Source: Zingiber officinale
Lineage: Eukaryota; Streptophyta; Magnoliopsida; Zingiberales; Zingiberaceae
Assembly: GCF_018446385.1 (NCBI RefSeq)
Contig: NC_056003.1
Coordinates: forward strand, 26,285,198 to 26,349,197
DNA: 64,000 bases
Reading direction: 5' to 3'
The stretch's first letter is position 1. Every line of letters starts with the position of its first letter. The notes beneath the pieces were generated by a model. It was given only the letters and a program-made list of their open reading frames with translations, had not been told where the DNA came from and searched no databases. Of the stretch, positions 1-64,000 are shown piece after piece. A program made the translations under genes and the position numbers.

Positions 1-853
1 TCCAAGCTTGATACATCGGAAAAATCCTTGCTCGTTTTAAGCATGCAAAACTCCTCAAAAGGTTTTTTACCTTTTAAGCATGGAGTGTCTTTATCTAAAG
101 AGATGTCTCCGATGACATTAAAGGAGATTGAGGACATGTAGGCAGTTCTTTATGCTTCGGCAGTTAGATAACCTAATGTATGATATGCACGAGATCTGAA
201 ATTTGTTTTGCCAAGGGCATAGTTAGCAAATATCAAAGTAACCCTTGACAAGGACATTGGACTGCAGTAAAGCATATATTAAAGTACCTTAGAGGCGCTA
301 GAGATTATATGCTAGCTTACAAGGCAGTTAATTTGGTCCTAGTGGGTTGCATGGATTTTGACTTCCAATCGGATAGGGATAATAATAAGTCAACCTCGGG
401 GTTTTGTGATTACTTTAGGAGGTATAGTCATAACTATGGAAGAGTGATAAGCATAGGTGTTTTTCTGGACTCCACCATAGAAACTTAGTATATGGCAAGC
501 CTCTGAGGTAGCCATAAAAGCTGAATGACTCAATAACCTCAAGATAGACTTAGATATGATTTCTGGTTTGTCCAAAGATTGTTACAATTTAATAATGTTG
601 GTGCAGTATCAAATTCGAAGAAACCATAAGTCTATAAGGCAAATAAACACAATAGAGCGCAAGTACCACCCAATACGAGAAATCGTATAAACGAGGAGAA
701 GTTGTTGCTGCCTAAATTGCATCAGGTGATGACCTATAGATCTTTTCACTAAGGTCCTTAAGGCAAGAGCTTTTGATGGACATGTTGAAGGGTTGGAAAT
801 CAGATGTATAGCAGCAGATACGGCAGCTTAGTCTTTTAGTATAAGTGGGAGAT
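1..853 (+). mobile_element. Ty1/copia pol 3' remnant (RT/RNase H part)
   Basis: A fossil of the C-terminal pol region of a Ty1/copia element. The translated plus strand shows the usual reverse transcriptase to RNase H stretch (for example SKLDTSEKSLLVLSMQ and LKYLRGARDYMLAY). It runs into a polypurine tract, AAGTGGGAGAT, directly before the LTR at 854. The 5' part of the element lies outside the window. The copy is clearly broken with many lesions and no function is expected. Confidence 0.85.
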
Positions 854-3521
854 TGTTAGAGTGTATACTAAAAGCCTAGCTTTTGGTATAAACATTTATC
901 TAGAAATAAGAATCACATTGGTCAAATGTTTACATTTATGATAAATGTAGTTGTTCAATTAATTTATATTGTAGATAACATGGTGTGTGGTGTCACACAC
1001 AGAGGATCATGTTATCAGTATATAAACAGTAGCTCACGACCATAATGGAAAGGAACAAACCATTAGAAGGTCGTAGTGTAATTAGGTATTAGTTTATCTT
1101 AACTATATAATTACACTAGTACACTTAGAGTGTATTGAGTAGGACCATTAGAGGTCGTTTCTTTTATACTGACTTTATAAAGAAACAAAGACCTCAGTTA
1201 TTATGGAAGTGTGTGCTCTTAATCCTAATATAATAACAAGCACATATATTTGATATTTATTTCTTTAATTTATCAATGGGTGAGATTTAGTTCGATGAAT
1301 CAATAAACCCGATAAGTTGGGAAATGATATCACTTATAGTGTGTGTTGTTGATTATAGAAGGAAACTGTGTCCTAGAGATACTAGGTTGATAATGTCCTC
1401 AAGAGGAGCTCATAAGGATTGTCATGTTAAACCCTGCAGGTGGACTTAGTCCGACATGATAATAAGGTTGAGTGGTACTACTCTTGGACTTAGATATTAA
1501 TTAAATGAGTTGTCAGTAACTCACTTAATTAGTGGACATTAGATATCTTAAACACAGGGAGACTAACACGCTCATAATAAGAAGGAGCCCAAAATGTAAT
1601 TTGGGATTGGTGGTAATTCAATAATAGTTCTTTAGTGGAATGAATTATTATTGATGAAATTAAGTTGTGTGTTCGGGGCGAACACGGGATGCTTAATTTC
1701 ATCGGGAGACCAAAACCAATTCCTCCTCTCGGTCCCTATCGTAGCCTCTGGTATATAGAGATTTATACCCACCGCATACCCACCTTCTTACCCATCCAAT
1801 GGGGCCGGCCAAGCTAGCTTGGAACCCAAGCTAGGGCCGGCCAAGATCAAGTGGATGAGTCATGTAGGTGGCCGGCCAAAGCTTGAGTCCCAAGCTTAGG
1901 TGGCCGACCACTAGAATATTAAAAAGGATTTTTATTAAAATTATTTCTTATGTGGATATCATGATTTTAAAAGAGAGTTTAAAAATTAAAAATTTCCTTT
2001 TATAGTTTTCTACAAAAGATTAAGAGAAGAGATTAATCTCTTTCCTTATTTGTAGTTTAAAAGGATGGTTTTAATTTTTGGTAAAAACTTTCCTTATTTG
2101 TAAATCATCTACATGTTTAAAAGAGAGTTTAAAATTTGAAATCTTTCCTTATTTGTTGATTAAAGGAGGATTTTAAATTTTAAGAAAACTTTCCTTTTTA
2201 ACCATGTTCATGATTTAAAAGAAAGTTTAAAAATTAATAATTCTCTTTTATTAGTTTCTACAAAAGATTGAGAAAAGATTTGATATCTTTCCTTATTTGT
2301 AGATTAAAAGAGATTTTAATTTTTAGAGATAACTTTCTTTTTATCCACATGTTTAAAAGAAAGATTTTAATTTATTAAATTTTCTTTTTATAAACCAATC
2401 ATGAAGGGATTAAATTATTGGAGAAATTTTATAAATTTCTGGAGACAAATTAGGAAGTTTTAATTAATTAAAACTCTCCTTGTTTGTAGCTTTGGTGTGG
2501 CCGGCCATGTAAATTGAGAAAAGGAAAATTGTTTTAATTAAATAAATTTTTCCTTTTCATGGCAAAAGAATTAAGGAAGTTTTTAATTAAATTTCCTTAT
2601 TTGCCAAGACCAAGGATTATAAAAGAGGGGGTAGAGAAGGCTTCATGGTGAACAACCTCTATTATTTCTCTCCCTCTTTTCCTTGGTGTTGTGGCCGGCC
2701 AACCTCTCTTCCTCTCTTCCTCTTGGTGGTGGCCGAACCTTCTCTATTTGCTTGGAGCTCTTGTGGTGGCCGGATACTACTTGGAGAAGAAGAAGAAGAA
2801 GGAGAGAAAGCTTGTATCCCTTGGAGCTTGGTTGGTGGAAAAGATCTTCATCTTTTGGAAGCTTTGTGCTTGGCCGAAACTTGAAGAAAGGAGAAGAAGG
2901 TGCTTTGGTGGATTCTCATCTCGGAAGATCGTTGCCCACACAACGTCCGAGGTTAGAAGAGGAATACGGTAGAAGATCAAGAGGTCTTTCTAAAAGGTAT
3001 AACTAGTATTTTTTCTTTCCGCATCATACTAGTTATTTTTGGAAATAATACCAAATACAAGAGGCTTACGATTCTAGTATTTCGAATATGTTTTTCGAAG
3101 TTGTGTTCTTTTATTTTTCTTTTCCTTGTGATTTGATTGTTCTTTTTGGTTGACCTAAAGTTATTTTAGGAAATTAAATATTAGCTTTCCATAAAAGGTT
3201 TTGTCTAGTCGGTGGTGGTTGTTCCCATATCCAAGAAGGTCATGTGCCTCGCCACGTCAGTACTGGGAACCAATTATGGAAATTAATATTTAATGGAATT
3301 AATAACTTAGGTGATTTGGATCAAACGTGTTAAGTTCCGTAGGAGATCCAAGTCTAAACCTTAAAGAACAAATAGATTAAGTTTTGGATCAAACGTGTTA
3401 AGTTCCGCAGGCGATCCAAAATTTAATTTAAAAGAACACATGGTAGCTAGGAAAAGGTTCAGACCTTTGTACAAATTTTTTGTACAGTGGAACCTCTAGG
3501 TTTTCCGAGTAGCAACCAACA
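854..3521 (+). mobile_element. 3' LTR of the copia element (about 2.67 kb)
   Basis: The LTR starts TGTTAGAGTG right after the polypurine tract and appears to end GCAACCAACA, giving TG...CA borders. It is long for a copia LTR. It carries repeated GGCCGGCC-type palindromes (around 1803, 1842, 1871, 2499, 2693 and 2767) and AT-rich repeats with AAAAGAGAGTTTAAAA-like units from about 1960 to 2400. The open frames around 2645-3006 lie inside the LTR and are not host genes. The matching 5' LTR is outside the window, so neither age nor target duplication can be read. Confidence 0.75.
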
Positions 3522-4451
3522 CCTAGATCCTAGTAGGTTCAAGATTTGCTACCTTGGATCTACTTAGGATGCGCGCATTTATGTATGTATATGGTACAAA
3601 GTCTGGCCCTCATGATGAGATTATGTTTAAGTATTTATATGATATATATGTTTTCAAAGGACATCTTGCATATACTCATTCATGATGCATGTTTTCAAAG
3701 GACATCTTGCATATGCTTATTCATGCTAAATGTTTTCCTTTATGTTTTAGTAAGATGTTCCTTTCTGAAAAATAAGTTTATGATGCCTAGATGATCATGT
3801 TATTACTTTGTGTATGAACTCTCACATGCTATGTTATGATTTACTTACATGAGTATGACTCCACTTTATGATAGTATGCAGATTTATATCTAGATGTTGG
3901 TTAAATGAACATGTTACCACTTTATGTTTAGATACATGATTCATGTTTTGTGAGTAGGAAAGAATCTTACTAAGTCTATGTGCTTATAGTTTAATTTCCC
4001 TTGTACTGCAGACAAAGGAAAGGAATGGTTGAATTAAAAGGGAGCAGCAGGAAGGGCAAGAATGTGTGTGGCAGTGGCATGGTGGAATAAATCTGCTTAA
4101 TGTTTCTGTGTTCTAAAACTTTACGTATGATGGATGATATTTATTGATGTCTACTCACTATGAACTTATGTTTTGATGATCTCTGATAATATGCTTAGTT
4201 CAAGTAAAATGCTATGTATTATGTAGTAAGTAGTAGATGTTAGATCAAGTTATGAATGTTAACATGATATGTTGGATATATGATCTTATGATAATGAACA
4301 TATTTCTATGACAACATGATTGTATGCTTAAGTTAGTTTAATTTGTTTAAAAAAAACATTATTTACTTTCGCTGTCATGTATGTATGTTTTCAAGTAACC
4401 CCCGTCCCTTCGCCCCCCTTCCCGAGGGGCGGGGAAGGGCGGGGCGTTACA
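3522..4451 (+). mobile_element. Gypsy-type LTR fragment
   Basis: An AT-rich stretch with the feel of a Del/Tekay gypsy LTR, ending in a GC-rich hairpin (CCTTCCCGAGGGGCGGGGAAGG) and the terminal GGGGCGTTACA. It lies directly after the copia LTR and directly before a second copia element, so both borders look like nested or truncated junctions. The 5' border is inferred from the end of the preceding LTR. Confidence 0.5.
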
Positions 4452-6313
4452 ACCTTCTACTTCGGCACCACTCTCCGTCGAGGACAGACTCACTTGTCTC
4501 GAGGTTCAGTCCATTCAAACGCGACGAGTTGTTCTAGATAGCCATCGCTCCCTCCGATCCCTCCGATCCGAGATAGCTGTCGGATTTGCCTCTCTCCGGG
4601 ATGAGATACGTCGGCAGGGACAGCCTGCACCCGAGCAGCCCCTTACACCACCTCCAGCTGACGACCCTCCAACTGATGATCCTACTCTTTGACGCTATCA
4701 TTTCATGCATTGTACCTTGGATTTTTGGACACAGACACTTTCATTTCCTGGTCTAGTTGTACTTGTGCTTAGTAGAATTCAGTTACTCTGCTTACCAGTT
4801 TTTGATGTTCTTTTTGCTTAATTTTACACACATAGGAATGTGTTGGGTAGAATAGATCTTGACTTTCAACCCAATTTCTTACATCTAATTTTTTTTTAAA
4901 AAATTATCTTCAAAATTGCTTCATCTTAAAATTATCTTTCAAAATTCTAGGAAAAATAATGTTTTCAAAATCCCAATCTTTTTAATTTTTCAAAATTTGG
5001 ACTTAGCCTAGGATCTTCCCCTTAGATATCATGTTCCCCTAGCTTCAGCCAGAGCATCTCACAAACACACTAGGCATAACTTGTTTGTGTTTGAAAGAAA
5101 CTTAGAACGGCGTAAGATGCATAGGGTACAGTCTGGACTCCAGAATGCTTATCTCTGTGCATCACAGTGAGTCTGGGCGTTAAAAACTAACTTTACATTA
5201 ATCAAGTTAAATGATCCAGCCCTAGTCAAATCTAACTGGATTACTAACTTAACTTGACTAACCAAGTGAAAATTGTTGCCCTCTAGGTATTCAGCTAGTA
5301 GCTAAAGGTTAGACAGTTGGTTAAGGATATTAAAATTTTAAATTAACTCAGCTTGCACTTTAGGGCTCTGATACCTTGCTAAAGGAAATTGATTAATTTA
5401 CAATCTATTTAACTCAACTCATGCTTGGACATTAGAGTTTTAAGCTTATTGCTCCTCCGTTGCCTTTAAGGATTTTCAAATTCTTAAAATTTTTAAATTT
5501 TTGACTTCTATAGCCGTCTTCAAAATTAACTAAGTCATATTAAAAGACTTTTTGAATTTTATTTCAAAAATTAAGGTCTCAAGTTAGCCCAACTTTTTAG
5601 AAGCTTTTAAAATTATTAAAAAAAGCTGTTCGAAATTAATGGTTTTTAAAAGGCTTTAAAAATTTAACGAAATATTTTTTTCAACAAAACCTTTCAAAAT
5701 CTTTTTTTAATTGCAAAACTTAGCCTACTATTTTCAAAACTTGCCTTTCGAAAATCGTTTGTTTCAATTTTTCAAAATTTAACCTAACTTTGCACAAATT
5801 TTCGAAACTTGCCTTTCGAAAATCGTTTGTTCCAATTTTTCAAAATTTAACCTAACTTTGCACAAATTTTCGAAACTTGCCTTTCAAAAATCGTTTGTTC
5901 CAATTTTTCAAAATTTAACCTAACTTTGCATAAATTTTGGCTAAGTAAAAAGAGTTCTTCAAAACTAAAGTAATTTTAAAAGTAAAACCTACAAGAAATG
6001 TTGTTTTAAAGTAAAACATTTTGGTTGAAAACGTAATGTATTGGTCTTAAAAACTTAGACCTTTCATCTTGTCTCTTTCTTCCTACAAAGGTTTTTGATA
6101 TATAGCAAAGGGGGAGAGTAGAACAAATTCAAAATACTAATTCAAATTAAGTGATAAGAAAAACAGAGCTCTCATTAAGGGGGAGCCTTATACACTATGT
6201 TTTACCTTAAATCAAGCTTGCACTTAAACTGTTTATAGCTTGCTTATGTTTATTTGTGCATCTTGCTTTACTTAAGTTTGAATTTTTATTGTCATAATCA
6301 AAAAGGGAGAGAT
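4452..6313 (+). mobile_element. SIRE-like copia, internal 3' region
   Basis: This is the sequence between pol and the 3' LTR of a SIRE/Maximus-like copia element. The first 240 bases read as a short proline-rich coding tail (SLRSEIAVGFASLRDEIRRQ, then APEQPLTPPP). The rest is AT-rich non-coding DNA holding three tandem copies of a roughly 66-base unit (about 5745-5940). The region ends in the polypurine tract AAAAAGGGAGAGAT directly before the LTR at 6314. It is a broken fossil. Confidence 0.65.
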
Positions 6314-7587
6314 TGTTGGTGCGGGAAGCATTCGACGATCGAACCTAAGTTTTGATAATGGCAAAGGGATTCAAAGTTAAGATTCCTTGTTATCTAATGT
6401 GCTTAAATGAGGTTTCAGGAAAGTCCTAACTGGGGTTAGGCAAGTGGAAAAACCTAAGGGGCGGTAACCTTAGGTCCTAGGAGGTGGTAACCCTAGGTGA
6501 AGGAAAATCCTAAGGGGCGGTAACCTTAGGTCCTAGGAGGTGGTAACCCTAGGTGAAGGAAAATCCTAGGGCACGGTAACCCTAGGTCCTAGGGGGTGGT
6601 AACCCTAGGTGGAGAAAAACCCTAGTGGGTGGTAACCCTAAGTCCTAGGGGTGGTAACCCTAGGCAGAAAGTCCAGACGGTCTGGAGGACCGGACTAGCA
6701 CTAGGTAATCTCTCCTGAGGAGAGTAGGTGAGGACGCGTTCCCCGTAGAGGGAACAGTAGGCGTCGGGTCGACCTAGGGTTTCCAATCGGAAATCCGAAG
6801 TCAGACCCGGATAGTCCGATGACTGTCAACCACTTAATTTATCATGTTTATATCTGTTCTAATTTTGTCTTGCCGGGTACGGTGTTGTTTTGGGACTAAC
6901 ATATCTTGCAGGTACAAAAGGAACAAGTTAAGCCTCAGATGAACAGTGTCCGAGGTGCCTCCATGGAACTTAGAGGCGCCTCGGATGCAAGCCGAAGCCA
7001 GCTGTGCAAAGGAGCTGGAGGCGCCTTCATGGGGACTGAAGGCGCCTTACCCCGCGGCTTGGAGGCGCCTTGGAGTGGCTTGAAGGCGCCTTCAAGTGGA
7101 TGAGGTGCGACCGGATCAGTGCTGATCCACGCGGCTGACTCGGTAGGTTGGAGGCGCCTTGGAGTGGCTTTAAGGCGCCTTCAGCAGTGAATAAAAGGAG
7201 TTCTCGAGCAGCAGTCTAGTATATCTTCGAAAAGCAATCCTTCTGCATCCAGCTGCTAACGAGTCCATCCCGAAGTGCTCAACAACATCCCGACGACCCG
7301 GAGCTCTGAATCTGCTATTTTCCAGTGTCGTTGGTATATTTAATTTATGTTTATTGTACTTAAATTGTAACATCTTTTCGATATTATAAGTGTTGCCCAC
7401 CGTAAACGCTCAACGAGTGTGGGCCTTGGAGTAGGAGTCGCCACAGGCTCCGAACCAAGTAAACAACCTGTGTTTGCGTGTGTGTTTGCTTTTATTTTTC
7501 CGCTGCGTATTCTGACTCTGTTTCTAAATCGTACGAAATAGCCATAAGCGCTATTCACCCCCTCTTATAGCGCTTCTCGATCCAACA
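6314..7587 (+). mobile_element. SIRE-like copia 3' LTR
   Basis: The LTR begins TGTTGGTGCGGGAAGC after a polypurine tract and ends CTCGATCCAACA, so the tips are the inverted pair TGTTGG/CCAACA. It is 1274 bases long. It carries a CCTAGG-rich minisatellite near its start and an array of GGCGCC-centred palindromes from 6970 to 7180. The 5' LTR is not in the window. Confidence 0.8.
6451..6664. repeat. CCTAGG/GGTAACC minisatellite inside the LTR
   Basis: Four or more imperfect tandem copies of a 40-65 base unit built from CCTAAGGGGCGGTAACC, TTAGGTCCTAGG and AGGTGGTAACCCTAGGTG. Copies differ by a few bases and in the spacer AAGGAAAAATC. Confidence 0.85.
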
Positions 7588-8150
7588 AAGATCCTCGACC
7601 AAAGGTGGTTGTCTGGTTATCCCGGTCAGCAAAGGAGTGGTCGAGCAGATCACCGGGCGATCAGACGAATGGACATCATGGATTGGTCGGATGAATGGAT
7701 GAACTCGTAGTCGATTGTTTCAGTCGGCAAAAAAACAAGCCGCTTGAACCATCCGTCCAGCGCAAGGAATGACATTACACAAGAGGGGACAAGAAAACAA
7801 AAGAGAATACTCCGTCTATCATTAAATATGAAGAAGTCAAGATAAAGAAGAATACTCCATCTATTATTAATGCACATAAGTCAAGACAAAGAAACATTCC
7901 TCTGGCAATTAATATCATTAAATAAGGGCAGATGAACGATCACAAAAAAATGTATAAAAGGGTACGTCAGGTACGAGGAAAGGCAAGATTTATCTATTTC
8001 TTTATTACTCATTCTCTCTTATTGATTCTAACTTGAGCGTCGGAGAGCCGACGCTAGGGACCCCTTCCCTAGTTTGGTTTTGTTTTGCAGGATTGAGATC
8101 TTCATCCCGTCAGTAATCAGTAGTCACCTCATCCCTAACTTTTCAACTTC
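7588..8150 (+). mobile_element. Gypsy (Tat-like) LTR 3' fragment
   Basis: The tail CTTGAGCGTCGGAGAGCCGA, followed by a TTTGTTTTGCAGG end, is the usual 3' end of Tat-like gypsy LTRs in monocots. It abuts the copia LTR at its 5' end with no coding part seen. A similar GAGCGTCGGAG tail occurs near 11500. Confidence 0.5.
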
Positions 8151-8159
8151 CCTCATTCG

Positions 8160-8580
8160 GATATATATAGATAAATAATTAAGTCAAACTTAAAATTAAC
8201 CAAGTCTTAATGACCTTAAATTTTATGATCTTGTTTGAAATTTTTATATTTTAAATTTAATTTTATTGATTATTAAACTTGATATTTATAAATTTATTTA
8301 TTCATTTTAATTTTTCTTGTCTAATAAGAATTTTATTAATAAACATAATTCAAATTTTATTAATAAACATAATTCATAAATTATATTCATAAATATTGTT
8401 CATGATTTGACTAAATACATATATAAATTTGGACCAAATTTGCTCATGAAAATTTGAGTCGTTATCACTTAAAAAAACATTGATCAAGATAGGAAATTAA
8501 AAATTCAAATCAGAAAACTATTAAATGAATAATTATATATATTTAATAATAATTAAATTGATGAACATACATTGAACCAG
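8160..8580. repeat. Decayed AT-rich MITE remnant
   Basis: A very AT-rich spacer. The block AAGAATTTTATTAATAAACA and the CATAAATATTGTTCATGA piece match the middle of the MITE at 15532-16144, so this is probably an old truncated copy of that family. No gene is seen. Confidence 0.4.
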
Positions 8581-8810
8581 CCAAATTTAGAAAAATACTA
8601 ATCATGCAGTGTATATAATAAGATACGAAGTAGATATGCCATTAAGCATGCATTGCATTGCTTTGATTTCTCGTAGAACAACAGCAAACCAGTGGAAAGA
8701 TACGGTGGGAAATGTCAATAAATACGCTAGAGTCGATTCATTCAAGGAGGGGAAGAACCTCGAACCATCCTCCGATCCTCTGCTCGTGCTTTTCTTTCCG
8801 GCGTGACAAG

Positions 8811-10542
8811 ATGCTCGGCGTAGAGCGGTAGCTCCGTCTGATTGCGCAGGAAAGGAGCTCCGGTCTGATCTTAGAGTATCGCGCGACTTCCAAATGGTAT
8901 CATTTTGCGGCTGGTTCAAGTCCAAGAGACGGGGACGGAGGGGGGAGGTCCAAAACCAATCGATGAGTTTTTTTTTAAAAAAAATGTTTGGAAGATTCTG
9001 TTTGTGTTCCGGTAAGAATTTGAATGATTTTTACAAAAATTATGTTGTGGCGTGGCGCAGGAGGAGGAGAAGCCGGAGGGGGAGAGAAGGACTTTGGTAG
9101 CGGCGGCTGAGGATGAGAATGCCAAGGGGAGTGATAAGGAGGAGGAGGAGGAGGAAGAAGAAGGCGAGAAAAATGTGGAGTCACCGTCTCTGCCTTCGGA
9201 GGAAGAGGAGTCCGAGGGCAATGGCGGGGAGGGGGACACGGAAGGCTACGGGGAGAACATAGTGGAAGCTCCGGTGGAAGTTAAACCCAAGGGCGGCAAC
9301 GGGAAGAAGGAGAAGAAACAAAGGGGCAAGCAGGAAAAGAAGGAACCGCCATCGCCTCCGGAGGAGATCGAGCTGCGCGTGTCCATGCACTGCGACGGCT
9401 GCAGCAGGAAGATCAGATGCATCTTGAAAAGCTACGAAGGTACACCAACCCTACAATGAGCTTCGACCTTCAACATCTCCTATGAAAACGATCGATGTTC
9501 CATGGCGGCAGGAGTGACGGAGGTGGCGGCAGACGGGAGAGCCCAGAAGGTGGTGGTGAAAGGGAAGAAGCCCGCGGCCAGTCCTCTGAAGGTGGTGGAG
9601 CATCTCGAGAGGGAAACCGACAAGAAAGTGCAGCTACCGACTCCTCTACCACCTCCACAGCCAGGGAAGAAGAAACCTAAAGCAAAAGATCAGCTGAAAA
9701 AGAAGAAGAAGAAAGAAGGAGAAGACAAGAAAGAAGAGGTTACTAAGCAAAATCTTTAATCCGCTAATTAATCTCTGTTTTTCTCTTTGATCTCTTCTTC
9801 TCCTTTTCTCTAAACTTTTTGCCCCTTTTCTGCCGCCAAAGATTGTTGTAGCTTCATTCAAGCTTAAAATGCACTGCCCAGCCTGCGCTCAGAAGATCGC
9901 GAAGAAGATCTTAAAGATGCAAGGTTTCCCTCTGTCTCCTTCCCCTGTTCCATAGTTTCGCAAGCGGGCACAAACGCTAGCTATGAAAAGCTCTATGCAC
10001 AAACAGGTGTGGAGTCAGCGGAGGCGGACTGGGAGGCCTCCAAGGTGACGGTGAAGGGCGTCTTCACGGCCGAGAAGCTGGCGGGGTACGTGTACGAGAA
10101 GACGACGAAGTACGTGGTGGTGACGAGGGACGAGCCTGCAGCGGCGCCGGAGAAGGTTGAGGAAGAAACGAGCGGCGGAGGAGGCGAGGAAGAGGAGGAC
10201 GAAAGTGGCGGCGCAGCTGATTTGTCAGGAGCTCAAGAGCAGGAGGAGGACGACATTGATGAAGGCGAGGACGCTGAAGACGAGATGATCGATAAAGGTA
10301 GTGGAAAGGGCAAAGAGGCGATCGGGATGCAACCGACGACGAGGGTTGCGGAAGAAGAAGAAGCGGCATGGAAGCAGCGCTGCCAACCGTGTTCAGCGTA
10401 TGACACGAGGTTTCCGCCCAACGTCTGTCCTCTGTGTGGGAGAGGGTCCTTTTATTATCCTGTTCAAAATCAAGAGTATCCCGCCGCTGTGTTTCCTCAT
10501 CTCTTCAGCGATGAAAATCCGAATGCCTGCTCTTTGATGTAA
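8811..10542 (+). CDS. HIPP7: Heavy-metal-associated isoprenylated plant protein (HIPP7-like)
   Basis: A metallochaperone-like protein expected to bind heavy-metal ions through two HMA domains and to be membrane-attached by farnesylation. HMA1 carries MHCDGC, HMA2 carries MHCPAC, and the protein ends NACSLM, a CaaX box with the FSDENPNAC context typical of the HIPP7 group. Long Glu/Lys-rich acidic linkers separate the parts. Deduced coding exons: 8811-8819 (MLG), 9061-9439, 9512-9738, 9842-9923 and 10007-10542; all junctions agree in phase and give about 410 residues. The three-codon first exon is the weakest call: the alternative is ATG 8894 with a GTCC donor after 8948. HIPP genes often have such a tiny first exon, which favours 8811. 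A TATA-like TAAATAC lies near 8720. Function is from family knowledge. Confidence 0.85.
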
Positions 10543-10644
10543 AACAAAATAAAATTAAAAAAAGGCACCTGTTGCCGTTATTATTATTATTATTAATATT
10601 AATATTAATGATCATTATATTTTTAAAAATTAATTTTATTTTTG
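10543..10644. repeat. HIPP 3' flank with TTATTA microsatellite
   Basis: AT-rich sequence right after the stop codon, with (TTA)n and (ATTA)n runs from about 10578 to 10610. Possible polyadenylation signals AATAAAA lie just after the stop. Confidence 0.6.
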
Positions 10645-10882
10645 AAGCTTTCACTTTTGATAAACATGGATCGATACGGTCAACATCATGTTAGTGTTAT
10701 AATATTCAGAGTTTATTTTTATTCATACTAGTTAGTTATATTATAGTAGTTATGATTTTATAATTATTATAATTATGTAATAACATTGAGATTGTAACTA
10801 TTATAATTATATATAAATTATGATATTGTAATTGTTAGCAAGATGTTATAATTATTGTAGCTGTTATAAATTATGATAATGA
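10645..10882. repeat. Left arm of a long inverted repeat
   Basis: This arm (for example TTTTGATAAACATGG, GGTCAACATCATGTTA and ATACTAGTTAGT) is matched in reverse complement by 12060-12300. The arms are about 230 bases and imperfect, with about 1.2 kb between them. It looks like the terminal inverted repeat of a foldback or MULE-like non-autonomous DNA transposon. Confidence 0.7.
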
Positions 10883-10883
10883 A

Positions 10884-11660
10884 GGTCAAGCGGAGTCATA
10901 AGGGGAGCCAAAAAAGTCAAGATTGGCCTTCGACCCGGTCTTCCTATACTCCTTCGATTCGATCTTCCTGACACTTTCGACCCGGTCTATCCGACTCCTC
11001 CGATTTCATCTTCCTAGACTCCTTCATTCGGTCGACCCAACTCCTCCAATTCAGTCTACCCAACTCCTACGATTTGGTCTACTCGACTCTTCCGACTCGG
11101 CCTACTTGACTTTTCCGACTTGAGCTACCCGACTCTTTCGACCTGGGCTACCTGACTCCCCCAACTCAGTCTCAGCTCGATCAACTAGACTACCAAATTC
11201 AACATCATTCCCCTAGCTAGGGTCCACATCCTACATGACTCAATAAAAATGGGAGAGGCGGCATAACCGTTCCACTCATGGGACTATTTATCTCAGAAAA
11301 CATGAAGAATGCCAACGTATATTTCGAAGAACGTTGTAAATGGATGCGGACATCTTGGAGCAACGAATACATTCGCCACTCTATAGAGGGTTGCCCCCTC
11401 TAACGAGCATAGATATGTGCACACAACCATCTAACTTTCCAATCATTCTACTACTCCATTACTTTTGCACCCTTCTGTAACCTCTTGTGCTAATTTAAGC
11501 GTCGGAGTGGTCACGTCGAGTTCAATCTCGACACCATTCTAATCTCTTGTTGGATGTTTGTAGGAACTCATGAGCCCCCCTTGCCCTCGTGTCACTTGCA
11601 TCTTTCTCCATGACAGTTGCCCATTGTTGACTCACCAGACTACGTTCTCAGATAGAAACA
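10884..11660 (+). mobile_element. Gypsy LTR fragment between the inverted-repeat arms
   Basis: It starts with a pyrimidine-rich array built on GACTC and TTCGA(C/T)CCGGTC (10930-11180) and ends with AATTTAAGCGTCGGAG then CTTGTTGGATGTTTGTAGG, a Tat-like gypsy LTR tail. No coding part is recognised. Its position implies insertion into an older palindromic element, or capture by it. Confidence 0.45.
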
Positions 11661-11986
11661 AACGTGAAGCGAGGCAAGGTAATTATCTTACAAGCTAATG
11701 AGAGAGGATATTGGAGGAGAGCTCAAGAAGAGAGAAAGCCAAAAATAAAGGAAACTAAACATGACTCTGTTTAGGATTAATTATAATCCATAATTATCAA
11801 GAATATAAAAAATACCCTAAATATCATAAAAATGAAAATTATTGAAAATAATAATAAAATCTGTGAAGGCTCGAATGAGGGTCTAAATGATAGAATTAGG
11901 ACCTAAAAATTGATAATTACGGATACCCGATAACAAATGTATATTTTTAAATTCTACACATGTGACCACCGACAGAACCTGATTCT

Positions 11987-12015
11987 AAGTTCTAAGTTCT
12001 AAGTTCTAAGTCAAA
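11987..12015. repeat. TTCTAAG short tandem repeat
   Basis: Four tandem TTCTAAG units in an otherwise AT-rich spacer (11660-12060) without genes. Confidence 0.8.
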
Positions 12016-12059
12016 AGTTATAATAGTTTGAAGTTCAAAGCGTCATTCTAAGTTCATCT

Positions 12060-12300
12060 TGCATCAAAACGTTATCATAACAGCTACAATATCATAATTT
12101 ATACAAAATTATAGCAGCTACAATCTCATTGCTATTACATAATTATAGTAGTTATGGAATCGTAACTACTACAACGTAATATTGACTAACTAGTATTGAT
12201 AAAAATAAATTGTGTATATTATAACAGTAATGATTCGGAGTTGATATAACATGATGTTGACCTGTATTGATCAATGTTTATCAAAGATAAAGCGTACATA
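12060..12300. repeat. Right arm of the long inverted repeat
   Basis: Reverse complement of 10645-10882 with scattered differences (for example ATCATAATTTATAC, TAACTAGTATTGAT and CATGATGTTGACC). See the left arm. Confidence 0.7.
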
Positions 12301-12510
12301 TTACAAGAGCTTGAGCTATAGTTACTATAACACGATTTATTATTATCAAAACTCGGTGTGTCCGATTATGTCTTCTCTCATACCTTGGTCATTACACTAA
12401 TAGTTATTAGCCATCCGTGATTTACCTTCTTTATGTCGGCTTAGGAACGGATTGACAGGGGTACTAGGGGTGAGTAAATCACCTTTTACCATATATAACA
12501 CAATTTATTA

Positions 12511-12647
12511 GCCTCGAGGGCTTGGTAAAATGGTAAGTAGATGAATGAGTTTATCAAACAATGAGGGTTTGATTCTCAAACCATTCATGGTATTGGGCTG
12601 TCCCTCGTGGTTCATCTGTACTTTTTGAATTATCACGGTGATCGATA
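12511..12647 (+). mobile_element. SINE-like tRNA-derived head
   Basis: The stretch GCCTCGAGGGCTTGGTAAAATGG with GGTTTGATTCTC 35-40 bases later resembles polymerase III A and B boxes. Its downstream end is interrupted by the LTR element at 12648, and flanking sequence continues after 17364. Boundaries are uncertain. Confidence 0.35.
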
Positions 12648-13577
12648 TGTAGGTGCAGCGGAGGCCGGCAAGAGGGGGTGAATTGCTGAAACAAAAATTA
12701 AAACTATACCCTCCTCGGATTTCAACTCAGAAAAGCAATAGTAAAATAATAATAAATAAATAAATCAAAATTAAGCAGAAGACAGGAATTTAACCTGGTT
12801 ACAACCAAGAGAGTTGTTAATCCAGGGCAGTAACAAAAGCACAGTAGAAGATCTCCTTTTGCTGAAGGCGGAGAAGCCTTTTACACTTTGAAGTTTAGAA
12901 CTATTGCTAGGAAAGACTATACAATTGATTGCTCGAGTTGTTTTGAATTCCTAATTCCAGGGGCCTTTAAATAGCCTCTGGAAATATGATCTCGAGGGTC
13001 CAGGGCGCCTCCAACAAGGGTCCAAGGCGTCTCCAGGTAAGTGGTCGGATAGAACTCTATCCGCAGCTCAACGATCGTTTTGACCAGGCTTAAGGCGCCT
13101 TAAAACTTGTTGAAGGTGCCTCCAAGGTGGAGGCGCCTTCAACAAGCTTTAAGGTGCCTCCAAGTTGGAGGTGCCTCCATTACTTGTTGAGGGTGCCTTG
13201 AGCTCGGTTTCCAGCCTGATTCTTCCTTTGTTTTGACTTCCGATGCTCCGATCTTTTGAGTGATTGCGGCCAACCGGAATAGGGCTCACCCGAACCCAAT
13301 TCCCGGCCTTCTCCTCGAGCAGCCTTCCTCCCCGGCTTAACGTCCTTCGAACGCCGCACACGTTCTTTTCACCCATCGGTGTACTCTTCCGCAGCTCTCT
13401 CGTCCTTCAAATGCACCGAGCCCGTCGGCTCCCTTCCCGTGCAGTCCTTCTCGCTAGCTGCGTCTTCCGCTCGACTTCCTGCGCTCCTAAGATCCTGCAC
13501 ACTTAGACACAGGGATCAAACAAAGCAGGACCTAACCAACTTGGTTGATCACATCAAAACACTCACGGGGACCAACA
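12648..13577 (-). repeat. 3' LTR of the gag-only element
   Basis: It reads TGTTGGTCCCCG...GCACCTACA on the minus strand, 930 bases, TG...CA ended. It carries GGCGCC-centred repeats around 12995-13200. It is 26 bases shorter than its partner, partly because the partner has extra CCAACAAGGGYCC units. Confidence 0.9.
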
Positions 13578-14260
13578 ATCTCCCCCTTTTTGATGTGCAT
13601 CAACCCAAGTTCAAGTTAGGGTAAAAATAGACAGAAAAGTAATTTTTAAAAGAAAATTATTAAACTCACATTTTATTCATTAGTTTGCAATAAATAAAAT
13701 TGCAACTACAAAAAGAATACTTTTAATTTTAAAAAAATCTCTCCCCTTAAATATGTACTTCTCCCCTTTGATCACAGCAAAAATGGGGTAATAAAAAAAA
13801 AATTTTAGCATAAATTTTTAAGTTAGAAAATTTTCTAATTTAAGATGAAATTTCAAAGATATTTCTAAGTAAAATGAAGTTTTTTGTGGAAAAAATTCTA
13901 AGTAAAATTTCTAAGTGAAAAAAAAAATTCTAACCACAATAATTTGTTTGGATTTTTCAAAATAATTTCTAAGTAAAAAATTGATTTTTAGAAAAGAAAT
14001 TCTAAGCAAAGCTTTCAAGAGATATTTTTCTAAAAATGAATTTCTAAGGAAATGTTTAAAAACTTTTCAAAGCATTATTTAATTCCAATTTTAATGCTTT
14101 TATCAGAAAGTTAATTAAACATTTTCATTTCGATATTTCGGCTTCCAGGTCGTGGCGAGGCACTAGACCTTCTTGGTTATTGGAGCAACAACCACTTCCA
14201 TAGACAAAGCTTCCATAAAAATTTCAAAGTTTAATTTTCTTACTGTAAGCTTTTAAATGA
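13578..14260 (-). mobile_element. Gag-only element, 3' untranslated AT-rich part
   Basis: AT-rich internal sequence between the gag tail and the 3' LTR with repeats of AATTTCTAAGTAAAA. No coding sequence is seen. The polypurine tract is at its LTR end. Confidence 0.6.
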
Positions 14261-14261
14261 A

Positions 14262-16343
14262 TTAATTTAGCACAGATTTCGGAACCCAATAGAGGTTCCT
14301 TCCTACAGGGTTATTCAAAAATTTCGAGGGTACATAGTTCTTGGGTACTCTTTTAAGTTGACCCTGATGGTTTCTAATGTACCAATTCAAATTTCCATAA
14401 ATTTTTAATTTTGAGTTTGGAAATTTATTTATATTTAAATATGCATCAGATTTCAATTTCACAATTTCTAATTTTAATTTATCATTTTCTGATTTTATGC
14501 TATCATACATCTCAAGTGGACATGCTTTTGCTAATTTCATTTTCAATTCTTTATTTTTCTTTTTCTAATTCGAATAAGTCTTTAGAAAGTGATTTAATAA
14601 AGCGAAAAGACTGAGTCGGGGTTAGATTTCGTACCTGACTTACCTGACTCGGTGAGGCTCCCCCTTCACTGCAGCTTTCCTCTTCTGATGTTCCTCCCCC
14701 TTCATCGATACTCATCTCTGAGCTTGACTCTTCTTCCAGCTGATGGTTAGCTATTAGAGCTATCCCCAAGAATTCTTCGACGTCTGATTCGGAGGATGAG
14801 TCTGACCAAGTGGCCTTTAGGTTCTTGTGTTTGGAGGAATCTGGTTTCTTGTACTTGGTCTTTGCCTTCTCCTTTTGCTTGCTCTTCAATTTAGGGCAGT
14901 CATCCTTGATGTGCCATTCTTTGTTGTAGTTGTAGCAACGAGTCGTTCTTCTTTTTCTCTCATGCCTTTGCGATCTAAATTTGTTAGATTTAAAAAATTT
15001 ATTGAAGCGTCTTACTAGTAGTGCCGCTTCTGATTCGTCAACCAAGGCTTCGGAGTCAAAACTGTTCATTTTTGCCTTTAAGGCAATATTCTAACTGCTC
15101 TTCTCTACTCCATTGGGCTCTAAAACTCGAGATTCGTGAAGTTCAAAAGTGGAAAATAGTTGTTCTAGAGTACTTACCTCGAAGTCCTTAGAGATGTAGT
15201 ACACATCTACTAAGGAGGCCCACTCTAGAGTTCTGGGGAAGGTGTTGAGCGCGTATCGGATCGAGTCCCGGTTCGTTACTTCTTCTCTAAGATTGGTTAG
15301 TTGCGTGATCAGCTCTTTGATCCTTGCTTGGAGTTGCGCTACCTTCTCGCCTTGGTTCATCCGGAGGTTCGTCAACTGGGTCCGAAGGATATCGCGCCTG
15401 GCTAGCTTCGCTTCGGAGGTACCTCCGTGAAGCTCCAGGAATTTCTCCCAGAGATCTTTCGCGGAGTCATAGCTTCCGATCCGATTTACCTCCTGAGGTG
15501 GCAGTACACTGAGTAGATGGAACTCGGCCTTAGGGCTGTAAACGAGCCGAGCTTTGGGGTGTTCAAGCTTGTTTGATAAGATAACCGAGTCGAGCCGAGC
15601 CGAGCTTAAAATGAACCAAGCTTTTGAAATGAGTGTTCAAGCTTGGCTTGGTTTATTTTTTATGAGCTTGAGCTTGTTTGAAGCTTGGCTTGAGCTTGGT
15701 TCGTTTAGATGTTATCAAGTTCTCAATTCAAACTTGGCTTGAGCTTGGTTCGAGCTTGGCTTGAGCTTGGTTTGACCTTGGTTCGTTTAGATGTTATCAA
15801 GCTCTCAATTCAAGCTTGTTTGATTGTTTGAAATTTTTAATTGTTTGATTGGTTATTAAAATTGATAATTTAAATTTATTTATTTACTTATTTTATTTTA
15901 TTATTTATTTAACATATTGAAAAGAATTTTATTAATAAATATGATTCATGAACATTGTTCACGAACGTTGTTCACGAACGTTAACGAGCTGAACACATAT
16001 GTGTTCAAGCTTGTTTGTTTAGCTTAACGAGCCGTTCAAGCTTGTTTGTTTAATTAATCTTATGTATATTGAACGAACATAAACAAGCTCTTACCAAGCC
16101 GAACACCAAGCTTGTTCATGAACGTTTGATTCATTTACAACCCTACTCAGCCTTTCCGTTGGCGACGAAATCGGTTTGCTCTTTTTTGCTCCATGTGTTT
16201 TCTTCTTTATCTTTCGGCGTTGCAAAACCATATTTCATTGTAATAAGAATATCAAAATTCGTTCTAAAAAATACCTCCATTTTTCGCTTCCATGTGGCAA
16301 AATCTCCCTCGAACTTTGGAGGATGAATATTTGCTCCGGCCAT
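14262..16343 (-). mobile_element. gag region of the gag-only element
   Basis: SIRE-like gag sequence in several minus-strand pieces: an N-terminal capsid-like part (FEGDFATWKRKMEVFF), a middle helical part (LEQLFSTFELHESRVLEP), a zinc-knuckle-like CYNYNKEWHIKDDCPKLK, and a C-terminal coiled tail (KLKLEIVKLKSDA). A MITE interrupts it at 15532-16144. Treated as a broken fossil. Confidence 0.75.
15532..16144. mobile_element. MULE-like MITE with 10-bp target duplication
   Basis: A 613-base element with tips AGGGCTGTAAACGA and TCATTTACAACCCT (inverted, two mismatches). It is flanked by ACTCGGCCTT (15522-15531) and ACTCAGCCTT (16145-16154), a 9-10 bp duplication with one later change, as expected for Mutator-like elements. 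The inside is made of repeated GAGCTTG, TTCAAGCTTG and CACGAACGTT motifs with no coding capacity. It sits inside the gag region of the LTR element, so it is younger than that insertion. Confidence 0.85.
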
Positions 16344-16408
16344 CGTCTTGATCGTTGTGCTTCAGTCGGCGGTTAGTCCTTCTGAGGCGGTCTGACTCTG
16401 ATATCAAT

Positions 16409-17364
16409 TGTAGGTGCAGCGAAGGCCGGCAAGAGGGGTGAATTGCTGAAACAAAAATTAAAACTATACTCTCCTCGGATTTCAACTCAGAAAAGTAATA
16501 GTAAAATAATAATAAATAAAGAAATCGAAATTAAGCAGAAGACTGGAATTTAACCTGGTTATAACCAAAAGGGTTGTTAATTCAGAGCAGTAACAAAAGC
16601 GCAGTAGAAGATCTCCTTTTGCTGAAGGCGGAGAAGCCTTTTACACTTTGAAGCTTAGAACTATTGCTAGGAAAGACTATACAATTGATTACTTGAGTTG
16701 TTTTGAATTCCTAATTCCAGAGGCCTTTAAATAGTCTCTGGAAATATGATCTCGAGGGTCCAGGGCGCCTCCAACAAGGGTCCAGGGCGCCTCCAACAAG
16801 GGCCCAAGACGCCTCCAACAAGGGCCCAAGACGCCTCCAGGTAAGTGGTCGGATAGAACTCTATCCGCAGCTCAACGGTCGTTTTGACCAGGCTTAAGGC
16901 GCCTTAAACCTTGTTGAAGGCGCCTCCAAGGTGGAGGCGCCTTCAACAAGCTTTAAGGTGCCTCCATTACTTATTGAGGGCGCCTTGAGCTTGGTTTCCA
17001 GCCTGATTCTTCTTTTGTTTTGACTTCCGACACTCCGATCTTTTGGGTGATTGCGGCGAACTGGAATAGGGCTCACCCGAACTCAATTCCCGGCCTTCTC
17101 CTCGAGCAGCCTTCCTCCCCGGCTTAACGTCCCTCGAACGCCGCACACATTCTTCTCGCCCATCGGTGTACTCTTCCGCAGCTCTCTCGTCCTTCGGACG
17201 CACCGAGCCCGTCGCCTCCCTTCCCGTACAGTCCTTCTCGCTAGCTGCGTCTTCTGCTCGACTTCCTGCGCTCCTAAGCTCCTGCACACTCAGACACAGG
17301 GATCAAACAAAGCAGGACCTAACTAACTTGGTTGATCACATCAAAACACCCACGGGGACCAACA
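16409..17364 (-). repeat. 5' LTR of the gag-only element
   Basis: 956 bases, minus-strand TGTTGGTCCCCGTGGG...GCACCTACA. It is about 5% different from the 3' LTR by eye. It contains extra copies of a GGCGCCTCCAACAAGGG unit at 16765-16830. Confidence 0.9.
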
Positions 17365-17395
17365 CGATAAGCATCTCAATGGTAGAAATATGTAA

Positions 17396-17613
17396 GGGTG
17401 CATTTGGTATGCGCGTTTTTCATTTTCATTTTCTGGAAAACGCGCGTTTTCTAGAAAACAGAAAACGACTTTTTGTCATTTTCTGTTTTTCTAGAAAACG
17501 CTAGCTATTTTTTTTAGAAAACAAGCACGAAAAACGCAAACCAAACATCATTTTTCAGAAAACATGCGTTTTCTAAAAAATGAAAATGGAAAACACGCGT
17601 ACCAAATGCACCC
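17396..17613. mobile_element. Tourist-like (PIF/Harbinger) MITE
   Basis: A 218-base element with inverted tips GGGTGCATTTGGTATGCGCG and CGCGTACCAAATGCACCC and TAA on both sides (17393-17395, 17614-17616). The inside is largely self-complementary (CGCGTTTTCTAGAAAA repeats). Short length, TAA duplication and tip sequence fit Tourist-type MITEs. Confidence 0.85.
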
Positions 17614-18428
17614 TAAGCTTTCCTTTTGTCAACACGGTTTATTAATATTAATCAAAGTCTAACCATACATATTGTAATTTTCATAGTTGCTATAATAACA
17701 TTTAAAAAATTAGAAAAAAATATATAAGTAATAGAGCACTCTTTTATGATAAATAAATCAAGGGCACTTCTTTAACAATTCCAATAAAAACAAAAAAACA
17801 TTCTTTTAGTTTTTGCCAAATAAATTACCTGAGAGTAACAATATAGAGAGTTTGAATTCAAATGACTCCTTTTGACATGCATGATACAATAAGATTAGAT
17901 TAATTAGGATAGAATTAAAGGTAAGATAAATAATTCTCCTTTAGATTAAGGTACTATAAATTTTATCCTTAATCATTTATGATCCTACCGCTAATCAACT
18001 CTATTAATATTTGATTAATTTTTTTAAAAAAATATAATCTTACCTGATCATGCAAATAAAACAAATTAAACGGAGCCTTAGAGTTTCTCAATAAAAATAT
18101 AACAGCGAAATCGGGAAATTTGGATATTTTTCTACGGTGAACAATAAAAAGAAACATCTATTTCAAAGAATAAATTTTTACTTTACGGAAAGGAGGAAGC
18201 CTTCTAGATTAAAGGTCTGTCCTTTCTTCCAGCTAACCTTCTAGCTGAGGTTGGTATAGCCCACAGGCCGAGCGACTGCCACCCAGCTTGGCCCGCAGCT
18301 TTTGCATCTGACGGCCATGCCGCCGGGCCAGGCTGCCTGTGGGCCGTGCAGCTTGCCGCCCTACTAATTTGTTACAGTTCGGACCAATCAATGGCTGGGT
18401 TAATGGCTGTTGCAAGAAGTCACGATCC
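17614..18428. other. Gene-free spacer and PUS7 upstream region
   Basis: AT-rich spacer, then a GC-richer stretch from about 18230 that is probably the promoter and 5' leader of the next gene. I see no further gene and no clear TATA box. Confidence 0.5.
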
Positions 18429-21400
18429 ATGAGCGGCAAGAGGAAACGCGACGGCGTCGGCGGCCGCGACGGAGTGGATATGGAGGCGATAGTGTGGCAA
18501 ACCCCAGCCAATCCTCCCGAAGCCAGTGATTACATCTTCCGCAGAGGTAAATCCTAAACGTTTTTGCATTCCTCGCCCTATTTTCGTCTGCTTTCCTCGC
18601 GCTTCAACATGCCTGATTGATCGGGAGCTTCGACACAGGGAAGCGATACGTGAGGCCCTACTACTTTGAGTTCATCTCCCACGTAAACAAAATAGACCTG
18701 TCTCCTTTTCTTCACTCGATTCTTTCGTTTTGATGCTTCCCGTAAGTTTGAGCTAACGCTTGAGTCAATATAGGTTAAGAACAGGTGGGCCGGCAAGACT
18801 ATTGTGGATCTCTTTGCGGAGGAGTTCAAAGGGCGCCCTTACGACTATTATGTATGTCGCAAAAAAAATGTTTTTTTTTTGTCTTCTTGTTCTTATACAT
18901 GCGGTTGCTTTCTGATGATGACAAGCAGAATGAGTTTCCTTCTCTTTTTTGACTGTTAGTTAGGGTTCGTGACTAAATTTTGTGAAGCCCTATCAGTGTT
19001 GTTGATGAGGAAGCGTTTGTTCTTCTACTGCTATAAATTATGATTTTTCATGGTGAGGTGTGAACCTTGCTTACTTTGGATAGGTAAATGCTGTGAAGTG
19101 TGGAAGGATCCAAGTGGATGATAAGATGGTCAACACTTTATATGTTGTGCAGTCGTCTCAAAAGATTAGCCACTTTCTTCATAGGTATGCTTGTTTGGTA
19201 TTGTTCTGGTTGCATTATGCTCTTTCTTTGAAATGAGGAAGATTTTGTTACTTCTTTGTACTGTGAATCATATCATGTGACCAATTTGAATTTATTAAAA
19301 ACTAATATTTGGTACATACATCGCCAATTTTGATCAAAATCAAACTTGGTGCATGAGTCAATTGCCTCTTTACAATTATTTGATGAGCAACTAATGAAAA
19401 GGTTGTTGTACAGGCATGAGCCGCCTGTATTAGCTGAAGATGTACAAATCCTGCAAAATGAAACTGATATAGTAACAATTTGCAAGCCAGCATCAATTCC
19501 GGCAAGTACATTTGGATCTTCAATGTTTTTTGTTAATCTTTCTCAGCTTAATTTGTTGATTTTACCTATTATGGTTTTGAATCTTCCTTGAGCATAATCT
19601 TATTGTGTGAATTTCTTCTGTATTTATGTGCCTACCAATGCTGGTCCTATTTATGTGACTACAAAAGCTATTCAAAGAAAATGTGGAGACTTGAGAATAT
19701 TACATCTTTACAAGATGATAATCAAAAGGTTCTTCTTATTAATGATATTGCAATCAAGGAAAAGTGGAGAAATTATTTGTATAAACTATTTAATGAGCAC
19801 TATAGAAAATTTGGTTTTAGAGATTAAAAATTATGGTAGATTTATGAATTATACACTTCTTTGCAAATTAGATCAAGTGAAGTTAAACAAGCTTTAAAGA
19901 AATTAAAGGTAAAGAAAAGGAAAAGTGTAGGACTGGATTCTATTCTATTAAAATTTGTATCTATCTTGAAAAATTAAGCCAAACAATAGAGGAAAGTTTT
20001 TAGTATCTATCTATAAAAATAAAAGTGATATATAATGTTCTAATTACAGAGGTATAAAGTTGAGGATTCAACATCTTAAATCTTTGAGAATAATTTAGAG
20101 GAGAATAAAAGATGAGATTATCATTTCCAAAGTTCAGTCTGTTTTTATGTTTAGTAGATCAACCATATATGTTATTTATTTGATAACTAATGAAAAAAAT
20201 ATAGTGAAAATTAGAAGATTTGTTTATGATTTTTATATTTAGTGAAGTTTATGATCAAATCCATAGAGCATTGATTATGGTGAAGTTTCAAAAAAAAAAA
20301 AAAATCTAGTAGTTGAGTTGATGTGATAAAAGATGCATATGATAATAATATTACTAGTATTAGAGATACTTGGAGTATGACACATGATTTTCCTTGAGTT
20401 ACAATTTGGTGTATTAGTTCTAGTCATAGTTGTCAAAAGCGCACGAAGCGCTTTCTTTGTGCGTAGCACATAAATTTCCCTTTTTTTCTGTTTAAAGCCC
20501 TAAATCTATCATTATTGGTCTGCCTCTCACCGTCGGATCGTCTGCTTCTCGCTGCCGGAAGCGACGACTCGATCATTGGTAAGAATTTCTTTATGTTAAT
20601 TGTTTTTATTGTAGTGCATTTTTCCGACGTCCCGAAGGTGCCTTGGGACACTTTTGACGCCGCCGGAAGCACCCCATGACGTGTTCGGCACCGCTGGAGG
20701 CGTCTCACGGCACGTCCGACGCTGTCGGAGGCATCTCGTGATAGGGAACTGTCGCAATGCCGGGTTACTGTGGATGGTTTTTTTTCTCCTGATTTTTCAA
20801 TTTGATTAATTCAATCAATTCCTAACTTAAATAGGAAAGTTCGAATATGCTTTTTTAAAGCCTAATTAAATTATCTCAATAAAATATAAAAAACATATTT
20901 TAAATTAAAAAAATTAATAAGTTTTATTAATTCATTTATATTCTGAAATTTTTTATTTAAAATTATTTTTTAATAAATATTAATAATTCATTTTTATTCT
21001 GATAATTTTACATATTTTGATAAATTTATATTTAAAATTAAAAATATTCTAATAAATTTTATTAATTCATTTATATTCTGACAATTTTATATTTAAAATT
21101 TAAAAAATCTAATAAATTGTATTAATTCATATAAATCAGATTTATATTCTAATAATTTTATAATTAAAAATTTTTTAATAAATTTTATTGATTCATATAA
21201 ATCAGATTTATATTCATAATTTTATATTTAAAATTAAAAAAAAATCTAATAGATTTTATTAATTCATATAAATGATAAATTAGATTTATATACTGATATT
21301 TTTTTTACTGTTTTATATAATAGTCCTTTTGTTTATTATGTTTTTTCCATAAAACGTGCGCTTCGCTTTGTGCTTTAAGTCCCAAGACCCTTGAGCGTCT

Positions 21401-24400
21401 TTTTGCGTCTTGCGCTTTTGCCAACTATGGTTCTAGTTCTTAAATCTATATTATAGCTTGAAGTGCTTTATTGGCTTTAACTATAATTTTTTCCCCTGCA
21501 TTTTGCAGTTAGGATCTGTCATCTTTTAACACTTTGTTTCTACATTTGGACTCATTTGAAATCCATCAGATTCTAGAAGTTGTCTTCTTCCTATATTTTG
21601 ACTTAGAAAAAATGCTAGTTTTTCTAATTAAGCAATTGTTGGTAAATATTTCTTAAAATTTTTTAAATACAGGTACATCCATGCGGTCAGTATCGCAAGA
21701 ATACCATTGTTGGCATACTGCAGGCTGAACACAACTTAACACCACTGTACCGTATCCTTGATTGTAAATTTTATATTTTCTACTAAATTGATTTGAAATT
21801 TCTTAGTCTTGTTTATTTGTTTATACTTGTACAGTTTCATGCTTGGATGCCACTTGGTAAGCCTTCTTTTCTGCATATTTCAGCATTTTCCTTGACTAAC
21901 TGACTAATTTTGACAGCTGTGCATCGATTAGACCGTCTTGTTTCTGGTCTTCTTATCTTTGCAAAAAGTGCTGATAAAGCAGATTGCTTAAGACAACAGG
22001 TGGTCTGGATTTTTTTATTAAAGCTTCTGGTTGTATATATTATCTAAAAATTCTGGTAGTGGTCTTCTCTCATTTTGAAGCAAAACACCAGATTCTTTTT
22101 TATTACCGTACCTTGGAAAGTTTGCTGCTCCTTCATGAATATTATCAAAGAACTTTCTCTCTCTAGATGTGTAATATCATTGTTTGTCTTATAGATTGAG
22201 GCTGGGTTATTACGAAAAGAGTACATTGCTAAGGTGATTGGTGTGTTTCCCAATGAAGAGGTACTTCAAGATAATTACCATCATCATTTGTAGCTATAGA
22301 AATTAAGGAAGGTAGAATAATTGTATTGCTTATGTTAATGGGAGTATGGCAGATCTGTTTTTTTAGAAAAGTCAATTTACCATAGAGATCTGATTTTCAT
22401 GTTTACTTTTGCTATTAAATGATATTTTCTTAGTTATGCTATCTAGCTTTATTCTATCTATCTGAAACTTCTATTTTCTCCTCATTAGCTTCCAAGCCTT
22501 TGTAGCACAAGTTCAATAAAGAATGTCATCAAGTATAGCTTTTGAGAAGATCTTCAGTTTCTCCACTGAAGAAAATTCTCAAATCTACCTTTTTATTTTA
22601 TAATAATTTAATACTTATTAAGAAAGGAGATTGAGATCCACCGCATGTAATTTTTATTGTAATAAACATAATTTCCATTATTGGGATGAGTTTAACAGAG
22701 TAAACCTTTTGCTTTATTCAATCTTTAGGGTTAATGGTATGCTTTCTCATTGTTTTGTTTTTTTTTTCTTTTCTTTTCAGGTAGTTGTTGACGCAAATAT
22801 CAGCTATAACGCACGAGAAGGGAGAAGTTATGTGGAGGTATGACATTCTTTTCCATTAATTGAGTTTTTGTTTGATCTAATATACAACAAACTCTGTGAT
22901 CCACTGCACATTCCCCGGTCACCAAAATGTTTGATCTGTCATTCTTCCATTGATTGCTAATTTCTTGTTTGTGACTTATAATGCTTGTGAATGAAAACTG
23001 ACAGATGATTTCCCCTAGCTAATGCATTTAATGTCAATAATCAATATATATACATGATTAGCTTACAAGTAAAAGAGATAAGATAGAATATGCTTCCAAC
23101 TTCCAAGGTATGGATAATATTGTCTGTGATTATATAGTTTCTCTATTGTATTTGTACCTTGTCTATATTTCTGTGCAAGCTTGCATTTTGTCTTTAACAC
23201 TACAGAATATTCAGGTATGGATAATATGTCAATATTATTTTGTACAGATTGATGATTGCCATCTTGATAAAGCTTTGAGAGGAAAGACTGCATGCACAAA
23301 GTTTACACGGATCAGTACCAATGGGAAATATAGTCTAGTTTTGTGCCAACCTGTTACTGGACGTACCCATCAGGTACAGGGCAGCTAAAATTTATATAGT
23401 GATTTTTTTCCCCATGCTAGTAACTGTAAGGCTTAACATCAACTCACCTGTTGAAACTACTAGAAGTAACTTAATATTTTACTTGCATGATTTTTTATTT
23501 CTATTAAGATGGAGTTTTTTTTAATGCCTACTTGAATGTTGATAATTTTTTCAGTGAAGTTGTCTATTCATTTTTTTTAATTATACTTTTATCTACTGCA
23601 TAACTTGCGATCTCCAACTCTTTGGTTTTTTGTAATTAAAATGCATGCTTGTACTTCTACCTTGTTTCTTTTTAATAGTTATGAAGTGAAAAAAGGAACT
23701 TAGAGTAAGAGTTACTTGTGCCCAACAAAATACAAGTAGTCTGGGCTAATAAGTTTCGAAACACAATCAAACAAGTGCAAATGCATCAACATTATCCAAC
23801 AGGGAATAATGCTTGATGCCTATCAATTACCATATCATCTTTGTCATCCAAGAAACTTGGAACTTATTCTAATGTGCTTGTTGTCGAAACCTATTTACAG
23901 ATCAATATCACTGGCGTTCTAAAACTTTTTTCTTGTATCAGATCATCAACATTCTAGTGGTCATTATTTAGAAAGAGAATAAAGGTTACAGTCAACTCTT
24001 GATTTAGTGTAATGTTTACCTTTCTAAATCCCACAAGACAAGTTATAGTACAACAAATTATGGGCCCCAGTAATTTGGGCTCACCACGAAACAAGTTATA
24101 GTACAACAAGAGCAAACTGCATTGTGACCACTGATCTCTAAGGCCATCTCTAGTAGTACTTTGCTTGCTTAGATTATAATTGTCTATTTTGTACTCTCCC
24201 ATATCCTTGCACCTTCAATTATGAAACTACAATTGATTCACAAGACATAGTGACAAGGATTAGGATCTAGTATTTTTTGGAATCATCAATGATCTTTAAA
24301 TTACAATAAGTTACATTCAAAGTGATTATTTTAATTTTTCTCTATGCTCTGTTTTTTTAAAGGAAATAGATGTAGCTAGGCACTCAGAGGCTGTAGATTG

Positions 24401-27397
24401 TAGGAACAGGCACACACATGCATATATCAAGCTTATATAATTTGTTTGCAGTATATATGAAGTACACCTATTGTAACCCATAAGGCACACTAATGCAGGA
24501 CAAAATTAGTTATTTGTAAGTAAATAATTATAAAATAAATAAATTACATAATCATTGAATAATATAACAATGTCTACAAATATCATATGATGTCACTACG
24601 CACAAGTATCACCACAATTAGCTATATAATACTGAAACTTTAAACTATCTGAAATAATTGATTATCATCCTTAGTAGGCAAAAGTTTAGAATCTTTATAT
24701 GCAAGGTTTAAAGTCTTGTTTTGTGCCCAAGTTTTGTCCTCAGTTGGAAATATTTGGTGCTCATGGTGCTAGTCGACATTGATGGAAAGGAGGAAGAGTG
24801 AAGACGAAGTAGCAAGAGAGAAAGAAAAAAAAGGAGGAAGAATCAAGGAGTGAAGACGAAGTAGCAAGAGAGAAAGAAAAAAAAAAAGAGTAGGAAGAGT
24901 TGGAGGAGATGGAAGATGTGAGAAAGAAGTATCTGTCTCACTTACCCATGCTGCCGTGTCTCGAAGAGGAAGACAACATGGGGTAGAATGGTGTGCAGTG
25001 TGCTAGTGACCTGATACCGCCATGTTTGGTTTTGAAAAGGAAGTTGAGGAGGAGAAGGATCACATGTTACTAGCTGGCAATTTGCTGCGTTGAGAAAATG
25101 ACAAAAAGAATCAAGTGTCACATTTTGTCTTGACAAGGAAGATGTGAACCAAAATCCTAGTTAGAACTGATGGAGCCTAGAGCCTAGAATCAGATGTTGC
25201 ATGGCTCCTGCGTTCTCCCTCATTATGTCCCTCATTATGTCGAGCTTTTGCATATTTCAATCAGTTGGTGGACACAGATGTTTCGGCAATGCTGACTGAA
25301 ACAACATAACCTTTTAATCCATGCTTAAACGTTCTAACTTTATTGTTCTCTCTTCTTTTGTCTTGTCATGGATCATGAAGGAAACACCAAGGGACAACTC
25401 TAGCTATCTTTTACATGCATATGGAAGCCCCCAACAATAGGCAATATCCTTTCTGGTGTCTTTTTTGTAGGATGGAGTGATGGACTTCGTGAAAAGGAAT
25501 ATCCATTGGTAGTTTCTTGTGGTATGGTAATGTCAGTCTCTTTATCTCAACTACTAAATTTTCCTAAGGTGTGGCACATAGTGTCTTAGTGTCTATGTGC
25601 ACCTTTTAACAATAGGGGCCGGTCATTATATAACTTCTTCTAATATGTGTGTGTATAATTTCAACATTTTCCTCCCACTCTTTGCTTTCTACCCAAGTAT
25701 TGCCATATTTTAAATTCTCCTTTTCAGTTGTCATGTATTACAAACATATGACTAATAAAACTAGATTACATACCTGCAATTTGGGACAACATATTAGAGA
25801 ATACCTCAATTTTCTCATTGGATGCTAATAGTTCATGTGTTTATTTTTTTTACTGATCTGAGCAAGTAATCTAGATTTTTTTATCATTCTGTTTCACAAT
25901 TAGATATTTGTTTGTTCTCTACATAATATCAAAATTATGCAGATTCGTGTACATCTCCAACATGCAGGCCATCCTATAGCTAATGATGGTTTATACCTCT
26001 CCAAAGATGCCCCTCTTCGTTCTGCTAAAGGAGTTTGCGCAGATAGAGCTGCCATACAAACATGTGAACTACCAATACCTGAGCCTGCTAAGGATGATCC
26101 TTGTGCTGAAGATGCTTCTGGTGAAGAGTTCAGCATCGATCCCATGTGCACTAACTGTCCAAATCTGCCTCCCAATGGGTATAGTATCTTGATGTATTTG
26201 CCATTGCAAATTCAGTACATTTTTTTTCGATTGCCTACTTTCCTTGGTTTTAATTTATGTATGAAAATGTTCCTGAAAAATTATTAGAAGTTTCTTGCCT
26301 TGTTGCAAAAACAAGTTGTTAGGAAAGTGGGCCACTTGAAACAAGGATTAAAATCACTTCTTGCCATGCTGACATTTGAAATTTGACTCAAAATATTGTG
26401 CTTCCATGTGTTTATGGTCCCATATCTTTGAACTAATTTGGGTGTTTAGAGAGAGAGAGAGAGAGAGAGAGATTCATTGTTCTAAAATGATAAACTGTGA
26501 GTGGAGTTGGCTTTCCGTCCCATAAACTTGTGGACCATCCCTTTTTATAATTAAGATGAGTCAAGGAATAATTCTCCGCTTGCACCTTTGGCACGTTGTA
26601 GGATTCATCTCCCCATATTCTCCCAAGGTGCATTTGTTCTCATTGCTGCCTGCAGCATGCTGAAATGCTTTCTTCTTCGACATATTCTGCAGAAAGCTTC
26701 GACTTCTTCAGATAGTTCACTGTGTCGCTTCCCTAATCGAAAGATCATATAAGAAGATTTGAATTGTTCCTGTCGCATTATTATTTGTTCTGCATTGGCT
26801 TATTCACACAAGAAGTCGCAATGCAAGAAGCTCCGCCGACTCCTCTGTGTCGAACCATCCTGCAGCCGAAACCTTAGTTTCCTCTAGTACAGGCTACTCA
26901 TGTTTCTCCAACACCATATTGTGTTTCACAACTCCCGATTCTCCACCATTTGATGATGTCTCTCCACCCAAAGTAAGCTTTCTCATTTCTTTCTCTTGTT
27001 CTTTCCTCTCCTTCGCATCTGACCGACACTATTTGTTGGCACGGATTGAAACAATTTCATTCTGGCCATCGACTATAGAAATTAGAGGAAATTAGGGAGA
27101 AGATTTTATTAGTGTTGTATCCTAGAATATGAGGGGATCTGTAGGGCTGCAAAGTAGCAGGCAAATTTTGATGTTTTGATGAATTATCATTGTGATTTTT
27201 TCCTTTCACAAGAAACAAAATTCCTATCATATGACCTCTTGCTCTAAATGGAATTATCTCATTGATGGCGCTCCCGTTCTATTCTTTGTTGCAGATATGA
27301 TGGAAATGAGGAGGGCATGTGGCTACATTGCGTCCGTTATTCAGGACCTGATTGGAGTTATGGATGCCCTTACCCTGAGTGGGCTCATCTCAGCTGA
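18429..27397 (+). CDS. PUS7: RNA pseudouridine synthase 7-like (RluA family)
   Basis: Converts uridine to pseudouridine in RNA; RluA-family fold. Twelve exons were read: 18429-18546, 18639-18682, 18774-18851, 19084-19184, 19414-19501, 21673-21751, 21917-21999, 22195-22260, 22781-22837, 23248-23373, 25943-26178, 27295-27397. All phases agree and give 392 residues, close to the Arabidopsis At5g51140 type (about 395). Markers: WQTPANPP near the N-terminus, YYFEFISHVKNRWAGKT, VHPCGQYRKNT, the catalytic HRLDRLVSGLL (Asp about residue 175), PVTGRTHQIRVHLQ and IDPMCTNCP. Symbol follows the Arabidopsis RNA pseudouridine synthase 7 name, not yeast Pus7. The exact target RNA is unknown. Intron 5 is GC–AG and holds nested transposons; intron 6 is U12-type. 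Confidence 0.93.
19600..20424 (+). mobile_element. Degenerate LINE (RTE-like) reverse transcriptase fragment in PUS7 intron 5
   Basis: Pieces of a LINE reverse transcriptase can be read on the plus strand: LLINDIAIKEKWRNYLYKLF, VKQALKKLKVKKRKSVGLDS, an NYRGIK-like block and a QSVFMFSRSTIYVIY-like block. These are spread over three frames with stops, so it is dead. It is cut by the hAT element at 20425 and a short continuation follows 21437. Confidence 0.7.
20425..21429. mobile_element. Non-autonomous hAT element with 8-bp target duplication
   Basis: A 1005-base element with tips CATAGTTGTCAAAAGCGCA and TGCGCTTTTGCCAACTATG (inverted, one mismatch) and an exact 8-bp duplication GTTCTAGT on both sides (20417-20424, 21430-21437), the hAT signature. 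The left third is GC-rich with CGTCGGA and CCGCCGGAAG motifs. The right part (about 20920-21300) is an AT-rich minisatellite built on ATTAATTCATTTATATTCTG. No transposase is seen. Confidence 0.88.
21752..21916 (+). promoter_or_regulatory. U12-type (minor spliceosome) intron of PUS7
   Basis: A 165-base intron with the exact U12 donor GTATCCTT and a branch-site match TTCCTTGAC at 21888-21896 (consensus TTCCTTRAY). The branch A lies about 21 bases upstream of the final G of the terminal AG. It splits a proline codon in phase 1, just before the catalytic HRLD motif. Confidence 0.85.
23374..25942 (+). other. PUS7 intron 10 (2.57 kb)
   Basis: A long AT-rich intron. A tandem duplication of about 50 bases (GAAGACGAAGTAGCAAGAGA and flanks) occurs at 24795-24885. 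Other parts look like unique or decayed repeat DNA; no second gene is recognised. Confidence 0.6.
26448..26472. repeat. (GA)n microsatellite in PUS7 intron 11
   Basis: About 12 GA units in a row. Confidence 0.95.
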
Positions 27398-27794
27398 CCG
27401 ACGACACTGGACGAACTTGAAGCGCATCTTTGTCATACTTGAGGGGCACCTTATCAGTTATTTGGCCGCCCTGTTCTGTACAATTATATTGGAAGAACAT
27501 TTTCTTGGCTGAAGATCACTACCAGTGTTTTAGCTTGACTTCACTACCTTAACTCTTAGAGTTTACTACAGTTTTAAACATCTTTTCTGAAGATTCTTAG
27601 CCGTTTTTCCATTGTATATTTATAGACTAAAGGTAATGTTCAATTAGCCATGAAAAAGTTGCATTTATCATTTTTGTATTCTGTTAAGAATCTTGTACAG
27701 TTAATGTTTTTATTGTTTTAATGAAATGACTTGCAGTGTCAGGGAGATATATTTGTCAGAATATTTGTTCCTATCAAATATATAACGACAAAAT
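27398..27794 (+). other. PUS7 3' flank
   Basis: Probable 3' UTR and spacer with T-rich runs. No further coding sequence is seen. Confidence 0.5.
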
Positions 27795-28960
27795 ATTAAA
27801 TCACGTAGTCAAAGTTTCGAAATATATAAATCACGTATTTAAATTTTAAAATTATTAAGTATCTATTTTACCTCTTTATTGGTCACAATCCTTGGTAGTG
27901 TTCACAATCCATTGGTGGATCTATTAATCGATTGTGATAGTGTATTAATTGTTGATAAAGTTTAAATTTACTAATCGATTGTGAATAATTTTGTGATCTA
28001 AACTTTAAATTTTAAAATCTGATTTGTATTAAAAAAATTACTGTTTTTTTAATATAGTAGGTCAAATTAATATTTAAAGGTATGAATATAATTAAAAAAA
28101 ATTAAATGAACACATGATCTAGTTCCATGTCGTTCTGAGCTTTCTAGAATATGGTTTCATGTCATTCTGAGCTTTCTAGAATATGGTTCCATGTCATTCT
28201 AAGTTTTCTAAGTTCATCAAGTAGTTCATGAACTCGATCCTAGGCCAAAATTGGTTGAGAGATCTAGAGAATGTGTTTGTCTAATTTTCCTGATTATATT
28301 CATGTTTTCAAATATTAATTTGACATAATATATTAAAAGCGATGATTTTTTGAACATAAGTTGATATTTTTAATCGATGGCTACATTTTAGCAATTGATT
28401 CGGGATACTGTTCATTAGCATAGTAATGTCCTGCCGATTGATATTGTAGCAATCGATTAAGTTTTTTTTTTAAAATAATCAATTTGTATTAAAAAAATCA
28501 TCGCTCTCAATATAGTATATTAAATTGATATTCGAGGACATAAATATAATCATGAGAACTAGATAAACACAGAATCTAATTTATTATTCTAAGTTTTTTA
28601 GGTCCATCAGTTAGCTTTGATCAAAATCAACTAATGAATCTAAAAAGATTGAAATGACATGGAACTAGCTCTTATGTATTCGTCAAGTTATTCTAATTAT
28701 ATTTATGTCTTCAAACATCTAACAAACTATATTAAGAATAATAATTTTTTAATACATACTGGTCATTTTAAAATAATAATAATAATAATCTAAAGTTCTT
28801 ACTGTGTTGATGAATGATATCCCGAGTCGATTTCTATACTACAACAATCAATTGGGTAAATGCAAAGGAGTAAAATGGATATAGGATATGTGATTTGATA
28901 ATTTTAAAATTTGGATATGCGATTTAGATATTTTGAAACTTCACTATTTGGTAATTTGCA
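27795..28960. mobile_element. Foldback-type element with long inverted arms
   Basis: The left end (AAGTTTCGAAATATATAAATC, then TTTAAATTTTAAAATTATTA, then CTATTTTACCTCTTT, about 27801-27880) is matched in reverse complement by the right end (about 28870-28955). An inner pair also matches: GATCTAGTTCCATGTC near 28120 and GACATGGAACTAGCTC near 28655. Between them is a three-copy tandem repeat of about 42 bases (CATTCTGAGCTTTCTAGAAT, 28128-28215). No coding region. Exact ends and target duplication were not fixed. Confidence 0.6.
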
Positions 28961-29290
28961 GAATATATAAAAATATAATAATTGTATACTGTTAGTTGAT
29001 AAAATTTTAATAAATAAGTTAATCATAGCCTAAATTTTACTAATCAACTAGAGAAAAATGATATTAATCGTAGCCCAACATTATTGCGAATATGAATCGA
29101 CAGTACTGGGACATAACATAGTTAGCAACTCATGTCAGGAGGTGTTTGACACAAGTTTCTACATGCATTTCTCTTAGCAATATGAATCGACAATAACGGG
29201 ACATAACATAGATAAATATTTAGGTTCCAGCAACAATAATTCTAGTTACTACAACATGGCTGACACATTTCCAAGATTGTAAGAGGCAAC

Positions 29291-31522
29291 TCACGCCAGG
29301 TAGTGTTCGACATAAGTTTCCGCAAGCATTTCGCCTAGCAAGACTTGGGCTTCGGTGCTCAGATGCAAGTGATCAGAATTCAGCGGTAAGCCAATGGCAT
29401 CCACACACACAACATTTGGCAGATTAAGTTGCAGCTGAGCCTCCCTTACCACATCCATGTAGGGCTTGTCGCCTGATGCAATTGCAACCTGGAGGCACAA
29501 AACTTGAGGTTTTAAATCGGTATAGGTTTCGCCATGTCATGTTGTGATGGCTTCATGTATGCTGAGGTATTTACAATGAATAACCAGACCCAAATTTTGA
29601 GTGCAAAGGAGAAATCAATTGGTTCAACATCGAGTCAGATGGAACCTTAAAAACTATATATATTGTTCCAAAACAGCGAAACAAACTCTATGTCTGCACC
29701 ACTTGAAGATAGCATCATAGGTAATTGATTCAACATTAAGTCAGAAAAGAAGGTAGGTGCAAGTTAAGGGCAGTCCTAGCTAGCCGTGAAGCAGGGCTTA
29801 TGAGTTCTGTAATAAATTTTAGAGGTGCTTAAGTGCAATAAAGAGTTCCATAATCACAACCATCAGTGTAGAAAATGCCAATGTAAACATGATTTAAACG
29901 CACTTTGAGTCACTTGATCGCATGTTTAATAGATAAAAATAAATAAATAAATAAATAAAATTAACCAGGCTGGGTAACGTCGAGCCTGGGGTGACCGGCC
30001 CGGTCCCGCGAAAATTTCCCACCGCCCACAAGGGTAAATCGGAAAACGCACGTAGCGGTCAGCCTAGAAGCCCAGCATCCTTTGATTACGTCTTTCATTT
30101 GGAGGAAAAATTTCTGCAAATACGCCGTAGCTGGAGTTCGACGCATGTTTAATAGATAGAACTTACAACCAGTGGTGCAATTTTACAAAATCTGCTTGGA
30201 TTTAATTGTACTTTGAATCAAGATCAGAAGCTCCTCATTGCCCGTGATCGATTTACGTTGGACGAGGATTGTCTTCTTCCACATCACTCTAGCACAAAGA
30301 GGAAGAACACTCCACTTAAGGAGGACAAGGTTGAAGACCTAAAAGTGGTGGCATCCTAAAAGAAAACGAGGGAAGCTCTAAGGTTGTGTCGTTCCTTCCC
30401 TCGCTGTCCTTCTTGCATCACGAGTAGTTGATTCGACACTAAGTCAGATAAGAAGGTACATGTTAAGGTAGGTGCATATCAGGAATCGGAACATGGTATC
30501 CTAAAAAGAAAGGGAAGTGTTTTCAAAAAGAGAAATTCTTCACAAAACAAATTCTTCTTTTCAGCTCAAGACATCTCTAGAAAAATCAAATACAAACAGA
30601 ATTTTTTGTAAACAGCATTTGTTTACCAAAAATCCTGTTCTCACTGACTACCAAACTTACACTTGATTGCCTAAATGGTTAGCAGGTCAAACAAGAACAG
30701 ATAGATAATGTAAGTCGAAATGATTAACTAGTAGCTAGATAAACAAGTTCTAGAGATAATACTTCTTCAGTTTCTCTTGATGTGTTCAATCTCTTGCTTT
30801 AAATTATACCAAGAACAGTGATTCAGCAAGATTGAGCAGAGTAGATAAACAAACAGCTGCAAGAAATAATAATTTTTTATCTGTTAAATTTCTCACTCGC
30901 TTTAATGGCAAGAAAGCGATTTTGGAAGATTGAAAAGCAGGACCAAAATTGGCATGGTTCGATAAAGAAAATGCAGATGAGCCAGGAACGAACTTGCCTG
31001 GATGAAGGGCAGAGAAGGCAATTGGAGATCCGACCGTAAATCTCGAATCAAGCTCTCCATTTTCGCCCCGTACGCCTCAGCAGCATCGCGCGACGACGTG
31101 TCACTCTCCCCCTGGTACCAAAGCACGGCCTTGATCTCCCCTCCGCCGCCGCCGCTCCCCTCGGCTGCCTCCCGAGCTCTCCGCACCATCTTCTCGTAGA
31201 GATGACACCCGCGCTCCCACTCCCTAATAGGGGTCCCGCCGATGGCGCAGGGGACCAGGCCGATGACGGCGTCGGCCGGGAGGCGCGGGAGGAGGGCATT
31301 GGCAAAGGCCATTCCGGGTCCGACGCCACACACCTTGGCGGCGTCGATGTCGGCGTGGAGAGGGTCGCGGGCCTCTTCCCACAGCGATGCGGCGGCGAAA
31401 CGGAGGACGGAGGGATTGGGGCAGCACGCCGGGGGCACGACGCCGTCCCAGCGGCGGTGGAGAACGCCGCCTCGGCCAGACATGTTGCTCTGCCCCGACA
31501 GGATGAAGATCTGCTTCCCCAT
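29291..31522 (-). CDS. SGNH-type carbohydrate esterase (At4g34215-like, DUF303/SASA)
   Basis: A probable carbohydrate acetyl-esterase of the SGNH hydrolase fold. Two exons, 31522-30998 and 29488-29291, give 240 residues. Block I GQSNM has the nucleophile (Ser12); VCGVGPGMAFAN and the WYQGESD block follow; the C-terminal SDHLHLS supplies Asp214 and His217. Upstream in-frame codons exist only with a TTG start, so ATG 31522 is chosen; the Arabidopsis homologue has a longer N-terminus. The intron uses a GC donor (CAG|GCAAGT) and a standard AG acceptor. The first exon is GC-rich, as common in monocots. The natural substrate is not known. Confidence 0.92.
29945..30148 (-). mobile_element. tRNA-derived SINE, 5'-truncated, in the esterase intron
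   Basis: On the minus strand it reads ACGGCGTATTTGCAGAAATT... to ...CGTTACCCAGCCTGGTTAAT and ends in (TTTA)n. It matches the copy at 40425-40640 (GGTAAATCG, AGGAAAAATT and GCAAATACG shared) but lacks that copy's tRNA-like head. Confidence 0.7.
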
Positions 31523-31639
31523 TCTCGAACGTTGACGCCGATCGCCCTCTTCCGCCTGCAGGCTTCTGCTCGAGATGGATCGATTCGATCGCTTCTTAAG
31601 CAGAATTCTACATCGCTTCAAATAAGTAACTAAAATTTT

Positions 31640-32524
31640 GAGATAAACTTATTTATTACTTTAAATAAATTTTAATTATAATTTTTTATTCAAATATATA
31701 AATTTGTATAATCTAAAATTATTAAGAATAAAAAATAATATAAATCTGATGAAATTTGATAATCGTTTAATTAATTTTTAAGGACAATAATGCTCTTAGT
31801 TGAGCTCCATAAAAAGTCTGGACTCCCACTCTTGATAAAATTATTAATAAATAAATTTGAACATAAATAAATAAATTTGAATACAATTAAATTTGAATCG
31901 ATTCAGCTAAATAAGTTTGCCATTTTTTTAAAATAATTTTCATCTCTTTCTTACAAGTGATCCTCAAGCATGACAAGATCAATAAATTACCATGTTAAGA
32001 TATCCTAAGAATGAAACTTTATGAATAAATCTCAATAATAAATATATTTCGTTGACAAAAAATAAAACTTTCCCTATCAAACTCATTAATATGCCTCAAT
32101 CAAAGTGGACAGAAACCGATCTACTAAAGAAAAGTGGAATCCATAGACAACTTTTGGAACAATTCAACCTTTCACAATTAAACTGGATCTAAACTAGTTT
32201 ACTAAAAGATCAGATACATAAAAGAGATGATACAATTCAATCTTTCAGAATCAATAACAAACGTCTCTAGTTTTGATACAACTCAAAAGTAGATTGATCT
32301 GAAAAGAAATGAGGATTTCGATCGAAGAGGGATGAGAACAAGAACAAATGCATTGTATTCTATTGTGCAATCTATTCTTTTAATAAATATTTCAAATAGA
32401 AATATAGCTGTGGCAAAAAGCCATGGGCTAAAAGGAGTCGGCATCGACTGTGGTTCTACATCAATGAACAATAAATTCCTTGGGAGGAATTCGGAATTTG
32501 AATATGTAGTCGGTGTATTGAAAT
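31640..32524. other. AT-rich spacer between esterase and GrpE
   Basis: Presumed esterase promoter at the left end and GrpE 3' UTR at the right end. I see no other feature. Confidence 0.5.
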
Positions 32525-35500
32525 CTAGTCGCTGTTGCTTGCTGTTGAGGTCAAATCCTCAGGTGATTTAACTTCTACTTCTTGGACAGAATTGGCTTTC
32601 ACTTGGACAGGCCCAGCTGACACTTTGACAGTCGCTGTTCTAAGGAGTTGGCCGCTGAGAAGAAATCCGCGACGAAGTTCTTGGGTGATGATGCCTGCTT
32701 GAAACTCTTGGGATTCTTCCCTTGCAATAGCCTCATGAATCTTAAAAACAAAAGAGGGAAATGAGAAAGAAATCGAGAACTTCGACAAAAGATTAAACAG
32801 GAATGTGATCCTAAGATTCAAGATTCCAAGGAACAAGCATGACAATTAAATGCAACGGTAATCCTTCTGAGACTAAAAGTTGCACTATATGTGTTGCTTT
32901 GAATGAAAAAAAAAAGTGATCACAAAACAAATGAGTCGTATCTGAAAAACAGAAGCGCCTACAATAATGATTCTTTCATTTCTACAACTAGTTTACTTCC
33001 TACCAGAGATTTTCACAAATTCTTAAGATAGTTGACAACAGATGGATGAACCTTTCATATTTCACGCCATTAACCATCAAACATGAGATCCTACATCTTA
33101 ATTTCTATAACAATAATAAAAAAAAACTTACTATTAGCTAAGAGTTTGGCTGCTTGATTAACACATAGCATCCAGAAAATAAGTATTGTTGTAACGTGCT
33201 TTTATGAGAATTAGATAAAACATGTTATTGATGGCATCTTAAGGAAGATAATCAATAAAACTAAACTACGGTTACGCCTTTAAAAAAATTGAAACTTGAA
33301 ATAACAGTAAAGCACTAATACTATAAATAATTGCACCAAATAAAGAAACCATCTTCACTATCAATCTCCAAAAACACAATCTCATATGCACTAGTATTAT
33401 GTATTTAATTAATATATAAAGTGCATGTCACTTACAAAACAAATATTTAAGTTAACATTCACCATTATGTGCTACACATTAAGACTTTGTTTATTGTTAC
33501 ACAATCATAAGAAATTGTCTTGTTTAATGGAAAAATAATCACAAGGGTCCTTTTTTTATCATTAAATAAACAGAACAAATTTGTTTCCTTCTAACAAAAA
33601 AGAAGGCCTGCTTAGCTATCAAAGTGACCTACTTGACTTCCAAAAGTGCCTGCCTAGGCAACTTAGGTACTCAACTGCCTTAGCAATATATGATCCCTTG
33701 TCTAAAATGCCTAGGCAGATTTATATAAGCCCACCTAGACAACATTTCAGAACACTAGAGATAAAGAGGATGAAGTAAAACAAAAAGTTGAAAATTTATG
33801 CTATAGTGATACTAAATATCTGCTTATTGCCAATGTTTTGAAAATTGTATATAAGCTGATCTGAGAACGCAGACGAATAAACCACCGGCGAATAGGCATA
33901 GAAGCCACCTTGGTCGCCAATTACCTAGTGACAACGGTGATTGGTGGGGAGATCGGCTGGAGCCTAGATAGAAGAAAATGAAAGAATAAGGGTTCGAATA
34001 ACGGCCAGGGGGATTCCCCGACGTAGTCACTCCACACTCAAGTGTCAACGGAGGTGGAGGAATGAGAACGAAAAGGGGATGTTCACGTACCTGACACTTG
34101 TTTCCTATGCTCTCCACGTGTCCCTAGATCCGCGCGATTGTTATTTATTTCCTGAAATAGTCCGAAATCCCGAGATCCGCACAATCATTATTTACTTCCT
34201 GAAATAGTCTGAAATTTCCAATTTTGAAAACTTGTATCCCAATCGCAAAAGCCATGGCCAAAAGGAGCGATGTGGAGATATCGGTTTCCAGTTGATCTTC
34301 CCGAGTTTTCTGGTACGTCACAAAATGAGAAATTCATTGATTGGCTTAATGAAGTCGAGAGAATTTTTTATTATGAGGAAGTGCCCGATCTGTGAAAATT
34401 AAACTAGTTGCCATCATACTCAAAGGTCGAGCATCAATATTGTGGGAGCAATTGCGATGCTTATGCAGACAAGGCAAAGCCAAGATCACAGAGAAGATGA
34501 AAAAGATGAAAAGTCATTTTCTTCCCTTTGGTTACACTCAAACTTTGTTCTAGGGACGATTAGGTTTTGCCATGAAAAACGATAGCTTCAATGTCCGAGA
34601 TGACTTGGATGGATTCAAAGATGATTTAGAGGAGGAATTTGACCCAGAAGAAGTTAATGAACTGGACATGTTGCAAATAGTAGAAGATGTCAAAGCTTTT
34701 GACGAGGAAGACCTTGTCGTAGAGGATATAGACGAAGAAGTCCGTTCTTACAAGGAAGAGTCCCCTTGGCCAGAAGTACCCTCCGTCCCCTTGGCCACTG
34801 CTTGATGTCGACCATATTTTAGCAAGTTCTAATAGCAGAAACAATGGTTCTGGTAGTGATTCCTCATAACAACAACGGTTGTGTTCTCGTCCGGCATCTG
34901 TTGATTATTCTCCTCAAACTTTGTCAAGTTCTTCCAGCAGCTTAGATAGTTTTGAGGATCAATTTAATCACGTTGCTTTATCTCCTGACCTATTTTTTCA
35001 GAGCATTCCTTCTTTGCACTTCAAGAGCGGAGTCGAAGAGGCACAAAAGTTTCTACCTAGCAATGATAAGTTGGGAATTAGCTCAAAGTCTAATTGTGTT
35101 TCAGCATCTCAAATGCAGACAAAAGACGGTCAGCTGTTTGATTTCAAGGCGGGGGCAAAGAAGAAGGATCCTTTGATTAATATTTCTAGAGTTCAATAGA
35201 GTGCAAATAGAAAGGACCTGGACTTGATCGAGGGCAGGAGCAATAAACAGTCGGCTGTGTTCTCTGAAGGGGAGGTCAGGTCGGAAAATCTTCAATATGA
35301 TATTGCTTGGCTATTGAGACAAACGCTCCAAGAAGATGTCTGATCTACACGAGGCAATGCAGAATGAAGCGAACAGAATTTCCCAAAATGGTTTGGCAAA
35401 AGCTTCGAGCAGTGACAAGTCAAGAAGAAAGAAACACGCAAAGGAAGAGATACTGGATAAAACGATCGCACTTTTAAAATCTGACCTTCAGCTTGTGGAG

Positions 35501-38500
35501 GTGACAACATATCAGGCCTTGAATAGTGAGAAGGTAGCCAACTCAAATATTGAAAGCCTGATAAAGCCAAAGAAAAACTTGGAAAATGAGCTAGATATAA
35601 CTCGGTGTAAACTTGACAAAGCTAACAAGGCAATGGAAGGCTTGGCTTCAACACTGCATGAAGTATCCACACAAGCACATGCAACACTAGAAAGATTCTT
35701 ATGTAAACAAGTAGAGGTCGAGGATTCCCATGCTCAGATTGAGGACTTGAAGATGACTATTATGAAGAATCAAGAAAATCATGAGGAAACGTTGAAGAAG
35801 TCCAAACATGAGCGTGTCTGACTTCAAGATGCTCTTGAAAGATTTGAAATGGTGATTGAAAATTTTGTATCTGAGTAGAACTTGAAAGCTCTTGATTTCT
35901 TAATTTCTATTCAAAGATCAAAGAAGAAAATTGCCACGATGAAGACAGACATGGAAAAAATAAGTGACTCTGAAAGTAGCAGAGATCAAGATAATGGCTA
36001 CAAAAGAAGATGAAGTCAAGCTGCTAGTAGATTTTGCCGACTTGTTACAAGAGGATCTTCCTCCTAGGTTACCATCTGGCTTTAAACTCAAGCACAAGTT
36101 TTTTTAACTAGAGGCGACTGATGCAGAAGGATCTAAAGATTTTATTTTTATTTTTTAGAGTTATTTTCCTCTTTTGCATTTTGAGTCCGTTTAGGATATT
36201 TTTGATTTTTAGACTGTTAAGAATTTTTCTTTTCTATTTTTTTTCCTTCATTTACAAGTTAGGATTTTAGGTATATATAAGCGTCTTGCGTCTTGTTAGT
36301 TGATGTTTAAGGGGAGAGTTTTTTTGGATTAATAATATTTTTTGACATTGCCCTTTATTTTCTTATTTCCTGGTATTCTTCTAAATCAACAGGTTTTACA
36401 ATCATTCGTAGTAAAACCAACAGAGTCAATACAACCCGTAGGATAATCGCTATCCCGTCCTGTGTCAAAAGCATAACACATGCAATATGTGAGGGCATAT
36501 TAAAGAAAACTTTGATAATCTTCTATATTGACAAAAATAAAGGGCATCCCGGTACACAAAGCTCCCGCCATGCGGGGTCCCGGGGAAGGATCCATTGTAC
36601 ACAGTCTTACCCTATTTTTTGCAAGAGGTTGTTTCCAGGATTCGAACCCGTGACCTTTTTGGTTACATGGCAACAACTTTACCGTTGCGCCAAGGCTCCC
36701 CTTCCTATATTGACAAAAATATTTAACATAAATATGACAAAGTGCACAAAGTAAAATATCCAATCAATTCTCCCTTTTAAAAAATAATATATGTAATTAT
36801 ACAATGTAAAATAGAATATGTATTATATAATAATTATGATTGATGATGTAAAATATATAACGAAATTAACATGTATATACTAGAACACTTGTAAAACGAG
36901 TGTTCAAATTAATACTTACAAGCACCCAAAACTTAACTTATGCAAGTGTTGTCACAAGAACTAATACTCTCCTGAAAACACATAATAAAATCCCTTATTA
37001 TTCAAAATATATTACTCATACCCGAGTACGAGATTCCAAATGTGTGTGGATCCAAATGTGTGACACATGTATTTTTAAAATTTTAGACATTACCAATTGT
37101 CACATGGTTGGTGTCAGAGTGTTGATAGTCAACATGGGTGCAAACAAGTAGCTCAAGAGTCCAAGTATCATATATTTGAGAGCAAGTAATAATCAATATG
37201 CAGGTTATTTATTTGGTTTGGTTCAATGCAAACTTGTTCAAACGAACCACAAATTTGGTTTATTGTTTGTCAACATATGTGGGCCATACATGTGGTAGAT
37301 GCAGTAAGTATTATTTGATTTGGTTTGATCAAGCTTTGTTCCAATAAAGAACAATTTTCAAATTTCAATTATCTGCATATGTTGATCGCATATGCCACAT
37401 GTGGTCAAAGAAACCATATATATTGCTGCACAAACCATTTGATCCTCCATATCAAAGTCAATCATAAATAAGGGACGAATAAGCTTTATGTAATGTGGTT
37501 GTCTGCAGCATACACCTAGTCATTTCCATACCCACTTTTTGAACAATGACAATGCATGAAAGAGAACTACCAAGAAAGGAGGTCAGCAAGGTGCTTCTTG
37601 GCCAGAAGAAAAAAGCTGTAAATGTCAGTAGTTGATTGGAGAAGAGAAGTTAGTATGAGTAGTTAAGATTTAAGAAGAGTGTGGAGCTAGAGGGAAGACT
37701 ACATACATTGAATGAGAAAACTCCATGGAGAGGTTTGAAAAGACAAGAACTCTAACCATAGAGGAAATTTCGCTATAACATCAAGTTGAGAGGAAAAATT
37801 ATTTTATTCAAAAGTCAGCATTTACGAATATAGATAAGACCCTAGACATTTGCATATCCACTTTTTTAAACGATGATAAACATCTGAAGGGAATACTACC
37901 AAAGAGGGCCCAATGCATGTCCCCTTTGGTTGTTGAGGGTCACAAGGAAGAAGAAAGTTGAGATTAGCAATAGGAGATTGGTGAAGAGAAGTTAGTTCTT
38001 GGTTGAAAAGAGTATAGGAGAGGAGGGGAGATTGGACTACATTCAACTAGATGCCTTCCTCAGGAGGTATGGGAAGACAAAAATTCTAACCCTAGTGGGG
38101 AGCCTCCTATATAAGTGCAAAGAATGAAGTTGATAGGAAAATTTATCTATAATCGCAACAAGGTATACATCTACATACATGGGACCTTGACATGGTACAA
38201 CTAAATATCCCATTTGAGACTAAACTGATACTAACTCTTAACAATAATCAAATACCACCACATATCATGAAAAAATGGAGTTTGTTTATATGACAAACAA
38301 AAGGATGCATCTGTCACTTTAGCAAGATATTTATATAATAAGAAGCAAATAATCATTGTTTCTAGTTGAAGTTTCAAGGGAAAAAAAAGAACACATGAAG
38401 AAGTCTCAAAACCTTATTAAGTTTCAATGCATACAACAACATTCTGGGACTTTTAATCAACTTATTAATTATGTTTTTCCAAGGGTTACATGAAAGGGTC

Positions 38501-39853
38501 AAAACTTTATGCCAAGTATTCTTCCCCTGTTCTTCCATGCTTATCATGAAAATAAACAAGCAAGCAAAGGAAATCTGAGAAAGGAAGCATTTTGACAACT
38601 TACAGAAGGATCAAATGGTTTGCCAACCGTCTCTACTACAGAGACGCCAAAGCTTCTCATGACCTCCACAAACTGCTTGTATATGCCCTGATAGCTAAAC
38701 TCAATCTTCTTTTCCTTCTCTGTTTCTGGCTTTATCTCCTTTATTGTCTTCTCAAAACTGTCAACCATAGGCAATAAACTCTCAATTACATCCCCTCGAA
38801 TATCTGATGTAAAGTTAAGGCGGTGCTTCTCAGTTTTTTTCCTAAAATTCTCAAAATCAGCTTTCATCCGGAGATATTGGTCCTTGTCAGTTGCTAACAA
38901 AGTTGTTATCTCTGCAAATTTTGCAGATAGAACAGTTTTCTGATTCTCCACAGTACATATTAGAGTCTCAATTTCTTGAGCCGTTGTTTCATCTCCTGCT
39001 ATGATAGCCTCCTTGTAAGCTTGGATAAGACTCCCCATAGATGGCAGGTCTTTTTGATTGATGCTTTCTGATATCTGGTTCTCTTCTTCACCACTAATTG
39101 TCTGGAGAAAATTAAATCAACAATAATCTAATAAGTTGTTTCAATCCGTAGGATTGATATTATGTAATCTGGAATTTCTAACATTTTTTGGCCTAAAACA
39201 CGGAAAAAATCATGAGCTTAAAACACTGTTACACTAAGCACAATAGTTGGGCAGCTATGACAAGACGACCATTTAGGAAGAAACCAACTAAGAACAAATT
39301 CAAAACAAATGAGACATTTACTTTTATTCATTGATTCTGCAGTTAATTATTAAATTAGAAGCAACTAAGCTCCCAGCACTTGGCTAACATAACTAGGCTA
39401 CTTCAGCCATAACTTAAAATCAACTACAAAAAAGCAAAACCAAACTTGCAGAATTATCCATGACAAAAGCAACTTTGGAGCATCATGACTGAAAATATTC
39501 AGCACAGAAAAAATCAATTTTTTTTGCAGTATATTAGATTCAAGAATCGATTTAGACGGGGATTAAATAATTAAATTGATGAAGGGGAAAAACAAGGGAG
39601 AAGAACGAATATACAGATACATATTATCAAAAAGAAAAAGTAGCACCTTTGAGGTTGAATCTGCGACATTGACGTGCCCCTTAAATGATCTCCGGGGAGG
39701 ACAGGAAGAGATGAGGGATGTGGAGATCGCTGAAAATTTGGCGCTAGGGTTCCGGCGGGCAGAGACGGATGTCGATCTGGAGGTTTTGAGAGATTTTGAG
39801 GAGGTCAGGGGGCGGAGCGAAGGGAAGAGGGAGTGGCTGGCAATTGCAGCCAT
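32525..39853 (-). CDS. Chloroplast GrpE nucleotide exchange factor
   Basis: Co-chaperone that promotes ADP/ATP exchange on plastid Hsp70. Three exons: 39853-39647, 39101-38604 and 32740-32525, all phase 0, giving 306 residues. Exon 1 encodes a Ser/Thr/Arg-rich chloroplast transit peptide (MAAIASHSLFPSLRP). Exon 2 holds the long dimer coiled coil and DFENFRKKTEKH, followed by LLPMVDSFEKTI and VGKPFDPS. Exon 3 begins IHEAIAREES and carries QELRRGFLLSGQLLRTATV, the GrpE beta-domain signature. The upstream in-frame start is GTG, so ATG 39853 is used. This is the CGE1/EMB1241 type by length. Intron 2 is 5.9 kb and holds several transposons on both strands. Confidence 0.93.
33830..36410 (+). mobile_element. 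Retroelement fossil: gypsy-type gag piece plus captured WEB-like coiled coil
   Basis: Lies inside GrpE intron 2 on the opposite strand. From about 34290 the plus strand shows a gypsy gag-type block (NEKFIDWLNEVERIF and SHFLPFGYTQTLF), then an acidic stretch (34572-34805). From 35336 a long coiled coil reads KAMEGLASTLHEVSTQAHA and DSHAQIEDLKMTI, resembling host WEB-family (DUF827, At1g65010-like) proteins and lacking introns. A diverged 45-base tandem repeat (CCTGAAATAGTC) is at 34125-34225. It is old, with several breaks; no function is claimed. The outer borders are approximate. Confidence 0.55.
36539..36704 (-). mobile_element. Au-type SINE with exact 16-bp target duplication
   Basis: On the minus strand it reads GGAGCCTTGGCGCAACGG (A box region), GGTCACGGGTTCGAATCC (B box), then AACAACCTCTTGC and GGGTAAGACTGTGTACA, and ends at GGGATGCCC plus T. 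These are diagnostic Au SINE blocks. The direct repeat CTATATTGACAAAAAT flanks it on both sides (36523-36538, 36705-36720), so the insertion is complete and fairly recent. It lies in GrpE intron 2. Confidence 0.93.
37500..38150. repeat. Diverged direct duplication of about 330 bases in GrpE intron 2
   Basis: CCTAGTCATTTCCATACCC onward (37517) and CCTAGACATTTGCATATCC onward (37841) are two diverged copies; both go on to a GAGAAGTTAGT block and to AAGACAA..TCTAACC. Origin unknown. Confidence 0.6.
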
Positions 39854-40424
39854 GGCGAAGAACGATAGGCCAGCGCACACTGCGGCTTCCGAGGGTTTCT
39901 CTCCTTCCTTCTCGAATGCTCTTCCATTTTATCGAGATTATAATTTTTAAAAGATAAAAAACAAACTATTTTAAAATTCTTTTAAAAAAATAATTAAATA
40001 TAAAAAATAAGATCATAAATTATTCTCGATTTAAAATCTCTAATATGAATTTAGAATTTATATAATATATTTTGGTACTTGATAAACATTTAATTAAATT
40101 ATATTTAATTATTTTAAAAAATAATATTATATAGTTTTTTTTTCATTTATCTTGTTGTGTTATATCATCGTATTTTTGTAAATGATTGTGTTTTTATTTT
40201 GTTCCTTCACTTGAAAATTTTGTTAAAATTCCAAAAATACCATGTGAAACTTACATTTTAAATAAATAAAAATATTTTAATTAAAAGATTATAAAAATAT
40301 TTCAATTGATTGAAAATTTTCTAATAATATTTTATCATCCAAATCATGTATCTAGTAAATTCTCCATCTAATTGACTTACATATTAATCTATTAAAATAT
40401 AGATAGACGTTAAAAAAATGATTA
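39854..40424. other. GrpE upstream spacer
   Basis: Presumed GrpE promoter next to 39854, then AT-rich DNA. No gene is seen. Confidence 0.5.
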
Positions 40425-40640
40425 ATTAGATTGGGTAATATTGAGCCTGAAGTGATTGGTTTGGTTCCATAGAAGTTTTCTATCGACCTAGGGTAAATCG
40501 AAAAGCACAAGCCAACATCTCTTAGTGTAAGTCTTAGTTAGAGGAAAAATTCCTGCAAATACGTCATAGTTGAGAATTAAACCGTGAATACCTGGGAGAC
40601 AACTGAGGACCCTTACCGTTGCACCATAGCCCCAGGGGCT
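40425..40640 (-). mobile_element. tRNA-derived SINE, near full length
   Basis: On the minus strand it begins GGGGCTATGGTGCAACGGTA (A-box-like), has GGTATTCACGGTTTAATTC (B-box-like), then GCAGGAATTTTTCCTCTAAC, GATTTACCC and CAATATTACCCAATC. It is the same family as 29945-30148. The ends are approximate; no clear target duplication was read. Confidence 0.7.
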
Positions 40641-40723
40641 AAACAAACACTACAAAGTTACATGGATGACTTCTCAAAAGCATCTAGAACACATTGATCA
40701 TACTATACGTGTATATTTTAACT

Positions 40724-41190
40724 AGGGGTGCAAACGAACCGAATCGAATCGAACAATATGAAAATATTGATATTCAAATTCAAGCTTAAGCTCGATTCGA
40801 AATAAAATTCAAGTTCGAATTCGATTCGAATTATTTAAACTTTAATTCGAACGTAATTGAATTTTAGTTTGAAATGACTTAAATTCGAGTTCGATTTGAA
40901 TTATTCGAATCTTAATTATTCAAATCAGAATCATAGTTCTACATTTCAAAAATCAATACTCTAGTGATGTTAATTCAAAATAGAAAATAATAAATGTATA
41001 ATGAAATTAAACAGAAGCTCACAAGTGACTCATGAACACTAGAACAAAATATGATAGATTTGAATTTGGTTCGAAAAATTGTTTGAACATGTTTGAGTTC
41101 GGTTCAAATTTGATAATTTTGAATACTAATCCAATATTATTTGAACTAGGTCGAAAAGCTCACGAGCCAACTCGATTCATTTACACCCCT
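40724..41190. mobile_element. MITE with AGGGGTGCAAACGA tips
   Basis: A 467-base element with tips AGGGGTGCAAACGAA and TTCATTTACACCCCT. The inside is built on repeated ATTCGAATT, TTCGAGTTCG and TCGAAC motifs. The tips resemble the MULE-like MITE at 15532, so the two may be related. No clean target duplication is visible. Confidence 0.65.
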
Positions 41191-41614
41191 AATTTTTGAC
41201 CCTCCTAGATCCATCAAGTTGATTTAACCAAACCACCTCAATGAATCTAAGATGGTTAAATCGTCGATGTGAGAGCATGGATGAATTCCTATGGAGAGTG
41301 AAGGCACAAAGGATATTTTGCATATATAACAAAGAGAGTGTGAGCGCAAGCAGCATGATTTGAAGAGAAACCTCTTAACATTTGTGGAACAACAAAGATA
41401 TTCAAATTGAAGTTTCTTAGTAACAAGATTCAATGATATCACATGATACATTTGCGAAGCTACCAATACATTGCAAAACTACAATTGAGTAAGTAGGCCC
41501 TTACGTCGGTTCTAATCCCCACAATCGATCTTAGTTTTACTCCAAAGAAGTATCTAATGCCAGTGTTGATGGAACCTTCATAGATTCGGAGGGGAAGAAC
41601 ATTGTCTCGTCTTC
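41191..41614. other. FAAH 3' flank
   Basis: Presumed 3' UTR and spacer downstream of the FAAH stop. No other gene is recognised. Confidence 0.5.
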
Positions 41615-44600
41615 TTACTTCGTCTCAAGGAGATTGTAGAACACTTGGGGCTTCTTGTAGCTTTTGATGCAAATTGTCTGCCATCAAATTAAAGCAACCA
41701 ATTGAAACAAAAAAGGTAAGGGATCTATTGGGAACAGATTAATGATACTTTGTTGATCACTTTATGTAACTACTTGAAAGAATCCTTTTTTGCACTAGTG
41801 ATAAGCATGAATCAAGATAGCATGCTATTTAGATCATAAAATTGTCTTCTACCTGCATTGCAAATGCTAAATGGAGTAGAGTTGCTTCCGACCATGGTCT
41901 TCCGATAAATTGTAGGCCGATTGGTAAGCCTCCCGTGTCATAGCCGACCTATTAACTCAAGAATTTAGCATACAAAGCAGCAAAAACAAAAGAAAATCCA
42001 ATAGAAGATAAAAGTTAGTTAAAGAATCAGACCATGACAGTAATTGCAGGCAATCCAAGGAAGTTTCCTGCTATGGAGTATCTCACAAGTGCGGCTGCAA
42101 CAAAGAAAAAAGGATGCTAAGTTCTTCAGCATAGCGAAAAGAGAGAAAGACAGAAACTAATTCAAGATAAGTTCTTCAACCTCCATTTATGTAGTCGAGT
42201 TCACCGGTGCTCAAAGCATCACTTAGTAATGGGTATGCAGTAACACTGAAAATAAAGAGAGCAAGCTTAAAATACTTGGTGCCAATGCAAACAGTGGCAT
42301 CTGATTGATAATGTCACTGAAGGTAAAGCTCGATACCCTGTGGTCGGTGTGACAATCACATCAGCCTTCTTAAAAATCTCTCTATGGAATTGCGTTTGTC
42401 GGTTCCTGTAAGTACATAAAGAAGAATGTGTTAGTTAGCATTTCAATGTTTCAGCAAACTAGCATTGTATCAGATGTGAAACTAGAAGTGACTTGATAAC
42501 TTGATATGGTGCTTAATTTTCAGTTACCTGATTCTTTGTGCATTCAAATAGTCTTTGCTTGTGAATGAACCATACACGGAGAGCGCAACTCGTGCATCCC
42601 AGCCTATTTCCGCACGATCACTACCTTAAAGCAACCAGCTATAAAATTAGTTTGAATGAAAAATATGAGAGAACTGGATTAAGCATTTTTGTGTGAGCTG
42701 ATTACAGTTTTGAGAGATGAGGAGCCAATGAAGCAGTGCATTCTGATCCAATTGTGACATAGTGAGCAAGCCTCATCTCTTCGATCTCGGGAACGGTCAC
42801 ATCCAGAACCTTTTTTCATAGAGGAACAAAGCAATTTACGGTTTCATTATGATGAGCCTATTCGATACTAAGTAATCTTATTTGGAACTAGAACAGAACT
42901 CATTTGTGTGTGGAAAGTAAATATCAGCATTACCTTCCATCCATACTGCTTGCATAGCATACTTATAGCTCGGTCACAACAGTTCCTTACATCAATTGTG
43001 CTATCATTAAACCACTGTTTGACAAAGTTCAGATACGAACAATCAATATGAGAGAAACTATCAAACTTAACTTTTAAAAACATATCTATGTTATGTATCA
43101 ACCTTGGAAGATTTGGCTAACTTTATGTCGGTGAGGGGCTGCGCCGAGTTGAGTAGGGGAAAGTTGAGTGAAGGCTGAAATCAGAAGGAATGTATAAGAG
43201 GTTAGATTTTCTGTCTCAATCTATAAATTTGTAACATAAAATGTAGCAAATTATCATCTTCTCACTTGTAAAAGTGTTGGTCGATTTGGAGGATCACTAC
43301 AAATAGCAGCATAACTGGAACAAGAATAGAACCAGTGGTAAGTTTTATCTCATAACAGATGAAGGGAACTAGAAAATGCATACAAATTTTTTCACAAAAC
43401 CGACGTTAAAAGAGCATCCTCGACGGTCGTTGCTAATATTCCAGGCATTCCGACAGTCCAATTCAATGGAAGAACCCTGATAAAACAATGCAAATGCATT
43501 CAGATTTGGTACAAACAGCAAAGAAGACTAGATAAGGCTATGTTGTTACCCTGAATTCGATAAGCGACTTGAAGTTGGTTTGAATCCAACAACACCACAC
43601 AAAGCTGCGGGCATTCTCACAGACCCTGAATAGTTGGATTAAAAGTTTCAAATGCTATCAATCATTAAGCACAACATTGGAAGAGGAAGCTAATTAACTT
43701 CTTACCCCCTCCATCAACTCCGAGAGCAACAGGACACAATCCAGCACACACTACTGCGGCCGATCCACTCGATGAACCTCCAGAAACCTTGTTGATGTCG
43801 CAGGGGTTCCTCGTAGCGCTTTGAAATTGAATGCAGAGAAAGAACTCAGATTGCAGTTTCAAATTCAAATTCTACAGCCGTGCGCCCACAAGGTGAAAAA
43901 CCAAATTTAAGAGCAAGAAAACAAGAGTGAAACATGGAGCAGCTACCCGTAGTGTGGATTGATGCCACTGGTCCCGGCTCCAAGCTCATGCATGTTGGTC
44001 TTCCCCACAAGGATGGCACCACATGACCTCAATTGCCTCACACAGCTTGCATCATCAATGCATGGCCTGGACTTGTGCAGCCATGTAGTCCCTCCTGCTC
44101 ACCAATTACCTGTCATTTTCCTTTCAACCATTCTTGAGATGAATCAGACACAAACTTAGAAACTCTACCAGTTGTAGGATAAGGCAGGCAGTCGATCTCA
44201 TCCTTTATAGCTACAAGAATTCCATCCATGATCGAAATTGGAGCTCCTATGGCAGATCCAAATGCATAAGTTAGTCTGAAACAAAGATAAAGTGAAATCT
44301 ATGTATATATCTCACAAGTAATTCAGTTAAATTCTTAATCTATGTACATGATAGGTTTGATCCTTTTGTCTTTATTGAATTTCAAGATATGGTGAGTTTA
44401 AGTGCCCTTTTGTAGAAACATAACATGCCATTGATTTCTAGTCCTTGGGAATATTTGAAGCAATTCAATGATTGAGACACAAAGGAAATGGGATAGACAA
44501 TTATTTATGTTGGTTGGCCTGTCCGTTTCGATCATGTAAACTATTTGAATACCTATTTGGAATCTTTGTGCTGATTCTTCTGCCTGCCTGATAATATCAT

Positions 44601-45475
44601 CAGGGCTGAAGTTAATGAAGAAAGCCATTTGGAGTTTGGGATCTTCGGACTCTTTAACAGCAGCCAAGAACCTCTTTGCAACCTTCAATTGCATGGCCAT
44701 AAGGCTAATCACTGAATTCATGTTCAAGAGCCAAAAAAAAGGAAAACTAAGATGAACACAAAGTAGTGAGACGGCAATAATACTGCAAGAGGAGTCGTTT
44801 CTCCTGATCTGTAAGCTCTCGCGAAGTCTCGGATAGTCCAACGTCTGAATTGGCAAGGTGAACCATGCAAACTGGATTCCAAACTTGCAGGAAGGCAGCC
44901 TGCGGCCTCCTGAACTCGTTCGGCCGGCGACAGATTAGGCTTAACTAGGCTAACGCTTTGCTCCGCGACGTCTGAAAATGTCACCGGCGGCCGATGAGAA
45001 GACGGATGAGTTCTTAAAAGAATTGCTTTCAGAAGACATTATGAAATTGACCTTGGTTATCATGATCAGGAACGAAGAGCGGCGGCTCTTGAATTACAGC
45101 GTTTGAGACGAGCTGCAGTAGAAGGACGATACTGAGTGTATCGTTAATTCAGAAACTCAAAATTCCAATTGAAATTTATTCATACCCTCTGAACTTTGTT
45201 GTCCTTCTTGAGGAAGTAGACCACGATGGGGCCGAGGATCCACGACTCCAGAATCCACACGAATATCTTCACGAGAAGGCCAGCCACTCGCGGAGCTGCA
45301 GATCGAAATTAAGCTTCTTCCTTGCAACTCCACCAATCGAAGAAGAAGAAGAGAAAAAAAAAACAAGAAGAAAACCTTTGACATCGGCAAGGATATAGAA
45401 CTCGTCGCTGTTCGGGCCGAGATCGACGTCGGCGACCGGCCTGTAGCACTTCCCGGCGTCCCTCAAGATCCCCAT
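41615..45475 (-). CDS. FAAH: Fatty acid amide hydrolase (amidase signature family)
   Basis: Hydrolyses N-acylethanolamines and related fatty amides; membrane-associated. Twenty exons from 45475-45376 to 41677-41615 were read with matching phases, giving 609 residues (Arabidopsis FAAH has 607). A hydrophobic segment lies at about residues 38-60 ([16 protein letters not shown]). The amidase triad is visible: Lys211 in VAIKDEID, Ser287 in GGSSSGSAA and Ser311 in DGGGSVR, a constant +6 shift from Arabidopsis K205/S281/S305. The C-terminal [12 protein letters not shown] block is also present. Start MGILRD was chosen over an in-frame ATG 66 bases upstream because the known protein starts MGK. Exon borders: 45295-45186, 45112-45052, 44971-44784, 44682-44553, 44246-44169, 44094-43947, 43818-43706, 43625-43550, 43476-43405, 43314-43266, 43174-43103, 43014-42934, 42809-42706, 42620-42528, 42405-42337, 42245-42181, 42094-42033, 41948-41853. 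Confidence 0.95.
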
Positions 45476-45541
45476 CGCTGAATTGCCACCAACAAGTCGA
45501 TCGACGAACTGAAAGAGACTGCCACAGCACTTGCTCGGCAT

Positions 45542-46430
45542 GTGCCGAGGTGCGTACAGATTTATAGAGGGTGGCTAAATTGCAGTGCGGTGCAGCCAAA
45601 AAGCGAATTGTGGAGTTCTCGTGAAGGAGGAAAGGGAAGGGAAGGGAGGGAAAAACAGGGTGGTCCTAGTTGTCGTCGTTTGGATTATTCGTGAGTGCAA
45701 CGGTAAACCATGTCCTTTTTCTTCACGTCGAGAGCTGGAGTTGGGCAGGAATTTTGTCTCCATTTGAATAATAATATATAATGTTAATTATAAAGTTGCA
45801 GAATTGGCCGCAATGGCTGATTTGCTACTGTTCCTCCTCCAGAGCATGAAAGCTTCCATGATCGGCAACCCACGGCCGCAGCTCGATCGATCGATCGATC
45901 GGTCGGTTTCCTGCCGACTCGTGTGCAAAACGCCGAACGGAGCAAGTTGGCACTGTGCTGGATGGATCCGAGGATCCGAATCTTGACAAGTTTTGAGGGG
46001 CCCGCGCACCCACCGACCATGGAGGTGGGGGATTAATGGGGGTGGAGCATCACTCAGCGGCCATTTGCTTACTAATAAAAACGGCCATTTAAGGCCTTTA
46101 GGTAGAACTCTATAAACCAACCCATTCTGTTATAGTAAATTATAGCAGAAGGTGAAATTTGTCTCCATAGTAGTTTTACATAGTCGGTCCTATGATTTAT
46201 AAGGAGATAAATTGAAAAAATTATAATGGACTAATACGGAAAAGACTTTTTCTTTAGTTTTGCTGAGATTCAATGTTAGTACATTGATGATTAGATTTGA
46301 GGATGGAATGAGTTTTTTTGTTTTAGATATCAAAATTGACCTTTTACTTTATTGTAATAAAGTTATCATGATACTCCTGTGGGAACTAAACCAACCCATT
46401 CTAGCCAAACTTTGTGATATTTAAATTTAT
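45542..46430. other. FAAH upstream region
   Basis: Presumed promoter of FAAH. Holds a short (CGAT)n run at 45886-45902. The open frames here look like chance. No other gene is recognised. Confidence 0.5.
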
Positions 46431-46880
46431 TTGATAAATTGGAATGATTGTTTTAATTTGGGTTGATTTCTTTTATGAGTTTGAGCTGACTTGAATTTAG
46501 TTAGTTTAGTTATTATCGAGTTTGTAATTTGAAATTTATGTGATTGTTTGAAAATTTTATAGTATTAAGCTTATAATATAAATGTAAGCTTATATATTTA
46601 TTTAAAAAGTTTATTTAATTATTCATGATATTGATGAGAATTTTATTAATGAACATCATTTAAAAATTTTGTTCTTGAATATTACTCATAAATATTATTT
46701 ATAAATTTTATTGTCGAATATTATTCATGAATAATAATGAACTAATATATATATATATATATATATATTTATTCATTTAATTAATTTTATGTATATTTAA
46801 TGAACATAAATAAAATTTTATCAAGTGAACATTAAATTTTTTTATAAACATTTAATTCATTTATAATCGTTTGATGCTTC
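46430..46880. repeat. Decayed copy of the MULE-like MITE, with (TA)n
   Basis: GAGAATTTTATTAATGAACA and TTTTATGTATATTTAATGAA, followed by TTAATTCATTTATAATCG, match the 3' half of the MITE at 15532-16144 in the same order. It contains (TA)n at about 46744-46768. Confidence 0.55.
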
Positions 46881-46909
46881 ATTTCCAAGTGAAAATCATA
46901 AGTGCCCCT

Positions 46910-46924
46910 TTAATAATAATAATA

Positions 46925-46963
<39 letters not shown>

Positions 46964-46964
46964 A
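46910..46964. repeat. (TTA)n microsatellite
   Basis: A run of ATT/TTA units next to the CTACGGAT-ended element. Confidence 0.95.
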
Positions 46965-46975
46965 TAGTATTAACG

Positions 46976-47633
46976 CTACGGATAATTTATTATTACAGGC
47001 TACTCTCATGGTTATGCCATGCCACATTTTTTTAATTTTTAAATATAATCTTTTTTCAATTTTTTTATTTCTTGTGTTTTTTCCCATTCTCTCCTCGTCA
47101 AAAAAGCTCACCGTGTGCCAATCGTGCCTCCTCACCGTCGGCCACTCGTCGGCCGCCTGCCCACCACGCCTACCTCGTTGGGATTCCGTTTGGATTGTAG
47201 CTAGAATCTCGACGATAATCCGACCCAAATCTGGCCACGATTGCGGTCGCTAACCTAATGGCCGGATCGCGGCCGGATTTCAATCGGATTCCGACTGCAA
47301 TCCGGCTGCAAATTAGCCGAGGTCTGGCAGCGACCGGATTCTGACTGCGATCACACTGGATCACGACTGGAATCCAACAGTGACCGAGCCGGATCGCGGT
47401 CGGAATCCATGCCACGATCCCTCAACGGTTCACCTTCCCCTCGGTCTATAGTTGGGATGGGCCCAGGCGATCGCCGACATTGGGAAGGCGGTCGGGCAGG
47501 TGGCTGGCGGGCGAGGAGGAACGGTGAGCACGACGAGTAATTTTGGCAAGAACTAAAGAAAAAAATACATTATATTAAAAAATTAAAAAAATGACATGAA
47601 CTCACCAAGAGGGCAGGCCATAGCGATCCGTAG
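46976..47633. mobile_element. Inverted-repeat element with CTACGGAT tips and GC-rich core
   Basis: The left end CTACGGAT, GGCTACTCTCATGG and CACATTTTTTTAATTTTT is matched in reverse complement by the right end (AAAAATTAAAAAAATG, GGCAGGCCATAGCG, ATCCGTAG). The 658-base element has a GC-rich core with repeated GACCGGATT, GATCGCGGCC and AATCCGGC motifs. No coding region was recognised. It could be a MULE-type element. Confidence 0.55.
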
Positions 47634-48560
47634 AAAATGTAGTAATTTTAATTTAACAGAGTTAATAAATAATATTTTAATATAAAAATCTTTCATATGC
47701 AATAGTTTTAATTAAATTATTTTTTAAAAAAATTACCGAACTGATTTACTTTAATAATGAGTGTTGCTTTTAAATTTTCCTTGCCCTTGTTTCCTTGAGA
47801 AGTTACGATACGATGCTTGAGCAAGGAAAGGAAAACAGTGATTGCAAACGTGTGACCAACGTGGTGACCCTCAATGAGGCCAAGCTGTTGTGTGTGGACT
47901 TTGTTGTATAAAAGTTACTTTAGAGAAAACTTCTGCCATGGCGAAAAGTACGGAGTTAGCTAGAAAACACAAATTAATTAGCTAGTTTCATTGTTTTTGT
48001 GGCCGATTGAGCGGCAAAGGTGTCGGTCCGATCGGTTGCCCTTGGCATTTTACGGAGAGTTGCGGTCTAATTGATGCTCGGCAAAATGCGTTTGCCCTTT
48101 TGTGGATTCTTCTTCTAATTATCTTATGAGTATTGCTCATAGTTGATCTTGTTAGGAGCAAGGATAACGGAGTAGGGTTTAAATTAGATTTGGGTACTTG
48201 AATGCACGCGGAGCATGTGGAACTTGGTGACTCGATTTGATCGAGTTGTTTGGATGGATTAAACTCGATGGCTCGGAGGCCTGTCTTTGTTGATTATCGG
48301 TTTTGTTAAACATGAAAGGAAAGAAAAAATTGAGATGAATGAATTATGGATTTTGGACAATAGTGGATTATGCAAAGTTATAGATTTGGACACACCTGAG
48401 AACCAACATTGAGATGGCCATATGCCACGAGAAAAGGATTCAAAAGTCCACGAAAGTGTCGCTAAGCGATGATGAGGATATCACATGAATTTAGCAACAT
48501 GTGACTATAATAAAAATAATTAAAATAATTATCTAAACTTGTTAGTTTATTCTCGACAAA
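47634..48560. other. Gene-free spacer upstream of the tRNA gene
   Basis: Mostly unique-looking AT-rich DNA; no gene, RNA or element recognised. Confidence 0.5.
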
Positions 48561-48633
48561 GCGCCCGTGGCCTAATGGATAAGGCGTCTGACTTCTAATC
48601 AGGCGATTGTGGGTTCGAGTCCCACCGGGCGTG
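48561..48633 (+). tRNA. trnR-UCU: tRNA-Arg (anticodon UCU)
   Basis: Decodes AGA. The cloverleaf closes: acceptor stem GCGCCCG/CGGGCGT, anticodon stem TCTGA/TCAGG, loop CTTCTAA with anticodon TCT, T arm GTGGG-TTCGAGT-CCCAC. A and B box regions (TGGCCTAATGG, GGTTCGAGTCC) are intact and there is no intron. A TTTTT terminator follows at 48640. The sequence is of the nuclear plant type. Confidence 0.97.
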
Positions 48634-48644
48634 TCAGTAGTTTT

Positions 48645-48646
48645 TG

Positions 48647-48688
<42 letters not shown>
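48645..48688. repeat. (TA)n microsatellite
   Basis: About 20 TA units beginning right after the tRNA terminator. Confidence 0.97.
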
Positions 48689-50283
48689 TATTTGACTTTT
48701 ATAAATCAAATTAACGAGAAAAAAAAGGATCGCAGGATCAACTACAATCTAAAAGGTCTTCGTAAGTTTTTGCTATCCTAATTATTTATTTATGTGTCTC
48801 TTATAAATTAAATTAGCAAGAAAAATGAATCTCATGATTCAATTAAAATCTGAATTATAAAAACAATAAATCAACTAAATTAAATCGATATTGGTCTCGA
48901 GAGTGTGAAATGGGTCAAGTTGTATGTGACTGACCCAGTCTAATTTGACACAATCTGAATCATGTTTGGCAGACACAACAACCGTGTCATGGGTCAAGCC
49001 GGATGGGGTGGATCAATTGTTTTTCCAACAACAAATCAAACAATTTGCAATTTAAAACCAATCAAGACTCAAGAGTATTTTAGTAAAATAATAATAACAA
49101 AAATATAAACTCATGTGGCATTGTTTCTTCAGATTGCTTATAAATGTGAAATTTATTTTACAAGTTTGGTTCTTCATATATTTTGTTGGCTTTACATACC
49201 CACTTTTCATCTTAAGTTTACGATACTTTTTGTTCCATTTGGAGTTATTAGCCATGAGTAATATTCCATTACGATGTCTTATTTGCGATGATATATTTTT
49301 CGGTATTTTTCCGTTTTTCCAGTAGTCTCTCCCTGAAACTCATTCAGATTGAAAAGGCAAAGGCTAGATGGAATGGTTCACTTCTCTTTAGAGTCATTCC
49401 TCTATTTGGTTGGGCATCTATCAAACTAGAATGAAATCCAACATTTCCTCTTGAATCGGAATCAACATTCCCCCTCATCTAATAAAACCCTGTCCTAGAA
49501 GATCTCATGCTTCTCCGCAGCCAACCATATCTTGGTGAGGACCATCTTCTGTGACACATTCAGCTGACCATCAAGTTCTTCACTTCTTTTTGTTTGTTCT
49601 TTTTCATTTTCTTCTATTTTTTTCTCCTCTCCTAAATACTGATCTGGTTGTAATGCAACATTCTCGTAAGTTGCTTGATACCAATCTGTTGTGCTTCACA
49701 ACAATGCCTACTATGGAGTACAATCTAAGTTATTGTGCTAACAAATATTTTTATAATTCTTTACAGTGGAAGTGGAGTTCACTATCAACTAATCTGGAAT
49801 ATCGGCGGATCGCAAAGTTCAGCAATGATACAACACAACATGGAGGATCATCAAAATACAAAAACACCTAGCACTTCAAAAAGATGGAATCCAATTTTTT
49901 GTGACAATGAGATGGTTGTGTTGTGAGTAAATTCGGGCCCTTTTATACCATCCACCAAGGCCATAAAAGCTTTCTCGAAACCCAAAACACCAAGATTGCC
50001 TTTTTGAGCTTGTTTACATGCACAACCAAACATGACCTTCCTTGCAAAGTAAACGGCAGTAACCTAACTTGTTAACACAAGCATTCTGCGAAATCAAATA
50101 GTCCAAGCCAGTCGTCCAATCACACAAGACAGTGCCCGGTCAAATTCTGATGCTCCCAGCAAGTACTAGAGAAATGTTAAAAGCGAATACAAGACAGCAT
50201 GATACAGAGAACGGAGGCCAAAGAGAACCATCTTTGCATTTAGGATTAAGAAGGCATATGGTGATGAATCTTAACTACTTTGA
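48689..50283. other. Spacer between tRNA-Arg and RGH3
   Basis: AT-rich DNA. A short diverged duplication (CTTATAAATTAAATTAGCAAG and its AATCAAATTAACGAG partner) lies at 48695-48800. The part next to 50283 is probably RGH3 3' UTR. No gene recognised. Confidence 0.5.
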
Positions 50284-53200
50284 TTAACCAATTTCCCTCC
50301 TCTGACTGCTTGCATGTCGATTCGTGTCTCTCCGGTGCTTCCCCTTGCCTAACTCTTGATGACCATACTCTAAGTTGCTAAGCTCTTCACTGCTGCTATC
50401 ATGGTTATCATCCTTTTGATGGTAATGTCTTCTCTTTCTACTACTACCATCACTTGTATGTCGACTCATGTTTCTTTGGTGCTTCCCCCTGCCTGACTCT
50501 TCATGACCACACTCTAAGTTGCTAAGCTCTTCACAGCTGCTATCACCGTTATCATCCTTTTGGTGGTAATGTGTTCTCTTTCTACTACTACTTTCATGTT
50601 TCCTTTTTCGATTGTCGCTATGTAGATCAGATCGGGATGACCTGTACTTATTATAGTCTGCCCTTTTAGCGGGGCACTCACTGTGCTGTGTGTTGGAACC
50701 AAGATCCTCTGGACCAATTCCTTCGTAATGCTCTTCATCCATACTAGGCCTTCCATTGTATCGTTCTTCATCGAAAGTATCCTTGTGACTAGACTTCTCA
50801 CCTGACAGGCTAGTGGATTGGTCATCACTAAACTGTCTGTCGTCATCAGTGTAGTCTGAAGATTGCACATCTCCCTTTTCATGAAATCTTGATTTATTCT
50901 CTGCATACTCAATGGAATAATTTTTCCCTCTCTTTCGCCTCAGCGAGTATTCCTTGTGTTTCATCTTGTGCCTTTCCTGATCATCATAATAGTTATCTTC
51001 GTATTTATGATGGTTTTTCAGAGAAACCCTGTTGTTCTCCTTGTAGTTACCTTCAGCAGAATCACAATTTCGCGTTCTCCCACTCTTGACAAATTTGCCA
51101 TGTCCTCTGTCTCTGTCATGCTTTTCAGTTAAAGCTGCATATTCTTCTCTCCTACTACTGAACTGCTCTCTCCTGATTGAACTATGACTATATGGATCTC
51201 TTGTAGTATCTGACTCTTTGGTAGGAGAACCACCACTGTCAGACCTTCGAGAGTGGAACCTAGTATTAAAATAAAAATAAAAACTTAGCTGTGGTCAAGC
51301 AACTGCAGTAAGCCATGAAAAAAAAAATGAGAGAGATTTAATAGGTACAACATAAAAGCATGCAATCATTCTCTCTGATCCAAGCATGCCTACTCATGAA
51401 AGGATCCCAAAGGACAAAAGCAAAACGAATCCAATAGTCCCTCTATAAACTATTGTATCAGTGTTATCGAATTATTTGCCTACACTATATATTAAGATTT
51501 TTTTAATCAAATAACTTCTTTGTTACTAGACATGAAACAACATACCTTTTTTTGCTTGGTGTTCTATCTGAACGCCGAAACCTCTCGGATTCTCTGTAAT
51601 CGACCAGCTTGTCATACTGGCATTCAGTTGAAGTACCAAACAAAGCAATCATTCTTTTAATCCAGTATTTGGGAGGAGGGTTATCCCAATCCGCCCATTC
51701 ATAATCTCCTCCAGGGTTGCGGAAGCAGTGAATGAAATTGCAAGCAGTACCATGGGAACATGTCTGAATAAAGTAATGGAGATATAAACAAGATGAGTCA
51801 ACATACTATGACTGTTCAGATGAACTAGAAAATATCATAACTAGCCAAAAACATTCACATATTATGATAATGACAGAAAACTTAAGCATATGTTTAAACA
51901 TCAACTATATTGCTTCTCCCTTCCTAAAGAATAGTAGTCGTTGGACCAACTAGTCACCATACTCAATTTTAACCGATACTGGTCATGACAGATGCTTGCA
52001 ACACATGACTAGTTTAATGCAGCACACAGCTGAGACAAATATATTTTTTCCCATGCCAACTCGGGTGTCAATATTTGCCATAGATGCAGACCCAAGTATG
52101 ATAACAGTTGTTTCTAAAAAACATGAATATATGATCAATAGGGACTTCAAGTGCCTATATACACAGCTTCATAACAGGTGAGAGGTCAACAAGGTGCATA
52201 ACTTCAGGTGAGAGGTCAACAAGGTACACAGGTTCGTAATAGGTGAGAGGTCAAGAAGGTGCATACTGCCATATTAGGTATTACCCACAAAAAATTAATC
52301 CATAGTCAGAAAGCTATGTCATACCAAAATAACTTCAGTATGTCCCTATGAACTTCTTAACGTTTTATGTATGGCACTAGTGGTAGACTGCATCCATTAT
52401 GATAAAATTTCTTAAATGTTTTATATATGTCACTAGTGGTAGAATGCATTCCTTATATGCTAAAATATAAATTTCTGCAAAATTCCATATCAATCATATA
52501 TGCTACATTGCAATAAGTGCTAAAATGCATGCCAATTATTATTGTAATACTTAAAAAAATAAAATATTTAATAAGCATTTCAATAGTAATATATAAAATT
52601 TATGAAATTAAAATTTAGCTTACATTATTTTCAATAAACTTAATCAAATTGAAGTTACTCACAATAAATACTGTCTTAGATATAATAATAAATAATGAAT
52701 AATGAAAATATTTATATTCTTTATTAATAAACTTTAACATATTTATTTACAACTTTCCTATTGCTAAGTGACAGTTATGCTAATAATGAAACAGTGAACG
52801 GTAACTATAAAGACATATTTGTGAGGTCAATTTGTAGGGATATGATATACAAACAAAATTTGTGGCAAAATACAAAAATCAATCATTGATCTAGCTCATA
52901 AGTGATATGATGTTTGCTTCTATAGGGATGTGCGAAAAGATAAACACATTGACATACCTTAAACTTTGACTTCATGTACTCACCACATATAGCAACCTTC
53001 CATCTTGTAACACTGACAAATTCACATGTCATCTAATTCAACAACCATGTTAGAGCTTTGACAGTTATGTATCAGTAAGAATACAAGATTGGGTACAAAA
53101 TTTATTATTTTCCCTGATTTTTCCAAGGAAAAAATATAGAAACTATCCAAACATGAGATTTGAAGCCAAATAACTTTGGCAAGTACCTGTTTTCCAGCAA

Positions 53201-56200
53201 AATAACGACCATTAATATTATTATATGCAAGTACAGCCGAATCCAAGGACTTGTAGTGCACATATACATTCCCACGCAGATGATAGGAACCATTATTGCA
53301 CACCTAATCATAGGAATAAAAATTTAAGAACTTGGTTGGTTAAAATAACATTAACATGCAAAAAGTGCAATTTCTAAACACTAAAATCACAGAAATATTT
53401 ATAGGCATTAATGTGACTAGCAAACATGCAGAATGCAGATGGTGAAGAATCAAAAGGTAATGAAATTCTCAAAAATCATATCCAAGTGTTATTAAGTTAC
53501 ATATGTAGAACAGTGTGCACATAAGATGGACCATTTTCAGGATTGTGAATGGATTCAAAAGCCATAAAACCACCATTTAGTTGCACAAAATGGAGAAATC
53601 TCCTTCAACAATATTTTTGTTTGGTATTAAAGGTCATAAAGAAATGATAATTGAACTATGAGAACAATATTGCAAATTGCATCCAGACATGCGTCAAAAG
53701 TAATTGCAGAATAGTTTGCATAGATGGAATTAAATATAAGAAGGGCCAGAGCAGGAAAGTACAGCAACCACTGACCAAAGCACATATTGTTAGGCATTAG
53801 CAACACCTTTTTTTGCAGATTTGAAATGATCACTATTAATAAATTAACCAGCACGATTCAATTCTGCTAGCAGAAAAATAAAAATTAAGGAGCATGATTA
53901 GCATGGGTGACAAATAGCTCCTGTTTTATGCCAATTCCAATTGAAAGACAATTTTAACATAGGGAATCTGATTGAGACTTTTAAAACTGATGAAATGTAT
54001 TGGTTATATTGATCGGCAGGATGCAGCTGAACCAACCAGTATTTACATAAATTCATTTATATTCTCTATCACAATTATGGTGGCAACACCTCTCTATCAC
54101 AATTATGAACGTTATTCTGGTGGCCACAAAACTTTTGCATAAAAAATTTGACAAAAAAGGCATCAGGCAACCTTGAAATTTACAAGTTCACCAAACTTCA
54201 GGAACTCTGTATGTACATCTTCATAAAATTCTTCATAACAATGGTCCACCTCTTCATCAGTATACTGACATATGCATAGGTTAAGGTAGTATGTTAAGGT
54301 CACAAGACAATTAAGTAAAAATTAAGAACAAAAATCTACTTCCTGAGAAGCACCTATAAAATGGAACAAAACATCAGAACAAATATATGCCAAACTCACA
54401 GCCTACTTGATTCTAGATAAACTCAAAATATCAACCTTTTAATATAATTTATAAAAATACAGGAATTATTGTTCTTTTGTTTTACAAAACTCGCATACTA
54501 CTTCATTCTAACAAATTCACAGCATACAAAAACAACCATAGGGTATACTGACAATTTAGGGCCGACTACATGGAACTTATTTCTACTTTAATTCTATGAC
54601 CAGTAACGCTCCAGGTCATCTAGATAAATTGAAGGTGCCCATTATTTTAATCCAAACACCATTTTTAGTGTTCGTGGCAACCAGGTCCTCACCATTCACA
54701 AATAAGAATTGCAAAAAATTATTTTCCTGCTTGGTTATAGGACTAACTCAAAATTAACATGCTCCCCCACAAATATGGCTCTTCTGAAGCATCAAACAGT
54801 CTACGACACTTATCTTTAGTTTAGTCAAAATAACAAGGATGATTAATCTCCATGAATCAAGAATGACACCTGAGATCCACATGTAGGAAATCTGCATGAA
54901 TAAAAATTTATTTATAGTTCTTTACTTTTGATGGATTTATGTTACAACATAATGCACCAATACTAATGCACGATCCACTTGAAAAGGCTTATGGCTAGTT
55001 AAATTTAACCAAGCCAACTAATCTGACCAAGGATATCTCACATTTATGCAAAAGCAACATTTCAAATTTATATGTTAAATAAAAAATTATGTATTCAGAT
55101 TTATGTATCATCATTGTGGCAATTGAATATCCAAATACTGATTATTTACACACATTCTAACTCAAAATTTTCAGTATTAACAATCAATACTACTCTTACC
55201 AGACTCACAAATTCAGAAATTTAATTTCAAGTGAATCAGAAGTACACCTGCGGCATTTATAACCTATAAATTAATACTCTACTAGGAGTTAGTACTCCGA
55301 GGTTCTTCAAAGTGTGATTAACAAAAAAACTTCACTATATGTAAAAAAGGATATCATCACCTGCAAAGAAAAATCTTCAACCAAACATTAATAGATCAAA
55401 TATAAGAAATGGATGATGTGCATGCATGGAGTCAACTAATCAGGTAGCAAATAAATTTGGCAATATATGCATTGATCTCAAAAATAAACAGATGAGAGAA
55501 GGTGTGAATGGGTCACAAAGTCCTGAAGATAGGAATTCACAGTGTGTGATAAAATATTGAACATGATGAAATAATAGCTACAGAATCAATGAAGTAGGAT
55601 ACTGAGGACAATTAAACTTTCCAGCTTCAACAAAAGTAATAACCTTGAACCTCCATTCGAGCATACATCAAGACGAACCTCTGATGCGATATCGTCAAAG
55701 AGAATACAATCATGTTATATATTTAAAAAGATAATGGATTTACCACACTCACTAGAAAGAAACCAGCCATTTAGATATATAAAGGAGAAAACATCAACAA
55801 ATATTATCACAATGACTTAAATTCTTTTTAAGCAGAAAATACCTCACACTGTTTATTGGAAAATAATTTACTGATACTAATTTTATTAATTTGGTAAAAT
55901 CTTCTCAGCCTGTTGCCTAAGAAGGGTTCTTAGATGAGTATTAACTGATTCAAGGACAAATCAATTGCCACATTAATGGATTAAAAACTAGACAAGTTAG
56001 AACACATAAAAGATGGTGCGATTATTCCCAACTATACTTCTATGATAATAAAAGAAACAGACTATGAAATTGTAGTAAATGATAACTTGAAGATCAAACA
56101 AATAGCATAATGAGGATACCACATTATCCACAAGAGTGGATGATCTTACAAACCTCTAGCCCCTCATCTTGCTCCCAGGAAAGTCCAGGACCATTGTACA

Positions 56201-57832
56201 TATTTTTGATGAGCAATGTGCAAGATTTATCAGGGTGAAAGTGAACTCTACTACATCGTGATCCAAATCGACAAGCCCCTGTCTTAAGGTGAAATGGGCA
56301 ATGAGCCTTGTCCTAGAAAGAAAAAAAAAGTAAGTCCAGAATGACAGTCAAATCCTAATATATATACTATAAAAAATTATAAATTATTTTCAGAAATTAA
56401 TAGATGCTGAACAAACCATAGGGAATTATTCAGCATGCATACCTGCTCTGTACCAAAGTTTGGAACCTCTTGGGCAACTTTTTCAAGCACTTCTTGAGCA
56501 GAAACTGATGAGCCATCCATGTATGAAGCAAAAGCCACAGATTGTGGTGGTAGTGGATTGGATGTTGGTCGGTTATCATCCTATAATATAGTGAAGCTTT
56601 CAAAAAAATAAACAGTAATACCAATCACAACAAACTACTAAACAATTGGAGATGAACTAAGTCACTGACCTCTTCGGGTTGCTTTTTGCAAGTTCCCTTT
56701 GCAACTTTAACTCTTTTCTTCTTGACTATGATCTCATTTCCTTGCCAAATGATTTCAGCAGGCCCTTCTTCAATGTAATCCCATTCGTTGTCTTCATCCA
56801 ACTCATTTTCCTGTGCATAGTGATGATTATTTTCAAGTATAATATTAAAGGCTTAAGAAAAGTTTAGCCACATTGTTCATGAATACAACTTCCGTCAGTC
56901 TTAAAGAGTGTAGTTTTCATTTATATGATCGTTCATATGCATGTTTAACAATCCAGTACACTATTAAATATAGCATTGAAGTTTGATATGTTAGTCAAAT
57001 GAATACATCAAAGCATACAAGTTACATAGTCAATTCAGAAAGGCTTGTATAAAAAGGGCACTCAAGTAGTTCTTTACAGTAAAATTATATACAAGGAAGA
57101 TCAAAAACTTGATTTAGAAGTTTATCGAGTCCGTTTGAGCATTGTACAATTAGTACACAGTATTAGCAAAAAAAAATCTACAAACAAATTCTAAAGGTCT
57201 AACTATAAGTGATGATTTCAATGAATAGATAAACAGGATAGGTTTCAATTTTCTTTAATGAATTTTGGCTAAACAATTTGTATCAATTTCCTCTAGTTGA
57301 GTAGGTAACATATTGAATTCAGTTGGGAGTGCAGCGATAAACACATTGAACACAGTATGGTGCAGTAAGACAAACTGAACAAATAGAAACAAAGAAGTCC
57401 AAAGAAGTTTACACAGTCTCCAGCCGAAGCAGAATCTAAAAGCATAATATTACCAAATAGAATGGAGAAAAGAAAAACCTTCTGTTCCTGCGCTTTCTCC
57501 AGAAGCTTCTTCCTCTGCTCTTCCTCCTCAGCCGCCTTCCTCGCAGCGGCGGCCTCCAGCCATTGCCTCTCCCTCTCCTCGAACACCGCCCGCTCCCTCT
57601 CCGCTATCTCAGCTTCTTCCTCCTCCCTGAGGCGCAACCTGCGCAGCTCTTCCGGATCAGCGAGCCGCGCCTCCTCCTCCTCCTTCTCCCTGATTGCAGC
57701 CTCCCTTCGCAACTGCTTCCGCTTCAGCTTCTTCACTGTTTTCCTTCTGTCCTTCCTAGTCTGACAGCAGTTCGCAGATGCCAGTGCATCATCAAGCACC
57801 GCCGATCCTGTGCCGGCGCTTTGCTCCGCCAT
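50284..57832 (-). CDS. RGH3: ZRSR2/U2AF35-related splicing factor (RGH3-type, CCCH zinc finger)
   Basis: Nuclear splicing factor that in maize (RGH3) and animals (ZRSR2) helps recognise 3' splice sites, with a main role in U12 introns. Nine exons: 57832-57479, 56810-56670, 56580-56443, 56312-56154, 54264-54172, 53303-53187, 53032-52958, 51763-51546, 51259-50284; phases agree; 756 residues. Order: Lys/Arg/Glu-rich coiled coil, acidic [13 protein letters not shown] block, CCCH finger 1 ([20 protein letters not shown]), a UHM/RRM ([18 protein letters not shown]), finger 2 ([12 protein letters not shown], then CNFIH), the plant-type [15 protein letters not shown] block, and an Arg/Ser/His-rich tail with a 48-residue tandem repeat. 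Splicing partners were not tested here; function follows orthologues. Confidence 0.93.
50296..50600 (-). repeat. In-frame tandem repeat in the RGH3 tail
   Basis: Two copies of about 144 bases encode [15 protein letters not shown] and GKGKH/GRGKH units. Copies differ at several residues ([12 protein letters not shown] against [12 protein letters not shown]). Confidence 0.85.
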
Positions 57833-60219
57833 CGGAGTGGAATGATCAACGAAAGACCGATCGGGTAGGGTTGGAAGGTACGAGCGTAGCCGAGATCGAT
57901 GATTGGGCGATGATTGGGTCTTGGTTATGAAACCGAGCCAGCCTTTGGCAGCTTAATTAGGCCGAGCCGGCCTGTTAGCAATTGGGCCGATCAGCCTTTT
58001 GGTGGTTTAATTGGACCGATCCAACCTTATTTTCACTGGTATACTTGAAATGTTCTCTACCTCTTCCTCTAGGGTTCTGTGGAGGGTGATTCAGAGTTTC
58101 TTCAGTAAAGAATTGTGCAAAAGGTGGGTCCCGTCGCCCAGCCATGGAGAAGGATCAGCGGCCCTGGTGAAGATCTAGTTATCATGATCGCAACTACGGT
58201 GCAATATTTCATTGCACCATAGATCATGAAACTCACAGATCAAAGCCAGGAGGTATGTATTTCGAAGTTCCAATATTGATATATCATCATCTAGTGGTAG
58301 AATCCTCCCTTACTATCCTATCCCCCCCCTTGAAACTTCAAAACAATCATAGTTTTGCAAATTCAACAAATACATGTTTATGATGTAGGATATGGTACCA
58401 TGTTCGTCACTACATAATCATGACCACTTGTGTGTCATTCATTATCGTTTGTTGGTGGGGATCACTCATACTGTCTATAAGCTTGGAAGATGTGGTTTCT
58501 TAGTTAATTTATTTCAGGTATATCGATCAAGAATCAGATCCATCACATATTTGCAAGAAGAACCAACCATGCCAATGTTAATTGACTTTTACATCATTAG
58601 AAAATTGGTAATTAAGGACTTAGGCAGTTGCTACTGCTCAAGCAAAGAAAGCTGCAAGAGGTGGTAAGCATAGCAGAGGTGCTCAGTAATGTAACATCTA
58701 GAGTGGAAATAGAGGTGAAAACTGAAAATTAAGAGATTTAGCAGCTTTTACATTTTTACATGCGTCTCTTAAGTTATGAAAGCCACCAGTATGAAGAGAG
58801 AACACTTGTCTTGCCATATAATTATATAAATCCCATTCAATTAGCAGAGACATTAAGGGTGGTTTATATGTGAAAGACCCATGTTTTTGTCTCCCGTGTC
58901 TTATGTTGCAAAATGGGAACCAAGATTTTTTTTTCTCGGCATAACAAATTGGATGACCTCACTAGTTATTGCCTTAATGTTGGAACTGGTTCATCTTTTC
59001 TCATTAATTTAGAGTGATCTTTGTATAGTGTTTGCTAGCGATTTCTTTGTTGACTAGGTGAAGATACTAATATTGGCAAAGGGTGACAAGAGTATGGATG
59101 ACAATAGGGCAATGTTGACTTTTCAATTCTCATGTAAGTTGCTTCTATGAAAATAATTGTTTCCTGTCCTCTTTATTTTAATCTCCATGCGCTTAATTCT
59201 ATTTTGGTATATTTCTTTAAGATTTTAGTAATTATAGACAATGGTGCATGCAATTCATAGTAGCATCCGTGCTTAAGTTTTGATCACATACAAACAAAAT
59301 ATTCTAGTATTAGACTGTTCGAGAGATCTATATCTATGTTATCTTATAAACCTGGTTAAAGAAATTAGCAGAGTATGCATCATTCTCCGACCTATGTTGG
59401 ATTCTATTAGGAGTATCTGACGAAATATCAATCTATTTGTCCAATTCGGTGTCACCTCGAGCGCTGTGTCTGATGCGTGGAGCATAAATCAGGTCTGAGT
59501 ATTAGAGGCTCCATCTAGTTGAAGAAGGGCAATTCTCAAAATAATGATAGAGGATATGACAATTAATCTTACGATCTCTTCATGTTACCTAGTTATGTTT
59601 TAATTTTGTTTCTGTGTGCAACTAAGAATCATATGGATTAGTCTACCAAGGGATAAAAAATTCTTGGTATCAAGTATAAGCCATCTTATAGATTGACAAT
59701 GGAACAGTGTAGGAAGGCAACATACTTATTGTATATCGATTTGAACATCTATTGGATGCTTTCCTTCCACTAAAACATTAGGTTATATATCAAGCAAAAA
59801 ACCAATACTTTCCAAATGAGTTCAAATTATATTCTGCTCACAATGCTAACCGGTTTGGTTTTTTTTTTCCTTATCTCAGATGAGCACACAAAAGAATTCT
59901 TTACCGAATTATTTGTCGAAAAGTCTGAAGCAGGTAGAGGGAAGAGCTGGAAAGTGCTTGTTACTATCAGCATTTCGAGATGTTCTTCGTGATTGCATTT
60001 ATTTTATTGCCCAACTAGAACAAGAAGCTCTTTTTCTCATCTAATTTAATATGTTGTAAGATAATGCTTGTTGCAGTGAACCTCATTTAACATCCATTCA
60101 TTTTCCTTTGGGGTACATAAAATATCACATGGGTTTAATTTGTATGTATAACTTGTTTCAACGAAAGATTGCAAAAGGGGATTACTCACGTAATTTACAT
60201 AATATCCTTTTTAATGGAC
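57833..60219. other. RGH3 upstream region and uncharacterised DNA
   Basis: The first 200-300 bases are the presumed RGH3 promoter. Near 58190-58222 a hairpin GGTGCAAT-ATTTC-ATTGCACC occurs. Exon-like stretches with AG/GT borders are at 58520 and 59880-59931, but I cannot join them to any known gene. No confident gene is called. Confidence 0.45.
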
Positions 60220-61415
60220 AAATATATTTATGGGGAAAATACCTTAATTAACCCTCTCTATTTTCTATGGAGTAGTATTTTATCTCCTTGTATTTAAAAA
60301 ATAATACTTAATCTACTTTCATCAAAGTCAAATATGAAAAAAAATATATAAAATATAATTATGTTTTTTAATTTTTTTTTTTGATAATATTTAGAAGGAA
60401 ACATATTGATATTGGATTGATGTAGAAAATAATTAATTAGGTTGGGTTGACTTTTTAATTATTAATTAATTGGATCGATGATGTAAGGAAGAAATATATA
60501 TATAAAAGGATAAAAAAAAATATAAAAAACATCTAGTGATAGTATTCTTTGTCACTCGCTTGGATCTATGGTTGATGTCGGTACGTATGCAAAGTAAAAC
60601 TTGTTATATGAGGGTTGGCATTGTCGATGTTATCCTTTTGATGGTCAAGTGAGTGATGAATTGAAATGTAAGACTCACGTGCATGTATGAGAAAGTAAAA
60701 GAACTCAAAGAAGACGAAGAAAATTTATCTACGCGTAAGAAAATAAAATTATATCTTCACTTATTTTCAGAGAACCTTATATAATCATGGATAGGAGTGG
60801 ATCTAAAATTTTAAATTTAAGAGGAAATGGAAAAAATAATTATTATATATTGTATATGTTTACGTTGAGGGGAGGCGACCATGTCGTTGCCTCAAATTCA
60901 TTTCTCTTTCATTCCCTATTCCTATACCCCATACATTTCTTATACTTAAAATTTGAGGGGAGGCGGTCGCCGGGACGATAAAAATATATATTTTAAACTA
61001 CTTAATTTTATTTTATTAGTATAATTAAGTATTATTCTTTATAAATTGTTCAATGTTACATATAATTTATTAATTTCAACAGTCATTATGGTAAAAGGCG
61101 AATACGTAATAAATCAATAGTCATGTACTTATTAAAAATATCAAATAGGATTTTGAATTGTCTAGAATTAGTTCAGATATTAATAAAGAAAAAGAAGTGA
61201 CGTTATTAATAAATTCAATATATTTTTTCCTCTTAAAATTATCAAAAAAAAAAAATCAGAAAGTTAAAGATATGATTATTTATTATTATTATTTTTCACA
61301 TTTGACTTTGATAAAAGAAGATTAAATATTATTTTTAAAATACAAGAATAAAAGACTACGAGATAGAAAATAGAGAGAGGGGTTAAAGTTATTTGTCCTG
61401 TATTTATATTTAAAA
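60220..61415. mobile_element. Long-inverted-repeat element (about 1.2 kb)
   Basis: The left arm (TTAATTAACCCTCTCTATTTTC, then AAAATAATACTTAATCTACTTT, then ATCAAAGTCAAATATG) is matched in reverse complement by about 61280-61415. Arms are about 130 bases. The core holds two GAGGGGAGGCG blocks (60869 and 60955). Ends and target duplication were not fixed. Confidence 0.6.
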
Positions 61416-61899
61416 AGCTATTTGTGCATATTTCTTGAACAATTTCTACATAATTCTCTGGATATTTTAAAAAAACACCTAAAATTTTTTAAGTAAATTT
61501 TATTTGGCACTTATTCCGAAGTTTTTTTTTTTTTTGATTGTTGAATATTGAAATCTTTTTTAAAATGATAAATATCGATCATAAGTGATAACTAAGTAGC
61601 TAAGTTTGTGTGAGAAGGAGAGTGTGAATGGGTTTGGCCGATTAGGGTTAGGGATTCAAGCTGACCTTTTTGAACACTCCAACGGGCCCTTCTTCGCCGA
61701 TCTCAGGCCGCCGGCGATGCTGTCAACGCATACGTAGCTCTCCTCCGCTTCATCGTTATTCCTATGTTGTTCCAGGTATCTCATTGCCGGCAGTGTTTCT
61801 CGTCGTCTCCGTCTTGTGGGAATCGTTCTCGTGCCCTTTTTCTTCATTTCGGAAGTAAGAGGTTCGGGCAGGTGCTATTTGAAAATCGAGTGCAGTTTA

Positions 61900-61945
61900 G
61901 TCCCACATCGGAAGATTCAAACTAACTTCGATCCATTGTATACTT
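61900..61945 (+). promoter_or_regulatory. U6 promoter: USE and TATA box
   Basis: The plant snRNA upstream element GTCCCACATCG is at 61900-61910 and a TATA-like TTGTATACT at 61937-61945, about 20 bases before the U6 start. The short USE-TATA spacing is the polymerase III type in plants. Confidence 0.9.
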
Positions 61946-61964
61946 CGTTCGTTCACCAAGAGTT

Positions 61965-61984
61965 GTCTCTTCGGAGACATCCGA

Positions 61985-62016
<32 letters not shown>

Positions 62017-62066
62017 GGCCCCTGCGCAAGGATGACACGCATAAATCGAGAAATGGTCCAAATTTT
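61965..62066 (+). ncRNA. U6: U6 spliceosomal snRNA
   Basis: Matches plant U6 almost base for base: 5' stem-loop GTCTCTTCGGAGAC, ATACAGAGAAGATTAGC (ACAGAG box), CCCCTGCGCAAGGATGACAC, and AATCGAGAAATGGTCC. Against the usual sequence I see a paired change in the 5' stem and CGCATAAATC in place of CGCACAAATC. A T run follows as the polymerase III terminator. USE and TATA are present, so it may be active. Confidence 0.95.
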
Positions 62067-62212
62067 TTTTTCCTAACCTGCAATCGGCCCCTGAACCCTA
62101 GATTTTTTCCCCCCCTGTTTCTTCCATGTTTTGTTGTTTCAAATTTTTTTTTTCTAACCTGCAATCGTAGATTTTTTTTCCTCGTGTTTCTTCGATGTTT
62201 TGTTGTTTCTAT
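62059..62212. repeat. Tandem duplication of the U6 3' flank
   Basis: The stretch from the T run through CTAACCTGCAATCG and TTTTGTTGTTTC occurs twice (about 62059-62141 and 62139-62212), with small internal differences. Confidence 0.85.
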
Positions 62213-62924
62213 TTAGATTGGATCATCCTTCTTTTTGAGTTCAAAACCCTACCTTGTGTGTTCTTTTTCATCATTGTTGTGCTTTCTGATTCTTATTCTT
62301 GGATCCTTTTCTTGAGTTCGTTTTACAATAGCAAAGTCTAATTGGAATATGGAAGAAGTAGATTGTGTGCTTTAGAATTATATCTTTATATAATGTCACC
62401 AATGACTGATAAATAACTAAAAACAGACCAAACCAAGAAGAAGAAAAAAAAACTGAATCTCATGTGAAACATGAAGTATATTCATATTTTGTTTGCTTCC
62501 AAATTTCTAATAGATTATGTTTGTATCTATCAAATGAGCTGAATTACTTATAGTTAAATTCTTGTTTTTCTTATGACAGATTGTAAAAGCTGGTGATCAT
62601 TTGTAGTTCATTTGAAATAGAAGCTGCAGGACCACTCAGATTTGGAAACTCATTGCATCTCTTCCAAGGGACTTATTAAAAGGTGAATTTTAATTGGGAA
62701 TGAATATTTGATTTCAGAAATTGTTTCATTTAGTTCATGCCAGCCAACTGCCAAGTAATGAAATAAGAAAAAGAAACTAAAAAAAAATGATATTTATCGA
62801 TAGTGAATCAAGAGAAAGGTCAACCTAATATCAAAAATAAAAAAATGGATTGAATGAATAAAGAGACTTTTAACTCGCTTAAGAGAGACTTTCTTAGATG
62901 AAAGTACTCTTTCTTTTTTTTTTT
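62213..62924. other. Gene-free spacer
   Basis: AT-rich DNA with poly-T and poly-A runs. No gene recognised. Confidence 0.5.
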
Positions 62925-63095
62925 TTTTTGATAATTCAGGTGTCCAAGTTTTGCCCGATTAATTCTGGAGGTAGACGACCTTCTCCCTAGTTGGCCTACC
63001 AGGTAAATCCGGAACCAACTTATGGATTCAAACTCTAGTCCCTCTTATTTGTTCCCCTAAATATTTTACCACCCGTGGGAGCCGAAAGCACTCTT
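62925..63095 (-). mobile_element. SINE-like element (third type)
   Basis: On the minus strand GGTGGTAAAATATTTAGGGG then GAGTTTGAATCC resemble the two promoter boxes of a tRNA-derived SINE. The body (GGTTCCGGATTTACCTGGTA) follows, and it ends at a poly-A-like run at 62925. No target duplication was confirmed. Confidence 0.45.
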
Positions 63096-63501
63096 TTTTT
63101 AGTTGTTCGTGAATTTTAGCTTACCGGCCGCCATTTATACTGGATTCTTCCATTGAGCTGCAATTAATAAGTTGATCTTCATCATTTTCCCATTATTTTT
63201 GTCGTTGTTAATTAAGCAAGTATTTCTTGCAACTGAGGTTATCTTGGTTAGCGATCTTTAATCCAGATTTATGGAGTTCTCTCATATTTGATTTTATGAT
63301 CTATAGCTGTAGCATCATTCTAGCATAGATTGAATGTTAATGATGTTCATACGTGTCTGTCTATAAACTTGGAGCAAACTGGGACTTAACTATCTGTTAG
63401 TAGCTTCAATAACACATGCAAAGGCAGCCGATACGAAAGCATCAAGATCAGTTTTGTTTTATCGGAGTACTGATATGAAGATTTCTTATTTAGTCAATGT
63501 G

Positions 63502-63605
63502 CATGTTTAATGTTGCGTCTGCTAGTAGCCGCCCGTTATTTACCTCCTCCGTGTTGATCCTGGGACGGTTTGGCGCCTTTTGCCACCATGTTTAATGTTG
63601 CGTCT
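63502..63605. repeat. 19-base direct repeat around a 66-base insert
   Basis: CATGTTTAATGTTGCGTCT occurs at 63502-63520 and 63587-63605. Between them is a GC-richer 66-base piece (GCCGCCCGTTATTTACC...GGACGGTTTGGCGCC). This fits a short retro-insertion with its target duplication, or a local tandem duplication. Confidence 0.7.
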
Positions 63606-64000
63606 ACTAGTTTATGAACAAACATCTATTCAACTAGGACTATAGGGGTTCTGGAACATGTTTGGATTCAAGAAATCAGTATACCATATCAGGCCAGGCG
63701 TGAAGATGACTTAAACTTGAAGTACATTGTTGATCTAAAAAGGAAAGCGAAGCTCTGTTTAACTGCTCTAAATTTTACCTTTCCGCGCGCGCACACGGTG
63801 GTTGTATGTTATTACTCTCTGACCAATTTGTTATGTCCATAGTGTCAAAAATTGGACCAGAAAGTTTAACTGAAAAGCTCCAAGTGACTAGCTCGTTAAA
63901 ATTCTTTGAAATATTTGATACTTCTAAAAGTGTGAATTTTATTTATGATATTCTCTTGCTCGACCGATTAAACCATCAAATCAACAGATCCTTGATCCAA
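63606..64000. other. Gene-free window end
   Basis: AT-rich DNA with a short CGCGCGCGCACAC run near 63784. No gene recognised. Confidence 0.5.

Follow-up and report, generated by a model that had tools for sequence, protein, structure and literature searches.

The 165-base intron at 21752-21916 on the plus strand is, judged from its sequence, very probably an ordinary U12-type (minor-class) GT-AG intron, the sixth in a gene of 12 exons that codes for a pseudouridine synthase of the RluA family. The window in which it lies, i.e. the whole 64-kb stretch of DNA that was analysed, corresponds to positions 26285198-26349197 on contig C18 of the 3.09-Gb, 211-contig ginger assembly, which was also the genome that we searched. 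Confidence in the U12-type reading comes mainly from how improbable it is that an exact pair of U12-type motifs should arise by accident next to a U2-like donor. The intron most likely is real but ordinary, and it may be a weak one.

The host gene and its sixth intron

The gene and the elements around its sixth intron are listed below; the exons were assembled manually.

18429..27397, plus strand: RluA-family pseudouridine synthase gene, 12 coding exons, 392 aa
18429-18546, 18639-18682, 18774-18851, 19084-19184, plus strand: exons 1-4
19414-19501, 21673-21751, 21917-21999, 22195-22260, plus strand: exons 5-8
22781-22837, 23248-23373, 25943-26178, 27295-27397, plus strand: exons 9-12
21673..21751, plus strand: exon 6, upstream of the predicted U12-type intron, coding VHPCGQYRKNTIVGILQAEHNLTPLY plus one base
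21752..21916, plus strand: predicted U12-type intron 6, between exons 6 and 7 of the 12-exon gene
21752..21759, plus strand: U12-type donor GTATCCTT, 8/8 to RTATCCTT and 4/9 to the U2 donor consensus
21764..21769, plus strand: rival U2-like donor ATT|GTAAAT, 6/9 to the U2 consensus, in frame with acceptor 21916
21888..21896, plus strand: U12-type branch site TTCCTTGAC, 9/9 to TTCCTTRAY, putative branch A at 21895
21915..21916, plus strand: acceptor AG of intron 6, ending 21 bases after the putative branch A
21917..21999, plus strand: exon 7, which opens with the region of the catalytic motif (VHRLDRLVSGLL); HRLD is at residue 172

The spliced protein scores 213.5 bits against TIGR00005, for which the curated cut-off is 192.7, and 106.4 bits against PF00849. 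Structures of RluC, RluD and RluA are among its 10 PDB matches, and the alignment with RluC runs through the exon 6/7 junction with no gap there. The families matched were only those of the RluA type and PF00849, with no TruD-type catalytic domain among them. On the basis of these profile matches the gene is predicted to code for an RluA-type enzyme, and not for a member of the TruD family to which PUS7 of yeast and human belongs. The initial annotation had named it PUS7. That name fits the one which we take AT5G51140, presumably the Arabidopsis counterpart, to carry, but it does not hold in the yeast or human sense, as the product falls in the RluA family (TIGR00005) and is not a TruD-type Pus7. 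In excerpts of the plant literature Pus7 is treated as a TruD protein, with AT5G51140 listed as AtRLUA6 and AT3G04820 as a TruD gene (PMC8910892), and AT3G04820 is likewise matched to yeast Pus7 (PMC2956550); hence it would be an error to mix up the plant-named PUS7 (AT5G51140) with the TruD-type Pus7 (AT3G04820).

U12-type introns are recognised by the donor consensus RTATCCTT and the branch-site consensus TTCCTTRAY, and similar strings appear in the literature (PMC5932401). Introns were scored by counting matches to these strings and comparing the counts with simulated chance, in place of a position-weight matrix. The exact donor at 21752 that had been claimed for this intron is present, as is the branch site reported about 21 bases before the AG. 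Intron 6 is 70% A+T, lies in phase 1 and ends in ...GACAG at 21916. Its removal creates the junction TAC C|CT GTG CAT CGA, read as Y-P-V-H-R, so that the product continues into ...YPVHRLD with the catalytic motif included and an open frame of 392 residues; the earlier statement that the exon phases agree is thereby confirmed, with the addition that other in-frame pairs exist. This gene and the RGH3/ZRSR2-like gene described below have 19 introns between them, of which intron 6 alone fully matches either U12 motif; the remaining 18, including all eight of the RGH3/ZRSR2-like gene, reach at best 7/8 for the donor and 8/9 for the branch site. Phase 0 is found in 7 of the 11 introns of the RluA-family gene. 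That intron 6 lies in phase 1 and has a non-purine ahead of its donor agrees with biases of minor introns given in portions of two studies (PMC10639083, PMC7367187).

The assignment to the U12 type is thus well supported by sequence, but the branch site is less ideal than had been implied. The upstream purine of TTCCTTGAC is G, which the available part of a study of plant introns describes as less favourable for splicing than A (PMC5932401), and the branch-to-acceptor distance of 21 bases is longer than the optimum of 11-13 quoted for U12-type introns in a passage of another report (PMC3584512). Pyrimidines account for 11 of the 20 bases just 5' of the AG, as against 8 to 20 in other introns of the gene, and this count is not diagnostic.

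A region matching the window is found on contig C17, which was taken as the homologous chromosome, and the intron 6 region matches only these two haplotypes in the genome. C17 keeps intron 6 with three internal differences, namely CAG to CTG, TTTCAG to TTCCAG, and a branch site that reads TTCCTTGAT. Donor, branch consensus and AG are retained on both haplotypes, the branch site differing only by C to T at the Y position. The CAG to CTG change lies at the edge of a candidate hidden exon within intron 6 (21835-21856, between CAG and GTAAGC), which we rejected since C17 has CTG for CAG; moreover, splice sites of the U2 type are not expected to pair with the U12-type ones of the intron around them. 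Exons 1-11 are open on C17, and exon 12 was left unjoined there. The sequence of exon 6 also differs between the two haplotypes.

Several further features of the locus were observed. In C17:26609269-26618360 about 9 kb separate exon 11 from the last coding exon, as against 1.1 kb in the window (locus L069 spans the far end), and the C17 haplotype probably carries a large insertion in intron 11. The donor of intron 5 (19502-21672) is GC (GCAAGT) in the window and GT (GTAAGT) on C17, a GC-AG/GT-AG difference between haplotypes. Within the same intron, the segment 19680-20400 of the window contains stop-broken frames that by eye resemble a fragment of a plant LINE-type element.

A 999-bp piece at 18266-19264, comprising the upstream region, exons 1-4 with their introns and the start of intron 4, is repeated wholly or partly at no fewer than 38 other places in the genome (among the fragment loci L047, L050-L064, L066-L068, L073 and L074). 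This number represents 40 matches to 18300-19250 minus the two haplotype copies, and for 19 of those 38 the match is confined to the stretch that starts at about 18680. In the 19 copies compared, which show about 90-96% identity, the match always ends at 19264 and in 16 it starts at 18266; the shared sequence extends about 860 bp further upstream in 18 of 19 copies, the reference included. The ends of two copies were examined: L074 ends in CACTACAAGAAA...TTTCTTGTAGTG with a 3-base duplication AGA, and L073 has the same 5' end (CACTACAAGAAA) and a diverged 3' end. The gene fragment appears to have been picked up and multiplied by a DNA transposon of the CACTA type.

Chance expectation and the choice of junction

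In the 64-kb window (both strands) 2 of the 6051 GT dinucleotides start GTATCCTT, and a simulated intron has an exact TTCCTTRAY in its final 55 bases with a probability of about 0.0017. The joint chance of an exact donor and an exact branch site is about 6e-7 for a single intron and about 1e-5 for all 19. When 60 sequences of 64 kb were simulated and both strands counted, the combination of donor, branch site and AG within 200 bases had a mean of 0.017 per sequence, as compared with the one observed; when 2000 bases were allowed the mean rose to 0.4 per sequence, which indicates that spacing matters. A search of the 3.09-Gb genome with GTATCCTT-N(110-140)-TTCCTTRAC-N(8-24)-AG yielded 27 rows, several of them overlapping matches at one donor, and 27 in the reversed control, i.e. 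no enrichment. The genome-wide motif-pair search was accordingly dropped as proof of a U12 intron: since real and control rows are equal, the motifs by themselves prove nothing, and it is their coincidence with a coding junction that constitutes the proof.

Around this junction 14 of 100 GT-AG pairs leave the gene open, and three keep HRLD, from donors 21686, 21752 and 21764 with the acceptor at 21916. The initial annotation selected the donor with the exact motif and overlooked the U2-like in-frame donor at 21764, use of which gives ...LYRILDSVHRLD and a protein four residues longer than the 21752 version. Family models are split between the two versions. Those that rate the 21752 version higher are PF00849 (105.4 vs 96.4 bits), TIGR00005 (163.8 vs 159.3), TruC (68.5 vs 63.6) and TIGR01621 (66.0 vs 61.0), whereas the bacterial models for RluC (87.5 to 78.5), RluD (53.2 to 49.9) and RluA (52.4 to 49.6) prefer the 21764 version.

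These scores bear on the possibility that a real intron is removed by the major (U2) spliceosome, from 21764 or 21752, with the U12-like motifs being a relic or a coincidence. The donor at 21764, which is present on both haplotypes, surpasses that at 21752 in its match to the U2 consensus (6/9 vs 4/9), falls inside the 4-7 range of the other introns of the gene, and preserves both the open frame and HRLD; furthermore, the U2 branch-like sequences TAAC and CTGAC occur downstream of the U12 branch motif, ahead of the AG. Together with the preference of the RluC, RluD and RluA models these points would be consistent with U2-type removal, but the Pfam, TIGR00005, TruC and TIGR01621 scores run the other way, and a paralogue that has two matches in the genome, intronless at the spot of the junction, reads PVPVHRLG, like the 21752 version. 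A second pair of genome matches reads ELHMANRLD here and favours neither donor. As an exact U12 donor and branch site would coincide with a given junction by chance only about 6e-7 of the time, removal by the major spliceosome appears improbable. We regard it as extremely unlikely that there is no functional intron at all, the gene being a pseudogene or its structure misread. The scatter of fragments of its 5' half across the genome might point in this direction, but the fragments compared span only 18266-19264 and the intron region itself matches the two haplotypes only; in addition, the 12-exon frame is open and scores above the RluA family cut-off, and exons 1-11 are open on C17 as well.

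Minor spliceosome components and the RGH3/ZRSR2-like neighbour

Matches over the cut-off were found in the genome for the minor spliceosome RNAs U12 (3), U6atac (12, some of them weak and possibly pseudogenes) and U11 (4), against none in 14 control genomes for each. Complementary boxes are carried by these matches: GTAAGGAA is present in both U12 copies checked (2 of the 3 matches), GAAAGGAGAGA occurs in the best U6atac match, and TAAAAGGG starts both of the U11 copies viewed (2 of the 4 matches). U4atac gave no match in the genome and none in the control genomes either, and is hence uninformative. The window itself contains a U6 match at 61965-62067 (113 bits), which represents the U6 of the major spliceosome and not U6atac, and a tRNA gene match (Rfam) at 48561-48633.

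The same window was said to code for RGH3, a claim that stands to the extent that an RGH3/ZRSR2-like gene is present about 28 kb from intron 6:

50284-57832, minus strand: RGH3/ZRSR2-like splicing factor gene, nine exons, 756 aa, coding from 57832 to 50284

Proteins of the RGH3/ZRSR2 type are characterised by two CCCH zinc fingers, a U2AF-homology RRM and an RS-rich tail. Pfam recognises one CCCH stretch and an RRM in the first 402 of the 756 residues, and the best PDB matches of this part, whose alignments extend over the region of the second finger, are U2AF small subunits; the tail was judged by eye. A 191-residue core of the protein has 14 matches in the genome, of which eight are exon-wise matches of 65-98% on C17 and C18, four are single-frame matches of 39-41% on C7, C8, C15 and C16, and two are shorter ones on C9 and C10. 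The single-frame matches look like U2AF35-type genes. The gene in the window is plausibly the RGH3/ZRSR2 orthologue.

If intron 6 is removed by the minor spliceosome, as we infer, U11 and then U6atac would pair with the TCCTT of its donor, and U12 would pair with the TTCCTT in the branch motif, so that the A at 21895 is free to act as the branch nucleophile. The AG at 21916 would then be joined such that exons 6 and 7 read Y-P-V-H-R-L-D. A protein of the RGH3/ZRSR2 type might help in the recognition of the 3' end, as for U12 introns generally. As the purine of the branch motif is G and the branch A lies 21 bases from the acceptor end, the intron may be spliced with moderate efficiency. Were the intron retained, 11 residues would be added after residue 169, followed by a stop ahead of HRLD (172-175).

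According to a portion of the maize work, RGH3 mutants show more retention in about 46% of U12-type introns, as compared with about 0.46% of U2-type introns (PMC5896110). Any U12 intron shares this prior, and it is the only one that applies to intron 6 as an RGH3 target; the 28-kb proximity adds nothing, and maize rgh3 data bear on the ginger intron only via an orthologue. As an addition to the U12-type assignment, and not an alternative to it, intron 6 could be a specific regulatory target of the nearby factor, with the linkage being meaningful. The presence of the RGH3/ZRSR2-like gene in the window, with matches also near the RluA-family gene on C17, the maize retention figure, and the truncation of the enzyme before HRLD that retention would cause are all compatible with this idea, but splicing factors act in trans wherever U12 introns lie and proximity predicts nothing, so that we consider a specific targeting very unlikely. 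A related and unlikely proposal is that intron 6 is a deliberately slow, dose-sensitive switch, whose suboptimal branch site (G, 21 bases) would sense RGH3 and minor-spliceosome activity, with retention truncating the enzyme just before its catalytic motif. Under such a scheme the TTCCTTGAC and TTCCTTGAT haplotypes would differ in efficiency, and the U2 donor 12 bases downstream might perhaps serve as a fallback, giving the protein with four more residues when the minor spliceosome fails.

Significance and comparison with known minor-class introns

As a U12-type intron, intron 6 would add a further case to the minor-class introns of RNA-processing genes, a functional category enriched in them according to a section of one survey (PMC3584512). 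Its recognition has practical consequences, in that a gene finder that assumes U2-type introns could pick the donor at 21764 and thereby change the residues beside the catalytic motif. The branch site, with C on one haplotype and T on the other, offers a natural allele-specific test of a branch position of U12 introns in plants. A literature search that covered titles and portions of text returned no published record of a U12 intron in AT5G51140 or a pseudouridine synthase, and a search of titles for the PVHRLD/PIHRLD motif turned up nothing of use for plants; the intron may well already be listed in a database.

Two plant introns documented in part of the published literature are the closest known parallels. 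A U12-type GT-AG intron of Glycine max, GTATCCTTCA...TTGTCCTTGACC (Table 1 of PMC7367187), has the same donor octamer, TCCTTGAC branch core and GT-AG ends as intron 6; however, it is a different intron and lies in phase 0, as opposed to phase 1 in ginger. Intron 4 of CBP20 of land plants, as described in an excerpt of PMC5932401, is likewise a minor-class intron of a plant RNA-related gene, with a T+A content of about 65% as compared with 70% in intron 6. The CBP20 intron has AT-AC ends and almost always an A at the upstream branch purine, whereas intron 6 of the ginger gene has GT-AG ends and a G at that position (PMC5932401).
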